From Microbispora sp. NBC_01189 (GTDB lineage: Bacteria > Actinomycetota > Actinomycetes > Streptosporangiales > Streptosporangiaceae), in the NCBI RefSeq assembly GCF_036010665.1, contig NZ_CP108581.1, forward strand, positions 627,501 through 691,500: a stretch of 64,000 nucleotides of DNA, in the 5' to 3' direction. A model generated the notes under the pieces. That model was not told the origin of the DNA and did no database searches. It saw only the letters and a program-made list of their open reading frames with translations. Position numbers and translations under genes: made by a program. Shown one piece after another: positions 1 through 64,000 of the stretch; within the stretch, counting starts at the first letter, position 1; each line of letters begins with the position of its first letter.

Positions 1-604
1 CTAGCCGGGCGCCACCACCGAACGCGCGTAACCGCCGCTGCACGTTGAACTTGAACCGCGCGCCCAGCTCGAACGCGTCAGGCAGCGCGGCGTTGATGTA
101 GAGCGAGACCGGAGTGGCGGGATCCGACTCCGACAGCTCGGTCAGCCGGGCCGTGACCAGTTCGTACGCCAGGTCGAGCGTCTGCCTCCGCGCCTCGCGA
201 GCCTCCGCTTGCTCCTCTGCGTCGTCGCTCGGCGAGGGAGCCGGAACGCCGCGCCGCACGGTGAAGCAGGAGTCATGGTGGCGGCGCGCGTGGTCGGCAG
301 CCGCTGCGCTCCACTGGCCACTCCACGGCCCACGCCACGCGCTCCTCGGCAGGGAGATCACGATGCCGACGCCCCTGCTGCGCTGCTGCCAGAGGTTGAT
401 GCCCGCGAACGTCGCGGCGGCGACCACGCACAGGACCGTCAGGAACGACCGCTGGTCGCCCAGCCAGCTCTTGATCACATCAGGCACGGTGCCGGCGGCC
501 ACCGCACCCGCGACACCGGCGAAAGCCGCCACCATCCAGCGCGACGCGCCTTCCAGCAACGGCCTCGCCGTACCTCCACCGGCCCCGACCGGGGAACGCC
601 TCAT
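1..604 (-). CDS. Membrane-anchored protein with possible SAVED/CARF-like sensor domain (C-terminus off the window)
   Basis: The reading frame is open on the minus strand from an ATG at 604-602 to the window edge (201 codons seen). An in-frame GTG at 640 is an alternative start. Two hydrophobic helices (about residues 23-42 and 52-69) are followed by a soluble region. That region has a beta strand (GVGIVISLP), a charged helix of about 40 residues, and then VSLYINAALPDAFELGARF. The strand, then small residues, then an A/G-x-LG helix resembles the Rossmann-like SAVED/CARF nucleotide-sensor fold, but this is pattern recognition only. It sits beyond the leader-distal end of CRISPR array 1, and 124 bp without a gene separate the two. 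A CRISPR ancillary role is possible but unproven. The gene could equally be an unrelated two-helix membrane protein. Confidence 0.55.
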   Translation of the reverse strand, partial: MRRSPVGAGGGTARPLLEGASRWMVAAFAGVAGAVAAGTVPDVIKSWLGDQRSFLTVLCVVAAATFAGINLWQQRSRGVGIVISLPRSAWRGPWSGQWSAAAADHARRHHDSCFTVRRGVPAPSPSDDAEEQAEAREARRQTLDLAYELVTARLTELSESDPATPVSLYINAALPDAFELGARFKFNVQRRLRAFGGGARL

Positions 605-728
605 CCGTCTCGCCCTCTCGCCCGTGATCCGCGCTCTCACCCCCTACAGATGGACAAAAACGACAGGCCCCGCCGGCCCGCCTGAATGATCACTGACGTG
701 GACCCCCGGCCCGGCAACGGACATCCCA

Positions 729-1683
729 GTGCTAGCCCCTCGTAGGAGCGATGAGGACCGGCGCCCGGATGATCGCGATCGGGAACCCGCCGACGTTGCG
801 ACCCCTCGTAGGGGCGATGAGGACCTCCGCCGCCAAGGTCCCCGGCCAGTGGGTCATGTTGCGACCCCTCTGAGGACCGGAAGAGATGAGCTGCCTGTAG
901 CGGATGGTGTCGATTTGCGACCCCTCGTAGGGGCGATGAGTACCTCTCCAGGGCGGAGGCCGATGCGAACCAGGCCCTGATGTTGCGACCCCTCGTAGGG
1001 GCGATGAGGACAAGGTCGCCGGCCGCTGGGCCATTACCCTCACCGCGTTGCGACCCCTCGTAGGGGTGATGAGGACCGCCCTTGTGGATAGCCCTCGCTG
1101 TGCGGGATGTGCGTTGCGACCCCTCGTAGGGGCGATGAGGACGTCGTTCATTCGGCAACCAAGGTCGGGCGTCACCTGTTGCGACCCCTCGTAGGGGCGA
1201 TGAGGACGAGCTGTTCGGAGCGGCGGTGACACCAGAAGGAGAACCGTTGCGACCCCTCGTAGGGGCGATGAGGACACCGGCGACCCGAACAAGGCGTACG
1301 CGCCGGGTGGCTGGTTGCGACCCCTCGTAGGGGCGATGAGGACCTTGACCTGCTTGGCCCGGGCCAGCCGAGCCCTCTCCTCGTTGCGACCCCTCGTAGG
1401 GGCGATGAGGACGCTCATACGGGCGCGCGTGCGGGGCCTTCGCTGCGCTCGGTTGCGACCCCTCGTAGGGGCGATGAGGACCGGGACCGCCCCGAAAACG
1501 GCCCCAGGCTCGCGCGTGAGGTTGCGACCCCTCGTAGGGGCGATGAGGACTCCACCCCTGGGGGTGGATCCGGCGTGCTCATTCTCGCGTTGCGACCCCT
1601 CGTAGGGGCGATGAGGACCAGGCGGAGAACCGGGAACGCCGTGCCATGGCCGCGTTGCGACCCCTCGTAGGGGCGATGAGGAC
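729..1683 (-). CRISPR. CRISPR array 1: 15 repeats, 14 spacers, transcribed leftward
   Basis: Fifteen copies of a 30-bp repeat start at 729, 795, 858, 914, 982, 1047, 1113, 1178, 1246, 1314, 1383, 1452, 1521, 1589 and 1654. In crRNA orientation (minus strand) the repeat begins GTCCTCATCGCCCC and ends GAGGGGTCGCAAC, so the predicted 5' handle is GTCGCAAC. Spacers are 33-39 bp and all look different. The leader-proximal copies (1654 back to 1113) are identical. The copy at 1047 has one change and the one at 914 has two. The copy at 858 is only 20 bp because 10 internal bases are gone, and the terminal copy at 729 is degenerate. This decay gradient and the leader at 1684-1788 both set the orientation. 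The spacer at 1551-1588 is itself hairpin-like (TCCACCCC/GGGGTGGA). Confidence 0.97.
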
Positions 1684-1788
1684 CCCACGGTAAAGCCGCA
1701 GGTCGTAGGGCGCAACAGCGGCTGCCGGAAAGACCGTTTTGCAGCGAACCTCCGGTTGTGCAGATAACCCGGGAGGTCTGCTGCAAAA
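1684..1788 (-). promoter_or_regulatory. Leader of CRISPR array 1 with conserved inverted repeat
   Basis: Read on the minus strand, the leader ends in a 21-bp block (1704-1684, GACCTGCGGCTTTAC...) touching the first repeat. It carries a hyphenated inverted repeat at 1788-1737 with arms TTTTGCAGC/GCTGCAAAA and ACCTCC/GGAGGT. The 50 bp at 1786-1737 match the array 2 leader at 44 positions, and the spacing to the first repeat is exactly 53 bp in both. Leaders normally hold the array promoter and the sequence that positions Cas1-Cas2 integration. Which part of this element serves which purpose is inference. No clear -10/-35 pair was found. Confidence 0.8.
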
Positions 1789-1956
1789 CCATGATCTACG
1801 AGGTCGTCGACATGACGGAAGAAGCGTAATCCACTCCGCCATCGTCATGCTGGCTCGTCTCCCAGGTGGACGCGCCAGGGAGAACGCCGAGGTCAGACAC
1901 CGGTCTCGACTTTCGTCCATCTGTGTTCCACGAAGGCAGACGCAAGGAGGGAAGCG

Positions 1957-2685
1957 ATGAGGGTACGGATCGAGGTGGCCACGGCGGCGACCGAGCTCGC
2001 GTGGGCGAATGTGCTGGCTCCCGGGAGGTCCCTGGCGTACGACCTGCTCGCGCGTGAAGCGCCGGACCTGGGCCGGCAGTTCCACGCGGAGGGAGCGGGG
2101 CCGTACGGCATGGTTCCGCTGGGGCACGGTGCGCCGGTCTTCCCCCAGGCACGGCGGCGCCGCGGGGCGTACGCGCTGGGGGGACGCGGCTGGGTGGAGC
2201 TGGGCAGCCCGCTGTTCGAAGTGACCGCCGCGCTGGCGCAGGGGATCAAGCGGCGGGAGCTGCTCGACTGGGGCGGCGCCGCGTTGCGGATCCTCAGCGT
2301 CGAGCCGGTCGGGCCTCCGTCGTACGCGTCGGGGCGTGGACGGTTCCGGACGCTCACCCCGGTGGTCATGAAGGGCACCGGCCGGGAGGAGTCGGGCCAG
2401 CGGACCACCCGGCAGGCGTGGCTGCTGCCGACCGATACCGAATTCCCTGTGTTCTTCCAGCGCAACCTCCGGCGTAAGGCGGAGACGCTGGGGCTCGACC
2501 CGGAGGTTTCACTCACCGAGATCTCCTGGATCGGCGCAAAGCGCTCATTCGCCGTGGGCCAGGGTGCAAAGCCGGGCGCGCCGGTCGAGGTGGAGCTGAC
2601 CGGGCCACCCGAGACGCTGCAGGCCATCTGGAGCTGGGGTCTCGGCCAGGCCAACGCGGCCGGTTTCGGCTGGGTGGCCGCTTGA
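1957..2685 (+). CDS. cas6: Cas6 family pre-crRNA endoribonuclease
   Basis: This 242-aa protein is the first gene of the cas operon. It should cut the array transcripts within the repeat to leave the GTCGCAAC handle. The RAMP-type C-terminus is clear: residues 226-239 contain the glycine-rich loop WGLGQANAAGFG. Histidines at 43 (FHAEG) and 57 (LGHG) are candidate catalytic residues, as general-acid histidine is usual in the N-terminal half of Cas6. The ATG is preceded by a strong ribosome-binding site (AAGGAGGGAA), which fixes the start. The 170 bp between the leader hairpin and this start must hold the operon promoter, but no convincing -10/-35 pair stands out. The stop codon overlaps the TTG start of cas8 (TTGA). 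Confidence 0.93.
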   Translation: MRVRIEVATAATELAWANVLAPGRSLAYDLLAREAPDLGRQFHAEGAGPYGMVPLGHGAPVFPQARRRRGAYALGGRGWVELGSPLFEVTAALAQGIKRRELLDWGGAALRILSVEPVGPPSYASGRGRFRTLTPVVMKGTGREESGQRTTRQAWLLPTDTEFPVFFQRNLRRKAETLGLDPEVSLTEISWIGAKRSFAVGQGAKPGAPVEVELTGPPETLQAIWSWGLGQANAAGFGWVAA

Positions 2686-4109
2686 GCCACGTCGGCCACG
2701 ACGAGGGAAAACGTCCGGTGCTGACCGCGCATCCCTTGCAGCGGGTGGGTGCATACGCGCTGGCGTTCCTCGGCGGGGCACATACACCGGAGCATCTGGT
2801 GCCCTCTGCCTTCGACGACGCCGTCGGCGTCCTCACCGATGACGCCGTCCGCGCGGCGCTCGTACGGGACACCAAGCATGACCAGGGCTTCTGGCTCAAG
2901 GCCAGCATGTCTTTCTTCCCGAACTCGAAGATGAATCATCCGAGCAACGCGAAGAAGGACAAGGAGGAGATCCGCACCACCGTACGGAGCTGGCGTACGT
3001 GCCCCGAGCCCGGCGCTTGGCCGGAAGCGGCGTGTGTGCTGTGTGGGCGGGCGGCGGTCGGTTTCTACGGCAAGAAGGACGTCCCTCTGGCCGAGAGCGA
3101 CGTCTACCGCAACACCACGCCACGCGGCCATCAGGGGTTGGCGCTGTGCTGGCCGTGTCTGTGCTGCTTCTACGCCCTCCCGTACGGCTGCCGTCTCACG
3201 GGCGGGCCCTCCATCGCGCTGCACAGCTGGGACGAGCGGTTCATGGCACGGACCGTGTCGCGCCGGGTCGAGCGAAGCCGGCAGTTCATCGCGCTGGGCA
3301 CGGCCGACCCTCGGGGAGGGTCCGATCGGGAGACGATCGCGCTGCGCGCGTTGCGCGACCACGACGACCGGTTGACGGCGGGCGTTGAGTTGCTGGTCTT
3401 CAGCAACAACAACCGGGGACAGACCCTGGAGATCCAGTCGATGGACCAGCCGCTCGCCGAATGGCTGCGGCTCTCCGCCCGGCTGCCGGCGCGCAGGCGG
3501 GGTTTTCGCGCATTGCTCCGGGCCCATGCCAGGCCGGACCGCCCCGGCATCGTCGGCCTCGCTCGCAACGCCTTCCGATCCACGGAGCTGATCGCCGGAG
3601 CGTGCGCGCGCTACCTGACCCGGCATCTCGACCGCGGCGTGATCAGGAGCGACTCCGCGGACCTGGCCGAGCTGTGCTTCTCCCTAGTGATCGAGGTGAT
3701 GCGGATGAACCTGAACGAGATCGACGAGATCAGGGCCGCCGGAGGGCAGGTGGCCGCGTGGCTGACGGCGGAGAACTCGGCCGGGAAGCTCCGGGAGTTC
3801 AACGCCACTCTGAAGGAGCCCAAGCGCATGCGGCACTGGCTGATGCGCCGCAACCTCGACGCCCTGCTCGACTCCCGCATCTCGACGGAGGGGCCCCTGA
3901 TCACGGAGGAACAGTTCCGGCTGCTCTTCGATCCCGAAGTGGAGCAGGCGTGGTTCCATCGTCAGCTTCTGGTCGTGTCGGTCGTCCAGCGACTCCACGA
4001 GCAGGGCTTCAGACCGGCCGACCGGGCGGAGATCGCGGCGGAGCTGGCGGCCGAGGAGCAGGACCAACCCGAAGATCTCGTGTTCGCGTCGGACGAGAAG
4101 GAGTCGTAG
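2682..4109 (+). CDS. cas8b1: Cas8b1/Cst1-type large subunit (CXXC-CXXC)
   Basis: This is the predicted large subunit of the type I surveillance complex, which in this class recognises the PAM and recruits Cas3. The 475-aa length suits the Cst1 family. The two CXXC zinc-binding pairs that give the family its name are at C118-C121 (CVLCG) and C156-C159 (CWPCLCC), with a further Cys at 170. The start is a TTG that overlaps the cas6 stop, and the next gene begins one base after this stop, so translation is probably coupled. The C-terminal third is acidic and helical, as expected for a subunit that absorbs the small-subunit role. Assignment as Cst1 rather than another Cas8 rests on the CXXC pairs and on the neighbours cas7-cas5-cas3-cas4-cas1-cas2. 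Confidence 0.85.
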   Translation: MSHVGHDEGKRPVLTAHPLQRVGAYALAFLGGAHTPEHLVPSAFDDAVGVLTDDAVRAALVRDTKHDQGFWLKASMSFFPNSKMNHPSNAKKDKEEIRTTVRSWRTCPEPGAWPEAACVLCGRAAVGFYGKKDVPLAESDVYRNTTPRGHQGLALCWPCLCCFYALPYGCRLTGGPSIALHSWDERFMARTVSRRVERSRQFIALGTADPRGGSDRETIALRALRDHDDRLTAGVELLVFSNNNRGQTLEIQSMDQPLAEWLRLSARLPARRRGFRALLRAHARPDRPGIVGLARNAFRSTELIAGACARYLTRHLDRGVIRSDSADLAELCFSLVIEVMRMNLNEIDEIRAAGGQVAAWLTAENSAGKLREFNATLKEPKRMRHWLMRRNLDALLDSRISTEGPLITEEQFRLLFDPEVEQAWFHRQLLVVSVVQRLHEQGFRPADRAEIAAELAAEEQDQPEDLVFASDEKES

Positions 4110-5144
4110 ATGAGCTACCTGGTGGGAAAGGTCGTCCTGGACATCGTCGCGGGGGCGCCGAACAACGGGCAGGGCGAGGACAACGTGGCCCGCGTCAAGC
4201 AGCTCCGCGTCGGGCGCGACGTGCATCCGTACGTGTCGGCGCAGGCATTCCGGCGCTGGCTGCGTGACTCGCTGCCCTCCTCCGAGCCGGCGTCGCCGGT
4301 CATCCGGTCGGGCAGCGGGCAGAAGCAGCAGGCGTACACGAAGGGCCGGCCCGACCTCTACCTGGACGACGACCTGTTCGGCTACATGGTGGCGGTCAAG
4401 AACGACAAGGCGAAAACCTGCCAGCGCGACACGGTGCTCGCCACCGGGACCTTCGTGTCGGTCGCTCCCCGCGCCCCGGAGCGCGACTTCGGCACGATGA
4501 GCCGTGGCTTCTCCGCCGGGGAGAACCCGGTGCTGCACGGCCACGAGTTCTACAGCGCCGAACTCGCCGGTGACGTGCTGCTGGACCTGCCCAGGGTCGG
4601 CGTCTTCGAAATCGACGGCAGCGGGCTGAAGGTCGCCCTGCCCGAGCCCGCCGCCAAGGAGGCGCGCGAGCGGGGCGCGGAGCCGGTCACGTTCCGCGGC
4701 GGCGAGGCCCTGCGACTGCCGGTGGAGGAGCGGCGCCGCCGGGCCGCGCTGCTGCTGCGCACACTGGCCGCCGTACGCGGCGGAGCGAAGCAGTCGATGC
4801 ACTACGGCGACCGCACGCCGGCACTGATCCTGCTCGCGCCGCTCAAGGGCGGGATCAACCCCTTCACCAGGGTGCTGGGGGTCCGGAACGGCCGGGCCAG
4901 GTTCGACTCCGCCGTGCTGCGCGCGGAGATGCAGGCGTGGGCCGACGAGCTGGACGGGCCGGTCATGCTCGGATGGGCGCCCGGATTCCTGGGCGACCAG
5001 CGTGATCAGGCATGTGCCGAACTTGCCGACCTGATCGCCGCCGATGACCTGATCGTCGATCACCCGCGGATCCTGCTCGGGCGGCTGGCGGAGCAGATCG
5101 AGCGAGGCGAGCGGGACACCTGGTTCGAGGACCCGAAGGCATGA
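4110..5144 (+). CDS. cas7: Cas7 (Cst2/DevR family) Cascade backbone subunit
   Basis: A 344-aa RAMP protein that should polymerise along the crRNA spacer. The N-terminus shows the DevR/Cst2 signature: a hydrophobic first strand (MSYLVGKVVLDIV), a glycine/asparagine-rich loop and VSAQAFRRWLRDSL, where the family typically has the S-x-Q-x-(F/L)-(K/R) helix. The central region HGHEFYSAELAGDVLLDLPRVG is also typical of the family. The ATG follows the cas8 TAG immediately, and the upstream GACGAGAAGGAG is a good ribosome-binding site within the cas8 end. The gene overlaps cas5 by 4 nt (ATGA). No frameshift or loss is seen. Confidence 0.9.
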   Translation: MSYLVGKVVLDIVAGAPNNGQGEDNVARVKQLRVGRDVHPYVSAQAFRRWLRDSLPSSEPASPVIRSGSGQKQQAYTKGRPDLYLDDDLFGYMVAVKNDKAKTCQRDTVLATGTFVSVAPRAPERDFGTMSRGFSAGENPVLHGHEFYSAELAGDVLLDLPRVGVFEIDGSGLKVALPEPAAKEARERGAEPVTFRGGEALRLPVEERRRRAALLLRTLAAVRGGAKQSMHYGDRTPALILLAPLKGGINPFTRVLGVRNGRARFDSAVLRAEMQAWADELDGPVMLGWAPGFLGDQRDQACAELADLIAADDLIVDHPRILLGRLAEQIERGERDTWFEDPKA

Positions 5145-5863
5145 CGGCGACTGAATCGCCGGATGACGTGTCGCCCAATGCGCCGCCGACGATCCAGGCG
5201 CTGGAGGTCACCGTCACCGCGCCGCTCGTATCCGTCCGCAACCCCCTGTACGCAGGGGTGCAGGTGGCGTTGCCCTGCCCTCCGCCTTCGACGGTGGCCG
5301 GCATGCTCGCGGCGGCGGCAGGCGGATGGGGCGCTGTCTCCCTGGAGACGCGCTTCGCGATGGCGTTCCACGCCCGCGGCGTGGGGGTCGACCTGGAGAC
5401 CTATCACCCGCTGGACGCTTCAGGGAAAAAGGCCGATCCGACGCCCCGGGAGCGCGGTTTCCTCACCGGCGCGACGCTGACCGTATGGCTCACCGATGAG
5501 ATCGGATCGTGGGAGCGCAGGCTCCGCAGGCCGGTGTGGCCGCTGCGGCTGGGCCGGAGCCAGGACCTGGTCAGAGTGACCACAAGGCGGGTGTCGCTGC
5601 GCCCGGGCCCCGGCCGCCAAGGCTCGGCCCTGCTGCCCGAGGGGATCGCGCCCGTGCTCGCCGGAACGCTGCCCGCCGGGACGTTGCTGCGGCTGCCGAC
5701 CGCGATCTCGCCGGACCGGCAGCGGACCCGCTGGGACGGGTACCACTTCGACGCCTCCGGACGCAGCGACCTGCTGATCGGCGCGGAGTGGTCGGACGAA
5801 CAGGGCCGTGCGGTGGTGCCGCTGCCTCCGGTCCATCCGGCGCGTCTGCCGGCGGTGGTGTGA
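5141..5863 (+). CDS. cas5: Cas5 (type I-B-like) crRNA handle-binding subunit
   Basis: A 240-aa protein with the Cas5 RAMP hallmarks. Strand 1 (LEVTVTAPLVSVRNP) is followed by a tyrosine/proline-rich loop and CPPPSTVAGMLAAAAGGW, corresponding to the family's PPPSTv-G-ml-ga-G motif. In the assembled complex Cas5 caps the 5' handle next to Cas8. The start overlaps the cas7 stop as ATGA. The next gene begins about one base after this stop. Nothing suggests that this gene is damaged, in contrast to the cas3 gene that follows. Confidence 0.88.
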   Translation: MTATESPDDVSPNAPPTIQALEVTVTAPLVSVRNPLYAGVQVALPCPPPSTVAGMLAAAAGGWGAVSLETRFAMAFHARGVGVDLETYHPLDASGKKADPTPRERGFLTGATLTVWLTDEIGSWERRLRRPVWPLRLGRSQDLVRVTTRRVSLRPGPGRQGSALLPEGIAPVLAGTLPAGTLLRLPTAISPDRQRTRWDGYHFDASGRSDLLIGAEWSDEQGRAVVPLPPVHPARLPAVV

Positions 5864-5864
5864 G

Positions 5865-7999
5865 GTGGGGTTGGGTGACCTGCTCGCCAAGAGCGACCCG
5901 CCGGAGCGGCTGACCGCTCACCTCGCGGCCACCCTGGAGGGCGCCGTCGCGTTGCGCCGCCGGGTCGGAGAGATCGCCGTGACGGCTCGGGTCGCCGAAG
6001 GGACGTTCTGGCCGGTGGCCTGTCTTGCCGCGCTCTGCCATGACGCCGGGAAGATTCCGTACGGGTTCCAGGCCATGCTCAGGGGCCGCATCAGATCCTG
6101 GGGTGAACGGCACGAGGTGGTGTCGCTGGGCTTCCTGCCGGGCCTGATCCCCGACGAGCGTCTCCTCATATGGGTGGCCACCGGCGTCGCCACCCATCAT
6201 CGCGCCCTCGACGGCGGACCCAGGCCACTTGTCCAGGCGTACGGCGGCGCGAGCGAGCAGGAGTGGCGCGACCGCTTCGAGCCGGTTCCCGGCGAGGCCG
6301 CCGGTGAGCTGCGCGAGTGGCTCGACGAGACGGCGCGGCGGGCGGGACTGCCGACGACGCCCTGCCCCGATGGGCCATTGGACGTCATCGCGAGCGCGCG
6401 GCGGGTCTTCGACCTGCTGCTCGACCACTGGGAGATGCCAACGTCAGCGGACGAGGGGCTGACGGCGGTGCTGCTCCAGGGCGCGGTGACACTGGCCGAC
6501 CATGTCTCCTCCGCGCACGGCACGCTGCACGCGCACCAACCGCTGGGGGCGGACTTCCGGCCGCTGCTGGAGAAGGCGTTCGCCAACCGTGGCCGGAGCC
6601 TGCGCCCGCACCAGACCGGCGCGGCGGAGATCGACGGGCACCTCCTCTTGCGTGCCCCGACCGGCTCGGGGAAGACCGAGGCGGGCCTGCTGTGGGCGGC
6701 GGCGCAGGCCACGGCGATCGCCGAGGCGACCGGTGGCGTGCCGAGGGTCTTCTTCACCCTCCCCTATCTCGCCTCGATCAACGCTATGGCCGTACGGCTG
6801 GGCACGCTGCTGGGCGACGAGACGCTGGTGGGGGTGATGCACTCCCGGGCCGCCTCCTACCATCTGGCCGCCGCCATCTGCCCGGAAGACGGCGAGGACG
6901 CACAGGCCGACGCCGCGCGGAAGGCCGTCTCCCGGGCGGCGGCGACCCGGCTGTTCCGGGAGACCGTGCGGGTCGGCACGCCGTACCAGATCCTGCGTGG
7001 CGTGCTGGCCGGACCAGCCCACGCGGCGACGCTCATCGACGCCGCGAACTCGGTGTTCGTGCTGGACGAACTGCACGCCTACGACCCCCGGCGGCTCGGA
7101 TACATCCTGGCGACGGCGGGTCTGTGGGAGCGGCTGGGCGGGCGCGTCGCCGTGCTTTCCGCCACGCTCCCGGACGCCCTGGCCCGCCTCTTCAGAGACA
7201 CGCTTCGACGGAACGTCCATCTGGTCGAGGCGTCCGCGGCGGGTGCGCCGCGACGGCACCGGTTGGCGCTGCGGGACCGTCATCTGACCGACCCCGACTC
7301 GGTCGACGAGATACGCGGCAGGCTGGCACGTGGCGAGTCCCTCAAGGGAGGAGCGGTCCATCCGGCGGAAGCGCGAGTGCAGCAGGTAGGCGGTCTCGGT
7401 CTCCGGTGCGAGGCCGGATCGCCGAACGGCCGCCCGCCGATGTCGTCGTGCATCAGGCGGCGTTCGCTCCGAGGCGGGGACAGGGCGAGGACTACGCCGA
7501 CGGCGTCTATCCACGGGAGCCGGTAGAGGCGGGCTTGGTCATCCTGGGCCGCCATGACGGCGCGGTGGTCGACGAGGGGGAGGCGAGACTCTGGCTCGAC
7601 GAGGTGTACGGCACCGACTGGGGCCAGGAGTGGTACGACGAGGTGCTCCAGCACCGGACGGTTTTCACTGACGCCTTCTTGGGCTTCGCGCATCCGTTCA
7701 GCAGCCGGGACGATCTCGGTGAGCGATTCGACGAACTGTTCGACGGGACGGAGGCGGTGCTGTCGAGCGATCGTGACGCCTACGAGGCGAGTCTCGGCCA
7801 GGTGCCTGGCGTCAGGGCGGCCGGGCGTCTGCTCGCCGAGCGCTTCCTGATTCCGATGCCGTTCTGGGCCGCGCCACTGACGACCTGGGAGAAGCGCCTC
7901 GGGGTGCGGATCGTGGAGGCCGACTACGACGAGCGGCTCGGCCTCGGCGAGATCCGCGGGCCGGCCGCCCGTGAGTATCAGGCGGGTGAGGTGTTGTGA
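5865..7999 (+). pseudogene. cas3: cas3 nuclease-helicase, disrupted by deletion plus micro-inversion
   Basis: Cas3 should nick and unwind DNA marked by Cascade. Residues 1-492 read normally from a GTG at 5865 (a TTG at 5871 is an alternative). They contain the HD domain (H59-D60 in CHDAGK; HH in VATHHRA), Walker A (APTGSGKT, 264-271), the DELH box (401-404) and LSATLP (431-436). After RGES (7340) the frame enters foreign sequence and ends at 7526. Bases 7341 to about 7406 encode TETAYLLHSRFRRMDR on the minus strand, a helicase motif that should be on the plus strand. From about 7409 the plus strand resumes in another frame with RGRIAERPPADVVVH (motif VI region) and the normal C-terminus up to 7999. 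The segments that should flank the inverted piece, including the TQVVE-type motif V, are absent. Two separate polypeptides could still be made, but no intact Cas3. Confidence 0.85.
7341..7408 (-). other. Inverted cas3 micro-fragment
   Basis: On the minus strand this stretch reads TETAYLLHSRFRRMDRSSLE, the conserved LHSRF...DR element of the second RecA domain in Cas3. It therefore lies in reverse orientation inside the gene. The left junction is GAGTCC|CTCAAGGG, within a short palindromic stretch, and the right junction falls between about 7404 and 7409. No long flanking inverted repeats or recombinase gene are present. Flipping the piece back would not restore the gene, because the adjoining sequence on both sides is missing. 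Confidence 0.75.
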
Positions 8000-8493
8000 T
8001 CGGCCCCGAGGACGTCGGCGGCGTCCACGTCAAGTACCTCTACCACTGCCGACGCCAGTTGTGGCTCTACGCACGGGGGATGCGCCCCGAGCAGCTCAGC
8101 GCCACCGTTCAGTTGGGCGAGGCGGTGCACGAGACCTCCTACACCCGAAGCTCTCCGGTCGACCTGGGCGCGGCGAAGCTGGACCACCTCGACGGTGCCG
8201 CCTGGGTGCACGAGGTCAAGTCGTCGTCGCGGCCGAGCCGGGCCGACGAGGCGCAGGCCATGCACTACTGCTACCGACTGCGGGCCGTCGGCGTGGACGC
8301 GCAGGGCGGGATCCTCCATTACCCCAAGACCCGTCGCACCAAGCGCCTGCCGTACACGACACAAGCGGCGGAGCAGGCGGAGGCCGACATCGCCGAAGTG
8401 CTGGCCGTGGTGTCCGCGCCCGATTCACCCCCACTGCTCGCCCGGTCCGCCTGCCGAGGCTGCTCCTACGCCGACTACTGCTGGAACGAATAG
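7996..8493 (+). CDS. cas4: Cas4 RecB-like nuclease for spacer processing
   Basis: A 165-aa protein of the PD-(D/E)XK Cas4 family, which trims prespacers and selects PAM and orientation with Cas1-Cas2. Visible features are the iron-sulfur cysteines C18 (YLYHCRRQLW) and C153, C156 and C162 (CRGCSYADYC), the nuclease residues D63, E73 and K75 (HEVKSSS), and the downstream motif QAMHYCYRL. The start is a GTG overlapping the cas3 TGA (GTGA). The gene and its catalytic residues are intact although cas3 just upstream is damaged. cas1 begins immediately after the stop. Confidence 0.92.
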   Translation: MIGPEDVGGVHVKYLYHCRRQLWLYARGMRPEQLSATVQLGEAVHETSYTRSSPVDLGAAKLDHLDGAAWVHEVKSSSRPSRADEAQAMHYCYRLRAVGVDAQGGILHYPKTRRTKRLPYTTQAAEQAEADIAEVLAVVSAPDSPPLLARSACRGCSYADYCWNE

Positions 8494-9474
8494 ATGCCAA
8501 CCGCCGCCCGTACCTATTGGCTCACGACGTCCTGCCGGATCCGCCGCAAAGATCAGTCTCTACGGATCGAACGGCCCGAGGGGGCGCCGGTCCACATTCC
8601 GGTGACCGACGTGCGCGACATCGTCGCCTGCGAGGCCGTCGATCTCAACACATCCGTGATCAGCCTGCTCAACCAGCACCGGATCAACGTCCACTTCCTC
8701 AGCCACTACGGGGACTACGCCGGTTCGCTGCTGACCGCGGACACCAGCGTCTCCGGGCAGACGGTGATCGCCCAGGTGGGGCTGGCCGCCGATCAGACGG
8801 CCTCCCTGGAGATCGCCCGGGCCATCGTCGCCAGCACCGCGGTGAACGTACGCCGGGTCGTCGACCGCAGGCTCCTAAACCGGCCGATGGCCGTCCTCGA
8901 AGCCTCGATCGCCGATGCCACCACACGAGAGCAACTCATGGGCGCGGAAGGCACCTTCCGCCGCTCGGCCTGGGCCGTGCTGGACACCCGCCTCCCGGAC
9001 TGGCTCCGGCTCGACGGGCGCAGCCGCAGGCCTCCGCGCAACGCGGGCAACGCCTTCATCAGCTATGTGAACGGGATCATCTACGCGCGGATGCTCTCGG
9101 CGATAAGACTGACACCGTTGCACACGGGCGTGGCCTTCCTGCACAGCACGATGGAACGCCAGCGCCACTCCCTGGTGCTGGACCTCGCGGAGGTGTTCAA
9201 GCCGCTCTTCGCCGAGCGGCTGCTCCTCCGGCTCGCCGGGCGGGGTCAACTCAAGCCCGCTCATTTCGAGACCGACGTCAACCAGGCGATGCTGAGCGAG
9301 ACGGGCAGGAAGCTGATCGTCCAGACCGTCAGGGACGAACTGGCCGTGACGATTCAGCACCGGTCTCTCGGCCGCAACGTCGCCTACGACGAGCTGCTGT
9401 ATCTGGAGGCGCTCCAGCTCACCCGCAGATGCCTGGAGGGCACGCCGTACAAGCCGTTCCGGATCTGGTGGTGA
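8494..9474 (+). CDS. cas1: Cas1 integrase
   Basis: A 326-aa Cas1, the metal-dependent integrase that inserts spacers at the leader-repeat junction. The catalytic set is present: E152 (MGAEGTFRR), H217 (VAFLHSTMERQRHSL) and D230/E233 (LVLDLAEVFKP). The N-terminal beta domain and C-terminal helical domain are complete, and the length is normal. The ATG abuts the cas4 stop codon. With intact cas4 and cas2, and identical leader-proximal repeats in both arrays, adaptation looks competent. Confidence 0.96.
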   Translation: MPTAARTYWLTTSCRIRRKDQSLRIERPEGAPVHIPVTDVRDIVACEAVDLNTSVISLLNQHRINVHFLSHYGDYAGSLLTADTSVSGQTVIAQVGLAADQTASLEIARAIVASTAVNVRRVVDRRLLNRPMAVLEASIADATTREQLMGAEGTFRRSAWAVLDTRLPDWLRLDGRSRRPPRNAGNAFISYVNGIIYARMLSAIRLTPLHTGVAFLHSTMERQRHSLVLDLAEVFKPLFAERLLLRLAGRGQLKPAHFETDVNQAMLSETGRKLIVQTVRDELAVTIQHRSLGRNVAYDELLYLEALQLTRRCLEGTPYKPFRIWW

Positions 9475-9480
9475 GGCGAC

Positions 9481-9744
9481 GTGTACGTGGTCGTGGTCTA
9501 CGACACGCTGGCGAAGCGCAACGCCGCCATCCTGCGGCTGTGCCGGCAGTATCTCCACCACGTGCAGCGCAGCGTGTTCGAGGGAGCGCTGAGCCCGGCA
9601 CAGCTCAAGAGATTCCGCCACCGAGTCGAAGAGGTGATCGACCAGTCGTACGACAGCGTTCTCGTCTTCACCTTCCCACCCGGCACCTCCCCCGAACGCC
9701 ACGAATGGGGCGTCGCCCAGCCCGCCCCCACGGACATCCTGTGA
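9481..9744 (+). CDS. cas2: Cas2 adaptation subunit
   Basis: An 87-aa ferredoxin-fold protein that bridges two Cas1 dimers. The N-terminal MYVVVVYD carries the conserved aspartate (D8). The body, with HVQRSVFEGALS and a basic helix, follows the family. The start is a GTG six bases after the cas1 stop, with a GGTGAGGC Shine-Dalgarno-like stretch. This is the last gene of the operon. The array 2 leader begins right after it and no terminator-like hairpin separates them, so operon read-through into array 2 is possible. Confidence 0.95.
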   Translation: MYVVVVYDTLAKRNAAILRLCRQYLHHVQRSVFEGALSPAQLKRFRHRVEEVIDQSYDSVLVFTFPPGTSPERHEWGVAQPAPTDIL

Positions 9745-9766
9745 AGCACCCCTTGATCATCATGCC

Positions 9767-9871
9767 GATTGCAGCAAACCTCCCGGGTTTCGTGCACAAC
9801 CGGAGGTCCACTGCAAAATCCCGCCTGAACCAGGCGTTAGAATCCCACCTGACCTGCCGCTTTATGGTGAG
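9767..9871 (+). promoter_or_regulatory. Leader of CRISPR array 2 with conserved inverted repeat
   Basis: The leader carries the same element as array 1. A 50-bp hyphenated inverted repeat lies at 9769-9818 (arms TTGCAG/CTGCAA, ACCTCC/GGAGGT, GGGTT/AACC). After 53 bp the first repeat begins. The last 21 bp (9851-9871, GACCTGCCGCTTTATGG...) match the array 1 leader at 17 of 21 positions. The 32 bp between these two blocks are not conserved. A TAGAAT at 9838-9843 could be a -10 box, but it has no counterpart in leader 1. Confidence 0.8.
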
Positions 9872-11190
9872 GTCCTCATCGCCCCTACGAGGGGTCGCAA
9901 CCCGTTCGGGCCGGTCTTGGTGAAGCAGTGGTGACCAGGTCCTCATCGCCCCTACGAGGGGTCGCAACAACGAGTGCGAGGCGGTCAAGGGGGGTTCCTT
10001 CCAGTCCTCATCGCCCCTACGAGGGGTCGCAACTGCAGCGGTGCGGGTTCCTGCCGCTGGCGATCGTGCTGTCCTCATCGCCCCTACGAGGGGTCGCAAC
10101 CCCCGTCCAATCCGTTATCGGGGACTCCGTCCCCTTCGGTCCTCATCGCCCCTACGAGGGGTCGCAACCGTTGCGCGCTACGGGCATGTCACTTGCCCAT
10201 CGCTGCCCGTCCTCATCGCCCCTACGAGGGGTCGCAACTTGGACATGTGGCGGAGGTGGCGGACGGTGGCGGTGGTCCTCATCGCCCCTACGAGGGGTCG
10301 CAACCTTCAGGACCCCATACAGAATCCACCCCGCAACGCTCAGGTCCTCATCACCCCTACGAGGGGTCGCAACTGCTCGGCCGTCTCGACAGTGTCGTTA
10401 CCAAGCGCGCGCGTCCTCATCGCCCCTAAGAGGGGTCGCAACGTGTGCTGCCGCCGACAGACCGACCCGACGCCGAGTCCTCATCACCCCTACGAGGGAT
10501 CGCAACGTCTTGCACTCCAGGCCGCCGACGAGCCGGCCGCCCTGGTCCTCATCGCCCCTACGAGGGGTCGCAACCTGGACAAGGCCGGGGCCATCCTGGC
10601 GGAGTTCGCGTCCTCATCGCCCCTACGAGGGGTCGCAACTGTAGGGAGCACACGGCGACCAGCCGGGCCAGCAGGGTCCTCATCACCCACGAGGGGTCGC
10701 AACCAGGTCAGGACAACGCCGCCCTGGTCCCACGCCCAGAGTCCTCATCACCCCTACGAGGGGTCGCAACTCCTCGACCAGCGGCGGCGGTGTCACGATA
10801 CGGCTCACGTCCTCATCGCCCCTACCAGGGAGGGGCTTCAGGGGTCGCAACAGGTTCCCTGCTGGCTGGTCTGCGTCACGAGGGGGGTCCTCATCGCCCC
10901 TACGAGGGGTCGCAACGCGCGGCCGGTGGTCTCAAGCAGCGCGTGAGCGTATCGTCCTCATCGCCCCTACGAGTGGTCGCAACATCGGGCTCGTGCGGGA
11001 CTGCTCGGCGTAGTCGGCATCCTCATCTTCCCTACGAGGGGTCGCCACTCGCCGACGGACAGTTCGACCTTCCAGCCGTTGTTAACCAGTCCTCATTCAT
11101 CATCCCTACGAGGGGTCGCAACGTGTAGATCCCGACGGTGTTGTCGCTGAGGTTCCGGTCCTCATCTCGCCCTTCAAAGGGGGCCTCAAC
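9872..11190 (+). CRISPR. CRISPR array 2: 20 repeats, 19 spacers, transcribed rightward
   Basis: Repeats of the same 30-bp consensus as array 1, in the opposite genomic orientation, start at 9872, 9939, 10004, 10071, 10139, 10209, 10275, 10344, 10413, 10477, 10545, 10610, 10676, 10741, 10809, 10887, 10954, 11019, 11089 and 11158. Spacers are 34-40 bp. The first seven repeats are identical. From 10344 on, point changes appear. The copy at 10676 is 28 bp, the copy at 10809 carries about 13 extra bases (43 bp), the copy at 11089 is 34 bp, and the last one at 11158 is barely recognisable. This places the old end on the right and the leader at 9767-9871. Confidence 0.97.
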
Positions 11191-11442
11191 ACGGCCGCGC
11201 CGGATCGTGGCTGGTGCGAGGCTCCGAGCTCCCAATGGGGACGTCGGAGCTGGCCGTCCGGTCCGGGCACATACACACGCGCGGTGCGGGCCCGCGGGAA
11301 AGTTTCACGCGCGAAGCCGGGTGAGGTGCCCGGGAACTGCGCACCCTCCCGTACGGCCGGCGCCCCAGTTGCGGCGGGTGGCGCGGGGCGCGGGGCGTCG
11401 TCCATGATCCACGGCATCCACATGATCAGGAGGCCGTGCGGG
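11191..11442. other. Intergenic region after array 2, no gene seen
   Basis: There are 252 bp between the last degenerate repeat and the S33 peptidase start. A small inverted repeat (GCTCCGA at 11221-11227, TCGGAGC at 11244-11250) could fold in the array transcript and help terminate it, but it has no U tract. No further repeat copies or convincing coding frame were found. Confidence 0.4.
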
Positions 11443-12984
11443 ATGGCGTACCAAACGACTGGGTCGCGGCGTGCGCTCGTCGCGGTGTTCGCCGCCGTGC
11501 TCGCGGCGGTGCTGGCCGCGCCACCAGCGGCGGCCGCGCAGAGGGCGGCCACCCCGGCGGCCGCACCGGGCGCGGGCAGCGTGGACGGCGCGGCGGGCAT
11601 GTTCGGGCGGCAGGAGCTGCACTGGGGCGACTGTGCGGGGGTCGCCGACCCGGCCCTGCGGTGCGCGGAGGTCGCCGTGCCGCTGGACTACCACCGTCCC
11701 CACGGCCGGAAAATCACGGTCGTCGTCTCGCGGCTGCCCGCGACCGACCCCACCCGCCGCCGTGGCGTACTGCTCACCACAGGTGGCGGCCCCGGCGGGC
11801 CGGGCGTCCCGCTGCCGTCGAGCCTGGCCCCCCTGCTGTCCCCCGAGGTGCGGGCGCGTTACGACCTGATCGGCTTCGACATGCGGTTCGTCGAGCGCAG
11901 CACGCCCATCGGCTGCGGCCAGGACGTGGAGGAGCCCGGCGGCTACTGGGTCCGCACCACCACCTCCGGGAGCTTCCCCGCCGACGCGGCCGAGGCCCGC
12001 GCGTACGCCCGCGCCTGCGTGCGCGCCGCCGGGTGGGCGCTGCCCCACGCCACCACGGCGAACGCCGCGAGGGACATGGACGTCATCCGCGCCGCGCTCG
12101 GCGAGGAGAAGATCTCCTACCTCGGCGGCTCGTACGCCGGCATGCTCGGGGCCGTCTACAGCACGTTGTTCCCCCGCCGGGTCGACCGGTTCGTGCTGGA
12201 CAGCCCGCCCAACCCGGACACGGTCTGGCGGGCGTACGAACTGGCCCGCACCCCGGCCTTCGAGGCCGGGACGGCCGCCTTCGCCGCCTGGACGGCCCAG
12301 CGGAACGCCGACTACGGGCTCGGCGACACCGCGCAGAAGGTCACCGACGCCGTCTCGGGGCTCGTCCGCCGCGCCCGCACGGCCCCGATCGTCGTGGCGG
12401 GCCACGCCTGGACCTCGGGCGAGCTCGGGACGCTGCTGGTCGCGGGCATCTACGACGAGCGGTCCTTCGGCCTGGTCGCGGCGGCCTTCGCCGCCCTCGC
12501 CGCGGGGCGGGAGCCGTTCGTGCCGTTCCCCCTGCGCCCGCTGCCCCCGGCCGGAGTGCCCGGCGTGCCCGCCGACAACCACACCGCGACCAACATGGCG
12601 TACCGGTGCGGGGACGGGCCGTGGCCCCGCGACCCCCGCGACTACCTGCGCGACCTCGCCTCGTACGGCGAGCGGTATCCGCTGTTCGGACCGGCCAACG
12701 CCAACATCACCCCGTGCGCGTTCTGGCCGCGGATCGAGGACGAGCCGGTGCGGCTGTCGGCCAACTGGTCGCCCGGGGTCCTGGTGACCGCCGCGCTGCG
12801 GGACGTGGCCGTGCCGATCGCCAACAGCCGCGCCGTCGCCGCGCGCATCCGCGGGTCGCGCATGGTCACCATCGACGCCCACACCCACGCGCCCTACCCC
12901 GCGTACGGCAACGCCTGCCTCAACAGCGCGGTCGACGCCTTCCTCACCACCGGGACACTGCCGGCCGCCGACGTCGCCTGCTGA
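11443..12984 (+). CDS. Secreted S33-type alpha/beta hydrolase (tripeptidyl aminopeptidase-like)
   Basis: A 513-aa precursor. An Ala-rich signal peptide (ALVAVFAAVLAAVLAAPPAAAA) is followed by an alpha/beta-hydrolase domain and the C-terminal lobe typical of actinobacterial tripeptidyl aminopeptidases. Catalytic candidates are S230 in GGSYAG, the Asp in TAALRDVAVP and the His in DAHTHAPYP. The oxyanion region is TTGGGPGGPG. These enzymes remove short peptides from the N-termini of extracellular proteins. The start was chosen because AGGAGG lies about 9 nt upstream of the ATG at 11443. Upstream in-frame ATGs at 11404 and 11419 lack such a site. The gene is unrelated to the CRISPR arrays. Confidence 0.85.
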   Translation: MAYQTTGSRRALVAVFAAVLAAVLAAPPAAAAQRAATPAAAPGAGSVDGAAGMFGRQELHWGDCAGVADPALRCAEVAVPLDYHRPHGRKITVVVSRLPATDPTRRRGVLLTTGGGPGGPGVPLPSSLAPLLSPEVRARYDLIGFDMRFVERSTPIGCGQDVEEPGGYWVRTTTSGSFPADAAEARAYARACVRAAGWALPHATTANAARDMDVIRAALGEEKISYLGGSYAGMLGAVYSTLFPRRVDRFVLDSPPNPDTVWRAYELARTPAFEAGTAAFAAWTAQRNADYGLGDTAQKVTDAVSGLVRRARTAPIVVAGHAWTSGELGTLLVAGIYDERSFGLVAAAFAALAAGREPFVPFPLRPLPPAGVPGVPADNHTATNMAYRCGDGPWPRDPRDYLRDLASYGERYPLFGPANANITPCAFWPRIEDEPVRLSANWSPGVLVTAALRDVAVPIANSRAVAARIRGSRMVTIDAHTHAPYPAYGNACLNSAVDAFLTTGTLPAADVAC

Positions 12985-13177
12985 GCCCTGCTGACACGTG
13001 CCGCCCCCCGGCCCAGCGCCGGTGGCCAAGGCCGGGAGCGCTCCAGGCTCACTTTTCGGTCATATGGATCGTACGGCGAGAAAGTGGAGGTCAACCGGCC
13101 AACGCGGGCATGGGCGGGTGTACGGATCATCGCGATGCGGTCGGGGCACCTGTCCAATCCGCGTAGCATCAACGGGC

Positions 13178-13723
13178 ATGGGGTCGCCGAGAAAATCAGC
13201 GGTCGCGGGAGCCGCCGTCACGGTGACGGCGCTCATGCTGGCCACGCAGGGCTGTGCGATCATCGGCGGCGGATCGCCGAAGAACCTCGACGTCATCAGC
13301 GTGTCCAGCCCGCAGTTCCGCGACGGCGCCCCCCTGCCGCAGGACTACTCCTGCAAGGGGGGGCAGGGGAACCCGCCTCTTCGTTGGTCGGGCACGTCGG
13401 GCGCGAAGTCCGTGGCCCTCGTGGTCGACGACAGCAGCCCGCACGGCGGGCCGGAGGTGCACTGGGTGGTGTTCGACATCAACGCCGACACGACCGAGCT
13501 GGGCATGAACGACGTCCCCCGGGGTGCCCGGCTGGGCAGGACGACGAGCGGGAAGGTGGGCTATACGCCCCCATGCCGGACCGATGGCAGCTACCGTTTC
13601 ACTGTCTACGCGTTGGACGCGAAGCTCGGTCTGGAGCAGGGTGCCGGCCTCGCGCGGACGCTGGAGAGCATCGCGAGCCACACCATCGCCCGTGGACGCC
13701 TCACGGCGAACACGATCGAGTGA
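13178..13723 (+). CDS. YbhB/YbcL (PEBP-like) lipoprotein
   Basis: A 181-aa lipoprotein. The signal peptide ends in the lipobox LATQGC, so the mature protein should be anchored to the outer face of the membrane by a lipidated Cys. The mature part follows the phosphatidylethanolamine-binding-protein fold: the ligand-pocket segments GNPPLRWSG, VVDDSSPHGGPEVHWVVFDI and GYTPPCRTDGSYRFTVYAL are in the usual order. Bacterial family members have no firmly established substrate. TAGCAT at 13164-13169, 8 nt before the ATG, suggests a leaderless transcript and supports this start. Confidence 0.85.
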   Translation: MGSPRKSAVAGAAVTVTALMLATQGCAIIGGGSPKNLDVISVSSPQFRDGAPLPQDYSCKGGQGNPPLRWSGTSGAKSVALVVDDSSPHGGPEVHWVVFDINADTTELGMNDVPRGARLGRTTSGKVGYTPPCRTDGSYRFTVYALDAKLGLEQGAGLARTLESIASHTIARGRLTANTIE

Positions 13724-13906
13724 CATGCTGGGCACCGGAGGTAGTCGTGCTACACCAATCTTCACCTAGGGTGTGACAACGGTCATTGTGGTCGAGCAGA
13801 ATCGGTTCCAATTGCTGAGCGCAGGTGGCCAGAGGGGACAGGTCGCGTCGATGGCCGCGCGACCTCACCGGCGCCGCAGAAAGGCCATGGCCTTGAAGGT
13901 GGTGCT

Positions 13907-15754
13907 ATGACTGCGGTCATTATCGGTCTTGTCGCCGTCGTGCTTCTCGTGCTGCTGGTCGTGGCGCTGGGCATGCGGTCGATGAACCGCAGAGAGAGCG
14001 TTCTCTCCTCCGAGCGCATCAAGGCGATGGCCGAGAACAAGGGTCCCAAGCCACGCCGGCCTGCCGAGGAGACGTTCTTCGAGAGCTTCCCCAAGGGGTT
14101 CGACGCCTTCGAGGAGCCCGAGCCCGAGGCCCCCAAGCCGCGGCCCGCGAGTACCCGCCCCGGAAGCCGGCAGGCGCGGCCCGCGCAGCGCGGCGGCAAG
14201 CAGCCCGCCGCCGCCCGCGGCAAGCGCGGCGTGGACGAGTGGGGCGAGCCGGACGACTACGACGACGACTACTGGTCGCGCGTACGCGCCGACGAGGGCG
14301 GCTTCGGCGGCACGATCGCCGCGAGGATGGCCACTCCCCGGCCCCTCAAGGACACCTCCGGCCCGGCGAGCGCGTCTCAGGAGCAGGCGGCCGACGCCGA
14401 CGCGGCGACCGTGCAGGCTCCCCTGCCCCCGCGCCCCGCTCCCGGCCGCGCCGACGCCCCCGTCCCCGCCTCGGCGATGGCCGAGCAGAAGACCATGACG
14501 TTCGCCGCGCCGACGCCCGACCCGCTCGAGGCGCCCGGCTCCCCCGCCGCCCCCCCGACCGGAACAACACCGGCCGGTACGCAGGGTGGCAGGCCAGGCA
14601 GGTCCGGCAGGGCCGGCCGGTCGTCGCGGGCGGCCCGCCGCACCGCGGCCGCCGACGCGGGTCAGCCGAGCGGTTCCTACGACGTCCCCCCCGGCACCGG
14701 CCCGTTCACCACGCCGTCGGGCACCGGTTCGTATCCGGCTCCGCAGGGCGCCGACGCCCTGGGCGGCGCCCCGTCGAACACCGGCCCCATGGCCGCGTCC
14801 GGGGACACCGGCTTCTTCAACCGGGCCGCGGCCACCGGCCCGTTCCCGTCCGCCGGCGGCACGGGCCCCTACGACAGCCACGCTGCGGGCCCCTACGACG
14901 CCGCGCCGGCCTCCCCCGCACCGGAGACCGGGTCCTTCGTCATGGGCGGCTACGATTCGGCCCACGGCAGCGGCGCGTTCGAGGCGGCCGTGCCTCCCGT
15001 TCAGCCTGCCGTCCCGCCCGCCGACGCCCTGGCCGAGCCTGCGCCCCAGAGCGCCTTCGACCCGTGGACGGCCCGGCAGCCTGCCCGCACCGACGCCTAC
15101 GACCCCTCCCAGGCCTCGACAGGCCCGTTCCCGGCCGCGCGCCCCTCGTACTCCTCCACGCAGGAGCCGGCCGTCGGCAACCCCGCTCCCGGAAACCAGG
15201 GCAGTGCCACCGACCCCGGCTGGCCGGTGAGCGGCAGCTATCCGCCGGTCCCCGCCGCCTCGGCTCCCGAGCCGGGCTCCACGTGGGCGGCAGCGCGGGA
15301 CGTCCTGGACGACCCCGAGCCGTCGCACGGCTCGTCCTCCTGGCCGAACGCCGAGACCTACCAGACCCCCACCTACGACGGCTACCAGGCGGACCACTCT
15401 GGTCAGCCCTCCTATCCCGTCCCGTCGCCGGACGCGCCGCCGGCCACGCCGTCGTACGAGGTGAACCCGGGCTGGGCGTCCATCGACGCCTCCGACAGCG
15501 TGACGGGCGCCACGCCCGGTTCCGCCTCGCCGTACGAGTCGGCGGGCTATGACGCGCCGTCGGGACAGAGCCAGTACGGCCATGACCAGCAGCAAGGGTA
15601 CGGCGGCACGCAGTCGTCGTGGCCCGAGCAGAACATCGGCGGCAGCTGGCCCTCCTACGACGAGCTGTACGGCGACGCCTCCACGTCGGCCGGCGGCCGC
15701 CGCCGGGGCAGCCACCGTGACCCCGACACCGACTATCCCGACTACTACCGGTGA
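13907..15754 (+). CDS. Single-span membrane protein with long Pro/Ala/Gly-rich disordered tail
   Basis: A 615-aa protein of unknown function. Residues 3-22 form one transmembrane helix (VIIGLVAVVLLVLLVVALGM), followed by a short basic segment. The rest is low-complexity and Pro/Ala/Ser/Thr-rich, with an acidic patch (DDYDDDYWSRVRADEGGFGG). Many short TGPF/TGSY/TGPY-type motifs occur between about residues 265 and 345. The C-terminus is Tyr/Gln/Ser-rich. The basic segment after the helix suggests a cytoplasmic tail. AAGGTGG precedes the ATG. Such proteins are common in Streptosporangiaceae genomes but I know of no assigned role. Confidence 0.8.
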   Translation: MTAVIIGLVAVVLLVLLVVALGMRSMNRRESVLSSERIKAMAENKGPKPRRPAEETFFESFPKGFDAFEEPEPEAPKPRPASTRPGSRQARPAQRGGKQPAAARGKRGVDEWGEPDDYDDDYWSRVRADEGGFGGTIAARMATPRPLKDTSGPASASQEQAADADAATVQAPLPPRPAPGRADAPVPASAMAEQKTMTFAAPTPDPLEAPGSPAAPPTGTTPAGTQGGRPGRSGRAGRSSRAARRTAAADAGQPSGSYDVPPGTGPFTTPSGTGSYPAPQGADALGGAPSNTGPMAASGDTGFFNRAAATGPFPSAGGTGPYDSHAAGPYDAAPASPAPETGSFVMGGYDSAHGSGAFEAAVPPVQPAVPPADALAEPAPQSAFDPWTARQPARTDAYDPSQASTGPFPAARPSYSSTQEPAVGNPAPGNQGSATDPGWPVSGSYPPVPAASAPEPGSTWAAARDVLDDPEPSHGSSSWPNAETYQTPTYDGYQADHSGQPSYPVPSPDAPPATPSYEVNPGWASIDASDSVTGATPGSASPYESAGYDAPSGQSQYGHDQQQGYGGTQSSWPEQNIGGSWPSYDELYGDASTSAGGRRRGSHRDPDTDYPDYYR

Positions 15755-15807
15755 CTTTCCCGTTCCCTGCCTGGTGACGGTCTCCATGGCTGACGTATCG
15801 TCGGCCA

Positions 15808-18087
15808 ATGACTATCAGTGACGTCACAGTCCCGCATCGTGACTGGAAGTCCGTGCTCCGCCATGACGTGCCCGCCTCGCTGGTCGTCTTCCTGGTGGCC
15901 GTGCCGTTGTCGCTCGGCGTAGCGGTCGCGTCCGGCGCTCCCCTCGCCGCCGGCCTCATCGCGGCGGTGGTCGGCGGGGTGGTCGTGGGGGCGCTCGGCG
16001 GGTCCGTCGTCCAGGTGAGCGGCCCGACCGCCGGGCTCTCCCTGGTCGTCGCGGAACTGGTCCACACGTACGGCTGGCGCGCGACGTGCGCGATCACGGC
16101 CATGGCCGGGCTGCTCCAGCTCGGGCTCGGCGCGTTGCGGGTGGCGCGGGCGGCCCTGGGGGTCTCCCCCGCCGTCGTCCACGGCATGCTGGCCGGGCTC
16201 GGCGTGCTGATCGCGCTCTCCCAGCTGCACATCGTGCTCGGCGGCAGCCCGCAGCGCTCCGCGCTGGGTAACGTCCTCGAACTGCCCGCCCAGATCGTCC
16301 ACAACCACACGCACGCCGTGCTGATCGGCGTGCTGACGATCACGGTCCTGCTGGTGTGGGGCCGGATCCCCCGGCTGCGTGCCGTGCCCGCCCCGCTGGC
16401 GGCGCTGGTGATCGCGACGCTGACGGCGGGGGTCGCGGGCTGGGACCTGACGAGGGTCGACCTCGGCGGCGGGTTCTCCTCCGTCCAGACGCCGCTCGCG
16501 CCGCAGGGCGACTGGCACGCGATCGCCGGGGCCGTCCTCCTCGTCGCCCTCCTGTCGGGGGTGGAGTCGCTGCTGACCGCCGTGTCGTCCAACCGCCTGC
16601 ACGACGGCCCCCGCGCCGACCTCGACCGCGAGCTCACCGCGCAGGGTGTGGGGAACGTGGTGTCCGGCGTGCTCGGCGGTCTGCCGGTGGCGGGGGTCGT
16701 CGTCCGTACGACCACGAACGCGCGGGCGGGCGCCCGCAGCCGCCGGTCCACGGTCCTGCACGGCGGGTGGGTGCTGCTGTTCACCACGGCCTTCGCCTGG
16801 ATGATCGCGCTGATCCCGCTGGAGGCGCTCGCGGCGCTGCTGCTGTTCATCGGCGTGCAGATGGTCAACCTCGGGCACGTGCGGAACCTGCGCAACCACC
16901 GCGAGGTGCCGGTGTACGTCGTGACGATGGCCGGGGTCGTGCTGATCGGGCTCGCCGAGGGCGTGGCGATCGGCCTCGCGCTGGCCGCCCTGCTCGCCCT
17001 GCGCCGGCTCGCGTGGGTCTCGGTCGACGTGCGCCAGGACGGGGAACGGCGCTGGCGGATCGTCGTCACCGGATCGCTGACGTTCCTCGGCGTGCCCCGG
17101 CTGACCGAGGCGCTGCGCGCCATCCCGGCGGGGTCGGCGGTGGAGCTCGACCTGCACCTCGACTTCATGGACAACGCCGCATTCACGGCGCTGCACGACT
17201 GGCGGCTGGAGCACGAACGCGCCGGCGGCGTCATCGACGTGGACGAGCCGCACGGCGAGTGGTATTCCGCCGCGATCAGCGGCGGGCGGCTCTTCCCCGT
17301 GAGGATCCCGCCCCGGCACGACCGCTGGTGGCTGCCCTGGGCCTATCGGCGCCCTGCCGGCGCGCACCCGTACGGGTCCTTCGAGGTGAGCGGGGCGGAC
17401 GGCGGGAGCGCCGCGGGCCACGACGGCGACGCCGTGATCTGCGAGCCGCAGGGCGTGCCCGACCTCCTGCGGGGGACGCGGGAGTTCCAGCGCAGGACCG
17501 CGCCGATGGCCCGTGCCCTGTTCACCCGGATGGCCCGCAAGCAGTCGCCGTCACACCTGTTCATCACCTGCGCCGACTCGCGGATCGTGCCCAACATCAT
17601 CACCGCGAGCGGCCCCGGTGACCTGTTCACGGTGCGCAACATCGGCAACCTCGTGCCGCGGGCGGGCGCGGCCCCGCCGGACGACTCGGTCGCGGCGGCC
17701 ATCGAGTACGCCGTGAACGTGCTGGAGGTCCGCACGGTCACCGTCTGCGGGCACTCAGGGTGCGGCGCGATGGCCGCCCTGCTGGGCGAGGTGCCCGACC
17801 TGCCGGCGCTGCGCGCCTGGCTGCGGCACGGACGGCAGAGCCTGGCCCGGTTCGTCGCCGCCGGGCCCGGGCAGGACGCCGACGACGCCGGGCCGCTCGA
17901 CCGGCTGTGCCGGATCAACGTCATCCAGCAACTCGACAACCTGCGGACCCACCCGCTCGTGGACGAACGCCTACGGGCGGGCAGGCTGGAGCTCACGGGC
18001 CTGTACTTCGACATCGGCGCGGCACGGGTGCACGCGCTGGAGCAGGAGCGCTTCACCCCGGTCCCGGAGCTGCGCACCATCGGCTGA
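15808..18087 (+). CDS. SulP-type anion transporter fused to a beta-carbonic anhydrase
   Basis: A 759-aa fusion. Residues 1 to about 400 are a SulP/SLC26 membrane domain (PASLVVFLVAVPLSLGVAVASGAP; VSGPTAGLS). Next comes a short STAS-like domain (about 415-490). The C-terminal 230 residues are a beta-class carbonic anhydrase with zinc ligands C588 (CADSR), H649 and C652 (HSGCG). The architecture implies bicarbonate or another anion being transported and interconverted with CO2 at the membrane. SulP-anhydrase fusions are known in actinobacteria and other bacteria. TATCGT 6 nt before the ATG suggests a leaderless start. No metal ligand is missing. Confidence 0.92.
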   Translation: MTISDVTVPHRDWKSVLRHDVPASLVVFLVAVPLSLGVAVASGAPLAAGLIAAVVGGVVVGALGGSVVQVSGPTAGLSLVVAELVHTYGWRATCAITAMAGLLQLGLGALRVARAALGVSPAVVHGMLAGLGVLIALSQLHIVLGGSPQRSALGNVLELPAQIVHNHTHAVLIGVLTITVLLVWGRIPRLRAVPAPLAALVIATLTAGVAGWDLTRVDLGGGFSSVQTPLAPQGDWHAIAGAVLLVALLSGVESLLTAVSSNRLHDGPRADLDRELTAQGVGNVVSGVLGGLPVAGVVVRTTTNARAGARSRRSTVLHGGWVLLFTTAFAWMIALIPLEALAALLLFIGVQMVNLGHVRNLRNHREVPVYVVTMAGVVLIGLAEGVAIGLALAALLALRRLAWVSVDVRQDGERRWRIVVTGSLTFLGVPRLTEALRAIPAGSAVELDLHLDFMDNAAFTALHDWRLEHERAGGVIDVDEPHGEWYSAAISGGRLFPVRIPPRHDRWWLPWAYRRPAGAHPYGSFEVSGADGGSAAGHDGDAVICEPQGVPDLLRGTREFQRRTAPMARALFTRMARKQSPSHLFITCADSRIVPNIITASGPGDLFTVRNIGNLVPRAGAAPPDDSVAAAIEYAVNVLEVRTVTVCGHSGCGAMAALLGEVPDLPALRAWLRHGRQSLARFVAAGPGQDADDAGPLDRLCRINVIQQLDNLRTHPLVDERLRAGRLELTGLYFDIGAARVHALEQERFTPVPELRTIG

Positions 18088-18090
18088 GAC

Positions 18091-18168
18091 GCACCGGCCG
18101 TGGAGCCCGCACCGGCCGGGCCGCACCGGCCGGGAGGGCTGCTTCCGCTATGAGCGGACGATGTCCGC
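18091..18168. repeat. Three GCACCGGCCG copies and an operator-like palindrome
   Basis: GCACCGGCCG occurs at 18091, 18109 and 18123 in the spacer before the SDR gene. An inverted repeat GCGGAC-GAT-GTCCGC lies at 18154-18168, about 50 bp ahead of that gene's start. The palindrome could bind a dimeric regulator. Nothing identifies the protein. Confidence 0.5.
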
Positions 18169-18219
18169 CGATCGTGAAACCGGGCGGACGCCTCGCGCCG
18201 CAGCGCCAAGGATGACCAT

Positions 18220-19230
18220 ATGAAGATTCTGGTGATCGGTGGTTCGGTGTTCCTGGGCCGGGCCATCGTGGAGGAGGCGCTGCGGCGCGGTCACGAGGTC
18301 ACGACGTTCAACCGGGGCAGGAGCGGGACGGACCTGCCCGGGGTGGATGCGGTGCGCGGCGACCGCGAGGTCACCGGCGACCTGCGGCGGCTCGCCGACG
18401 GCAGGCGGTGGGACGCGATCGTGGACGTCTGCGGGTTCGTCCCCAGTGTCGTCCTGGAGTCGGTGCGGGCGCTGTCCGGGCACGCCCCGCACTACACGTT
18501 CATCTCCAGCATCTCGGCCTACCCGGACTGGCCCGACAAGACGGGCCTCGACGAGACCTTCCCCACCCACGAGTGTCCCCCTGACGCGGACGCCGAGTTC
18601 GGCGACTACGGCGTGCTGAAGGCCGGTTGTGAGCGCGCGGTCGAGCAGCACTTCGACGGCGCCGCCCTGGTCGTCCAGCCCGGTCTGATCCTCGGCCCGC
18701 ACGAGAACGTCGGCCGGCTGCCCTGGTGGCTCCACCGCATCTCCAAGGGCGGCCGGGTGCTCGCGCCCGGCGACCCGGCGCTGCCGATCCAGCTCATCGA
18801 CGCCCGCGACATCGCGGCGTTCACGCTCGACCAGGCGGCCGCGGGCACGACGGGCCGCTACATCACGGGCGGGGTGCCCGGAAGGGCCACGTTCGGAAGC
18901 TGGCTCGGCGACTGCGTCGAGGTCACCGGCTCCGGCGCGGAGCTGGTCTGGGCCGACGACGACTTCCTGACCGCCCAGGGTGTGGAGCCGTGGACCGAGC
19001 TTCCGCTGTGGTACCCGGGCGCGGACAGCCTCGCCGTGTGGACACATTCCTCCGCCAAGGCCGTCGCCGCCGGTCTCACCTGCCGCCCGTTGCGCGAGAC
19101 GGTGCGCGACACCTGGGAGTGGCTGAAGGACATCCCGGAGGAGCGGCGCAGCTTCCGCGGCGTACGGGTGGGCAGCGGCATCGACCCCGGCAAGGAGCGC
19201 CGCGTCCTCGCGGCCTGGGACGCCCGCTGA
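18220..19230 (+). CDS. NAD(P)-dependent epimerase/dehydratase-family SDR
   Basis: A 336-aa extended short-chain dehydrogenase-like protein. The N-terminus has the dinucleotide-binding strand and loop (ILVIGGSVFLGRAIVEEAL; GGSxFLG variant) and the FNRG segment that selects the cofactor. The active-site YxxxK appears as YGVLK. The middle part (VVQPGLILGPHE; PIQLIDARDIAAFTL) matches atypical SDRs annotated as NAD-dependent epimerase/dehydratase or reductase. The substrate is unknown. It stands alone, codirectional with neighbours. AAGGATG precedes the ATG. Confidence 0.8.
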   Translation: MKILVIGGSVFLGRAIVEEALRRGHEVTTFNRGRSGTDLPGVDAVRGDREVTGDLRRLADGRRWDAIVDVCGFVPSVVLESVRALSGHAPHYTFISSISAYPDWPDKTGLDETFPTHECPPDADAEFGDYGVLKAGCERAVEQHFDGAALVVQPGLILGPHENVGRLPWWLHRISKGGRVLAPGDPALPIQLIDARDIAAFTLDQAAAGTTGRYITGGVPGRATFGSWLGDCVEVTGSGAELVWADDDFLTAQGVEPWTELPLWYPGADSLAVWTHSSAKAVAAGLTCRPLRETVRDTWEWLKDIPEERRSFRGVRVGSGIDPGKERRVLAAWDAR

Positions 19231-19363
19231 CGCGCTCCCCGGCCCGAGGAGCCGGGTCCGGGCTCTGGAAGCCGCGGGCCGGAACACCGTGCACGACCAC
19301 GGCGACCTCGGCCGCAGAAATTCGGGGCCGCCCGAGATGCGCCTGGGCCGTAGGCTGTCGGGC

Positions 19364-19912
19364 ATGCTTTGGGTGGCTCTTCTGATCGTGGCCGTACTGA
19401 TCACGCTCGCCGCGTGGGTCACGTCCGGACGTGCCCGCCAGACGTCCCGCGGGCCCGCCCGCGGGACGTCGCGCCGCCGGCCAGCGCCGCGTCCTCCGGG
19501 CAGGACTGCGCGGCCGTCAGGGGGCGTCCGGCCCTCCTCCCGCACGGCCCGCGGCGGAACCCGGACGGGCGCCGCCGCCGGGGAGCGCACCGGCCCGCGG
19601 CCGGGCGAGATCTGGTGGGCCGACGTGCCGTACGAGGACGGGCCCGGGCACAAGGTGCGTCCCTGCGTGGTGCTCAGGACGTACCGCGGCGGCGCGGAGG
19701 TTTTGAAGATCACCAGCCAGGACCGGAGCGACCGCTCCGATCACGTCGAGATCCCCACCCGCACGTGGGACCCGAGTGCCGACCACAACAGCTTCCTCGA
19801 CCTCACCGGGCCGGTCCGGGTGCCCTCCGCCTCGTTCGACGACAGGGCGGGCACACTCGACCCCCGTGTCTGGCGTCAGGTCTGCCGGCTCCACGAGATC
19901 TCCCCGAACTGA
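19364..19912 (+). CDS. Membrane-tethered PemK/MazF-family protein
   Basis: A 182-aa protein. An N-terminal transmembrane helix (WVALLIVAVLITLAAWV) is followed by about 55 Arg/Pro/Ser-rich residues. From residue 79 there is a PemK/MazF-type domain: RPGEIWWADVPYEDGPGHKVRPCVVLR, then a DHVEIPT segment. In toxins this fold cleaves RNA. No antitoxin gene lies beside it, and the tether would place the domain at the inner face of the membrane. TAGGCT at 19351-19356 ends 7 nt before the ATG, which supports a leaderless start here. Whether it is an active RNase cannot be read from the sequence. Confidence 0.75.
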   Translation: MLWVALLIVAVLITLAAWVTSGRARQTSRGPARGTSRRRPAPRPPGRTARPSGGVRPSSRTARGGTRTGAAAGERTGPRPGEIWWADVPYEDGPGHKVRPCVVLRTYRGGAEVLKITSQDRSDRSDHVEIPTRTWDPSADHNSFLDLTGPVRVPSASFDDRAGTLDPRVWRQVCRLHEISPN

Positions 19913-20102
19913 CCCCGCGCATCTGAGCCCAAGCGCCTGAGCCCGCGCGCCTGGGGCCGCCGCCTGCTCCGAGCCCTGTCCGCGGGCCGCCCCGGCCTCT
20001 CCGCCACCGGCCGCCCAGCCTCCCGGCCGGGAGATCGTACTCACGAGTAACTGAGTATCGGCGCTCATGTCCGCGCGGCGCGGGTCACGCAGCATGGGCG
20101 GC

Positions 20103-20387
20103 ATGACGAAACCAGTGAAGAGCACGACGACGACGGCCTTCTACCTGCAGGCCGTCATCTCTTTCGTGATCTCCCTCGCGGGCCTGGCCGCCGGGATCCT
20201 CTACCTGCCCGTCACGACCTGGGTGCGGTCGTTCCTCGCGCTCGGGCTGATGTACGTGGTGACCTCGACCTTCACGCTGGCCAAGTGCGTGCGGGACCGC
20301 CAGGAGGAGGCGACCGTCGTCAGCCGGGTGGACCAGGCCAGGCTCGACAAGCTGCTCGCCGAGCACGACCCCTTCCGCGGCGACTGA
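20103..20387 (+). CDS. YiaA/YiaB-family inner membrane protein
   Basis: A 94-aa protein with two hydrophobic helices (FYLQAVISFVISLAGLAAGILYL and FLALGLMYVVTSTFTLAKCV) and a short polar C-terminal tail (RVDQARLDKLLAEHDPF). The layout is that of the YiaA/YiaB domain family, whose function is unknown. Three in-frame ATGs exist (20067, 20094, 20103). The last fits family length best, but GAGTAT 8 nt before 20067 could make that a leaderless start. Confidence 0.75.
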   Translation: MTKPVKSTTTTAFYLQAVISFVISLAGLAAGILYLPVTTWVRSFLALGLMYVVTSTFTLAKCVRDRQEEATVVSRVDQARLDKLLAEHDPFRGD

Positions 20388-20492
20388 ACTGCTGGCGGCG
20401 CCCGCGAGCCCCATCCTGATCGGAAGGACGGAGGTGCCTCGCCTCCGAGGTCACGGCGCGTCGGATGTGGGGCGGATCAGTACGGTAGGGCC

Positions 20493-21242
20493 GTGACTGG
20501 TGACTCCCTCCGCGCCGAACTCGCGGCGAGCGCCTCCGCCGGCGCCCAGCCGGCCCTGGACTACTACGTGATCACGCCCGAGGCGGGGCCTGGCGCCTTT
20601 CCGGCGGAGGGTCTCGTCGTCGAGGAGTTCGTCTTCGCCGGCGACCATCGGACCATCGGCCTGAACACCGCCCGGTGGAGCACGGACGACCGCGCCTGGC
20701 AGAGCTCGGCGGCCTTCGGGCGGGCCATGCGCGAGGATCCGCGACTGCGCGCCCGGGTGGTCGCCGCCGGCCGTACGGACGCCGAGGCCGTCTGTCACCG
20801 CCTCGGGGGAGGCGAACTCCCCGGCGAGGCGACGCTGCGGGGGTGCTTCCGCGACACCCTGGCCCTCCCGGACTCCGCTCCCCTGCGGCTCGGCCCGGAA
20901 GGAGGCTCCGGCGGGTTCCACGACTCCCGGGTCTACCGCGTCCTGTTCGCGGGAGACCTCCGGCTCCCCTGCCTCGCCCGCCTCGCACCGGAGGTCATCA
21001 CGCTCGCCGAGGACGCCGATGACCCGCGTACCCGGATCGCCGGCACGGGCGGACTGCGGACGGCGCGGGACGTCTTCACCTGGGAACCGCGCCGCATCGG
21101 GCCCGGCGTCGCCTGCTGCGTGGATCTCACAGCACATCTGGGCACCCCGTCCGACGGCGCCCTCCGGCCGCTGCTCCGGAGCCTGACGACGGCGATACGT
21201 CACGCGGGCCCGATCCCCGTGACCATCGAACGCTTCTCGTGA
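20493..21242 (+). CDS. Conserved hypothetical protein, unrecognised
   Basis: This 249-aa soluble protein was not assigned to any family. It has no signal peptide or membrane span. The sequence is a mixed alpha/beta composition with a central stretch (DAEAVCHRLGGGELPGEATLRGCFRD) and no obvious catalytic motif. The start is a GTG with TACGGT at 20481-20486, 6 nt upstream, consistent with a leaderless mRNA. Codon use matches the region, so it looks like a real gene. It is codirectional with its neighbours but not tightly linked to them. Confidence 0.7.
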   Translation: MTGDSLRAELAASASAGAQPALDYYVITPEAGPGAFPAEGLVVEEFVFAGDHRTIGLNTARWSTDDRAWQSSAAFGRAMREDPRLRARVVAAGRTDAEAVCHRLGGGELPGEATLRGCFRDTLALPDSAPLRLGPEGGSGGFHDSRVYRVLFAGDLRLPCLARLAPEVITLAEDADDPRTRIAGTGGLRTARDVFTWEPRRIGPGVACCVDLTAHLGTPSDGALRPLLRSLTTAIRHAGPIPVTIERFS

Positions 21243-21355
21243 TTCTCGAACCCGCGCCATCGAACCGGACAAACGACAGAATTCGGAGCCTTAGCCGGGA
21301 GTGCCGCCTTTTTTCCTTCTCTGTGGAACCGTGGATGCTGCCGAAGAAGATGTGA

Positions 21356-21361
21356 TATAGA
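21356..21361 (+). promoter_or_regulatory. Candidate -10 box for the 21408 gene
   Basis: TATAGA at 21356-21361 follows TGGATG (21332-21337) by 18 bp, inside an unusually AT-rich stretch with a T run at 21309-21314. It would drive the two-gene unit at 21408-22636. Confidence 0.4.
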
Positions 21362-21407
21362 TCCTTTCACGTTGGTTCTGTGTGGATCTGGGCTCTGGAG
21401 CGGCAAC

Positions 21408-21782
21408 ATGGGCAAAGGGCGTACGGGCAAGAAAACCAACAGGACCCGAATTTCGGTCACCTACACGGTGCTCATCATCACGGGACTTCTGCTCGCCATG
21501 GCGGGGGCCGTGGTGGCGATACTGGGCCTGGGCGGGGTCGTCGAGTTCAAGGGCGAGGTCGCCGGGGCCAAGGCGGAGACCACGAGCGTCGGACTCGCGG
21601 TGATGGTGGTGGGCGCACTGCTGGCGGGGATCGTGGCCGTCAAAATGCCGGCACAGGTGACCGTTCTGGGAGACGGCGGCCGGAAGGGCTTCACCGAGTG
21701 GTTCGCCGAGTTCGGCGGCAGAATCTGCGCCGTTCTGGTGACGGTCGGCGTGGTCCTTCTGATCATTTCCCTCTTCACCTAG
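21408..21782 (+). CDS. Small three-helix membrane protein
   Basis: This 124-aa protein is not assigned to a family. A basic N-terminus (GKGRTGKKTNRTR) is followed by three hydrophobic segments: about residues 18-43, 55-75 and 103-122. GGAG lies just upstream of the ATG. The subtilase-like gene starts only 8 bp after its stop, so the two probably form one transcript and may act together at the membrane. Its composition is less GC-rich than that of its neighbours. Confidence 0.7.
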   Translation: MGKGRTGKKTNRTRISVTYTVLIITGLLLAMAGAVVAILGLGGVVEFKGEVAGAKAETTSVGLAVMVVGALLAGIVAVKMPAQVTVLGDGGRKGFTEWFAEFGGRICAVLVTVGVVLLIISLFT

Positions 21783-21790
21783 GCCGGCAC

Positions 21791-22636
21791 ATGTCGTGGG
21801 TCACGGCTCATATGGATGAGCGCATTGTCGAGATCGCCGGAGACGAAGGCAGCTCACCCGGCAGATACCTGCAGTACGTTTTCGACGACGACACCGGCAC
21901 CTATCTCCGTCCGGCGGACACGGAGCAGATGATCGCCTTCCGCGAACAGGCGGTGAAGACGGCGTACAGGCAGGCGCAGGCGAGAGCCGGATTCGACGCG
22001 GACGCGTTCGAGTCCGCGTGGCCCGGAATCTGGCGAGAACTGACGAAGAAGCGCCAGGAAACCACGCCCGAGTATTACGCCATCCTCGACACGGGCCTGC
22101 TCTCCCGTCATCCCCTCCTGCGCGGGCTGATCGTGGACGGGACGAACCTGACCACGGAACCCGACGACGAGGATACGAACGGCCACGGGACGATGGTGGC
22201 GCTCATCCTCGCGGACGGCCTGACCCGCCGGCCGCGTCTGCTCAACGTGAAGGTCGCCGACGGAAACGGCCGCGCGACTCCCCGCGACCTCGTCAAGGGG
22301 ATCGAATGGGTCCGCGACTTCGCGCGGAAGACGTCGTCGCCGGTGTGCGTCAACATCAGCCTCGGCTGTTACTCACGCCGCTTCGGGTTGTTCGCCTGCG
22401 ACGGCACCTGCGATCTCTGCGAGGCCGCCGTGGTGGCGGCCGGAGACGTGAAAATGCTGACGGTCGCGGCGGGCAACGAGCCGAACAAGACGACGTGTCC
22501 GGCGATGGCCGGATTACGAGGGCGTGCCGACAACATCTTCGCCGTGGCCCAGCTGGGATGGGACCGCAGCGGCATCGGCACGGTCGCCACCCCCGTCGGC
22601 ATGCGGTGGATCCCCTGCGAAGAGACCGGCGAATAA
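21791..22636 (+). CDS. Subtilase-like (S8) protein lacking the catalytic serine region
   Basis: A 281-aa protein. The first 90 residues have no recognisable domain. From residue 95 on it follows the subtilase fold. The Asp is at 100 (AILDTGL), the His at 132 (NGHGTMVA), and the oxyanion Asn at 229 (VAAGNEPN). The protein then ends at residue 281 with no GTSxAxP motif in this frame or in the two others before the next gene. It therefore lacks the nucleophile. It is either a pseudoenzyme with a binding role or a C-terminally truncated protease. It pairs with the membrane protein 8 bp upstream. No signal peptide is seen. Confidence 0.7.
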   Translation: MSWVTAHMDERIVEIAGDEGSSPGRYLQYVFDDDTGTYLRPADTEQMIAFREQAVKTAYRQAQARAGFDADAFESAWPGIWRELTKKRQETTPEYYAILDTGLLSRHPLLRGLIVDGTNLTTEPDDEDTNGHGTMVALILADGLTRRPRLLNVKVADGNGRATPRDLVKGIEWVRDFARKTSSPVCVNISLGCYSRRFGLFACDGTCDLCEAAVVAAGDVKMLTVAAGNEPNKTTCPAMAGLRGRADNIFAVAQLGWDRSGIGTVATPVGMRWIPCEETGE

Positions 22637-22747
22637 GACCAGCAGTCCATCCCTCGCGCCCCCTTGGAAATGCGCGACTCCCGGCAGCGTCGCGCCACCT
22701 GTGTGAGTAACGTGGGCTACGCCTGACCCGACGAAAGGGTGTGCGGT

Positions 22748-23050
22748 GTGGGTGCCGGCGTATTCCTGGTGTGGGGAATGTTCCTGGTGGCGATGATCTG
22801 GGCGATCATGCCGCTTCCGAACCGGCGGGCGAGAATCGCGATGCAAGGACTGCTGTTGTCTGCGATCGCGGCGGTCGGCGTCTACGCCGTCGACGAAAGC
22901 GGTCCTGCGGCGATCGTGCCTCTGTGCTTCGTCTTCGGCCCTGCGGCCCTCATCGCGGCGTCACGTATGTCCTCCGCCCTTCGGGGGCGCAGCAGTCCTC
23001 GGCCGAGTCAGTCACCGGCCGACGAGATATTCGGGACAAGACACAATTAG
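22748..23050 (+). CDS. Small hydrophobic membrane protein
   Basis: A 100-aa protein with three hydrophobic stretches (GVFLVWGMFLVAMIWAIM; GLLLSAIAAVGVYAV; AAIVPLCFVFGPAALIAA) and a polar C-terminal tail. The GTG at 22748 was chosen because GAAAGGG lies about 10 nt upstream. An in-frame GTG at 22739 is too close to it. It follows the subtilase-like gene by 111 bp. No family recognised. Confidence 0.6.
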   Translation: MGAGVFLVWGMFLVAMIWAIMPLPNRRARIAMQGLLLSAIAAVGVYAVDESGPAAIVPLCFVFGPAALIAASRMSSALRGRSSPRPSQSPADEIFGTRHN

Positions 23051-23381
23051 CTCAGCGCAGTCGGCTTCGACCTGCCGTCATAGTCCGCCGTCGCCCACCT
23101 GCGCTCGGCGTCGTTCGCCGGTGTCGTCACGGAGTTGGTCAGGCAGAGGCCGGACCGGCAGGGCCTACTTGGGGTCGTCGGGTACGGAACCGGTGATGAT
23201 CCCGTTTCATTCCTTCAGCTCTTCCCCGATCTTTCGATCAGGCGAAGCGACAGCGGGCTCGGGTCGGAGGGTCAAGCCCTGCCTCGCGCGCACCTGCCCC
23301 CGGTGGCCTTCCTCCCCCGGGCTTGGTGTGCCCCGGGCAGGAGTGATCCGGGAGTCGGCCCAGCTCAGAAGGATGGCTGGT
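23051..23381. other. 331-bp gap before rnpB, no confident gene
   Basis: No RNA gene or clear CDS was identified. One plus-strand frame after a stop near 23080 reads AHLRSASFAGVVTELVRQ and continues plausibly for about 40 residues, then turns into random-looking sequence that runs into rnpB antisense. This could be a decayed gene fragment. Confidence 0.4.
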
Positions 23382-23775
23382 GGACGAGCCGGCCTGTAGG
23401 CCGGGTTCTGTGGTCAGCCACGGGGGCTGACCGGCGGCCATCCATCTAGGACCGCCGTTGCCGGCGGCCTCAAGCGGTCTACCCGCGCGGCTCGGGCGGG
23501 CAGCCCTCGAACGTCGCGCGCGGGACGTTCCGGAGAACGTCCCTTCTTGACCTTGCTCCGGGTGGGGTTTACCGAGCCGCCCACGTCACCGTGGGCGCTG
23601 GTGGTCTCTTACACCACCGTTTCACCCTTACCCCCGGGAAGGGGGCGGTCTGTTTTCTGTGGCACTGTCCCGCGGGTCGCCCCGGGTCGGCGTTACCGAC
23701 CACCCTGCCCTGTGGAGCCCGGACCTTCCTCGGCAGGGCGCGAGGCCCTGACGCGGCCGCCCGGCCGGCTCGTCC
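23382..23775 (-). ncRNA. rnpB: RNase P RNA (type A)
   Basis: This is the catalytic RNA that matures tRNA 5' ends. On the minus strand the terminal P1 stem is GGACGAGCCGGCC near 23775, paired with GGCCGGCTCGTCC at the 3' end (23394-23382). The P4/CR-I block GAGGAAGGTCCGGGCTCC and the ACAGAAAACAGACCGCC block are in the expected order. The length of about 394 nt fits actinobacterial type A RNA. TAGGCT (minus strand; plus 23788-23793) lies about 12 nt before the predicted 5' end and may be the -10 box. Several open frames across this region on both strands are artefacts. Confidence 0.95.
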
Positions 23776-23847
23776 ACCGTGAAGCCAAGCCTATCGGCTC
23801 CCGCTCCGTTCCCCGGCACGGCGCCGCGGCTCCGGCGGGTGGTGACC

Positions 23848-25041
23848 TCAGCCGAGGTGCGCCGTGTCGTTGACCGTCCGTACGACGGAGGGACCGTCGG
23901 CGTAGTAGTCGATCGCCGACAGGCAGGCCAGATCGAGATGCATCCGGTAGAGGGCCTCGGGCGGCGCGCCCAGGGCGAAGCGGATCAGTGTCTTGATCGG
24001 GGTCACGTGGGAGACCACGACGACGCTGCGGCTCTCGTGGGCCTTCAGGATGCGTTCCCTCGCCTGCTCGACCCGCCGGGCGGTCGAGGCGAAACTCTCG
24101 CCGCCGGGCGGCGCGACGCCGGAATCGGCCAGCCAGGCGGCCAGCTCGCCGGGCCAGCGCCGCTGGATCTCCGCGAACGTGTACCCCTCCCACGCCCCGA
24201 AGTCGGTCTCGCGCAGGTCCTCGTCCACCAGCACCGCCGAACCCGTACGGGACGCCACGACCTCCGCCGTCTGCCGGGCGCGGGTGAGCGGAGAGGTGAC
24301 GATCACCTCGACCTGCCGCTGTCGGCGCGCCAGGCGCGCGGCGGCGGCCTCGGCCTGCGCGAGCCCGGTCGGGGTGAGCTCCGGGTCGCCGAGCCCGGAG
24401 AACCGCTTCTCGATCGAGAGCGGCGTCTGCCCGTGCCGGAGCAGCAGCAGCGACGTGGCGGTCCGGGTGCCCCCGGACATCCACCCGTGCCCGCCCCGGT
24501 CGTCGGCTCCGGCGACTCCGCCGGAGCCGGCCAGGCCGCCCGCGGCGTCTCCGCCGGGCCCCACACCGGGGCCGGTGGGGGGCGGAGACTGCGGGGCGGA
24601 GGCGGCCGGGCCCGGGCGCCAGGTCTCCCCCCGGGCGGCGGCGTCCATCGCCTCGTTGGCGAGGCGGTCGGCGTACGTGTTGCGCTCCCGGGGGATCCAC
24701 GTCCAGGTGACGCGGAGCCGCCGGGCCAGGGCCGCCGCCTCCAGGGCGAGCGGGCGCAGCCCCTCGTGCTTGACCTTCCAGCGCCCGGCCATCTGCTCGA
24801 TGACCAGCTTGGAATCCATCCGCACCTCGACCCGGGCGCCCTCAGCGCCGAGCGCGAGCAGCGACCCGAGCCCGGCGATCAACCCGCGGTATTCGGCCAC
24901 GTTGTTGGTCGTGGTGCCGATCGACTCGGCCGCCTCGGCGAGCACGTGCCCGGCCTCGTCCTTGACCACCGCGCCGTACCCGGCCGGGCCGGGGTTGCCC
25001 CGCGACCCGCCGTCGGCCTCGATGACGTACCCCCCTGTCAT
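23848..25041 (-). CDS. Bifunctional RNase H / acid phosphatase
   Basis: A 397-aa two-domain protein. The N-terminal type I RNase H domain (YVIEADGGSRGNPGPAGYGAV; DSKLVIEQM; RNTYADRLANEAM) carries the D-E-D-D acidic residues and would cleave RNA in RNA-DNA hybrids. A Gly/Pro-rich linker (about 145-190) leads to a histidine-phosphatase domain (LLLLRHGQTPLSIEKRFSG; ETDFGAWEGYTFAEI; VVVVSHVTPIK) with the catalytic RHG and SHVT histidines. The fusion is the mycobacterial Rv2228c type, in which the phosphatase part relates to CobC. The ATG at 25041 has GGGGG 8 nt upstream; a GTG at 25047 is also in frame. It lies upstream of rnpB on the same strand. Confidence 0.92.
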   Translation of the reverse strand: MTGGYVIEADGGSRGNPGPAGYGAVVKDEAGHVLAEAAESIGTTTNNVAEYRGLIAGLGSLLALGAEGARVEVRMDSKLVIEQMAGRWKVKHEGLRPLALEAAALARRLRVTWTWIPRERNTYADRLANEAMDAAARGETWRPGPAASAPQSPPPTGPGVGPGGDAAGGLAGSGGVAGADDRGGHGWMSGGTRTATSLLLLRHGQTPLSIEKRFSGLGDPELTPTGLAQAEAAAARLARRQRQVEVIVTSPLTRARQTAEVVASRTGSAVLVDEDLRETDFGAWEGYTFAEIQRRWPGELAAWLADSGVAPPGGESFASTARRVEQARERILKAHESRSVVVVSHVTPIKTLIRFALGAPPEALYRMHLDLACLSAIDYYADGPSVVRTVNDTAHLG

Positions 25042-25106
25042 CCGCACACCCCCGTCATCCGCACACCCCAGTCACCCGCACGCCCTCGTCGTTCACGCGT
25101 CCGGTG

Positions 25107-25847
25107 TCACAGCCCGGACTCGGCCGTACGGACGAGGATCCGGCGGCACTCCTCGCAGCGGACCACCTCGTCGTGGGCGGCGGCCCGGATGCGGTTGAGG
25201 TCGGCGATCGACAGGCTCGTACGGCAGCCGAGGCACCGGCCGCCTTGCAGCATGGCCGCGCCGACGCCGCTCTGCTCGCGCAGTTTCTCGTACAGGGCGA
25301 GCAGGTCGGCGGGGATGTCGGCGGAGACCGTGCCCCGGCGGCCGGTCAGCTCGCCGCCCTCCTTGTCGATCTCGGCGAAGGCCGCGTCGCGGCGCTCCTC
25401 GGCGGCCCGCAGCGTCCCGGTGACCTTGTCACGCTCGGACCTGAGCGACTCCACCTGGGCGTCCGCCGCCTCCCGGCGCTCCATGATCTCCAGCACGACC
25501 TCCTCCAGGTCCGACTGCCTGCGCCGCAGCGAGGTGATCTCGGACTGGAGGCTCGCCAGGTCCTTGGGCGAGGAGACCTGCCCGGAGTCGAGGCGCTTGG
25601 TGTCGCGGTCGACCCGGGCGCGTACGGCGTCGACGTCCGACTCGGCCTTGGTTTGGTCACGGGCGAGGTCGCCCGCCTCGGTCTCGGCGCCGATGACCTG
25701 CGTGGCGAGCCGCGCGAGCCTCTTGGACAGCTCGTCGATCTCGGCCAGGTCGGGCAGGGTGCGGCGGCGATGCCGCACCCGGTCGAGACTCGTGTCGAGC
25801 TCCGCGAGATCGAGCAGACGCTTCTGTGCTTCCGGTGCGGCCTTCAT
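25107..25847 (-). CDS. Coiled-coil protein with C4 zinc ribbon
   Basis: A 246-aa protein. A long helical coiled coil (about residues 1-185, rich in Glu/Arg/Leu heptads) ends in a zinc ribbon with CLGC and CEEC pairs. This is the CT398-like family found in nearly all actinobacteria beside the Nif3 and RNase H genes. The function is unknown. By analogy with related proteins it may recognise nucleic acid or help assemble secretion or flagellar parts in other phyla. GAGGG lies upstream of the ATG at 25847. It probably forms an operon with the Nif3 gene, 10 bp upstream, and the RNase H gene downstream. Confidence 0.88.
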   Translation of the reverse strand: MKAAPEAQKRLLDLAELDTSLDRVRHRRRTLPDLAEIDELSKRLARLATQVIGAETEAGDLARDQTKAESDVDAVRARVDRDTKRLDSGQVSSPKDLASLQSEITSLRRRQSDLEEVVLEIMERREAADAQVESLRSERDKVTGTLRAAEERRDAAFAEIDKEGGELTGRRGTVSADIPADLLALYEKLREQSGVGAAMLQGGRCLGCRTSLSIADLNRIRAAAHDEVVRCEECRRILVRTAESGL

Positions 25848-25857
25848 CCCAAATCCC

Positions 25858-26712
25858 TCAAGATGCTCGGGGGTCCAAGTCGGTGGTGGTCGCCGTCCAG
25901 GCGTCGGTGACGGCGCCCGAGACGCGCGCCTCAACAGTAGTGCCACCTGCCGCCAACACTGACGTCAGACGCTCGGCGGCGTCGGCGAGCCAGGGCCATT
26001 CGGTGGCCCAGTGTGAGGCGTCGACCAGCGCGGGCCCGCCCGCCTCCAGGTGCTCGCCGGCCGGGTGGTGCCGGAGATCGGCCGTGAGGTAGACGTCCAC
26101 CCCCGCCGCCCGGGCCGTGCCCAGGAGGGAGTCTCCGGCGCCGCCGCAGACGGCGACGGTCCGCACCGGGCGGTCCGGGTCGCCCGCGACGCGGAGCGGA
26201 GCCGCCGTACGCGGCAGTCCGGCGGCGGCCAGCGCGGCGAACTCCCGCAGCGGCATCGGGGCGGGCAGGTCCCCGATCCGGCCGAGCCCCCGGCGCGGGT
26301 CGTCCGCGGCGGGCCGGAGGGGCCGCAGGTCACCCGCGAGGCCGACGGCCCGCGCGAGCGCGTCGGAGACGCCGGGGTCGGCCACGTCGGCGTTGGTGTG
26401 CGCGGCGTACAGCGCGGCGCCGCCGCGGATGAGCCGGTGGACGACCCGGCCCTTGAAGGTGGTCGCGGCGACGCTCGTGGTGCCGCGCAGATAGAGCGGG
26501 TGGTGGGTGACGACGAGGTCGGCCCCCCAGGCGAGGGCCTCGTCGACGACGACCGCGACCGGGTCGACGGCGAAGAGGATCTTCCGTACGGGCTGCTCGG
26601 GGTCGCCGCAGACAAGGCCCACCGCGTCCCACGACTCGGCCCAGGAGGGGTCGTACAACGCGTCCAGGCGCGCGACGACCTCGGCGAGGGCGCAGGAGGA
26701 GATCGAATCCAC
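25858..26712 (-). CDS. Nif3-like dinuclear metal-centre protein
   Basis: A 284-aa NGG1p-interacting-factor-3 family protein. The metal-binding histidines are visible in LVVTHHPLY and, near the C-terminus, in DASHWATEW. AAHTNADVA is the usual middle motif. Members form hexamers with two metals per subunit and are often annotated as GTP cyclohydrolase I type 2 or metal-binding proteins, but the reaction is unsettled. The GTG start has TAGTGT (26719-26724 on plus) ending 6 nt upstream, suggesting a leaderless mRNA for this three-gene minus-strand unit. It is divergent from the dipeptidase gene. Confidence 0.9.
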   Translation of the reverse strand: MDSISSCALAEVVARLDALYDPSWAESWDAVGLVCGDPEQPVRKILFAVDPVAVVVDEALAWGADLVVTHHPLYLRGTTSVAATTFKGRVVHRLIRGGAALYAAHTNADVADPGVSDALARAVGLAGDLRPLRPAADDPRRGLGRIGDLPAPMPLREFAALAAAGLPRTAAPLRVAGDPDRPVRTVAVCGGAGDSLLGTARAAGVDVYLTADLRHHPAGEHLEAGGPALVDASHWATEWPWLADAAERLTSVLAAGGTTVEARVSGAVTDAWTATTTDLDPRAS

Positions 26713-26797
26713 CCGCGCACACTACCGCCTGGCCACGGGACGGCCCGGGAAAGGTAACGTCCCCTTCGAGGACCCGACTCAGGGAAGGACCCCCGCC

Positions 26798-27877
26798 GTG
26801 CCCGATGGTCAGCAGAGCCCGCACGACAGATTCGTGGTCGCCGACACGCACAACGACCTACTGATGGCCGTCTCCGCCAGACCCCCGGAGATCTGGTCCG
26901 CGTTCTTCCGCGACCGATGGCTGCCCCAGCTCGTCGAGGGCGGGGTCGACGTGCAGGTGCTGCCGGTGTTCGTGGACAGCTGGTTTCGCCCGGAGGGGGC
27001 GCTGCGCCAGACCCTGCGCATGATCGAGTGCGCCCACGTGCTGGCCGAGGGCAACCCGGACGCGGTCGCGCTGTGCCACGACGGGCAGCAGATCGACGAG
27101 GCCCTCGCCCTCGGCCGGATCGCCCTGGTCCTCGCCCTGGAGAGCATGCCCGGGATCGACGAGAGCGTGGAGCTGATCCCGACCCTGCACCGGCTCGGGG
27201 TCCGCGTCGCGTCGATCGCCCACTGGGGTCGTACGGCTCTCGCCGACGGCAGCGGCCAGGACGGCACCGGCTCCCGGCTCACCAGCCACGGGGTCCAGGC
27301 CCTCCGCGAGATGGAACGGCTCGGCATGCTCTTCGACATCTCGCATTTGGGCGCGACGGGGGTCGCGCACGTGCTGGAGATCGCGGCCCGGCCGGTCATC
27401 GCGACCCACTCCTCGGCCCGCGCCCTGCGCGACCACCACAGGAACCTCACCGACGAGCAGCTCAGGGGCGTCGCCGCCGGCGGCGGCGTGGTCTGCGTCA
27501 ACTTCCTGGCCGCCTTCCTCACCGAGGACGCCCGCTCGGCCACCGTCGACCACCTGGTGGACCACATCGAGCACGTCGCCTCCGTCGCCGGGATCGACCA
27601 CGTGGGCCTCGGCCCCGACTTCATGCGCGAGGTCAGCGAGGACCTCACCCCGCCGTGCTGCGAGGGCTTCGGCTACTCGGGGATCGACGCCGACGCGGCG
27701 ATCCCCGGCCTGGAGGGGCCGCGCGGGCTTCCGCTGGTGACCGACGCGCTGGTCAAGCGGGGATTCTCGGAGGAGGAGACCCAGAAGATCCTGGGCGCGA
27801 ACGTGATGCGCCTGTTCCGGGCCGAGCTGGGCCGGCCGGCGCCCGAAGGGGCGGGAGAGGGACAGCCCGCGCGGTGA
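26798..27877 (+). CDS. Membrane dipeptidase family (M19) peptidase
   Basis: A 359-aa metallo-dipeptidase. The metal site residues occur as in the family: ADTHNDLL (HxD) near the N-terminus, a glutamate in LVLALESMPG, and histidines in FDISHLG and VIATHSSARAL. The C-terminal IDHVGLGPDFM also fits. M19 enzymes cleave dipeptides, including ones with D-residues. No signal peptide is present, so it should be cytoplasmic. GGAAGGA lies 8 nt before the GTG. The gene overlaps the next peptidase by 4 nt (GTGA), so the two are co-translated and may share peptide substrates. Confidence 0.88.
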   Translation: MPDGQQSPHDRFVVADTHNDLLMAVSARPPEIWSAFFRDRWLPQLVEGGVDVQVLPVFVDSWFRPEGALRQTLRMIECAHVLAEGNPDAVALCHDGQQIDEALALGRIALVLALESMPGIDESVELIPTLHRLGVRVASIAHWGRTALADGSGQDGTGSRLTSHGVQALREMERLGMLFDISHLGATGVAHVLEIAARPVIATHSSARALRDHHRNLTDEQLRGVAAGGGVVCVNFLAAFLTEDARSATVDHLVDHIEHVASVAGIDHVGLGPDFMREVSEDLTPPCCEGFGYSGIDADAAIPGLEGPRGLPLVTDALVKRGFSEEETQKILGANVMRLFRAELGRPAPEGAGEGQPAR

Positions 27878-29094
27878 ACCTCGACGCGATGCTGGCCGAC
27901 CTCGAAGAGCTCGTGCTCTGCGAGTCGTACTCCAGCGACCACGAGGCGGTGGCGCGCAGCGCCCGGGTCGTGGCCGCGCTGGGCCGCAGGCTGCTCGGGG
28001 CGGACCCGGAGATCCTGGTGATCGACGGGGTGACGCACCTGCTCTGGTCGTTCGGCGCCCCGCGGGTGCTGCTGCTCGGCCACCACGACACCGTCTGGCC
28101 CGTCGGCACGCTGCGCGAGCACCCCTGGTCGGTCGCGGACGGCGTGGCGCGGGGGCCGGGGGTGTTCGACATGAAGGCCGGGCTCGTGCAGCTGTTCCAC
28201 GCGGCCGCCTCGATGCCGTCCCCCGACGGCCTGAGCGTGCTCGTCGTCGGCGACGAGGAGCTCGGCTCGCCGACCTCCCGCCCGCTGATCGAGTCGATCG
28301 CGGCGCGGTGCGCGGCCGCGTTCGTGCTGGAGGCCAGTGCGGACGGCGGCGCGCTCAAGACCGCGCGCAAGGGCATCTCGCGGTACGAGCTGATCGTGCA
28401 CGGCCGAGCCGCGCACGCCGGGCTCGAACCCGAGCTGGGCGCCAACGCCGCCGTGGAGCTGGCCCATCAGGTGCTGGCCGTCGCGGCGATCGGCGACCAG
28501 GTCGGGTCGTCGTCCAGGGCGGGGGCCACGTCGGTCACCCCGACCATGCTGGCCGCCGGGACGAGCACCAACACCGTGCCCGCGCGGGCCCGGGTCGCGG
28601 TCGACGTGCGGGTGCCCGACCAGGCCGCGCAGCGGCGGGTGGACGAGCTGATGCGCGCGCTCACCCCCCATACCCCGGGCGTACGCCTTGAGCTGCGCGG
28701 CGGGCCGAACCGCCCGCCCCTCGACCCCGCCGCCTCCGCCGGGCTCTTCGAGGTCGCCGTGCGGACCGCGCGTGAGCTGGGCATGGCGCCGCTGCGGGGA
28801 GTGACGGTCGGCGGCGGCTCGGACGGCAACTTCACCGCCGGAGCCGGCTGCCCCACGCTCGACGGCCTGGGCGCGGTCGGCGGCGGCGCGCACGCCCCAG
28901 GGGAGCACGTCGTGGTCGCCGAGATGCCGGTCCGCGCCCGCCTGGTGGCCGCGCTCACCGCGTACGTCCTGGCCGGCGGGACCGGTCGTCCGGAAGCCGG
29001 GGACACGGCGGACGGCGACCCCGGCGCGCCTCCCGGCCGCGTGGGAGCCGGCCATGTGGAGACCGGTCGTCCGGAAGCCGGGGGCAGCGCGTGA
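27874..29094 (+). CDS. M20-family metallopeptidase (glutamate carboxypeptidase-like)
   Basis: A 406-aa zinc peptidase related to carboxypeptidase G2/ArgE. Metal ligands are the His in LLLGHHDTVWPVG, the Asp in GVFDMKAG, the paired Glu in VVGDEELGSP and a C-terminal His in GGGAHAPGEH. The lid (dimerisation) domain lies between about 175 and 290 (RAAHAGLEPELGANAAVELA). The last 40 residues form a Gly/Pro-rich tail containing an in-frame duplication: a 22-bp repeat at 28981 and 29062. It overlaps the dipeptidase before it and the GNAT gene after it by 4 nt each. A substrate cannot be named. Confidence 0.87.
   Translation: MNLDAMLADLEELVLCESYSSDHEAVARSARVVAALGRRLLGADPEILVIDGVTHLLWSFGAPRVLLLGHHDTVWPVGTLREHPWSVADGVARGPGVFDMKAGLVQLFHAAASMPSPDGLSVLVVGDEELGSPTSRPLIESIAARCAAAFVLEASADGGALKTARKGISRYELIVHGRAAHAGLEPELGANAAVELAHQVLAVAAIGDQVGSSSRAGATSVTPTMLAAGTSTNTVPARARVAVDVRVPDQAAQRRVDELMRALTPHTPGVRLELRGGPNRPPLDPAASAGLFEVAVRTARELGMAPLRGVTVGGGSDGNFTAGAGCPTLDGLGAVGGGAHAPGEHVVVAEMPVRARLVAALTAYVLAGGTGRPEAGDTADGDPGAPPGRVGAGHVETGRPEAGGSA
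28981..29083 (+). repeat. 22-bp direct repeat pair in the M20 gene tail
   Basis: Identical 22-bp copies starting ACCGGTCGTCCGG lie at 28981-29002 and 29062-29083, 81 bp apart (27 codons). They encode a repeated TGRPEAG unit. The spacing keeps the frame, so recombination between them would remove 27 residues without a shift. Confidence 0.85.
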
Positions 29095-30026
29095 ACGCGG
29101 GCGGCGGGGAGACCGGCGGGCCGCGCCCGCCGCGCGGCGGGCGCGCCGCCGACGCCGGCCGCCGGGCGCGGGCCGCGGCGGCGCGCCGCGGCCTCCGCGT
29201 CGCGGAGCTGAGCACGAACGACGAGTTCGGCCGGGTGGTCCGGCTGTTCGACGGCATCTGGCATCCCGAGCCGTGGAACCCGCCGATCACCGCGGAGCTG
29301 ATGCGGGCGCTGTCGCACGCGGGCGGATACGTCGCGGGAGCGTTCGACGGACCCGATCTCGTGGGGGCGTGTGCCGGCTTCCTCGCCGCGCCCGCGGGAG
29401 AGGTGCTGCACTCGCACGTGACGGGCACCGTGTGGCCGGGCGCCGGATTCGCGCTCAAGCTGCACCAGCGCGCTTGGGCCCTGCGGCGCGGGCTGAGCCG
29501 GATCACCTGGACCTTCGATCCGCTGGTGCGGCGCAACGCCCATTTCAACCTGGCCAAGCTCGCCGCACGGCCGGAGGAGTACCTGCCCGACTTCTACGGC
29601 TCGATGGGCGACGCGCTGAACGCCGGGGACGAGTCCGACCGGCTCCTCGCGGTCTGGCGGCTCGGCGCCCCGGTGGTGGCGCGGGCCTGCGCCGGTGTGC
29701 CGTACCGGCCGGCGAGCGCGGACGGCGCGGGCGCCGCGCTGGCCGAGCGGGACGGGCGGCCCCGGGTACTGCGTACGGACGCCCCGGCGGTGCTCGTCGC
29801 CGTGCCCGCGGACATGGAGACGCTGCGCCGCCGCGACCCCGGGACGGCCGCGGCGTGGCGGCACGCCGTACGCGACGTGCTCGGCGGCCTGATGGCGGAG
29901 GGCGGCCGGGTGTCGGGCTTCGCCGACGGCTGCTACGTCGTCGAGCGACGGCCCGGCCGGGTGCGCGGACGCCGTCCGGCGGCGGCCGCGCCCGCCATAC
30001 ACCCGGCTACCTCCTCATCGGGCTAA
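29091..30026 (+). CDS. Predicted GNAT-superfamily acetyltransferase (COG3375-like)
   Basis: A 311-aa protein. After a 35-residue Arg/Gly-rich start it follows the COG3375 pattern: VVRLFDGIWH, GGYVAGAFDGPDLVGACAGFLA, LHSHVTGTVWPGAGFALKLHQRAWAL (acetyl-CoA site region), ITWTFDPLVRRNAHFNLAKL and YLPDFYG. The acceptor is unknown. The GTG overlaps the M20 stop (GTGA), making a tight three-gene unit of M19 peptidase, M20 peptidase and acetyltransferase. Its last four bases overlap the end of the convergent ThDP-enzyme gene. Confidence 0.8.
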   Translation: MNAGGGETGGPRPPRGGRAADAGRRARAAAARRGLRVAELSTNDEFGRVVRLFDGIWHPEPWNPPITAELMRALSHAGGYVAGAFDGPDLVGACAGFLAAPAGEVLHSHVTGTVWPGAGFALKLHQRAWALRRGLSRITWTFDPLVRRNAHFNLAKLAARPEEYLPDFYGSMGDALNAGDESDRLLAVWRLGAPVVARACAGVPYRPASADGAGAALAERDGRPRVLRTDAPAVLVAVPADMETLRRRDPGTAAAWRHAVRDVLGGLMAEGGRVSGFADGCYVVERRPGRVRGRRPAAAAPAIHPATSSSG

Positions 30027-31693
30027 TCTCCTTCCGGTACGGCGATCACCGTGGGCACCGGGGCGCGCAGGGCCTCGGTGACCGCCTCCTCCAGCTCACC
30101 GGGCGTCTTGACGGCGAGGCCCCGCGCGCCGAACGCGGCGGCGAGAGCGGGGAAGTCCGGCGCGTGCAGGTCCACGGCGACCGGCGTCATGCCGCGGGCG
30201 AGCATCTCCTGCCGGATCTCCCCGAAACCGCCGTTGAGGGACACCACGATCGGCAGGCTCAGCCGCAGCTCCACGGCCGTGGCCAGCTCCTGCAGGGTGA
30301 ACTGGAACGCCCCGTCGCCCGCCAGCGCCACCACCGGCAGGTCCGGGCGGCCGAGCTTCGCCCCGATGGCGGCCGGCAGCGCGAAGCCGAGGGTCCCGAA
30401 CCCGGTCGGGAACAGGAATCGGCCGGGCGGGTCCATCGGCATGCCGACGAGCGCGCCGTGGTAGACGAACATGGAGTTGTCCCCCACCACGACGGTCTCC
30501 GGCGGCATGGCGCGGCGCAGCGCCGCGAGCTGGCCGGACCACCGGCGGACCAGGTCCTGAAGCTCCGGCTCGTGGCCCACGCCCGGCTCCCGCTCCGGGC
30601 CCGGCGCGTCTCCCTGCCCATCGGCCCGCACGCCGGCCTGCCCGTCGAGCCGCACGTCGAGCCGCTCGGCCAGGCCGCGCATGGCGCGCTCGGCGTCCGC
30701 GACGATCGCCACGTCGGCGACGTGGTCACCGTGCATCTGCCCGGGGTCGATGTCGATCCGCACGAGGCGGCCGGTGAGAGCGAAGGGGTCCTCCCACAGG
30801 TCGGCCGGTCCCAGCTCGGTGCCGACGGCCAGCACGACGTCGCACCCGGCGAGCCAGCGGCGGACGGCCGCGAGGTGCAGCGTGGCGCCGAGCGCCAGCG
30901 GATGACTCTCCGGCACGGCGCCCTTGCCGTTGACCGTGGTGACGACCCGCGCGCCGAGCCGTTCCGCCAGGCGCATCGCCAGGCGGCCCACCGGCGGCTC
31001 GGCGGCGCCCGGCCGCTGGGCGCCGCCGCCCAGCACGAAACCCGGGCGGCGCGCCGAACGCAGCAGGCCGGCCGCCTCGTCCAGGGCCGGCGGATCGGGC
31101 TCGCGCGGCATGACCTGGTACGGCGGAACGATCTTGACGTGGCCCTCCAGGTCGAGCAGGTCGGCGGGGATCTCGACGTGGACCGGCCGGGGGCGTCCCT
31201 CGGCGAAGTGCCCGAAGGCGCGGGCGACGGCGGCGGGGATCTCCCGCACACTCGTCACACGGTGGCTCCAGTCGCACAGGGCGCCGATCGCCCGCGACTG
31301 GTCCCTGCTCTCGTGCAGGTAGCCGCGGCCGTCGCGGGGATGGCCGGTCGGGACGCCCGGGGAGACGAGCAGGATCGGGGACGAGTCGGAGTACGCCTGC
31401 CCGATCGCCGTCGCCGCGTTGACCACACCGGGACCGGTGGTGGTGACGACGACGCCGGGCCCGCCGGTCACCCTGGCGTACCCGTCGGCGGCGTATCCCG
31501 CGCCCTGCTCGTGCCGCGGCGTGACGCATCGCACGCCGGCGCGGGAGAGTTCCTGGTAGATCGCGAGGTTGTGGGTGCCCGGTATGCCGAAGATCGTGTC
31601 GATGCCGTGCGCCGTCAGCGTCCTGACCAGGGCACGGGCACCGGTGATCGCGGCGGGCGTCCCCTTGGAATGGATCGGGTCCTCGGTGGCCAC
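30023..31693 (-). CDS. Thiamine diphosphate-dependent enzyme, AruI/acetolactate synthase-like
   Basis: A 556-aa ThDP enzyme with the three usual domains: the N-terminal PYR domain (FGIPGTHNLAIY; PRHEQGAGYAADGYARVTG with the catalytic Glu), the central domain (LLGGGAQRPG region, about 200-340) and the C-terminal PP domain (ALAGDGAFQFTLQELATAVELRLSLPIVVSLNGG, the GDG-N metal motif). The order and the segment RGYLHESRDQSRAI resemble 5-guanidino-2-oxopentanoate decarboxylase (AruI) of the arginine transaminase pathway. Acetolactate synthase or another 2-oxoacid decarboxylase remains possible. No ilvN-like small subunit is next to it. The start is a GTG. The dehydrogenase upstream is 88 bp away on the same strand. 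Confidence 0.8.
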   Translation of the reverse strand: MATEDPIHSKGTPAAITGARALVRTLTAHGIDTIFGIPGTHNLAIYQELSRAGVRCVTPRHEQGAGYAADGYARVTGGPGVVVTTTGPGVVNAATAIGQAYSDSSPILLVSPGVPTGHPRDGRGYLHESRDQSRAIGALCDWSHRVTSVREIPAAVARAFGHFAEGRPRPVHVEIPADLLDLEGHVKIVPPYQVMPREPDPPALDEAAGLLRSARRPGFVLGGGAQRPGAAEPPVGRLAMRLAERLGARVVTTVNGKGAVPESHPLALGATLHLAAVRRWLAGCDVVLAVGTELGPADLWEDPFALTGRLVRIDIDPGQMHGDHVADVAIVADAERAMRGLAERLDVRLDGQAGVRADGQGDAPGPEREPGVGHEPELQDLVRRWSGQLAALRRAMPPETVVVGDNSMFVYHGALVGMPMDPPGRFLFPTGFGTLGFALPAAIGAKLGRPDLPVVALAGDGAFQFTLQELATAVELRLSLPIVVSLNGGFGEIRQEMLARGMTPVAVDLHAPDFPALAAAFGARGLAVKTPGELEEAVTEALRAPVPTVIAVPEGD

Positions 31694-31781
31694 GTCACTT
31701 CCCGGGGAGAGAAGGGGTTTACCTGGGTTTACTCTCTGGAGTTTCCCCCGTCGCGCACCGCGTACGCCCTTCGGGAGCGAA

Positions 31782-32891
31782 TTATGATGCCTGTCCGCAT
31801 GTCACCCGAGGCGCCGCCCTAAACTTATCGTGGCGTTTGCCTACCTCGTACCGATCTGTCCCATTTGTCAGGTAATTGTCGATGGACGCGACAGCCTGAG
31901 TGATCATACGGTTCATCGTCTCCTGGGTATGGGAGGCGATGTGGCCGGTTACGAGAAGGCGGTCGCCGAAATCCCGGCGCAATTTCGAGCCGATGCCGGA
32001 GTCAGGGTCGTAGAAGCCGTCGAACACCGCCATGCGCACCCGCTCCTCGCTCAGCCCGGCGTACAGGGCGTAGGGATCGACGATCGCCGGGCGCGCGGTG
32101 TTGACGATGACCGACCCCTGCGGCATCAGCGCGATCAGCGACGAACCGATCATCGACCTGGTCTCGTCGGTCTCCGGCACCATGACGACGAGGATGTCGC
32201 TCACCTCGGCCAGTTCGGACACCGACCCCCGATAGCAGAGGCGGCCGTTCCGTTTCCGCTCGAAATCCGCCCTCCGGGTGCGGCTGTGGTAGGTGACGGT
32301 CGCGCGGAAGCCGTCGCACAGGATCTCGGCGATGCGCTGGCCGTTCGCCCCCATCCCGAGGATGCCGACACGGCGTGCGCCCAGTTCGTGCGGCATGTCG
32401 CCGGGGCCCTCCCAGCCGGGGAGCGGCGGGCCCAGATGATGGGGGATCAGCCAGTTGGCGTTGATGATCTGACCCACCGTGAACACCGCGACCGCGTCCG
32501 TCGCCGCCCCCGGGGTGTTCGTGACGGCGATGTTCAGCTCGTCGGCCGTCGGCACGTCGACGAAGTTCTCGTAGCCCACCCCCACGAAGGCGACCACTTC
32601 CAGGGACGTCGCCTTGCGCAGCACGCCGCCGGTCGCCCTCTCCTCGCCTCCGTGAAGGTAGGCGCGCACGTGCTGCCTCAGGTGGTCGCCGAGCCTGGCC
32701 TCGTCCAGCGGGCCGGGCGGGTAAAGCACCTTCAGATTGTGCCGCTCCTCCAGCGGCGCCAGCAGCTTCGTGTCGATGCCGGCGCCGGTGACGAGGACCA
32801 TCCCGGCACTCTCCGGCGGCTTCACACCGTCCGCCCGTGACGTCGCGGCGTCGGCGAATGTTTCGGCCCCGACGGCCACTGGGTGGACCAT
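31782..32891 (-). CDS. D-2-hydroxyacid dehydrogenase family protein
   Basis: A 369-aa NAD-dependent oxidoreductase. The coenzyme domain has GVGYENFVDVPTA and ARRVGILGMGANGQRIAEIL (Rossmann). The catalytic residues appear as Arg in IVNTARPAIVD, Glu in VMVPETDETRS and His in TGHIASHTQE. Proteins of this type reduce 2-oxoacids such as glyoxylate or hydroxypyruvate. It is followed by the ThDP decarboxylase-like gene on the same strand, so the pair may handle a common 2-oxoacid, which is inference. GAGAG precedes the ATG. A GATAAT on the minus strand (plus 32971-32976) is a possible -10. Confidence 0.85.
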   Translation of the reverse strand: MVHPVAVGAETFADAATSRADGVKPPESAGMVLVTGAGIDTKLLAPLEERHNLKVLYPPGPLDEARLGDHLRQHVRAYLHGGEERATGGVLRKATSLEVVAFVGVGYENFVDVPTADELNIAVTNTPGAATDAVAVFTVGQIINANWLIPHHLGPPLPGWEGPGDMPHELGARRVGILGMGANGQRIAEILCDGFRATVTYHSRTRRADFERKRNGRLCYRGSVSELAEVSDILVVMVPETDETRSMIGSSLIALMPQGSVIVNTARPAIVDPYALYAGLSEERVRMAVFDGFYDPDSGIGSKLRRDFGDRLLVTGHIASHTQETMNRMITQAVASIDNYLTNGTDRYEVGKRHDKFRAAPRVTCGQAS

Positions 32892-33169
32892 TGCGCATCT
32901 CTCGATTCAGGACCCGCCTCTCACTGCGTTCCGTAGGCTCCGGAATCACTGCAGCCCAGCTGGAATGCCAATTATCGCGGGTGGTTGTAGCGACGAAGTG
33001 TGTGTTCGATGATATACAGAATATTGATAGCGATGCGCCAGGAACGGCTAACTCCTCGCAAGGAACTCCCCAGGTGGGCCGCGGGAACGGCAGTCTTCGG
33101 CCCCCCGTCAGGTATCCGCCTCTTATAGGCGAACCCGAGGCAAGCGAAGGCAGCGCAGAGAGGGCCCCT

Positions 33170-35005
33170 ATGAGACTCCAGCCGCGACAGCAGCTTCTGG
33201 AGCTGTGGGAGGCGGCCGCCCGTGCCTCCTACCGGGACGGCGCCTGGGCGTGGGGCGGCCGGGACGGGTCGAACTCCATCTCCGACGCCGAGCAGCTCCT
33301 GTGCTTCATGTACCCCGCCTCCGAGCTGCCGGGCTTCCGGCTGGACACGCCGAACGAGACCGGCGACGACGTGCTGGCCGCGCTCACCGTGCTCGGCGAC
33401 TCCGTGGAGATCCCCAAGCTGCTGCTCAAGGTCATCGGCCAGTACCTGCGCACCTACACCGCCGAGGACGGGCGGCCGATCTTCTCCGGCGGCAGCTACT
33501 TCCGCACCCAGGAGGACGACGCCAAGGTCGCCCCGGAACAGCTCCAGCTCGACGTGGTCGACTCGTTCTCGATGTCGGTCACCCTCGCGCTCGGCACGCT
33601 CGGCTTCCTGAAGGTCTTCCGGCAGAGCGTGCGGCGCCAGTCCATCCGCGGCGAGATCCGCGAGCTGGAGGACCTGGCCGGCAAACGCCTCTCGGCCGCG
33701 ATGGCGGGCCTGCTGCGCAGCTTCACGGTGAACGCTTTCGACCCCGCCTCCCCGGCGGGCCGCGCGCTGCTGCGCACGGTGAACCAGACCGGCGCGCCCA
33801 CCCGCCGGGTCCTCGACGATCTGCGGCGCGAGCTGCGGCCGGTGCGGGCCGGCCTGCGCGACCTGACGATCGGCTCGGGCAGCCAGGTCGACCTCGACAA
33901 CGAGAACCTGCTGTTCGAGTGCGGCTGGACGTGGGGCATCGTGAAGAACGCGCCCGCCGTCGTCACGCCGCTCGACATCGGCCCCCAGCCGGAGGGCGTC
34001 GCCGCCGACACGCCGTTCCTGTACTTCACCGTGAACGCCCTCGTCGGCATCTCCGACCTGTTCTCCCCGCGCACCAGAGTCCTGAGCCTGCTCAACGACG
34101 ACCAGATCACGCTCGCCGAGGCCATCCAGCGCCGCTGGGACCTCACCCAGCTCTACTGGCGCACCATCGCGACGTACGGGCGGGGCACCTGGCCGCTGGA
34201 GGACATCCCCTGGCGGACGGTCGACGAGAAGGAGTCGGACTACTACAGCCTCGGCGTCACCGCCATGGTGGTGCAGAGCCTGGTGAACAACCGGTCGGCC
34301 GACGTCGACCTCGACCGGGTCGGCGCGGTGCTGGAGGAGCTGGCCATCCGCGCCAGGATCATCCGCAGGGCGGTGCCGGGCGACCCGCCGGTGCTCATGC
34401 ACTCCCCCGGTGTTCCGGTCAACCTGCACGGCAGCGACGCGCTCGGCCCGCACCTCCTCTGGATGGTGTCCGACTTCGCCATCACGCTGCTGAAGCGGAC
34501 GATCTGGGCCGCCAGCATCGCCCAGAACACCCGCATGCGGGAGCGCCTGCTCACGCTCGCCGACCAGATCTGGCGGCACATCCTGCTGCGCCGCCACACC
34601 GGCGGCCCGGCCGCCGGCCTGTGGGACCAGCCGGGCAACGTCTTCACCGGCATCGAGGCGCGGGACGAGGAGCCGTCCTGGTACTTCTCGGAACGGGTCG
34701 CCGAGTTCCTCGTCGCCGCGGCGACGGCCAGCGGGGAGCCGCCGCTGCGCAGCCCGCAGCTCGTCGAGCTGGCCTACCAGATGCTCGGGGAGGCCGAGCA
34801 CCTGCTCGACCAGGAGATGGTCACCCGGCCGCTGGTGGCCGGGCAGACGATCCAGCCCAAGCTGCGCACGATCCAGTCCGCGCTCCAGCGGGCCAGGACG
34901 ATCATCAGCGACCGGCCCGCGACGGCCCAGGCGCTGATCAACGACGCGCTGCTCGACCTCGAACGGCTGGCCGCCGCCCGCGACAGCGCGTCGGAGGCGA
35001 TCTGA
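33170..35005 (+). CDS. SCO2524-family protein
   Basis: A 611-aa, largely alpha-helical protein and the first gene of a five-gene operon. It matches what I know of the SCO2524 family, by size, by its opening (RLQPRQQLLELWEAAARASYRDGAWAWGGRDGSNSISDAEQLLC) and above all by its neighbours. GAEQ/DAEQLLC-type openings and a C-terminal helical repeat region (about 520-600) are visible; no enzyme motif was found. GAGAGGG lies upstream of the ATG. TATAGG at 33124-33129 is a possible -10 box. The next gene begins at the base after its stop. The function is unknown. Confidence 0.75.
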   Translation: MRLQPRQQLLELWEAAARASYRDGAWAWGGRDGSNSISDAEQLLCFMYPASELPGFRLDTPNETGDDVLAALTVLGDSVEIPKLLLKVIGQYLRTYTAEDGRPIFSGGSYFRTQEDDAKVAPEQLQLDVVDSFSMSVTLALGTLGFLKVFRQSVRRQSIRGEIRELEDLAGKRLSAAMAGLLRSFTVNAFDPASPAGRALLRTVNQTGAPTRRVLDDLRRELRPVRAGLRDLTIGSGSQVDLDNENLLFECGWTWGIVKNAPAVVTPLDIGPQPEGVAADTPFLYFTVNALVGISDLFSPRTRVLSLLNDDQITLAEAIQRRWDLTQLYWRTIATYGRGTWPLEDIPWRTVDEKESDYYSLGVTAMVVQSLVNNRSADVDLDRVGAVLEELAIRARIIRRAVPGDPPVLMHSPGVPVNLHGSDALGPHLLWMVSDFAITLLKRTIWAASIAQNTRMRERLLTLADQIWRHILLRRHTGGPAAGLWDQPGNVFTGIEARDEEPSWYFSERVAEFLVAAATASGEPPLRSPQLVELAYQMLGEAEHLLDQEMVTRPLVAGQTIQPKLRTIQSALQRARTIISDRPATAQALINDALLDLERLAAARDSASEAI

Positions 35006-35920
35006 GTGCTGGTCTTCGCGATCTCGGACAAGGGCGGGACCGGGCGCTCGGTCACCGGCACCAACATCGCCTACCGGCACGCCCTGCAGGGCAACGACGT
35101 CTGCTATCTCGACTTCGACTTCGGCTCCCCCACGGCCGGAGCGATCTTCAGCGTCAGCGCGGTCGCGCGCGGCACGCGGGAGAGCGGGCTGCACGAGTAC
35201 CTGCGCGGCGACTGCCCGCAGCCGCGGCGGGTGGACGTGTGGGCCGAGTCCGACCGCGAGGGGCTGCGCACCCGCCCGCCCGGCGCGGGACGGCTCACGC
35301 TGCTGCCGGGCAGCGAGGGCGGCGGCGAGCTGTCCGCGCTCTCCGAGGAGGTCGTCGGGCGGTGCGTCCAGCTGTTCGGACGGCTGGAGGAGGAGTTCGA
35401 CCTGTGCATGGTCGACGTCAGCGCCGGCCGGTCGTTCACCGCCGAGCTGGTCCTGGCGGCGACCGTGCGGATGCCCGCGGTCCCGTTCCGCTGGCTGGTC
35501 TTCCACCGCTGGACGCGCCAGCACATCATCGCGGCCGACGGGCTCGTCACCGGCACGGACGGGCTGTTCGACGTCGGCACCCGGTTCGGGCACGACCCGG
35601 AGGTCCTGCGCGACCGCATCCGCTTCGTGCGCACGGCCGTGCTGGAGCCGGACGCGGCGGAGCTGGTCGGCCTGCGCGACGAGCAGCGGGCATGGCTGAG
35701 CGCCTGCGACAGCGAGCTCCGCGAGCTCGCGGGCCGGCACGGCGTCGGCCGTACGACGATGCTGGGCAAGGTGCCGCTGGACCCGGTGCTCCAGTGGCGC
35801 GAGCAGCTCATCACCGACGAGGACGTGCTCGCCAGCAAGATCGCCAACGTCGAGACCGCCGCCGCGTTCGACGATCTCGCCAAGAAGATCGTCGACGACA
35901 ACGCGTGGGAGGGTCTGTGA
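35006..35920 (+). CDS. SCO2523-family variant P-loop (ParA/MinD-like) ATPase
   Basis: A 304-aa protein with a deviant Walker A motif KGGTGRS at residues 9-15. In it the usual GK(S/T) lysine is replaced by Arg, but the ParA-type signature lysine of KGG is kept. DFDFGSPTAG follows as the switch I/A' aspartate motif, and FDLCMVDVSAG as Walker B. ParA/MinD relatives position cargo or switch between membrane and cytosol. The start is a GTG, and its end overlaps the next gene by 4 nt. The loss of the P-loop lysine suggests altered nucleotide hydrolysis; that is inference. Confidence 0.82.
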   Translation: MLVFAISDKGGTGRSVTGTNIAYRHALQGNDVCYLDFDFGSPTAGAIFSVSAVARGTRESGLHEYLRGDCPQPRRVDVWAESDREGLRTRPPGAGRLTLLPGSEGGGELSALSEEVVGRCVQLFGRLEEEFDLCMVDVSAGRSFTAELVLAATVRMPAVPFRWLVFHRWTRQHIIAADGLVTGTDGLFDVGTRFGHDPEVLRDRIRFVRTAVLEPDAAELVGLRDEQRAWLSACDSELRELAGRHGVGRTTMLGKVPLDPVLQWREQLITDEDVLASKIANVETAAAFDDLAKKIVDDNAWEGL

Positions 35921-36888
35921 CGCCGGTGCACGCGACGTTCGGCGAGGTGGCGGCCGAGCGCAGGATCGCCTCCGTCCCCCTCTCGCACGTGTCCGTCGAG
36001 CTCGGGCACCTCTACATGGAGGACTTCGAGGCGGGCCCGGCCCGGTTACGCGAGCAGTTCCGCAGGGTCGCGCCGTGGCTCGCCACCATCCGCTCGGTGT
36101 GGCGGGAGCGGGTGCCCGGGGGCCGGGCCCGGGTGAGCACCTGCTTCCTCGTCGACGACTACTTCAGCCGGTTCAGCACGCCGGCCGAGCTGGTCCCGAT
36201 GATCCTGGAGGCGGCGGCCGAGCACGACCTGACCATCGACTATCTGGCCCGAGAGTCGGCGTGCGCGCAGTTCGAGGACGGGCGGTCCGGAGCCGTGGAG
36301 CCGGCCCGGCTGGTCGAGGACCGCCTGGTCGACGATCCGCCGCCGGAGACCGACGGGTCCCGCCCGCCGGTGAAGGAGACGGGCTGGCTGTGCAACGGCT
36401 CCCGCTCGCCCCTCACCACCCCGATGCAGGCGATGGGAAAGGCCCGGCCCTGGGAGCCCCCCACCCAGAACGCCAAGCGCGGCCACTCGATCTTCGTGGA
36501 CGTGGAGCTGTGGGACGAGAGGGAGGCCCGGCGCACCTGGTCGTGCCCCTTCCTCGCCGCCGTCTGGCAGCTCCTGCGGCTCGGCCTGCTGCGCGACGAG
36601 GGCCGGGTGCCGCTGCCCCCGGTGCCCCTGGAGGGAGGCTGGCCCGGCGACTGGGACCGGCTGCCCGCCGTGGTCCGGATCAACCCCCAGGCCGCGCCGT
36701 TCAGCGCGTACACCACGCTTTCCGTCCTCTCCCCCCGGTTCCTGCCCGTCGAGCTGGCCGTACGGACGATCCTCAGCCAGGTCGCGGTGGACGACGAGGT
36801 CCTGCGGCAGGTCGCGGCCCGGAGTGAGAGCGAAGGAGTCCGGCTCGAAGAGGAGCTCGTCGACCGCGTCTCCTACGTCTTCACCTGA
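35917..36888 (+). CDS. SCO2522-family protein
   Basis: A 323-aa soluble protein, third in the operon, with a GTG overlapping the previous stop (GTGA). Visible features are an N-terminal beta/alpha segment (PLSHVSVELGHLYMEDFEAG), a core (RARVSTCFLVDDYFSRFSTPAELVPMILEAAAEHDLTIDYLARESACA) and WLCNGSRSPL. The VSTCFLVDDYF and IDYLARES strands suggest an alpha/beta fold. I know of no assigned activity for this family. Its only firm association is with SCO2521, SCO2523 and SCO2524 relatives. Confidence 0.75.
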   Translation: MTPVHATFGEVAAERRIASVPLSHVSVELGHLYMEDFEAGPARLREQFRRVAPWLATIRSVWRERVPGGRARVSTCFLVDDYFSRFSTPAELVPMILEAAAEHDLTIDYLARESACAQFEDGRSGAVEPARLVEDRLVDDPPPETDGSRPPVKETGWLCNGSRSPLTTPMQAMGKARPWEPPTQNAKRGHSIFVDVELWDEREARRTWSCPFLAAVWQLLRLGLLRDEGRVPLPPVPLEGGWPGDWDRLPAVVRINPQAAPFSAYTTLSVLSPRFLPVELAVRTILSQVAVDDEVLRQVAARSESEGVRLEEELVDRVSYVFT

Positions 36889-36896
36889 GGAGTCCG

Positions 36897-37832
36897 ATGC
36901 TGGTGATGGGGGAGGTCCACACCGGGCTGCTGCAGAACTCCGGGGAGATCTCCGAGCCGGCGTGCCGGCAGGTGCTCGGGCTGATGACCGGGGAGACCGT
37001 GCGGGTGTCCCGCCGCCCCATCGTCCACGCGCTGTCGCCCGAGCGGCTGACCGGAGTGGACTGCGTGCTGCCCGCCGCCTCCGGCTCGCGGATCAGGGGC
37101 GTCGGCACCGTCGTGTCCCGCTGCGCGGTGACCGGGGGCCGGGTGGCCCAGGGCTCGTCGTACGTCCGGGTGACGCGCTCGGAGACCGATCGGCGGCTGT
37201 CCTGGTCGCACTACCTGGCCCGGCCGGGCGTCGTCGAGGTCCTGGGCAAGGCCAGGGCGGCCGACATCGCCGAGGGGTTCACCGGCGACGGCGCCCCGCG
37301 CGGCCACGGCTGCCTCGACTTGACGGCGGTCACCGGCCGCTTTCTCGACCTCGTCCAGACGTCCCCGCTGCTGAACCGGCGGGCGCCCTTCCGGATGCCG
37401 CGGACGATCCTGCGCTGGGTGGCGGAGACCGGCGACCCGTCGATCGGCTTCACCCTGCACACCGAGCAGGAGCGCTCGCTGCGCCTGACGCATCCCGGCC
37501 CCTTCACGCCCGCCGTGGTGGACCTGTGCGAGGACCTGGCGATGCACGACTGGCTGCTCACCTCGCTGCTGGTCGTCGTCGAGCGGGCGCGCGTCGGCGC
37601 GACCCCGGCGGCCGAGGTGGCGGCCCGGCTGTCGCCCGCCGTCGATCACCTGCTGCACCTGTGGATGCCCGCCGCCCGGGTCGAGGAGCGGCTGACGCCG
37701 TTCTGGGAGAGCCTGGAGCGGCGGCCGGGATTCAGCCGCCAGTGGCGGTCGCTGGTCGACCGTGTCCGCGACCAGGTGGCGGTGCACACCCTCGCCCTGC
37801 TCAGCGCGAACGCCGAAACCGGAGGGAGGTGA
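36897..37832 (+). CDS. SCO2521-family protein
   Basis: A 311-aa protein with the typical opening MLVMGEVHTGLLQNSGEI and a helical second half (ALAMHDWLLTSLLVVVERAR; VDHLLHLWMPAARVEERL). It lies 8 bp after the SCO2522-family gene. CCTGAGGAG before the ATG is a good ribosome-binding site. No membrane span or catalytic motif is seen. It overlaps or abuts the membrane-protein gene that follows (GTGA at 37829). Confidence 0.75.
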   Translation: MLVMGEVHTGLLQNSGEISEPACRQVLGLMTGETVRVSRRPIVHALSPERLTGVDCVLPAASGSRIRGVGTVVSRCAVTGGRVAQGSSYVRVTRSETDRRLSWSHYLARPGVVEVLGKARAADIAEGFTGDGAPRGHGCLDLTAVTGRFLDLVQTSPLLNRRAPFRMPRTILRWVAETGDPSIGFTLHTEQERSLRLTHPGPFTPAVVDLCEDLAMHDWLLTSLLVVVERARVGATPAAEVAARLSPAVDHLLHLWMPAARVEERLTPFWESLERRPGFSRQWRSLVDRVRDQVAVHTLALLSANAETGGR

Positions 37833-37834
37833 CC

Positions 37835-38815
37835 GTGACCGGAGCGGAACCGGAGCCGCCCCCCACACTCGTGCCGAGGATCGTGCGCAAGGCGCTCGTG
37901 ACCGTGCTTGTGGGCGGCGTCAGCTACCTCGTGAGCAACGCGCTCATCCACGGCCCGAACGAGGACCTGTGGAGCCTGCTGCTGGCGACGTTCATCAGCG
38001 GCATCGCCTTCGTCGTGCAGTTCCTGGTCGACGTGGACGACCAGCTGGAGACCGTACGGAAGGAGCAGAGCAGACAGCACTCGAAGACCCACACCCTCGT
38101 GGCGGACAGCTTCACGAGGATCAACGAGGCGAGCAAGCTCTTCGGCCTGATGGAGATGTCGTCGCTGCACACCAGGGGCGTGGCCGACCTGGTGCGGAAC
38201 GCCACCAAGATCCGCGACGACATGCCCGACCTCGTCAAGAGCCTGGTGCACCACGAGATCAGCCGGATGGCGAAGTTCCTCGGCGAGCTGACCGACGGCA
38301 GGTACGCCCTCTACGAGGGCGAGGACCGCGACTGGCTGCTCGCCCTCGCCAAGAACACCCGGGTCAGCCTGGACGCGATCAGCCTGACCAGCGTGGACGC
38401 CCGCGACATCGAGTTCGCCGGCGGCTTCTGGCACACCGATCTCGGGCAGCGCTACGTCAAGCTCCAGCGCGATCTCGTCCAGCGCGGGGTGCGGGTGCGC
38501 CGGGTGTTCGTCATGGATCGTTCCGAACGGCTCGACTCCGACGCGTTCCGCAGGGTGTGGAAGTGGCAGGCCGGGGTCGGGATCGAGGTGCGCACGCTCC
38601 TGCTGACCGACGCGCCGCCCATGCTGCGCGGCTCGTTGTCGGACTTCATCCTGTTCGACGGGGTCGTCTACTACGAGTCCAACCCCGCCCCCCAGCTCGG
38701 CGACGACATCGCGCCGGTCATCCACAGCACGATCCTCGTACGGGACCAGGAGAGCGTGCGGGAGCGCGCGGAGCGGTTCAGCGAGCTGTGGGAGGCGGCG
38801 ACGCCGGCGGCGTAG
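37835..38815 (+). CDS. Two-helix membrane protein with PLD-like C-terminal domain
   Basis: A 326-aa protein ending the operon. Two transmembrane helices (about 23-38 and 47-65) are followed by a helical stretch with a DDQLETVRKEQSRQHSKT coiled coil. The C-terminal domain (about 165-320) has WLLALAKNTRVSLDAISL, YVKLQRDLVQRGVRVRRVFVMD and a final ILVRDQES. The RGVRVRRVFV element resembles the catalytically degenerate PLD-like signalling domains seen in other bacteria; no HKD motif is present. The start at 37835 was chosen for GGAGGGAGG just upstream; a GTG at 37829 overlaps the previous stop. The last 38 bp overlap the convergent oxidase gene. Confidence 0.7.
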   Translation: MTGAEPEPPPTLVPRIVRKALVTVLVGGVSYLVSNALIHGPNEDLWSLLLATFISGIAFVVQFLVDVDDQLETVRKEQSRQHSKTHTLVADSFTRINEASKLFGLMEMSSLHTRGVADLVRNATKIRDDMPDLVKSLVHHEISRMAKFLGELTDGRYALYEGEDRDWLLALAKNTRVSLDAISLTSVDARDIEFAGGFWHTDLGQRYVKLQRDLVQRGVRVRRVFVMDRSERLDSDAFRRVWKWQAGVGIEVRTLLLTDAPPMLRGSLSDFILFDGVVYYESNPAPQLGDDIAPVIHSTILVRDQESVRERAERFSELWEAATPAA

Positions 38816-40004
38816 GCGCCAGTGGCGCGGGCGGGAGCGGCGCGGGCGGGAAGGGACGGTCGGGCCGGCACACGTCGAGCAGTTCCCGCTCCGGCGCGCC
38901 CACCTCCCCCATGACCAGTGCCGTCACCAGCTCGGCCGTGACGGGGGCGAGGGTGACGCCGAGGCCGGTGTGGCCGGTGGCGGCGACGACCCTGCCGTGG
39001 TCGTCCACCTGGCCGAGGACGGGCCTGTGGTCGGCGCTGCCGGGCCGCAGGCCGGCCCAGCGCCTGCCGACCGGCCAGGTCGCCGCCTCCGGCATGAGGG
39101 TGGCGACGCCCTGCCGGATCTCCTCGATCGCCTCGGCGGTCACCGTCACGTCACCGACGTTCTCCTCGTAGCTGACGCCCGCGGCCACCCGGCCGTCGTG
39201 CCGCGGCACGAGGTAGGGGAAGTACTCCCGCTCACCGTCGGTGAACTCCGCGAAGACGTGGTGGCGCAGGGGGTATGTGGTGGCGCCGGGAGGCCGCAGG
39301 TCGAACGCGACTCCCTTGATCGGAAACAGGTGCTCGCGGAGACGGGGCAGGAAAACCCCGCTCAGGTGGCCGGCGGCGACCACCGCCGTCTCCGCGCGGA
39401 GACGGCGGCCGTCGTGCAGGTCCACCTCGACGCCGCCCGGCGTGGAGCGCAGGGCGGTGGCGTGCGCCTGGCTGTGCACCTGGATCCCCGGGTGCCCCAG
39501 CACCGCGCGGCCCAGCGAGGCCATCAGCACGCGGGGGTCGAGGGCGAGCTCCTGCGGCAGCAGGAACCCCCCGACCACCCGATCGCTCAGCAGGGGCTCC
39601 AGGTCTCTGGCGTCGGCGGCGGTCAGGCGCTCCACCGGGAACGGCGAGTTCTTCCACGCGGGCAGGACCTCGGACTCGAGGCGCTCCATCTCGGCCTCGT
39701 CGAGGGCTACCTGGATGTCTCCGCCCTCCAGCACCGGGACCGCGAGGCCTGAGGCGGTTCCGACCTCCTCCAGCCACCGGGGATAGATGTCCCGGCTGCG
39801 CTTGATGACGACGCTGAGCGGGCCGAGGCAGGACGGCTCCGTCTGGGTCAGGATGCCGCCCATGGCCGCGTCGGAGGCGCCGAGCCCGAGCCGCGGCCCC
39901 GAGTCGACGACCGCGACCTTCGTGCCCCGCGCGGCGAGCCGGTGCGCGATCGCACAGCCGATCACTCCACCACCGATGATCACGACGTCGCAGCTTCCAG
40001 GCAC
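38778..40004 (-). CDS. FAD-dependent oxidoreductase (DAO / glycine oxidase-like)
   Basis: A 408-aa flavoprotein of the D-amino-acid oxidase superfamily. The ADP-binding GxGxxG is at residues 11-16 (IIGGGVIGCAIAHRLA), and the FAD-contact segment near the C-terminus is GLRPGSADHRPVLG...AATGHTGLGVTLAP. The layout resembles glycine oxidase/ThiO or sarcosine oxidase, which turn amino acids into imines with release of hydrogen peroxide. The substrate is not determinable, and no thiamine genes are adjacent. The start is a GTG. A Pro-rich 30-residue tail (PPAPLPPAPLAPTPP) overlaps the end of the SCO2521-type operon and looks like a recent extension. Confidence 0.85.
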   Translation of the reverse strand: MPGSCDVVIIGGGVIGCAIAHRLAARGTKVAVVDSGPRLGLGASDAAMGGILTQTEPSCLGPLSVVIKRSRDIYPRWLEEVGTASGLAVPVLEGGDIQVALDEAEMERLESEVLPAWKNSPFPVERLTAADARDLEPLLSDRVVGGFLLPQELALDPRVLMASLGRAVLGHPGIQVHSQAHATALRSTPGGVEVDLHDGRRLRAETAVVAAGHLSGVFLPRLREHLFPIKGVAFDLRPPGATTYPLRHHVFAEFTDGEREYFPYLVPRHDGRVAAGVSYEENVGDVTVTAEAIEEIRQGVATLMPEAATWPVGRRWAGLRPGSADHRPVLGQVDDHGRVVAATGHTGLGVTLAPVTAELVTALVMGEVGAPERELLDVCRPDRPFPPAPLPPAPLAPTPPASPPPTAR

Positions 40005-40155
40005 GCGGGCTCCCAGTTCGCCATCCCCTCGCTTCGACAGTAGGCGAGTAAGGGCCGTTCAAGAAGGTCACAGACAGGTGGCCTCGCGGCACTGTATCCC
40101 GCCGGCCCGCGCCGAGGCGGGAATTCGGGAACGTGCCCCTTCCCGAGTCGGTCAA

Positions 40156-41532
40156 CTAGGGTGCGGACAGGTTCGCGGTCAGCAGCCGGATCAGTGGTTC
40201 CCGCCTGGTGCACTCGGACAGGGCGAAGGAGTCGGCGAGCGCGACCAGTTCGCCGTCGTCCAGCCCGCCGAACAGTTCGGCGTACTCGGGCAGCAGCGCC
40301 TGCGCGATCAGAATGTGGCGGATGAGATCGTCGGTCTGGTAGCGGGCGCCCCAGGGGTAGGGGTTCCAGGAGGGGAACTCGGTGTCGATCACGCGGTGCA
40401 GCGGCGCGAGCTCGTTGGCCGTCTCCTCCATCGTGGAGCCCCACCGGTCGGCGCCAAGGCGCTTCTTCTTCGCGATGAAGGGCCCGAACCGCTCCATGTA
40501 CGTCCCGCCGGCGCAGACGAGGCCCTGCAGGCCGACGTCCTTGTAGGTCCAGATCGACCAGCCGGCCTCGTTGGCGTCGAAGATCTCCAGCTGGTCGCTC
40601 AGGATCCGGTAGCGCTGCTCGTCCACCGCGGGGTCGCCGGTGTAGACGGGCCCGAACTCGCCCACCCAGATCGGGGTGCCCGTCTCACGCTGGAACGCGG
40701 TGCGGCGGGCGAAGGCGCGCTCCAGCTCCTCGCGGTCGCACCACTCGCCCCGGGTGTAGCCGGGGTACGGCCCTCCGTGGGCGAAGCCGGCCAGGGCGTA
40801 GTCGTGGCAGACGAACACCGTGTTCTCGTACACCTCGCGGAACACCGAGAAGTCGGTCGAGTAGGTGTTGCCGTCCAGGAACAGCACGTGGGCGGGGTCG
40901 ACGGCGCGCAGCGCCTTGACCAGCCGGTCGTAGAAGGGGCCGACCACCTGGCCGCTGGAGTCGCCCGGCTCGTTGACCGGGTTGTAGCCGGCCACCCACG
41001 GATTGTCCTTGTAGTGGTCGGCCACCGCCTCCCACAGGTGGACCGCCCGGTCCTGGAAGTGCCGGTGCTGCCAGAATGAGGCGACATGGGTGGGATTGTC
41101 GGAGTGCCAGTGCTGGTTCTGCGCCCCGGGAAGCGCGTGGAGGTCGATGACGCTGTAGACACCGCGCTCGCCGAGCATCGTGACGACCCGGTCGAGGTGG
41201 CGGAATCCTCGCTCGACGATCTCGAACGGCCGGTCGTCCGACTCGAAGTGACGGTAGTTCACCGGAATCCGGACGCAGTTGACGCCCATGTCGCGCAGGA
41301 GGTCGGCGTCGGCCTCGGTGAAGAACGAGGTCAGGAAGCGGTCGAAGAACATCTCGTAGCGTTCCTCGCCGAGCACCCCGCGGACCGCCGCGCGCATCGA
41401 GGACTCGTTGGCCGAGTAGCCGGTGATGAAGTTCTCCATGTTGAGCCAGCCGCCCAGGCCGACCCCCCGGAGCCGGACCGTGTCACCCGTCTCGTCCACC
41501 AGCCGGGATCCGGACACGCGCAGCAGCGTCAT
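40156..41532 (-). CDS. GH5-family glycoside hydrolase (cytoplasmic)
   Basis: A 458-aa TIM-barrel glycosidase. The acid/base Glu is E188 (GYNPVNEPG) and the nucleophile E292 (IWVGEFGP). The substrate-binding LRGVGLGGWLNMENF and VNCVRIPVNY are like those of exo-beta-1,3-glucanases and related GH5 enzymes. No signal peptide is present, so it should act on imported oligosaccharides. AAGGAG lies 6 nt before the ATG. Its promoter (TTGACG-16 bp-CATATT) and two operator-like sites lie just upstream, next to the divergent LacI regulator gene, which probably represses it. Confidence 0.88.
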   Translation of the reverse strand: MTLLRVSGSRLVDETGDTVRLRGVGLGGWLNMENFITGYSANESSMRAAVRGVLGEERYEMFFDRFLTSFFTEADADLLRDMGVNCVRIPVNYRHFESDDRPFEIVERGFRHLDRVVTMLGERGVYSVIDLHALPGAQNQHWHSDNPTHVASFWQHRHFQDRAVHLWEAVADHYKDNPWVAGYNPVNEPGDSSGQVVGPFYDRLVKALRAVDPAHVLFLDGNTYSTDFSVFREVYENTVFVCHDYALAGFAHGGPYPGYTRGEWCDREELERAFARRTAFQRETGTPIWVGEFGPVYTGDPAVDEQRYRILSDQLEIFDANEAGWSIWTYKDVGLQGLVCAGGTYMERFGPFIAKKKRLGADRWGSTMEETANELAPLHRVIDTEFPSWNPYPWGARYQTDDLIRHILIAQALLPEYAELFGGLDDGELVALADSFALSECTRREPLIRLLTANLSAP

Positions 41533-41605
41533 CGATTCTCCTTAACCTCGAAACCAGTGGCGTGGCCGGAGGGGCGACGGACTCCGCCTCTCCCGGCCCC
41601 TCGCT

Positions 41606-41638
41606 TGAAAAGTTTCGGCTGATATCCGAATGTTTTCG
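41606..41638 (-). promoter_or_regulatory. Operator-like sites downstream of the GH5 promoter
   Basis: TGAAAAGTTTCGG (41606-41618) and CCGAATGTTTTCG (41626-41638) are imperfect copies of the CGAAA-N-TTTCG palindrome. They lie just downstream of the predicted start of transcription. This is a position where a LacI-family repressor would block the polymerase. Confidence 0.6.
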
Positions 41639-41648
41639 CGGACCGGAG

Positions 41649-41676
41649 AATATGTAACACGGTCGTTAAGCGTCAA
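41649..41676 (-). promoter_or_regulatory. Sigma-A-type promoter of the GH5 gene
   Basis: On the minus strand TTGACG (plus 41671-41676) and CATATT (plus 41649-41654) are separated by 16 bp, in an AT-richer stretch about 120 bp before the GH5 ATG. No other pair in the intergenic region fits as well. Confidence 0.6.
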
Positions 41677-41739
41677 GAGCATCGCGGCCTTGATCACCTG
41701 CGACATCCGAGCCGTCAGGGGGTATTCGGTACGGGCTCC

Positions 41740-41752
41740 CCGAAACTTTCGG
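41740..41752 (+). promoter_or_regulatory. Operator palindrome in front of the lacI-family gene
   Basis: CCGAAACTTTCGG is a perfect 13-bp palindrome around a central base. It sits 1 bp upstream of TACGAT (41754-41759), which is the likely -10 of the regulator gene. Binding here would repress the gene's own transcription. Confidence 0.7.
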
Positions 41753-41766
41753 CTACGATCTGCAGC

Positions 41767-42777
41767 ATGCCAGTGAAAAGGCGGGTGACCATCGCCCAGA
41801 TAGCGGAGGAGGCCGGGGTCTCCGTTCCGACCGTGTCCAAGGTGATCAACGGCCGCCCCGAGGTGGCGCCGGAGACCCGCCAGCGGGTGGAGCGCCTCCT
41901 GCAGAAGCACGGCTACCAGCGCAGGACCGGGCAGGGCGACGGCCCCGTCGGTCTGCTCGACCTGGTGTTCGCCGAGATCGAGAGCCCGTGGGCCATGGAG
42001 CTGGTGCGGGGGGCCGAACAGGCCGCGCACGAGGCGGCGGCGAGCGTGGTGATCTCGGTGCTGCACACGCACGCGGGTCCCGGGCGCGACTGGCTGGAGC
42101 GCATCGCGGCACGGCGGACCGACGGCGTCATCATCGTCAGCTCACGCCTGTCCGTGCGTCAGCAGGGCCAGCTCAGCGCGCGTTCGATCCCGTTCGTCGT
42201 CGTCGACCCCGAGGGCGAGCCGCCGCCGGGGGTGGCGTCGGTCGGCGCGACCAACTGGCACGGCGGCCTGGCGGCCACGCGTCACCTCCTCGACCTCGGC
42301 CACACCCGGATCGGCATGATCGGCGGCCCGCCCGACATGCTCTGCAGCCGGGCCAGGATCGACGGCTACCGGGCGGCGCTCGAGACCGCGGGGGTGTCCA
42401 TCGACCCGGAGCTCATCCGGTACGGCGACTTCCTGGTCAACTCGGGCCACGACCACGGCCACTCGCTGCTCTCGCTGGACACTCCCCCGACGGCCATCTT
42501 CGCGGGCAGCGACATGCAGGCGTTCGGCGTGTTCGAGGCCGCGCGTCAGCGCGGCCTGCGGGTGCCGGAGGACCTCAGCGTGGTCGGCTTCGACGACCTG
42601 CCGCTGTCCAGTTCCGCGTGGCCGCCGCTGACCACCGTACGCCAGCCTCTGGAGGAGATGGCGGCGCTCGCCGCGCGGATGGTGCTGGCCATGGGCCGCG
42701 GCGAGAACACCGAGGCCCGCAGGGTCGAGCTGTCCACCGATCTGGTGATCAGGGAGAGCACCGCCAGGCCGCGATGA
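41767..42777 (+). CDS. LacI-family transcriptional regulator
   Basis: A 336-aa repressor. The N-terminal helix-turn-helix and hinge (VTIAQIAEEAGVSVPTVSKVINGRPEVAPETRQRVERLL) precede a periplasmic-binding-protein-like sugar domain that ends in VGFDDLPLSSSAWPPLTTVRQP. It is divergent from the GH5 gene, so it most likely controls that gene and itself through the CGAAA-N-TTTCG sites in the shared 234-bp region. The inducer would be a sugar released from the GH5 substrate; that is inference. TACGAT ends 7 nt before the ATG, pointing to a leaderless mRNA. Confidence 0.9.
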   Translation: MPVKRRVTIAQIAEEAGVSVPTVSKVINGRPEVAPETRQRVERLLQKHGYQRRTGQGDGPVGLLDLVFAEIESPWAMELVRGAEQAAHEAAASVVISVLHTHAGPGRDWLERIAARRTDGVIIVSSRLSVRQQGQLSARSIPFVVVDPEGEPPPGVASVGATNWHGGLAATRHLLDLGHTRIGMIGGPPDMLCSRARIDGYRAALETAGVSIDPELIRYGDFLVNSGHDHGHSLLSLDTPPTAIFAGSDMQAFGVFEAARQRGLRVPEDLSVVGFDDLPLSSSAWPPLTTVRQPLEEMAALAARMVLAMGRGENTEARRVELSTDLVIRESTARPR

Positions 42778-42802
42778 GAACCGTGACCGATCGGCCGGGC
42801 CC

Positions 42803-43387
42803 CTACGCTCCGTCCGCCCGGGAGGCGAGCCACCGCTCCCGGGTGATCGCGTACTCGACTTCCCCGAGATGACTGCCGGGGAGAGGTTCCTCCCAGTCCG
42901 GGTGGAACGTGCGGACGTGCCGCATGCCGATCGCGCGCATCGTCGCGCGGGAGGCGGTGTTGACCGCCATCGTCTCGGCGAAGACGCGGGACAGCCGCAG
43001 GTCCTCGAAGGCGTGCCGCAGAAGTTCGCGGGCTCCCTCACTGGCCAGCCCCTGCCGCCAGTGGCGGCGCAGGAGCCGGTAGCCGAGTTCGGCCTGCCCT
43101 TCGGCCGGGCCCTGGTCGGCGCGGGTGGGGGGCTCCAGGATCCACCAGCCGGCGAACCGCCCGTCGACGAGACCGGCCCAGAAGCCCAGCCCGTCGACGC
43201 GCTCCGCGGCGGCGAGCCTCCGGCGATGGAGGACCTCGACCTCCGCACGGTCGCGGGCACGGCCCGTGAGGTACCGCATGACCTCGGGGTCGGCGTCCAG
43301 CTCGATCTCGTCTTCGAGGTGTTCGTCGGCCAGCGGGACAAGCTCGATCCGGTCGGTACGCAAGGTCGCCTGGGGCATGGGGCGCAT
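42803..43387 (-). CDS. GNAT-family N-acetyltransferase (RimJ/RimL type)
   Basis: A 194-aa acetyltransferase of the Acetyltransf_3 subgroup. The opening TLRTDRIELVPLADEHLEDE, the acetyl-CoA loop ELGYRLLRRHWRQGLASEGARELLRHAFEDL and the C-terminal VNTASRATMRAIGMRHV are in family order. Members acetylate ribosomal proteins, amino groups of metabolites or antibiotics; the target is unknown. Starts at 43387 or 43378 are both ATG in frame. It is convergent with the lacI-family gene and divergent from the S33 hydrolase gene. Confidence 0.85.
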   Translation of the reverse strand: MRPMPQATLRTDRIELVPLADEHLEDEIELDADPEVMRYLTGRARDRAEVEVLHRRRLAAAERVDGLGFWAGLVDGRFAGWWILEPPTRADQGPAEGQAELGYRLLRRHWRQGLASEGARELLRHAFEDLRLSRVFAETMAVNTASRATMRAIGMRHVRTFHPDWEEPLPGSHLGEVEYAITRERWLASRADGA

Positions 43388-43492
43388 TCTCGCGCTCGGG
43401 CCGCCTCCCGGTCATCCGCTTTCCCGGGAGGAGAGCCGGCGAGCGGCGCGCTGATCGTCCGGCCGACGGCGCATGTGGCGAATGCGGGCGAG

Positions 43493-45706
43493 ATGACCAA
43501 GGGACACGCTAAGGTTTCTGCCGATATCGCCGGGTTCGCGGGACGGGGCAGACGGTTGCGGAGTGTGCGCGGAGCGGCCGTCGCGGCATTCGTCGCGGCC
43601 CTCATGCTGATGGAAGGCGCCGGGTCGGCGGCCGTCGCGGCGCCGGCGTCCGGCTGGTCCGAGGCCGCCGCGGCGGCCGGGGAGACGCGGACGGCGCCCG
43701 TCGAGGAGCGGCCCTGCCCGGTGACGGTTCCCGCCGGCACGACGTGCGGCTATCTTCTGGTGCCCGAACGGCGTGACGTCCCCAACAGCAGGACGATCAA
43801 GGTCGGTTACGCGGTGCACCGCGCCGGAGGGGAAGCGCCAGGGCAGGCCAGAGGGCAGGCAACAGTGCAGGCGCCAGGGCAGGCGCCAGGTCAGGCGGGC
43901 GCGCAGGACGCCGACCCGGTCGTCTACATGAGCGGCGGCCCCGGCTCCGCCTCGCTCCCGCTCACCGGGCTGCTCACGCGGATGCTTCCCGGCCGCGACG
44001 TGGTCGTGCTGGAGCAGCGCGGCGGGCGCTACTCCGAGCCACGCCTGAGCTGTCCGGAGATCGTCGAGGGGATCGTGGACACCCTGCGCACGCCCGGCCC
44101 CACCGTGGACGAGACGGCGGCGGTCGTCCGGCGGGCCGGGGCCTGCCAGTCCCGGCTGGAGAGCGAGCACGTCGACCTGCGCGGCTACCGGACCGCCGAG
44201 ATCGCGGCCGACATCGTCGACCTGCGGGCCGCGCTCGGCTACCGGCGGTGGTACCTGTTCGGCGTCAGCTACTCGACCCGCCCGATGCTACGGGCGGCGG
44301 CGCTCGACCCCGAGGGGAGCCGAGGGGTCGTGCTCGACTCCCTCCTCCCCCCACGCGCCAGGTGGTACGACGAGTCGCCCGGCTCGCTCATGGCCACCAT
44401 GGCCAAGCTGGGGCTCACCACCCGGTTCGACGCCGCGGTGGCCGCGCTCAACGCCCACCCGGCCGCGTACGACACCCGGGACCCGCTGACCCGTAAGCGG
44501 CTGACCGTGTGGCTCAACGGGGACGACGTGGCCACGCTCCTGGCGGAGGCCCTGCACGAGACGGACGTGATCCCGATCGTGCCGGCTCTCGTGGACGGGC
44601 TGGCCGGGGGGCGCACCGAGCTGCTGCAGCCCCTGGTCGACCAGGCCGGCGACGGGCTCACCTCGCACGAGTGGGGCCTGTACTACGCGGTCCAGTGCCA
44701 GGACGAGACGCCGGGCAACTCCTTCCCCGGCTCCGCGCGTCCGCGGCTGTTCACCGGGGTCGTCGACGCCGCGGTGTGCGGCGCCTGGGGGCTCCCGGCC
44801 TCCCGCACCGAGCCCGACGCGCTAACCCCGGACCCGGCGGTCACCGCCGTCGGCGCGGACGCCACCATCGCCGGACGCTCCGCGGTCGCGGACACGCGCA
44901 CGCGGGGCACGACCGGGGCCAGAACGACCGGAGACACGGCGACCGCGAACGCGACGACCGCGAACGCAGCGGCCCGAGCCACGGCGACCAGGGACGCGGC
45001 GACCAGGGACGCGGCCACCAGGGGCAGGGCGGCCGGGAGCACGACCACCGGGGGCAGGGCGGTGGCCGCGAGCGGGGTGCCGATCCTGGCCCTTGGGGGG
45101 CGCTACGACCCGACCACGCCGCCGGAGGCCGCCCGTGAGGCGGTGTCGGCGGTGCCGGGCGCCCGGTTCACCGAGTTCGACGGCGTCGGGCACGGGGTCT
45201 TCCTGTCGAGCGAGTGCGGCCGCCGGACGATCGCCGCGTTCCTGGCCGACCCGGCGTCGGCCACCCGGCCGTGCGACCCCGGCGCCGCGCCGTACCCGAT
45301 GGTCCGGCCGGGCGACCTCCTCCTCACCTCCTCGGTCTACCGGATGCTGCGGTCGCCCGTTCCGCTCGCGATCCCCGCTGCGTTCCTCCTCGTGGCCGCC
45401 GTGCAGCTGCTCGTGGGGCTGGTCTCCCTCCTGCGCCGCCGTGGCGGCGGGCTGAGCGCGCTCGCGGGTCTCGCGGGTGTCGTGCTCGGCGCGCTGTCGG
45501 CGCTCAGCCTGTCGGCGGTCGCCGATCCCGTCGCCCTGTCGATCGGGGTGCCACCCGCCCTGGCGTGGCTCGGCCTGCTGGCCGTCGTCTGCACCGTGTT
45601 GTCGGTGATCGAGGCGTTCCGGCTCACCGCCGGCGCCGCGAGGATCGTCCCCGCTCTGACGGGCATGGCGTTCGTCGCCTGGCTGTACGGCTGGCTGCTG
45701 GCCTGA
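43493..45706 (+). CDS. Exported S33-like alpha/beta hydrolase with C-terminal membrane domain
   Basis: A 737-aa protein. A signal-like N-terminal helix (about 26-45) is followed by an alpha/beta hydrolase: oxyanion loop YMSGGPGSASLP, nucleophile S259 in GVSYS (the usual GxSxG has Ser in place of the last Gly), Asp in GGRYDPTTPP and His in GVGHGVF. Two low-complexity insertions interrupt it: Gln/Gly/Pro repeats near 115-140, and a Thr/Ala/Arg-rich run (about 463-527) just before the Asp motif. The C-terminal 130 residues form four membrane helices. This suggests an outward-facing peptidase or esterase held at the membrane. The ATG at 43493 follows GGGCGAG. Confidence 0.8.
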   Translation: MTKGHAKVSADIAGFAGRGRRLRSVRGAAVAAFVAALMLMEGAGSAAVAAPASGWSEAAAAAGETRTAPVEERPCPVTVPAGTTCGYLLVPERRDVPNSRTIKVGYAVHRAGGEAPGQARGQATVQAPGQAPGQAGAQDADPVVYMSGGPGSASLPLTGLLTRMLPGRDVVVLEQRGGRYSEPRLSCPEIVEGIVDTLRTPGPTVDETAAVVRRAGACQSRLESEHVDLRGYRTAEIAADIVDLRAALGYRRWYLFGVSYSTRPMLRAAALDPEGSRGVVLDSLLPPRARWYDESPGSLMATMAKLGLTTRFDAAVAALNAHPAAYDTRDPLTRKRLTVWLNGDDVATLLAEALHETDVIPIVPALVDGLAGGRTELLQPLVDQAGDGLTSHEWGLYYAVQCQDETPGNSFPGSARPRLFTGVVDAAVCGAWGLPASRTEPDALTPDPAVTAVGADATIAGRSAVADTRTRGTTGARTTGDTATANATTANAAARATATRDAATRDAATRGRAAGSTTTGGRAVAASGVPILALGGRYDPTTPPEAAREAVSAVPGARFTEFDGVGHGVFLSSECGRRTIAAFLADPASATRPCDPGAAPYPMVRPGDLLLTSSVYRMLRSPVPLAIPAAFLLVAAVQLLVGLVSLLRRRGGGLSALAGLAGVVLGALSALSLSAVADPVALSIGVPPALAWLGLLAVVCTVLSVIEAFRLTAGAARIVPALTGMAFVAWLYGWLLA

Positions 45707-45718
45707 CGGGCCCGCGGC

Positions 45719-46987
45719 TCAGCCGGTCTCCGGCGTGACCCACCGCGCCCGCCCGCTCACGTGCCGGGCCACCAGCAGCAGGATCCCGACCGAGGCCGCC
45801 ATGCCCGCCACGATGACCGGCACGGCGGCGCCGTATCCGAAGGCCCCGGCGACGAGGCCGAACAGCGGAGGGCCGAGCAGCGACCCCAGGCTGCCCATCT
45901 GGGTCACCAGGCCGTTTCCCGCGTCGGCGTGGTCGAGCCGCTCCAGCACCTGCGGGAGGGCGGCGAAGACGAGGGCTCCGAGCAAGCCGTTCTCCAATGA
46001 GATCACTCCCGCGCCCGTCACCGCGGCGGCGAGCGACCCCCCACCGGCGTAGGTGAGCCAGGCGGCCGGCACGACCAGCAGTCCGGACGCCGCCAGCGCC
46101 CCGAGCGGGACCCCTCTGCGGAGCAGGAGCCCCACGGCCAGCCCTCCCGGCACCCCGGCCAACGAGATCACCGAGGTCAGGGCGCCGGCGGCGGCGGCCG
46201 ACAACCCATGCTCCTTGATCAGGAGCGTCGGCAGCAGCACGATCACCGGAATGGTCACGAGGACCATCAGGCAGAAGGCCACAGTGAGCAGCGCGGGCCA
46301 CGCCAGCGCCCGCGCGCCGGGCACGGACCCGGCCGCGGTGTCGGGATCGGTCTCGGGATCGGTCTCGGGAGCGGACGCCCACGGCAGCCGCGCCCGGACG
46401 ACCACCGTCATCACCAGCGTCGCCCCGGCGATCAGCAGTACCCAGCCGCGCCAGCCGAGGGCCGTGCCCACGGCGCCTCCCGCGAGGGTGCTGAGTCCGA
46501 TGCCCACCGGCACGAACGTCGCCCAGACGGACAGGGCGACCCCTCGATCCCGCTCGTGCGCGAGACGGAGGATAAGCGCCGGGCAGGTGATGGAGACCAG
46601 CAGGTAGCCCGCGCTCTCGGCGACGCGGGCCGTGAGCAGCCAGGTGAGGTTTCCGGCGGCCGCGCTCAGCGCGCTCGCCGCCACCATCAGCACGAGAGCG
46701 ACGACCAGGGACCTCGCCGCGCCGACCCGGCGGACCAGGTAGCCGGCCGGCAGGCCGGCGACGGCTCCGAGCGCGACCACCGCCGAGATCACCCAGCCCA
46801 GTTGCGACGACGACAGCCCGAACTGCGCCGTCACCTGCGGCTCCACCGGGGAGAACTTGCCGAGGCTCATCGCCGCGGCGACCCCGGCCAGGTAGATGAC
46901 GATGATCGTCACCCAGGGCGAGCGCGACGCCGGCGCTCCTCGGGCCGGGTCGCGCTGGGACTCACCTGACGAGAGCTGGGGGGTCAA
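45719..46987 (-). CDS. MFS transporter
   Basis: A 422-aa permease with 12 predicted hydrophobic helices in two halves. The central loop is short and acidic (SAPETDPETDPDTAAGS). The loop 2-3 motif is GYLVRRVGAARS, a form of the major facilitator motif A. Sugar and drug exporters of the CynX/NimT or YbjJ type look alike, so no substrate is proposed. The start is a TTG with AGGAG 8 nt upstream. It converges on the S33 hydrolase gene with 12 bp between the stops. Confidence 0.87.
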   Translation of the reverse strand: MTPQLSSGESQRDPARGAPASRSPWVTIIVIYLAGVAAAMSLGKFSPVEPQVTAQFGLSSSQLGWVISAVVALGAVAGLPAGYLVRRVGAARSLVVALVLMVAASALSAAAGNLTWLLTARVAESAGYLLVSITCPALILRLAHERDRGVALSVWATFVPVGIGLSTLAGGAVGTALGWRGWVLLIAGATLVMTVVVRARLPWASAPETDPETDPDTAAGSVPGARALAWPALLTVAFCLMVLVTIPVIVLLPTLLIKEHGLSAAAAGALTSVISLAGVPGGLAVGLLLRRGVPLGALAASGLLVVPAAWLTYAGGGSLAAAVTGAGVISLENGLLGALVFAALPQVLERLDHADAGNGLVTQMGSLGSLLGPPLFGLVAGAFGYGAAVPVIVAGMAASVGILLLVARHVSGRARWVTPETG

Positions 46988-47166
46988 GAGGCTTCTCCTC
47001 GCGGTCGGGACGGCGGCCGGGCCGATGATCGTGCCCCCATGCTGGCCTCCGCCCGGCGCGCGCTCAACCGGTGGTCCCAGCCGTACGCGCCCGCCCGGGG
47101 CGTTCCGGGCGCGGGATCAGTGGGACCATGTCAGGGTCGGTGCCCGGCAAAAGGAAGGCAAGGCAG

Positions 47167-47877
47167 GTGGACCAGGTCGCACGCGCCCGGACGTGCCATG
47201 ACGCCCCGGCCCCGCGCGGCGGCCGGCGTACGGCTGGACGAACCTCCGCGCCCGCCCGGCGCCTGTCACAGGTGCTCGCCCTGCTCGCTGCGCCTGTGCT
47301 CGCCCTGCTCGCTGTCACGCTGGTGGCGACGCCCGCGAGCGCGCACAACGTCCTGGTGTCCAGCGACCCCAAGGACGGCGCCGTGCTCGACGACCTGCCC
47401 CACACCGTGACGCTCACGTTCGACCAGGCGGTGCGCCGGGACTTCGCCCGGATCGCCGTCACCGGGCCGGACGGGGCGCACTACGAGCACGGCGACGTCA
47501 CCGTCGAGGCCGGGAAGATCTCGATCGCGGTGCGACCACCGGCCGCCCCGGGAAAGGCGTTCAATGTCCCCGCCGGGTCGTACGCCATCGGCTACCGCAT
47601 CGTCTCGAACGACGGCCATCCGGTCACCGGCACCATCCGGTTCACCCTCCCGGTCGGCTACGTGAACACCGCGGTGGTCGACGTGCAGACGGTGGACCCG
47701 AAGCCCGGAGCCGGGCTTTCCGCGGCGGCGAGCGGCCAGGGCGGCGGAGGCTGGGTCTGGGGGCTGCTGATCTTCACCGCGGCGCTGCTGGCGCTGTGCA
47801 CCCTTGTCCTCTTCCGGCACGACCGCCGCGCGGCGAACGCGGCGCCGGGCCACTCCGCCGCCGGGGAGGCCGGATGA
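47167..47877 (+). CDS. copC: CopC-domain copper-binding protein with membrane anchor
   Basis: A 236-aa protein. A signal peptide (VLALLAAPVLALLAVTLVATPASA) ends directly before HNVLVSSDPKDGAVL, so the mature N-terminal His could be a Cu(II) ligand as in CopC. The second ligand region is SNDGHPVTGTIRF. The 100-residue beta-sandwich is followed by a Gly-rich linker and a C-terminal helix (WGLLIFTAALLALCTLVLF). The GTG at 47167 was preferred because AAGGAAGG lies upstream. An ATG at 47128 would add 13 residues. It overlaps copD by 4 nt (ATGA). Confidence 0.87.
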   Translation: MDQVARARTCHDAPAPRGGRRTAGRTSAPARRLSQVLALLAAPVLALLAVTLVATPASAHNVLVSSDPKDGAVLDDLPHTVTLTFDQAVRRDFARIAVTGPDGAHYEHGDVTVEAGKISIAVRPPAAPGKAFNVPAGSYAIGYRIVSNDGHPVTGTIRFTLPVGYVNTAVVDVQTVDPKPGAGLSAAASGQGGGGWVWGLLIFTAALLALCTLVLFRHDRRAANAAPGHSAAGEAG

Positions 47878-48911
47878 CCGCGACCACGGAGCGGCCCACC
47901 GCGCCGGACCGGAGGACCACGCCTGCCGCGACCCGGATCCCGGCCGCGGCCCTGACCGTGGCCGCCGTCCTCGCCGTCGTGACCGCGACGTGGCTCACCC
48001 GTACGGAGGCGGCGCCCGGCATCCCGATGCCGGGGGCGGTCGTGGAGTACGGCCTGCCGGTCGTCCGGCTCGTCCTCGATCTCGCCGCCACCGCGGCCCT
48101 CGGCCTGAGCCTGCTCCCCAAGCTGCTCGGCTTCGACGATCCGGACAGGACCGAGCCCGTCGCCGCCAGGGCGCGGCACTGGGCCGTGGTCTTCTCCCTC
48201 GTCTGGTGCGCGGCGGCGCTGCTGTCGGCCGTGCTCGGCGCCGCCGAGGTCATGCCGGGAGGAATGCCGGACGTCGCGGCGTACGTGAACGGCATCGGCT
48301 CGGGGCAGGGCATGATCGTGAGCGCGTCGTGCGCCCTGGCCAGCGCCGCCGTGGGGATGCTCGCGGTGCGCTTCGGCGAGAAGGTGCCGGCCGAGCTGCG
48401 GGTGCTCGTCGCCGGGTTCGGGCTGCTGCCGCTGCCGGTGACCGGGCACGCGTCGAACTGGTACTGGCACGACCTCAGCATGGTGTCGATGGAGCTGCAC
48501 GTCATCGGCGCGTGCGCCTGGGTGGGCGGCCTGGTCGCGCTCGGCGTGCTGCTCCCGCGCCACCGCGACCTGCTCGCCCCCACGCTGCCCAGGTTCTCCA
48601 GGCTGGCGACCTTCGCCCTGCTCGTGGTGGGGCTCTCCGGGCTCTTCAACGGCCTGGTGGAGCTCGCGCTCGCGCCCGGCGAGACCCTGCCCGGATCGCT
48701 CCTGACCACCCGGTACGGCTGGCTGGTGGTCGCCAAGGCGGTGCTCACCGGGGTGATCGCGCTGCTGGGGGCGAACATCCGCTGGCGGCTGCTACCGGCG
48801 ATCACCCGGCGCGAGCCCACGGCGTTCGCCGCCTGGGCCGCGCTCGAAGTGACCGTGATGGGCCTCGCGTTCGGCGTCGCGGTGGCGCTGACGCGGACGC
48901 CCGTCGCCTGA
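47874..48911 (+). CDS. copD: CopD-family copper import membrane protein
   Basis: A 345-aa protein with about eight membrane helices. Conserved CopD features are GHASNWYWHDLSMVSMELHVIGACAWVGGL (His residues in the lipid phase thought to handle copper) and FSRLATFALLVVGLSGLFNGLVEL. CopD takes copper delivered by CopC into the cytoplasm, possibly for copper enzymes. The start overlaps the copC stop. A conserved membrane protein is encoded convergently 6 bp after its end. Confidence 0.87.
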   Translation: MTATTERPTAPDRRTTPAATRIPAAALTVAAVLAVVTATWLTRTEAAPGIPMPGAVVEYGLPVVRLVLDLAATAALGLSLLPKLLGFDDPDRTEPVAARARHWAVVFSLVWCAAALLSAVLGAAEVMPGGMPDVAAYVNGIGSGQGMIVSASCALASAAVGMLAVRFGEKVPAELRVLVAGFGLLPLPVTGHASNWYWHDLSMVSMELHVIGACAWVGGLVALGVLLPRHRDLLAPTLPRFSRLATFALLVVGLSGLFNGLVELALAPGETLPGSLLTTRYGWLVVAKAVLTGVIALLGANIRWRLLPAITRREPTAFAAWAALEVTVMGLAFGVAVALTRTPVA

Positions 48912-48917
48912 ACGTGC

Positions 48918-50123
48918 TCAGACCGGCGACGTGGAGGCGGGCGATCCGGAGTCCGCCGCCGCCTCCCTCTCCCGGGCGTCCCTGGCCTCCGCGTCGGCCG
49001 CCGTCAGCCCCTTGCGCCCGGCGAACCACTCGACGGCGTACCAGACGACCACCAGCCCGGCGAGCGCGTACGGCCAGGCCTCCGGCGCGTACGGCGGGGC
49101 CTCCAGCAGGCGGTCCTGCGCCATGAGGCCTCCGTACACGCCGGCGGTGGCGAGCACGCCGCCCGCGAGCGGGCGCAGGAGCCGGATCGGCACCAGGAAG
49201 GCCAGGTCGACGCCGAGCCCGGCGAGCAGGAAGAAGAACGGGATCGTCGACGGCGGGAACCCGCCGCCGACGAGCAGCGGCCAGATCAGGCAGCGGTAGG
49301 CGAGGTATCCCCCGGTGATCGCGGTGGCGGTGAGGCGGCGGCCGATCATGACCCGGGCGAAGACCAGGATCGCGACGCCGGCCACTCCCGCGTACACGGC
49401 GTAGACGACGTCGGGGATCGGCAGCGAGAACCTGAGCACCATCGCCCGGTCGACGGCCTGTCCCATCTGCTCGGCCGCGAAGTTCAGCAGCGTCGGCTCG
49501 GCGTACGGCTGGCCGCGGTCCCAGGAGGCCAGCTCCAGCACGCCGTACTCCTGCTGCAGCTCGGGGAAGTGCGCGTTCTCCAGGAAGAACGTGAACAGCC
49601 CGCCCAGCACCAGTGTCCGCCGCCCACGGGTGATCCCGGCGTAGCGCCCCGAGCCGAGGTACCAGCCGCGGATCACTCCGGCGAGCATCAGCGCGGTGCC
49701 GATGTACAGCAGTGCGTGGGAGGGGCTCCACGCGGTGATGTCGATGCCGTTGACCTTGTGGTTGATCAGGTCGAGCGGGATGGCGATGAGGAAGACGCCG
49801 GTGCCCCACACGATCAGGCGGGAGGCCGCGCGGTCCACCCCGTAGCCGGTGTACCAGTGCACGATGGTCAGCGCGACGGCGATCGCCGTGCCGACGGTGT
49901 TGAGCAGATGCGGCGGGGCGAGGTCGTCGCGCAACCACTTGAAGTGCCACGACACGTCCCAGCTCGACCCGAGCACCTTGAGGGCGAACGCCGCGAGCCA
50001 GCCAGCGTAGAGCACCCGGAACAGGTCGGACGGGGTCTGCCTGCCCGCCTCCCCCCGGGTCCAGTAGGGAAGGGCCCACTCGGCGACACGCGTGGGGACT
50101 TGCTTCAGCGGCGTTCCGTTCAC
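48918..50123 (-). CDS. Conserved polytopic membrane protein next to copCD
   Basis: A 401-aa protein with about nine membrane helices; I recognise no named family. Conserved-looking polar residues within or near helices are DVSWHFKW, IVHWYTGYGVD, DLINHKVNGIDITAWSPSHALLYIGT and ENAHFPEL. The histidines in these motifs could bind heme or metal. The C-terminal 30 residues are Ala/Glu/Ser-rich. The GTG at 50123 was chosen; a TTG at 50159 is in frame. The repeated neighbourhood with copper genes would be informative if it holds in other genomes. Confidence 0.75.
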   Translation of the reverse strand: MNGTPLKQVPTRVAEWALPYWTRGEAGRQTPSDLFRVLYAGWLAAFALKVLGSSWDVSWHFKWLRDDLAPPHLLNTVGTAIAVALTIVHWYTGYGVDRAASRLIVWGTGVFLIAIPLDLINHKVNGIDITAWSPSHALLYIGTALMLAGVIRGWYLGSGRYAGITRGRRTLVLGGLFTFFLENAHFPELQQEYGVLELASWDRGQPYAEPTLLNFAAEQMGQAVDRAMVLRFSLPIPDVVYAVYAGVAGVAILVFARVMIGRRLTATAITGGYLAYRCLIWPLLVGGGFPPSTIPFFFLLAGLGVDLAFLVPIRLLRPLAGGVLATAGVYGGLMAQDRLLEAPPYAPEAWPYALAGLVVVWYAVEWFAGRKGLTAADAEARDAREREAAADSGSPASTSPV

Positions 50124-50290
50124 GCGCGAAATGATGCCGCCCCCCAAGGTCAGGCGCAATCAGGGATTACCCCGATGCATCATCACGATTCGCATGCCGA
50201 GGCAGGCCGGGCCCGGTGCGGCGGACCGGTTGTCCACAGGTGAGGCGGGCTCCTCAGCCCGCTCTCAGGAGAGACAAGTAGTATCGCGAC

Positions 50291-52903
50291 ATGACGTTTC
50301 CGGGTGGGCGGCGTGCCCTCGCGATCGTGGTCACGCTGGTCATCCTGGTGGCCGGAGGGGTGGCGTGGGCCCTGTGGCCCTCGGGCCCGGCCGTCCATGG
50401 GCGCGATCTGGTCATCCCCGTGCTCGACGGGCCGTCCGGCGACCAGCGCGTCGATCTCGACGCCACCTTCTATCCCGCCGCCTCCGGCGGCAGGGCCCCC
50501 GCCGTGCTGCTCGCCCACGGTTTCGGTGGCAGCAAGGACAGCATGCGCGAGCAGGCGGAGCGGCTCGCCGGGCGGGGCTACGCCGTGCTGACCTGGTCGG
50601 CCCGCGGGTTCGGCCGCTCGACGGGCCAGATCGCGCTCGACTCCCCTGATTACGAGGTCAAGGACGTGCGGGGGCTGGTCGACTGGCTCGCCACGCGGCC
50701 CGAGGTGCGTCTCGACTCCCCCGGCGACCCGCGCGTCGGCATCGCCGGCGGCTCGTACGGCGGGGCGATCGCGCTGATGGCGGCGGCCTACGACAGCCGG
50801 ATCGACGCGATCGTGCCCCAGATCACCTGGTACGACCTCGCCGACGCGCTCTTCCCCGACGCCTCGGGCAGCGGGCCGGCCAACGGCGTGTTCAAGAAGA
50901 TGTGGGCCGGCATCTTCTTCAGCGCCGCCGCCGATCGGCTGGCCCCGGACGGCGGCCTCGGCGCCGGGGGCCTCGGCGCCGGGGGTCTCGCCGGCGGCAC
51001 GTCTCCGGGAGGCGGGACGGCGGAGCAGGTCCAGTGCGGGCGGTTCCTGCCGGAGATCTGCGCGATGTACCAGAAGGTGGCCGAGACCGGCAGGGCCACC
51101 AAGGAGGCCGTCGATCTCCTCCGGCGGTCGAGCCCGATCTCCGTGCCCGGCCGGATCAAGGTGCCGGCCCTGCTCGTGCAGGGCCAGCGCGACTCGCTGT
51201 TCCCCCTCTCGCACGCCGACGCCAACGCCCGGGCCATCGCCGCGACCGGCACCCCGGTGGAGGTGGCCTGGTTCAACGGCGGCCACGACGGCGGCGACGG
51301 CGAGGCGGACTGGCTGTCCGACCAGACGACCGGCTGGTTCGACCGCTATCTCAAGCAGCCGGGCTCCCCCGTTCCCGCCGGCGCGGCCCCGGCCCCGGCC
51401 GCGTTCACCGTGACCCGGGACGGCGGGCGCGACCCGGGCACCCGGCGCCCCGTGCTCCTGCACGCGACCGCGGGCCGATACCCGGGCCTGGCGGGCGGGG
51501 AACGCACCACGATCGCCCTTCGCGGCGCCGCCCAGCCGGTCGCCAACCCCGCGGGCGGGTCGCCGGCGTCGATCTCGGCGGTGCCCGGCCTCGGCGGGCT
51601 GCTCGGCGGCGCCGCCGCCGGCGGCGTGTCGGTCGCGCTGGACATGCCCGGCCAGGCGGCCGTCTTCGAGTCCGCCCCGCTGGCCCGGCCCACCCAGGTC
51701 ACCGGCAGCCCGGCCGTCCGGATCAAGGTCTACGGCACAGGCGAGGCCACGCTGTTCGCCAAGCTCTACGACGTCTCCGGGGGATCGCTCCCGGTGCTGC
51801 CGTCCGGCCTCGTCGCACCGCTGCGGGTGACCGCGAGCGAGGCGGGCACGCCGGTCACCGTGACCCTCCCGGCCGTCGACAGGCGCTTCGACGCCGGGCA
51901 CCGGATGCGGGTGGTGGTGTCGACCACCGACCTCGGCTACGCGACTCCCGCCGCGCCGGCCGTCTACCGGATCGCGCTGGAGTCCCCGGCACTGGAGGTC
52001 CCCGGGTTCGCGGCGCTGAAGACGCCCGCCACGGGTCCCGCCTGGTGGACGTGGGCCCTGCCGCTCGCCGCGATCGTGATCGCTGCGGTCCTCCTGCTGA
52101 CCGGGCGGGCCGCGAGGCGCCACCCGGCCCCTCTCGGCGAACGGGTGGCGGACAGCGAGCCGGCCGAGGTGCCCCTCGTGATCAGCGGGCTGGTCAAGCG
52201 CTATCGCAACGGCGAGAAGGCGGTCGACGGCCTCTCGTTCCGGGTCGAGAAGGGGCAGGTGCTCGGCCTGCTCGGGCCGAACGGCGCGGGCAAGACGACC
52301 ACCATGCGCATGCTGATGGGTCTCATCCATCCCGACGAGGGCGAGATTCGGATCTTCGGCACCCGGGTGGTGCCGGGGGCTCCCGTGCTGTCGCGGCTGG
52401 GGTCGTTCGTCGAGGGGCCCGGGTTCCTGCCGCACCTGTCCGGGCGGGCCAATCTGGAGCTGTACTGGCGGGCCACCGGCCGGCCGGCCCAGGACGCGCA
52501 CCTGGAGGAGGCGCTGGAGATCGCCGGGCTCGGCGCGGCCCTGGACCGCGCGGTACGCACCTACTCCCAGGGCATGCGGCAGCGCCTGGCCATCGCGCAG
52601 GCCATGCTCGGCCTCCCCGACCTGCTCGTGCTCGACGAGCCGACGAACGGCCTCGACCCGCCGCAGATCGCCGAGATGCGCCGGGTGCTCAAGGCGTACG
52701 CCGAGGGGGGGCGCACGGTCATCGTCTCCAGCCACCTGCTCGCGGAGGTCGAGCAGACCTGCACCCACGTGGTCGTCATGCACCGCGGGCGGCTGGTGTC
52801 GGCCGGGCCGGTCGGCGACCTGCTCGGCGCCGCGACCACCGCGGGCGGCGCCGGCCCGCGCCTGGAGGACGTGTTCCTCGACCTGATCGGAGAGCGCCGA
52901 TGA
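50291..52903 (+). CDS. CocE/S15-type hydrolase fused to an ABC transporter ATPase
   Basis: An 870-aa fusion. A membrane helix (10-28) leads to an extracytoplasmic alpha/beta hydrolase with S155 in GGSYGG, Asp in GQRDSLFPL and His in NGGHDGG. An S15-type jelly-roll domain follows (about 370-575). A second membrane helix (about 585-605) leads to a cytoplasmic ABC ATPase: Walker A GPNGAGKTT (663-671), signature YSQGMRQR, Walker B LLVLDEPTNGLD. The hydrolase thus lies outside and the ATPase inside. The permease gene overlaps by 4 nt. TAGTAT ends 6 nt before the ATG, so the mRNA is probably leaderless. Confidence 0.88.
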   Translation: MTFPGGRRALAIVVTLVILVAGGVAWALWPSGPAVHGRDLVIPVLDGPSGDQRVDLDATFYPAASGGRAPAVLLAHGFGGSKDSMREQAERLAGRGYAVLTWSARGFGRSTGQIALDSPDYEVKDVRGLVDWLATRPEVRLDSPGDPRVGIAGGSYGGAIALMAAAYDSRIDAIVPQITWYDLADALFPDASGSGPANGVFKKMWAGIFFSAAADRLAPDGGLGAGGLGAGGLAGGTSPGGGTAEQVQCGRFLPEICAMYQKVAETGRATKEAVDLLRRSSPISVPGRIKVPALLVQGQRDSLFPLSHADANARAIAATGTPVEVAWFNGGHDGGDGEADWLSDQTTGWFDRYLKQPGSPVPAGAAPAPAAFTVTRDGGRDPGTRRPVLLHATAGRYPGLAGGERTTIALRGAAQPVANPAGGSPASISAVPGLGGLLGGAAAGGVSVALDMPGQAAVFESAPLARPTQVTGSPAVRIKVYGTGEATLFAKLYDVSGGSLPVLPSGLVAPLRVTASEAGTPVTVTLPAVDRRFDAGHRMRVVVSTTDLGYATPAAPAVYRIALESPALEVPGFAALKTPATGPAWWTWALPLAAIVIAAVLLLTGRAARRHPAPLGERVADSEPAEVPLVISGLVKRYRNGEKAVDGLSFRVEKGQVLGLLGPNGAGKTTTMRMLMGLIHPDEGEIRIFGTRVVPGAPVLSRLGSFVEGPGFLPHLSGRANLELYWRATGRPAQDAHLEEALEIAGLGAALDRAVRTYSQGMRQRLAIAQAMLGLPDLLVLDEPTNGLDPPQIAEMRRVLKAYAEGGRTVIVSSHLLAEVEQTCTHVVVMHRGRLVSAGPVGDLLGAATTAGGAGPRLEDVFLDLIGERR

Positions 52904-53874
52904 GCCCCGCGGAACGACCGGCCCCGGACCTGACCGGAGAAGTCCCCGCCGCCGGGCGGGACGCGCCCGCGCGGCACGACGGGCGGGACGCGCACGGGAA
53001 CGACGCGGAAGGTCACGCGCCCGGACGAGCGGCCGGGCACGCGCCCGGATACGCGCCGGGACGCACGCTGCCGCTGCGGGTGGAGTTCGTCCGGCAGCTG
53101 CGCCGCCGCCGGACGATGGCGATGTTCGGCGTGCTGCTCGCCCTGCCCTGGGTGCTCGTGGTGGCGTTCCAGTTCGGCCCGGCCGCGCGGGGCCAGGGCA
53201 GCCTCCGGCTGTCGGACCTCGCCACGGCGGGCGGGCTCAACTTCGCGGCGTTCGCCCTGTCGGTGTCCGCCAGCTTCCTGCTGGTCGTCGCCGTGGCGCT
53301 GTTCTGCGGCGACACGGTGGCGAGCGAGGCGAGCTGGTCGTCGCTGCGCTACCTGCTGGCCGCCCCGGTCCCCCGCGACCGGCTGCTGCGCCAGAAGCTG
53401 GTGGTGGCGCTGGCGTACTCGGCCGCCGCGGTGACCGTGCTCCCGCTGATGGCCCTGCTCGCCGGCACGCTCGCCTTCGGGTGGAACGACATCACCGTGC
53501 CGGGGACGGGCGAGGTGATCCCCGCCGCCGATGTGCTGCCGAAGTTCGCTGTCGTCATCGGGTATGCCCTGGTCAGCCAGCTGGTGGTCGCCTCGGTGGC
53601 CTTCCTGCTGTCGGTGGCCACCGACTCCCCGCTCGGCGCGGTCGGCGGCGCGGTCGGGCTGGTGATCGTCAGCAGCATCCTCCAGGCGGTCGAGGCGCTG
53701 GGCTCGCTGCGCGAGTTCCTGCCCACGTTCTGGAACGCCGCATGGCTCGACGCACTCGCGCCGGAGCCCGACTACAGCGGCATGGTGAAGGGCGTGGCGA
53801 TCTCGGTGACCTATTCGGCGATCATCATCGCCCTCGCCTTCCGCCGCTTCCGGCGCCGGGACGTCGTCTCCTGA
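52900..53874 (+). CDS. ABC-2-type permease partner
   Basis: A 324-aa protein. A His/Gly/Ala-rich cytoplasmic start (about 60 residues, HAPGRAAGHAPGYAPG) is followed by six membrane helices of the ABC-2 type (MAMFGVLLALPWVLVV; FALSVSASFLLVVAVALF; FAVVIGYALVSQLVVASVAFLL). RYLLAAPVPRDRLLRQKLVV is the usual coupling-helix region. It should form the membrane part of the exporter energised by the fused ATPase. The start overlaps the previous stop (ATGA). A perfect palindrome follows the stop and may end the transcript. Confidence 0.87.
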   Translation: MSPAERPAPDLTGEVPAAGRDAPARHDGRDAHGNDAEGHAPGRAAGHAPGYAPGRTLPLRVEFVRQLRRRRTMAMFGVLLALPWVLVVAFQFGPAARGQGSLRLSDLATAGGLNFAAFALSVSASFLLVVAVALFCGDTVASEASWSSLRYLLAAPVPRDRLLRQKLVVALAYSAAAVTVLPLMALLAGTLAFGWNDITVPGTGEVIPAADVLPKFAVVIGYALVSQLVVASVAFLLSVATDSPLGAVGGAVGLVIVSSILQAVEALGSLREFLPTFWNAAWLDALAPEPDYSGMVKGVAISVTYSAIIIALAFRRFRRRDVVS

Positions 53875-53890
53875 CCAGGCCCCTGCGGAG

Positions 53891-53924
53891 CCCCGGGCAT
53901 TCCGGCTAGCCGGAATGCCCGGGG
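53891..53924 (+). terminator. Perfect 34-bp palindrome after the ABC permease
   Basis: CCCCGGGCATTCCGG (53891-53905), CTAG, then CCGGAATGCCCGGGG (53910-53924): a 15-bp perfect stem with a four-base loop, 16 bp after the permease stop. The position fits a transcription terminator. There is no U tract, so a regulator site is the alternative. Confidence 0.7.
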
Positions 53925-54272
53925 AAGGCTGGCATGGGGCCGGGGATGGAGGCTTCCACCGCAGACGAGCGGGTGCCCGCCGAGTCATCGTTGTTATCGG
54001 AGCCGGTCGCGGACAGGGTCGGCGCCGTGCGCCGGCCGGGCAGCCCAGTGATCGAGGGTCCACGCCGCCGGGACCGGACGACGTACGAGACCGACGCGGA
54101 ACGCGACGACGATAGCCGGGGGTGAGCAGGTGTCGCCGATTGTCCTCACACTGACGGGAGACGCGCCGTACCGGGTGTTTCCCGCGGGCCCACACTGGCC
54201 GCCCGGGCCGTGGGCGTCTGATTCCGGTTCGTCCGGCCGCACGGCGGCGACGACCGGCACGGCACCAGCGCG
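53925..54272. other. 348-bp gap before the kinase gene
   Basis: No confident gene. A 63-codon plus frame (53934-54125) begins MEASTADERVP-like but has no ribosome-binding site or recognisable domain. No RNA gene or operator was identified here. Confidence 0.4.
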
Positions 54273-55097
54273 ATGAGCGTCATGTACCGCGACCCCGCAC
54301 CCGTCGGCGATCCGGACCGTCGCGTGTCCGTCGCTCAGGGCGAGGACGAGACCGGCCCGGCGCGGGACGCCGCAGAAAGCACGCCGGATCGGCTCGGCGA
54401 CGCGAGACGATCGGACCCCACGGCCGACCGGCAGCGCCGCTTCCTGGCGGGCGCCGCCCACGAGTTGCTCACTCCTCTGGCCGGGCTGCGGACGCAACTG
54501 GAGGAAGCCGGCCTGCATCCCGTGGAGACGGATCTCTCCGAGCTCGTCGGGCACACGCTACGCGACGTCGACCGTCTCCAGGCGATCGTCTCCGACCTGC
54601 TGACGCTCGTGAAGGCGGGTACGAAGCCCGCCCACGAGAGAAGGCCGGCCGACCTGGCGGAGCTGGTCCGGGCGGTGGTCTCCAGCCGGACGGCCCGGGT
54701 GCCGGTGCTGCTGAACCTCATCCCCGGAGTGGCGGTCCACGTCGTCGACCACGAGATCCACCGCCTGCTGGGCGATCTCCTGAACAACGCCCAGCGCCAC
54801 GCCAGAAGCAGGGTGCTGGTGGAGGTGCGCCCGGTGGGCGACCGCGCGGAGCTCGCCGTCTCCGACGACGGGAGCGGCATCGCCGAAGCCGATTGGGAGA
54901 GAGTGTTCGAGCCGTTCGGCCGGCTGGACGAGTCCCGCAGCCGCTGCCGGGGTGGTCCCGGTCTCGGTCTGGCCATCGCGGGCGAGATAGCTCGGGCGCA
55001 CGGCGGGACCATCGCCGTGGAGAACGCGCCGGAGGGCGGCGCACGCTTCGTCGTCCGCCTGCCTCTCACCGGCCCCTCACCCGGTCTCCGGCCCTGA
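54273..55097 (+). CDS. Soluble sensor histidine kinase
   Basis: A 274-aa kinase without membrane helices. A polar N-terminus of about 50 residues leads to a HisKA domain with phospho-acceptor H63 (RRFLAGAAHELLTPL). The HATPase_c domain has the N box LLGDLLNNAQRHAR, the G1 box SDDGSGI, the F box FEPFGRL and the G2 box GGPGLGLAI. All ATP-binding motifs are intact. No response regulator gene lies beside it, and no input domain is visible, so it may be the core of a once larger sensor or a partner of another protein. Confidence 0.85.
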   Translation: MSVMYRDPAPVGDPDRRVSVAQGEDETGPARDAAESTPDRLGDARRSDPTADRQRRFLAGAAHELLTPLAGLRTQLEEAGLHPVETDLSELVGHTLRDVDRLQAIVSDLLTLVKAGTKPAHERRPADLAELVRAVVSSRTARVPVLLNLIPGVAVHVVDHEIHRLLGDLLNNAQRHARSRVLVEVRPVGDRAELAVSDDGSGIAEADWERVFEPFGRLDESRSRCRGGPGLGLAIAGEIARAHGGTIAVENAPEGGARFVVRLPLTGPSPGLRP

Positions 55098-55151
55098 CCA
55101 TCACCCGGGTCACCCGCGGCCGGGGTCGCGTGACGGGCGGCGAACGGGATC

Positions 55152-57029
55152 TCAGCCGCCGCCGAGCGGGATGACGGCTGTCAGCGTGGTGCCGTGGCCG
55201 GGCGGGCTGGTGACCTCGATCGTGCCGCCGAGGGCCTGGACGCGGTCGAGGAGGCCGATGAGGCCGGAACCCCCGCGCGGGTCCGCGCCGCCCTTCCCGT
55301 CGTCGCGGATCGCGACCCGCGCGGCTTCGCCCACCGCCTCGACGTCGACGCACACCAGCGAGGCGTGCGCGTGCTTCGAGACGTTCGTCAGCGACTCCGA
55401 GACGATGTAGTAGACCGCCACCTCGACCCGTTCGGGAAGACGCCCGTCGACCCGCACCCGCAGATCGACGGGGACCGGCGATCTGCGGGCGAGCATCTTC
55501 AGGGCCGGCGCCAGGCCGCCCTTGGACAGGATCGCGGGGTGGATGCCGCGGGACAGCTCCCGCAGGTCCTCCAGCACCAGCGTCAGGCCCTCGGCCGTGT
55601 GGGACAGCTGTTCCCTGAGCTTCGGCAGTTCGGGCGGCACGGCGGTCTCCGCCATCCGCAGTTGCAGCCCCAGGGAGACGAGGCGCTGCTGGGCCCCGTC
55701 GTGCAGGTCGCGTTCGATGCGGTGCCGGGTCTCGTCCGAGGCGGCGACCACGCGGGCGCGTGAGGCGGCGAGTTCGTCGCGGGCCTGGGCGTTGGAGATC
55801 GCGGTGGCGACGAGTTCGGTGAAGTCGCGGATGCGTTCCTCGACGTCCTCCGGCTGCGGCTCCAGGCCGCGGAAGAAGGCGATCACCACGCCCCACAGGC
55901 GGGCCTCGACGACGATCGGGCTGGCGATCGCGGCGACCACCTTCTCGTCCCTGACCCAGGTGTCCAGCTCTCCCGCCGCGCCCCCTGCCGTCCCCTCGGC
56001 CGTCCCCCCGGCCGCGGCCATCCTGGCCGGCCGTCCCGTGCGCAGGACGAGGGCGGACAGGCCGTCCTCCCGGAGGGGCCGGTGCGAGCCGAACGGCGGC
56101 GCGGGGACGTCGTCCGGGGCGCTCCAGAAGCTCATCAGGGCGACCGTCCGGTCGGGCTCGTACCGTTCGACCGCCGTGTGGTCCGCGTTCACGATCAGGC
56201 CCATCTCGCGGGCGACCGCGCCGAAGATCTCCGCCGGGCGGACGCCACGCGCGACCAGCGTCGCGACCCGGCGCAGGGCGGCCTGCTCCTCGGCGACCCT
56301 GGCGAGCTCGTCCCGGCTCGCGGCCAGGGCGTTCCCGATGGCCTCCCGATCGCACGCCGCCGCCAGCACCGCCTCCAGCGAGGGCACCACGCGCTCCCGG
56401 AGGCGGCGCAGCGTCGGCGCCGGCAGGTCCGCGGGCGCGACGAGCGTGCCGAGCCGTACGTCGTCGTCGCTCAGCGGCAGTGTGACCTTGCCGGGGTCCT
56501 CGACGCCGGCCACACCGAGCTCCACGGCCAGGAACGGCAGGCCGAGGCCCTGCGCCAGACGACGGGCCACGACCGGCAGCGCGGCGCGCAGGTGCTCGGC
56601 GCGCAGGAGGAGACGGGCCGTGGCGGCCTCCAGATCGGCCTCGCCGCGGCGTTCCTCCGCCTCGATCAGCAGCGCCCGCATCAGCGCGGCGGCGGCGCTG
56701 ACCAGCAGCCCGACGACCAGGAAGATCAGCATTGGCATCCACGACCAGCTGCCGAAGACGGTGACCGTGTGGCGGGGCACGACCAGGAAGAAGTCGTAGA
56801 CGAAGCCGCTGGCCAGCGCGGTCAGCATGCCCAGCGCCAGGCCCCACAGGTAGGACACCACGAGAACACCGACCAGATAAACTACGTTCAGGGCGTTCGG
56901 GGGGGCCACCCGCTCCAGCAGGAAAGCCAGAAAAGTCTCCGCCGTCACGCATACGACGCCGACGATGACGCCCGCCAGGAAGGGCGGGCGCGTCACGCGT
57001 AGCAGCGACGACAGCATTCGCGCGCGCAT
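55152..57029 (-). CDS. NarL-type sensor histidine kinase with membrane and GAF domains
   Basis: A 625-aa kinase. Four membrane helices in a KdpD-like (DUF4118) arrangement occupy about 18-120. A first ligand region is at 140-225 and a GAF domain at about 255-415. The HisKA_3 domain has H443 (RIERDLHDGAQQRLVSLGLQLR), followed by an HATPase domain with ESLTNVSKHAHA and RDDGKGG. It is divergent from a LuxR-type response regulator gene 137 bp away, and the two should form a two-component pair. TAACGT ends 6 nt before the ATG, consistent with a leaderless mRNA. The signal is unknown. Confidence 0.9.
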   Translation of the reverse strand: MRARMLSSLLRVTRPPFLAGVIVGVVCVTAETFLAFLLERVAPPNALNVVYLVGVLVVSYLWGLALGMLTALASGFVYDFFLVVPRHTVTVFGSWSWMPMLIFLVVGLLVSAAAALMRALLIEAEERRGEADLEAATARLLLRAEHLRAALPVVARRLAQGLGLPFLAVELGVAGVEDPGKVTLPLSDDDVRLGTLVAPADLPAPTLRRLRERVVPSLEAVLAAACDREAIGNALAASRDELARVAEEQAALRRVATLVARGVRPAEIFGAVAREMGLIVNADHTAVERYEPDRTVALMSFWSAPDDVPAPPFGSHRPLREDGLSALVLRTGRPARMAAAGGTAEGTAGGAAGELDTWVRDEKVVAAIASPIVVEARLWGVVIAFFRGLEPQPEDVEERIRDFTELVATAISNAQARDELAASRARVVAASDETRHRIERDLHDGAQQRLVSLGLQLRMAETAVPPELPKLREQLSHTAEGLTLVLEDLRELSRGIHPAILSKGGLAPALKMLARRSPVPVDLRVRVDGRLPERVEVAVYYIVSESLTNVSKHAHASLVCVDVEAVGEAARVAIRDDGKGGADPRGGSGLIGLLDRVQALGGTIEVTSPPGHGTTLTAVIPLGGG

Positions 57030-57166
57030 AAGCCCACGTTACGCGGCCTGTTCGCACCACGTCGACGCGGATCGGACGACCCTGGCAGACCGCCCCGATC
57101 GCCAGGGCACGATCGAGCACGGCCCCGGGCGCGGGTGGCGGGGCGCACGCGGAAGGCGGCGGAACG

Positions 57167-57826
57167 GTGGACGAGACTCCGAACCGGGTGGTGCTGGCGG
57201 ACGACGACGTCCTGCTGCGGGAGGGGCTGGCGAGCCTGCTGGAGCGCGCGGGGTTCGAGGTCGTCGGCCAGGCGGGGAATGCGTCCGAGCTGCTCGCCCT
57301 CGTCCGGGAGCACCACCCCGACCTCGCCGTCATCGACATCCGGATGCCCCCAGGACACACCACGGAGGGCGTCGAGGCGGCCAAGGTCATCCGTGCGGAG
57401 CTCCCCGACGTGGGCATCCTGCTACTGTCCGCGCACGTCGAGGTCGACCAGGCGATGGAGCTGCTCGCGGCGGGCCACCGGGTCGGCTACCTGCTCAAGA
57501 GCCGGGTGACCGCGGTGTCCGACTTCGTCGAGACGCTCGAACGCATCGTCCACGGCGGCTCGGTCGTCGATCCCAGCCTCGTCGCGGAGCTGATCAACGC
57601 CCGCCGCCGGCACGATCCGCTGGAGGAGCTCACCCAGCGTGAGCGCGAGGTGCTCGCCCTGATGGCGGAGGGCCGCTCGAACGCGGGGATCGCGCACAAA
57701 CTGTGGATCACCGAGGGCACCGTCGAGAAGCACGTGCGCAGCATCATGTCGAGGATGCGGCTGCCGGAGGCCGAGGACGACCACCGCCGGGTTCTCGCGG
57801 TGCTCGCCTTCCTCGACGCCCGCTGA
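57167..57826 (+). CDS. NarL/LuxR-family response regulator
   Basis: A 219-aa regulator. The receiver domain has acidic ADDD at 11-14, phospho-acceptor D57 (AVIDIRMPPG) and the conserved Lys in YLLKSRV. The LuxR helix-turn-helix follows (LTQREREVLALMAEGRSNAGIAHKLWITEGTVEKHVRSIMSRM). It is most likely phosphorylated by the divergent kinase. The start is a GTG; GGCGGAA lies shortly upstream. Confidence 0.9.
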   Translation: MDETPNRVVLADDDVLLREGLASLLERAGFEVVGQAGNASELLALVREHHPDLAVIDIRMPPGHTTEGVEAAKVIRAELPDVGILLLSAHVEVDQAMELLAAGHRVGYLLKSRVTAVSDFVETLERIVHGGSVVDPSLVAELINARRRHDPLEELTQREREVLALMAEGRSNAGIAHKLWITEGTVEKHVRSIMSRMRLPEAEDDHRRVLAVLAFLDAR

Positions 57827-57908
57827 CGCCGTACGGCGTGCACCCGGACGGGCACGACGACCCTTCGGCCGCGCCCACGTCGGCCTGGCCGGGACCGGAA
57901 CGGCCGGT

Positions 57909-58280
57909 TCAGGCGTCCGCTCTGCGCAGGATCTCGTCGATGGCCCGCCCCGACAGGCTCGGCTTGGACAGGAAGGCGACGGCCGGGCTGGTCTCGATCA
58001 TCTCGGCGAAGTCCTGCTCGTCGTAGGTCGAGATCAGGATGATCCGGGGCGGGCACCCCCCCGCCTCCTCGTAGAGCCGCAACACCAGGTCGAAGCCGTT
58101 CTCCTCACCCAGATCGATGTCGACCAGCACGAGATCCGGCCGGAGCTCCCGCAAGATCCGGAGAGCCTCGGCCGTGGTGGACGCAGCGCCCACGACGGCG
58201 ATGCCGTCCGCCTCCAGCAGCAAGCGGGCGGCCTCTTTGAAGTGATCGCTGTCGTCGACGATTAGACACCGCACGGGCAC
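57909..58280 (-). CDS. Stand-alone receiver-domain protein
   Basis: A 123-aa single-domain response regulator. Visible are RCLIVDDSDHFKEAA (acidic pocket), D54 (VLVDIDLGEENGF), IILISTYDEQDF (Thr/Ser switch) and FLSKPSLSG (Lys). There is no output domain. A GTG at 58280 or 58274 is the likely start. The open frame extends to an ATG at 58331, but that would add an atypical N-terminus. It converges on the LuxR-type regulator gene and might compete for the same kinase. Confidence 0.82.
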   Translation of the reverse strand: MPVRCLIVDDSDHFKEAARLLLEADGIAVVGAASTTAEALRILRELRPDLVLVDIDLGEENGFDLVLRLYEEAGGCPPRIILISTYDEQDFAEMIETSPAVAFLSKPSLSGRAIDEILRRADA

Positions 58281-58560
58281 ACAATCAGACTGCCATCGCA
58301 TCCCGCCCACGTCATTGCAGGTAGCTGGCATCCGGGCGTGCCGGTGAACACTCCCGCGAGATGGGGGCTGCCCGCGCAGACGACGGGCCTTCCGCGCGCG
58401 ATCGTGGGAAGGGTGAGCGGGCGACGCGCGAAGCCGGCGAGGTCACCCGGGACAGGAAGAAGGCGGCGATGCTGACCGACCGTCACGAGACTCGGGCCTA
58501 CGGGACCACCAGGCCGCGCCCGGCCCCCCGCGAACCCACCTCCGCATGTGAAGGATCGAG

Positions 58561-58776
58561 GTGACCCGCATGTGCCCGGACACGTGCCCGCACACTCCGC
58601 AGTGTCCGCCCGCGGACGCGCACGACCACGACGCCGCCCGGCTGGTGGCGTTCCATCCCGAGCAGGGGTGGGGCCTGCTCTGCAACGGCGTCGTGGTGTT
58701 CGAGGACACCGGCGAACTGCTGCCCGACGGCCGGAGCCGTCCCGCCCACCGGGCCCGCTGCGCGCGGGCCGCGTGA
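58561..58776 (+). CDS. DUF5999-family small protein
   Basis: A 71-aa protein. The Cys-rich start CPDTCPHTPQCPPAD and the core AARLVAFHPEQGWGLLCNGVVVFEDTGELLPDG are those of the small DUF5999 proteins common in Streptomyces and relatives. The function is unknown. Cysteines 5, 9 and 15 might bind a metal. The GTG has AAGGA 5 nt upstream; an ATG at 58570 is also in frame. It precedes the anti-sigma-like ATPase gene by 13 bp. Confidence 0.8.
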   Translation: MTRMCPDTCPHTPQCPPADAHDHDAARLVAFHPEQGWGLLCNGVVVFEDTGELLPDGRSRPAHRARCARAA

Positions 58777-58789
58777 AGGCGGGGACGTC

Positions 58790-59308
58790 ATGATGTGCTC
58801 GCTCGTCCCGTTGAGCAGGCGGCCGGACGACGACGTGCCGCGTGGTCGGCACCCGGCCGCCGTGGACGCCGGCCTGCCGTCCGTCCACCGCTCCTGCTGG
58901 GCCCTGCCCGCCGACTCGTCGTCCACGTGCCTGGCACGCCGGTTCGTCCGCGCCGCACTGGGCGACTGGTGCGCCGGCGGGGACCGGGAGGTGACGGAGG
59001 TGGCCGAACTCCTCGTCAGCGAACTGGTCGCCAACGCCATGCGGCACGGGCGGGGAGCACCCCTGCTCACTCTCCTGCTGCTGCGGGACGACACCCTGCG
59101 CTGCGAGGTCGAGGACGAGGCCCGCGTTCCGGTCCGGGCGCGCGGCACGTCACCTCACGACCCGACGGCACCGTGCAACCAAACGGCACAGTGCGACGAA
59201 GAGGGCGGGCGGGGACTGCTGATCGTCGACACGCTGTCCCGCGCCTGGGGCGTGCGCCCCACCCGCAGGGGCAAGGCCGTCTGGTTCGAACTCCCGGTGA
59301 ATCCCTAG
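58790..59308 (+). CDS. RsbW-like ATP-binding regulatory protein
   Basis: A 172-aa protein with a HATPase_c_2 domain like those of anti-sigma factor kinases. The N box is ELLVSELVANAMRHG, the middle strand LRCEVEDEA and the G box GGRGLLIVDTLSRAWGV. Actinobacteria encode many such single-domain proteins that control sigma factors or anti-anti-sigma partners. It probably shares a transcript with the DUF5999 gene. Two in-frame ATGs (58790, 58793) are adjacent. Its stop overlaps that of the convergent small gene by 3 bp. Confidence 0.83.
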   Translation: MMCSLVPLSRRPDDDVPRGRHPAAVDAGLPSVHRSCWALPADSSSTCLARRFVRAALGDWCAGGDREVTEVAELLVSELVANAMRHGRGAPLLTLLLLRDDTLRCEVEDEARVPVRARGTSPHDPTAPCNQTAQCDEEGGRGLLIVDTLSRAWGVRPTRRGKAVWFELPVNP

Positions 59309-59472
59309 TCCCAGTGGGGCGGGCGCTCCTCGATCAGGTGGGAGACGTCGGAGCCGGAGCGCCACTCGCCCCACCCGAGGTCGGTGTCGTCGCTGGTCTG
59401 GTCTGGCAGCACCGGCGGTCCCTCGTCGAAGAGGTCCACCGGACGCATGTCATCCGGATGCCGCACACTCAC
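59305..59472 (-). CDS. 55-aa conserved small acidic protein
   Basis: A short gene on the minus strand ending at a TAG (59307-59305). The product carries LPDQTSDDTDLGWGEW and ends EERPPHWD. Small acidic proteins with an LGWGE core and an RPPHW end occur in other actinobacteria, as I recall. The GTG at 59472 is preceded 7 nt upstream by TAGAAT (plus 59480-59485), a good -10 box, which indicates a leaderless mRNA. An ATG at 59448 would give 47 residues. The function is unknown. Confidence 0.7.
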   Translation of the reverse strand: MSVRHPDDMRPVDLFDEGPPVLPDQTSDDTDLGWGEWRSGSDVSHLIEERPPHWD

Positions 59473-59666
59473 ACTCTCGATTCTATCGGCTCCGGCGGCG
59501 GCCGCGGAAACGCCGATCGCGCCGCCCTGGGACTCCTTCCGGTGTGGGCAGAAACATCAGCCTCGCCGGCGTGCCGGCCTCACGCCCGTACGACCGGACA
59601 GCCGGCGGCGGCGCGGGTACGATGCCGGAGCAGGGAGCACGCCGGACAAACCCCCCGTGAGGCGGC

Positions 59667-61778
59667 ATGGCAGCGCCAGCAGGATGGCGGCAAGAGGGCA
59701 ACCTGCCCGTGGAGCTCACCAGCTTCGTCGGGCGGACACGACTGCTCGCGTCGCTCAGGCAGAGGTTGCAGGAGTCCCGGCTCATCACGGTCACGGGCAT
59801 CGGCGGAGTGGGCAAGTCCCGCATCGCACTGCGTCTCGCGCATCAGGTGCGGCGGCGGTTCAGGGACGGCGTCTGGTACGTCGACCTGGCCCGCCTGCGG
59901 GACCCGGCGATGGTCTACCACACGATCACGGCCGCGCTCGGCATCGCGGACCAGTCGCCGCGCGAGGGGTCGGACACCCTCGCCGAATGGCTGGCCGAGC
60001 GGGAGATCCTGCTCATCCTGGACACCTGCGAGCATCTGGTCGACGCGTGCGCCCAGCTCACGGAGGACCTGCTCGGCACGGCGCCGCAGCTGCGGATCCT
60101 CGCGACCAGCCGCCGTTCGCTGAACGCGGCGGGAGAGCACACGGTGGCCGTGCCGCCGCTCGCGGTGCCCGGCGAGGGCCCGTCGGAGAACCCGTTCACC
60201 AACGAGGCGGTCGAGCTGTTCGGCACGCGGGCCTCCGCCGTGGTGCCCGACTTCGCGGTGGACGAGGACAACGTCGCGGCCGTCGCCGAGCTGTGCCGCC
60301 GCCTCGACGGCATCCCGCTGGCGATCGAACTGGCCGCCGTACGCCTGCGCACGCTGTCGGTCGAGCAGATCCTCGCCCTGCTCGCCGACCGGTTCAGCCT
60401 GCTCGCGGGGGCCAGCCGTACGGCGCTGCCCCGGCACCAGACGCTGCGCGCGGCGATCGGGTGGAGCCACGAGCTGTGCGAGCCCGCCGAGCGGCTGCTG
60501 TGGGCCCGGCTGTCGGTGTTCGCCGGCGACTTCGACATCGAGGCGGCCCGGCAGGTCTGCGCCGGCGACGCCCTGCCCGCCGGCCGGATCCTCGACGTGA
60601 TCGTCGGCCTGGTCGACAAGTCGGTCCTGCTGGGTTTCGCCACCCCGGCCGGGCAGCGGTACCGGCTGATCGACACGCTGCGGCAGTACGGCGGCGAGTG
60701 GCTCGACAAGCTCCGCGAGACGCAGGACCTCCGGCGGCGCCACCGCGACTACTACCTCCAGCTCGCCGAGCTCAGCGAGCACTCCTGGTCGGGCCCCCGC
60801 CAGGTGCACTGGTTCAGCCGGATGCGCCAGGAGCACGACAACATCCGGGTCGCCCTCGACTACTGCCTGTCGACGCCGGGAGAGGCCCGCATCGGCCTGG
60901 AACTGCTGTCGGCCCTGTGGTTCCTCTGGGTGGCCTGCGGCTTCGCCCGTGAGGGCGTGGTCTACCTGGAGCGCGCCCTCACGGCGAGCCCGGTGCCGAG
61001 CAGGGAACGCTGCAAGGCGCTGTGGGTGCTGGCCTATATCCGCAGCGCCCAGGGCGACATGGCCGGCGCGCTCGCCGCGGCCGAGCAGTGCAGCACCGAC
61101 GCTGTGCGGGTGGGCGACTCGGGCGCGGTGCTGCTGGCGACGAAGATGCAGGGCACCGCCGCCATGCTGCAGGGCGACGCGAAGAAGGCGACGGCGTTGC
61201 TCGGCGTCGCGATCGAGTTCCACCGGGGCGGCCGCGAGCTGAATCCGGGCCTGCTCCCGGCGATCGTCGAGCTGTCCATGGTGCTGCTCGCGCAGGGCGA
61301 GTTCGAGGAGGCGGAGACGCTGCTGGCCGACTGCCTCCAGGTGTGCCAGGAGCGTGGTGAGCTGTGGCTGCGCTCCTACGCCTGGTACGTCACCTCCCTC
61401 GTCCACCGGGAGACCGGGCGGCTGGACGAGGCCCTGGCGGCGTGCAAGGAGGCGCTGCGCATCAAGCGGCGCTTCCACGACGTGCTCGGCATCGTCCTGT
61501 GCGTGGACAACCTCGCCAGGCTGAGCCTGGAGGCCGGTGAGCCGGAACGGACGGCGACCCTCCTCGGGGCGGCCCAGGCCAACTGGCGGACGTTCGGGCT
61601 GCCGCAGTTCGGGTCGCCGTTCTTCACGACCGAGCACGAGCAGTGCGTCAAGGAGTGCAAGAAGCTGGTCGGCGACAACGCCTACGACGAGGCGTCCGCC
61701 GCCGGGGCCCGGTTCAGCCTGGCCGACCTCGTCGAGTACGCGCTGGACGATCTCGACGACGATCTTCCGGAGGACTGA
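59667..61778 (+). CDS. STAND/NB-ARC-type ATPase with TPR repeats
   Basis: A 703-aa signalling ATPase. An N-terminal LPVELTSFVGR motif leads to a P-loop with K50 (TGIGGVGKS), Walker B LLILDTCEHLVDA, RILATSRRSL and GIPLAIELAA. A winged-helix region follows (about 255-345), then helical TPR-type repeats (about 390-660). This is the arrangement of AfsR/LuxR-like ATPases. Here, however, neither an N-terminal SARP nor a C-terminal LuxR DNA-binding domain is present, so it would work through a partner. TACGAT at 59619-59624 is a possible -10. It converges on the terpene synthase gene. Confidence 0.87.
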   Translation: MAAPAGWRQEGNLPVELTSFVGRTRLLASLRQRLQESRLITVTGIGGVGKSRIALRLAHQVRRRFRDGVWYVDLARLRDPAMVYHTITAALGIADQSPREGSDTLAEWLAEREILLILDTCEHLVDACAQLTEDLLGTAPQLRILATSRRSLNAAGEHTVAVPPLAVPGEGPSENPFTNEAVELFGTRASAVVPDFAVDEDNVAAVAELCRRLDGIPLAIELAAVRLRTLSVEQILALLADRFSLLAGASRTALPRHQTLRAAIGWSHELCEPAERLLWARLSVFAGDFDIEAARQVCAGDALPAGRILDVIVGLVDKSVLLGFATPAGQRYRLIDTLRQYGGEWLDKLRETQDLRRRHRDYYLQLAELSEHSWSGPRQVHWFSRMRQEHDNIRVALDYCLSTPGEARIGLELLSALWFLWVACGFAREGVVYLERALTASPVPSRERCKALWVLAYIRSAQGDMAGALAAAEQCSTDAVRVGDSGAVLLATKMQGTAAMLQGDAKKATALLGVAIEFHRGGRELNPGLLPAIVELSMVLLAQGEFEEAETLLADCLQVCQERGELWLRSYAWYVTSLVHRETGRLDEALAACKEALRIKRRFHDVLGIVLCVDNLARLSLEAGEPERTATLLGAAQANWRTFGLPQFGSPFFTTEHEQCVKECKKLVGDNAYDEASAAGARFSLADLVEYALDDLDDDLPED

Positions 61779-61841
61779 CCGGGCCGATCAGGGTGTCGCG
61801 GGGTGTTCCGGGCGGTCTTGGGCTGTCTTGGGTCGGCTGGG

Positions 61842-62810
61842 TCACTGCCAGGCGCTGGCGTAGCGGGAGCTGGTCAGCGAATAGTCCACGCTGCCGCTGA
61901 CCCAGAACTTCAGGCCCCGCACGTACGCGTCGACCGAGGGCGAGCCGAGCGCCTCGGTGGCGGGGGTCAGCTCCACCATGGCGGCGACCGCCTCGTCGCG
62001 CATGACGCCGATCCGGTCCATCGCCTCCTGGACGCCGCAGCCGGTGTGCCCGGCGAGCACGCTGACGAGGTTGTTGCGGATGTTCGCCTGCCCCCGCTCC
62101 TTGGCGTAGGAGATGAGGTCGTTGTCCCAGACGACCACGTCGTTGGCGTGCCCGGTCATCTCGTGGACAGCGGGGTGGAGCCACTCGTCCACCGTGAGGC
62201 GCACCCCGGCGGCCACGTCGATCAGCGCGAAGACGGTGAGCATCGCGCCGGTCCTGCGGCGCATGAAGACGTAGTCGTCGATGGTGGGGAGCACGTCGTC
62301 CTCCCGGTTGGCGGCCTCCCACACCTGGGCGAACAGGTAGTCCTTGGTCGTCGTACGCCAGCGGTCGAGCTGGTCGGGGGTGGCGTGGGCGGCGATGCGG
62401 GTCCTGATGCCGAGCAGCGCCCGGGCGAAGACGTCTTCGACCGCACCACCTTCTTCGGCGTCCTCCACGACGGTGTAGAGCTGGGGCAGGGCCCGGGCGA
62501 TCTCGGCCGCCCGCCGGTCCGACTCGCAGTAGGCGTCGTCGAACGCGAAGAGCCACACGCACCAGTCGGTGACGAGCTGGCACAGCTCCCGTGAGGCGTA
62601 CGGGTAGGTGCGGGCGCCGAGCCATCCGTACCGGGCGAGCCGGAAACGCTCGAACTGGTCGCCGGTGATCATGCCGGAGGCGGCCAGCCAGGCCAGCGTG
62701 TCCCGGTCCACCGCGTCCACGTGGGGGTTCACCGCGCGGGGGAAGGGGCAGGCGAGCTTGGGGATGCGGACGAGGTGCCCACTGGGGGAATCCGCTTTCG
62801 CAGTAGCCAT
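61842..62810 (-). CDS. Class I terpene synthase
   Basis: A 322-aa bacterial terpene cyclase. The metal-binding acidic motif is D91-D92-A-Y-C-E96 (FAFDDAYCE), the NSE triad N230-D231-x2-S234-x2-K237-E238 (NDLISYAKE), and the C-terminal RY pair is in SSRYASAW. An Arg-rich helix VFMRRRTGA carries the pyrophosphate-sensor Arg. The DDxxxE form recalls methylisoborneol and geosmin synthases, but the length is that of a single-domain sesquiterpene cyclase. No P450 or prenyltransferase is adjacent. The product cannot be predicted. Confidence 0.9.
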   Translation of the reverse strand: MATAKADSPSGHLVRIPKLACPFPRAVNPHVDAVDRDTLAWLAASGMITGDQFERFRLARYGWLGARTYPYASRELCQLVTDWCVWLFAFDDAYCESDRRAAEIARALPQLYTVVEDAEEGGAVEDVFARALLGIRTRIAAHATPDQLDRWRTTTKDYLFAQVWEAANREDDVLPTIDDYVFMRRRTGAMLTVFALIDVAAGVRLTVDEWLHPAVHEMTGHANDVVVWDNDLISYAKERGQANIRNNLVSVLAGHTGCGVQEAMDRIGVMRDEAVAAMVELTPATEALGSPSVDAYVRGLKFWVSGSVDYSLTSSRYASAWQ

Positions 62811-63063
62811 CCGACAAGGATGATCCTGCCGGGGAGACAGAGACCACCCTTGCCCCGATTAAGGACACATCGGTCAGCGATTCGGGGCAGCCGGTTCACG
62901 CCGTTCAGACTGGGCCGGGGCGCCCGGCGCGCGGCCGGTCCGGCTCCGGGTCCGGATGCCCGTTGGACAGCGTCCACCGATAAGGTCGCCGCAACCGCCG
63001 CGGAATCGACCGGGCACCCCGTAGGTTCAGTAGGTAAAGGCTTCGTGAGAAAGGCTGGGACAC

Positions 63064-63969
63064 GTGTCCGACCCCACGGATCTCTATCGGCTCGACGGGG
63101 ACCTTCCCGAGCTGACCGATCCGGTGCTGATCTACCACTTCGAGGGGTTCGTCGACGCCGGCGCGACGGGGCGGCTGGCCCTGGGGCACCTCCTCGCCGA
63201 GCTGGAGCACCGGGTGATCGCGACGTTCGACGTCGACCGGCTGCTCGACTACCGGTCCCGCCGGCCGGTGATGACCTATGACACCGACCGCTGGACCGAC
63301 TACGAGACCCCGGAGCTGGCCGTCTACCTGACCCGTGACGTCACCGGCACCCCGTTCCTCATCATGAGCGGGCCCGAGCCCGACCGGGAGTGGGAGCTGG
63401 TCACCGAGGCCGTCGGCATGCTGGTGACCAGGCTCGGCATCCGTACGCTGGTCACCGTGCACGGCATCCCGATGGGCGTCCCGCACACCCGGCCGCTCGG
63501 ACTGACATCCCACGCCAGCCGCCCCGACCTCGTCAACGGGCAGGACAGCCCGTTCGGGAAGGTCCGGGTGCCGGGCAGTCTCGCCGGGCTCATCGAACTG
63601 CGTCTCGGGGCCAAGGGACACGACGCCCTCGGTTACGCGATCCACGTGCCGCACTACCTCGCCCAGGCGGAGTATCCGCAGGCCGCCGTCACGGCGCTGG
63701 AGGCGATCACCCGCGGCACCGGGCTGGTGTTCCCCACGGAGGCCCTCCGGGACGCGGCCGAGAAGACCACGGCCGAGATCGAGGAGCAGATCGCGGCCTC
63801 CGACGAGCTCGCGGGCGCGATCCACGGCCTGGAGCAGCAGTATGACGCGTTCCAGTCGGGCGCCACGCGGGACAGCCTCCTCGCGGAGGACACGCCCATG
63901 CCCACGGGTGAGGAGCTCGCCGCCCAGTTCGAGGCGTTCCTCGCCGAACGCGACGACCACGACGGTTAG
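63064..63969 (+). CDS. PAC2-family protein
   Basis: A 301-aa protein of the PAC2 (proteasome assembly chaperone-like) superfamily, which is conserved in actinobacteria. Typical segments are VLIYHFEGFVDAGATGRLALGHLL, VIATFDVDRLLDYRSRRPVMTYD, PFLIMSGPEPDREWELVTEAV and VHGIPMGVPHTRP. A C-terminal coiled helix (AEIEEQIAASDELAGAIHGLEQQYDAF) follows. The role is unproven in bacteria. GAGAAAGG precedes the GTG. Confidence 0.88.
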   Translation: MSDPTDLYRLDGDLPELTDPVLIYHFEGFVDAGATGRLALGHLLAELEHRVIATFDVDRLLDYRSRRPVMTYDTDRWTDYETPELAVYLTRDVTGTPFLIMSGPEPDREWELVTEAVGMLVTRLGIRTLVTVHGIPMGVPHTRPLGLTSHASRPDLVNGQDSPFGKVRVPGSLAGLIELRLGAKGHDALGYAIHVPHYLAQAEYPQAAVTALEAITRGTGLVFPTEALRDAAEKTTAEIEEQIAASDELAGAIHGLEQQYDAFQSGATRDSLLAEDTPMPTGEELAAQFEAFLAERDDHDG

Positions 63970-64000
63970 AATCGGCCCGCCACTCATGCCTTCCCCGCTC

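What the first reader, a model, noticed from the sequence alone, without database searches (positions are those of the whole stretch)
7335..7410. cas3 broken by a deletion-inversion-deletion with a ~66-bp helicase fragment on the wrong strand
The plus strand reads normal Cas3 up to RGES (7340). The next ~66 bp encode the conserved Cas3 element LLHSRFRRMDRSSLE on the minus strand. The plus strand then resumes in a different frame at RGRIAERPPADVVVH. Sequence that should lie on both sides of the inverted piece (the strand before LLHSRF, and motif V after it) is missing. One simple frameshift cannot explain this; a complex template-switch-like event can. The HD nuclease and first RecA domain stay in frame.
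Basis: partly seen in the sequence, partly recalled or inferred. Interest (0 to 1): 0.7.

Follow-up and report, generated by a model that had tools for sequence, protein, structure and literature searches.

The report
Recently broken cas3 defence gene
In this bacterium the CRISPR defence gene cas3 has been broken by a small rearrangement that threw away two stretches and put the piece between them back the wrong way round, so this defence can probably no longer cut its targets; the breakage looks real and neat, but gene breakage of this general kind is already known.

Summary
In a type I-B cas operon, cas3 reads normally to 7340. The next 72 bp (7341-7412) are Cas3 sequence on the opposite strand. 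Normal Cas3 resumes in another frame at 7414/7415. Twelve intact relatives agree on what is gone: 17 codons before the inverted piece (motif IV region) and 53 after it (motifs V and VI). A whole-genome search with an intact relative found the + and - pieces independently. The inverted piece matches each of the 12 relatives better than any of 1000 shuffles.

Best reading: cas3 is a recent pseudogene made in one deletion-inversion-deletion step, so type I-B interference is probably lost. The remaining fragments show no extra decay. The seven other cas genes look full length, and a separate type I-E operon with an open cas3 is present. The cause is a template switch (order 1-3-2-4) or end-joining; no homology is visible at the joints, and Ku and LigD-type genes are present, so the two cannot be separated. 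The three spacers judged newest do not match the genome elsewhere. Reads or a sister strain are needed to exclude an assembly error.

The parts
5865..7340 (+). cas3 5' fragment: HD nuclease plus RecA1 (GSGKT, DELH, SATLP, called motifs I-III from recall), in frame
   Evidence: On the translation of 5862-7340: TIGR01596 cas3_HD over its cut-off, TIGR01587 cas3_core only to profile position 181 of 358 and below its cut-off; DEAD over, Cas3_HD of Pfam just below cut-off; 70-78% identity to L003-L015. Start GTG 5865 chosen by comparison with the L003 start.
7341..7412 (-). inverted 72-bp cas3 piece (LAPETETAYLLHSRFRRMDRSSLE on the - strand)
7413..7414 (.). junction bases GC: the C can be native (most relatives have AAC before CGG), the G fits neither side (filler or later substitution)
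7415..7999 (+). cas3 3' fragment (end of RecA2 and C-terminal part), open to the normal stop but in another frame
   Evidence: 77% identity to M. glauca Cas3, 7412-7996; 194 codons, no stop; no Pfam or NCBIfam match for 7400-7996
5865..7526 (+). predicted truncated product: 492 native residues plus 61 off-frame residues, then stop
1957..2685 (+). cas6, full length
   Evidence: PF01881 over cut-off; TIGR01877 below cut-off; 81% to L003 over 1-242
2682..4109 (+). cas8 candidate (weak Cas_CXXC_CXXC match)
   Evidence: E 0.0057, below the curated cut-off; 76% to L003 over 14-468 of 475
4110..5144 (+). cas7 (Cst2/DevR, type I-B)
   Evidence: TIGR02585 E 3e-55
5141..5863 (+). cas5 (type I-B like)
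   Evidence: TIGR01895 E 8e-16, below its curated cut-off; TIGR02593 above its cut-off
7996..8493 (+). cas4, full length
   Evidence: PF01930 E 1.5e-41; 86% to L003
8494..9474 (+). cas1b, full length
   Evidence: TIGR03641 E 4e-92, over cut-off; 85% to L003
9481..9744 (+). cas2, full length
   Evidence: PF09827 E 8e-18; 89% to L003 over 8-87 of 87
729..1683 (-). CRISPR array A1; leader side inferred at 1683 (perfect repeats there)
9872..11122 (+). CRISPR array A2; leader side inferred at 9872 (perfect repeats there)

Best explanation
[quoted passage not shown] One local event replaced about 282 bp of the RecA2 helicase domain by 74 bp: sequence from point 1 (after 7340) to point 4 (7414/7415) was lost, except for a 72-bp internal piece that came back as its reverse complement. 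That removes motif IV, V and VI sequence and shifts the frame, so the gene now gives at most an HD+RecA1 fragment (553 aa, 61 of them off-frame). The helicase motor needed to pull DNA into the nuclease is gone, so type I-B interference should be off, while the genes for crRNA processing, Cascade and Cas1-Cas2-Cas4 adaptation stay intact. SHOWN by sequence: the pieces, their order and orientation, what is missing against relatives, and the open frames of the neighbours. INFERRED: that it happened in one step, most likely an inter-strand template switch of order 1-3-2-4 during replication (about 0.55), otherwise Ku/LigD end-joining of a twice-broken stretch (about 0.35); and that interference is lost.
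For: Two of the pieces (+ and -) recovered by a search of the whole own genome with a relative's C-terminal half; minus-strand match in 12 of 12 relatives; boundary mapping against 12 relatives; all 30 fetched relatives L003-L032 have motif I and motif VI in one long stop-free frame (23, the other 7, with variant P-loops; L008 is the same cas3 sequence as L003); Pfam Cas3-like_C_2 at 491-588 in the intact M. glauca protein and not found in the window fragments 5862-7340 and 7400-7996 at E <= 0.01; fragments not decayed: mean identity to relatives 0.742 (5' part) and 0.731 (3' part), pN/pS 0.335 and 0.333, inside the range of the 12 intact sequences (0.303-0.406 and 0.294-0.433), no stop in either; the seven other cas genes match L003 at 74-89%.
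Against: No raw reads and no sister-strain assembly could be seen; of 15 genomes of the genus (own included) only this one has this cas3 at E <= 1e-20. No microhomology is visible at either joint and one base is unexplained, which a template switch does not need but end-joining readily gives. PMC7954356 (passage) capped deletions per event at 50 and found large deletions around a short switched fragment unconvincing under its model; about 210 bp are lost here, though the 72-bp fragment itself is well supported. That interference is lost was not measured; an HD+RecA1 fragment could keep some nuclease activity, and the type I-E Cas3 could in principle act in trans.
Confidence: 0.82

Rival explanations
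1. Same end product, made by Ku/LigD non-homologous end-joining: two close double-strand breaks, trimming on each side, and the surviving 72-bp fragment religated backwards.
For: Ku (PF02735 E 2.5e-58; TIGR02772 E 4e-102) and three LigD-type polymerase matches, two over the curated cut-off, one of them about 300 bp from the Ku match on the other strand; joints without visible microhomology and with one filler base.
Against: Needs two breaks within about 280 bp plus capture of a 72-bp fragment; a template switch needs one event.
Confidence: 0.33
2. Assembly or sequencing artefact; the real cas3 is intact.
For: No reads or second assembly could be inspected.
Against: Genome is a single 7.37-Mb contig, completeness 100 and contamination 0.04 by the tool's figures; a 72-bp inversion with about 208 bp net loss and sharp edges is not a usual consensus error (judgement); no defect was seen in the seven other cas genes.
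Confidence: 0.07
3. Reversible switch: a recombinase-flipped segment that turns cas3 on and off.
For: A short inverted segment inside a gene. One imperfect inverted repeat (7304-7323 / 7429-7448, 15 of 20 complementary) lies 17 and 16 bases outside the two edges.
Against: Flipping between those arms would also invert the native bases next to the piece, which are in normal orientation; arms this good are common (10 of 60 shuffles and 34 of 60 random window stretches hold at least one such pair). No repeat sits at the edges themselves, and sequence on both sides is lost, so flipping back could not give a working gene; the lost part has no other match in the genome than a 38%-identical type I-E Cas3.
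Confidence: 0.01
4. The break was selected because the system attacked its own genome (self-targeting spacer).
For: A selective reason often proposed for cas gene loss (recalled, not taken from a paper read here).
Against: The spacer judged newest in each of three arrays matches nowhere else in the genome with up to 3 mismatches. Of 53 putative spacers, none has more than 20 identical aligned bases outside the arrays in the window and the own-genome stretches held (three own-genome rows with 19 or more: two rows of one place near Ku, one window place). The other 50 were not searched against the whole genome.
Confidence: 0.1

Closest known systems
Short-range template switch, order 1-3-2-4 (four-point model of Loytynoja and Goldman, as described in PMC7954356; passages seen)
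   Same: A larger region between points 1 and 4 is replaced by the shorter reverse complement of the stretch between 3 and 2; point 2 lies ahead of point 1, so the switch would be inter-strand.
Intact type I-B Cas3 of Microtetraspora glauca (L003, BBYL01000030.1)
   Same: 75% identity over the first 492 residues, 77% in the C-terminal part; same operon order.
   Different: 778-aa open frame with the RecA2 match (Cas3-like_C_2) complete.
Loss of CRISPR-Cas function by mutation or deletion of the locus (PMC3784566, abstract and outline seen)
   Same: Defective CRISPR-Cas loci arise in cells, and the loss can carry little or no cost in vitro.
   Different: That work is on Staphylococcus epidermidis RP62a and plasmid uptake; here one rearranged gene in a genome with a second type I system.

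Membership tests
[quoted passage not shown]
   the type-specific Cas5 model and NCBIfam's Cas6 and Cas4 models are below their curated cut-offs, Cas8 only weakly matched
[quoted passage not shown]
   RecA2 motif IV-VI sequence lost, frame shifted
Short-range template switch, 1-3-2-4 | Three ordered pieces L-1, reverse complement of 3-2, 4-R, all from the same locus | tested here: met
Short-range template switch, 1-3-2-4 | Made by a polymerase switch in one replication event | not testable with these tools
   end-joining leaves the same product; needs the parent strain or mutants
Ku/LigD non-homologous end-joining product | Ku and LigD-type genes in the genome | tested here: met
   (LigD polymerase domain only; ligase domain not searched)
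Ku/LigD non-homologous end-joining product | Joints with little or no homology, small additions | tested here: inconclusive
   no visible homology and one unexplained base, but judged against relatives at about 75% identity, not the ancestor
Invertible (phase-variable) element | Inverted repeats at both edges and lossless flipping | tested here: not met

The most novel reading that the evidence does not exclude
The strain has recently uncoupled its type I-B system: targeting by Cascade and spacer uptake stay while DNA cutting is lost, so the I-B complex now only binds or records, alongside a second type I-E system that does the cutting.
Probability: 0.05. Interest if true: 0.6.

Novelty: new member of a known kind. 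Interest (0 to 1): 0.27.

Why it matters
It is a clean natural example, in a bacterium that also has end-joining genes, of what looks like one small event deleting, inverting and deleting again inside a coding gene. A gene finder would report only a truncated Cas3, and a simple frameshift call would misread it. It also means that a genome counted as carrying two type I systems probably has one that can cut. Beyond that it is ordinary gene loss.

Tried and rejected
Simple frameshift: rejected, since about 210 bp are missing and one piece is on the other strand. Invertible element: rejected; the one imperfect inverted repeat that lies 16-17 bases outside the edges is no better than chance. Donor copy elsewhere in the genome: the only other match to the lost part at E <= 1 is a 38%-identical Cas3 of a type I-E operon. 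Old, decaying pseudogene: not supported. In one search the protein match of 8 of 12 relatives runs past 7341 into the antisense of native sequence (to 7272-7284) across a gap; I take this as chance, because that stretch is native cas3 on the + strand. Papers: the listings (5 of 5 papers shown; 12 of 416 shown; 15 of 24 shown) on template switch, inversion and flanking deletions showed me no bacterial gene broken in this way; others (5 of 5; 5 of 5) on broken cas3 likewise. These are titles and abstract starts, so that is not proof of absence. No fold prediction was run.

Full report
What is there. The window holds a CRISPR-Cas operon in the order cas6, cas8 candidate, cas7, cas5, cas3, cas4, cas1, cas2 (1957-9744), with one array on each side (729-1683 on the - strand, 9872-11122 on the + strand). 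Cas7 and Cas1 models name it type I-B; the cas8 candidate has only a weak match. A third array with the same repeat lies at C1:610275-611624.

The break. On the + strand Cas3 reads normally to RLARGES, ending at 7340. The - strand from 7412 down to 7341 reads LAPETETAYLLHSRFRRMDRSSLE. The + strand resumes normal Cas3 (RIAERPPADVVVH) from 7415, in another frame. Against 12 intact relatives (L003-L007, L009-L015; L008 dropped because its cas3 is the same sequence as L003, L016-L020 dropped as more distant, L021-L032 not put into this alignment), identity stops at 7340 on the left, holds across 72 bp in inverted orientation, and begins again at 7414/7415. Relatives have 17 codons (VLVVANNVADAQ..LFAE) between the left edge and the piece, and 53 codons between the piece and the right edge, including VATQVVEVSLDVDFD and QRFGRVN. 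I call these motifs IV, V and VI from recall. Nine of the 12 relatives hold 282 bp here, two 288 and one 294, where the window holds 74.

Is it more than chance? tblastn of the relatives' 94-98-residue segments against the 64-kb window gave the minus-strand hit in 12 of 12 (E from 9e-10 to 2e-5); all other hits in the window had E of 0.010 or more. In 8 of 12 the hit ran on across a gap into the antisense of native sequence, which I take as chance; in the three that stop at 7341 E is 4e-8, 5e-7 and 2e-5. At DNA level the piece matches the 12 relatives at 45-59 of 72 positions in the inverted orientation, 29-33 in the other, and at most 36-40 in 1000 two-base-block shuffles per relative. A search of the whole genome with the C-terminal half of M. 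glauca Cas3, not told where to look, returned the + piece at window 7412-7996 (77%) and the - piece at 7335-7415 (67%, E 5e-5), besides a type I-E Cas3 and one weak hit.

What it does to the protein. The product from GTG 5865 would be 553 residues: 492 native and 61 off-frame, ending at 7526. HD and RecA1 remain. Pfam's Cas3-like_C_2, which covers 491-588 of the intact M. glauca protein, was not found in either fragment at E <= 0.01. Solved Cas3 chains such as 4q2c and 4qqw align with the M. glauca protein over this part. Without RecA2 a Cas3 motor should not work; this follows from what is known of the helicase family and was not tested. The 3' fragment is open to the normal stop; start codons in its frame exist from 7448 on, but there is no evidence that it is translated.

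Age. The two fragments are as similar to relatives as intact Cas3 proteins are to each other: mean identity 0.742 and 0.731 against 0.723 and 0.704 among 66 pairs of relatives; pN/pS 0.335 and 0.333, within the range of the 12 others; no stop codon. This fits a recent event, though a few hundred codons give little power. The seven other cas genes match M. glauca at 74-89% over nearly their whole length.

Context. All 30 fetched relatives (L003-L032) have motif I and motif VI in one long open frame (seven needed a looser pattern for the P-loop). In the family sample 44 of 297 genomes have a match to the 5' part at E of 1e-30 or better, this genome included, and loci were held for 29 of the other 43. 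In the genus only 1 of 15 has it at E of 1e-20 or better, this one. So no sister allele was available. The genome also carries a type I-E operon (cas3, cse1, cse2, cas7, cas5, cas6, cas1) at C1:3,970,168-3,979,083 with an open Cas3 of 1004 codons.

How it arose. [quoted passage not shown] The same authors capped deletions at 50 per event and did not find large ones convincing under their model, which counts somewhat against filing this one there. The same product can come from end-joining: Ku and LigD-type genes are present. Neither joint shows homology and base 7413 fits neither side, but relatives at about 75% identity cannot show the ancestral bases. One imperfect inverted repeat lies 16-17 bases outside the edges (7304-7323 / 7429-7448); it has 15 of 20 complementary bases, and 10 of 60 shuffles and 34 of 60 random window stretches hold at least one such pair, so I give it no weight. 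I put about 0.55 on the switch, 0.35 on end-joining, 0.1 on the rest, an assembly error included.

Why it was kept. Chance loss, or relaxed need beside the type I-E system, is enough; this is inference. [quoted passage not shown] A review of actinomycete CRISPR-Cas (PMC12231136, passages only) names an active type I-B system in Saccharopolyspora spinosa, so such systems can work in actinomycetes.

Verdict.

Noticed in passing
G000:C1:3,970,168-3,979,083 (L039:6169-15084): A second CRISPR-Cas system, type I-E, with cas3, cse1, cse2, cas7, cas5, cas6 and cas1 open reading frames; its arrays and cas2 were not looked at.
   Followed up: partly
G000:C1:610275-611624 (L038): A third array with the same I-B repeat about 16 kb before the window; no cas gene was looked for beside it.
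   Followed up: partly
window 10809-10886 and 858-887: Two rearranged repeats: one in array A2 with about a dozen extra bases inside it, and one in array A1 whose first half does not match; both are in the half of the array away from the inferred leader.
   Followed up: no
window 7272-7340, - strand: The antisense of native cas3 next to the left joint aligns, across a gap, with the stretch after the piece in 8 of 12 relatives; taken as chance.
   Followed up: no
window 7304-7323 and 7429-7448: An imperfect inverted repeat nearly symmetrical about the inverted piece; a control shows such pairs are common.
   Followed up: yes
G000 and 14 other genomes of the genus: Only this genome of the 15 has this type I-B cas3, which suggests patchy inheritance of the system in the genus.
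   Followed up: no
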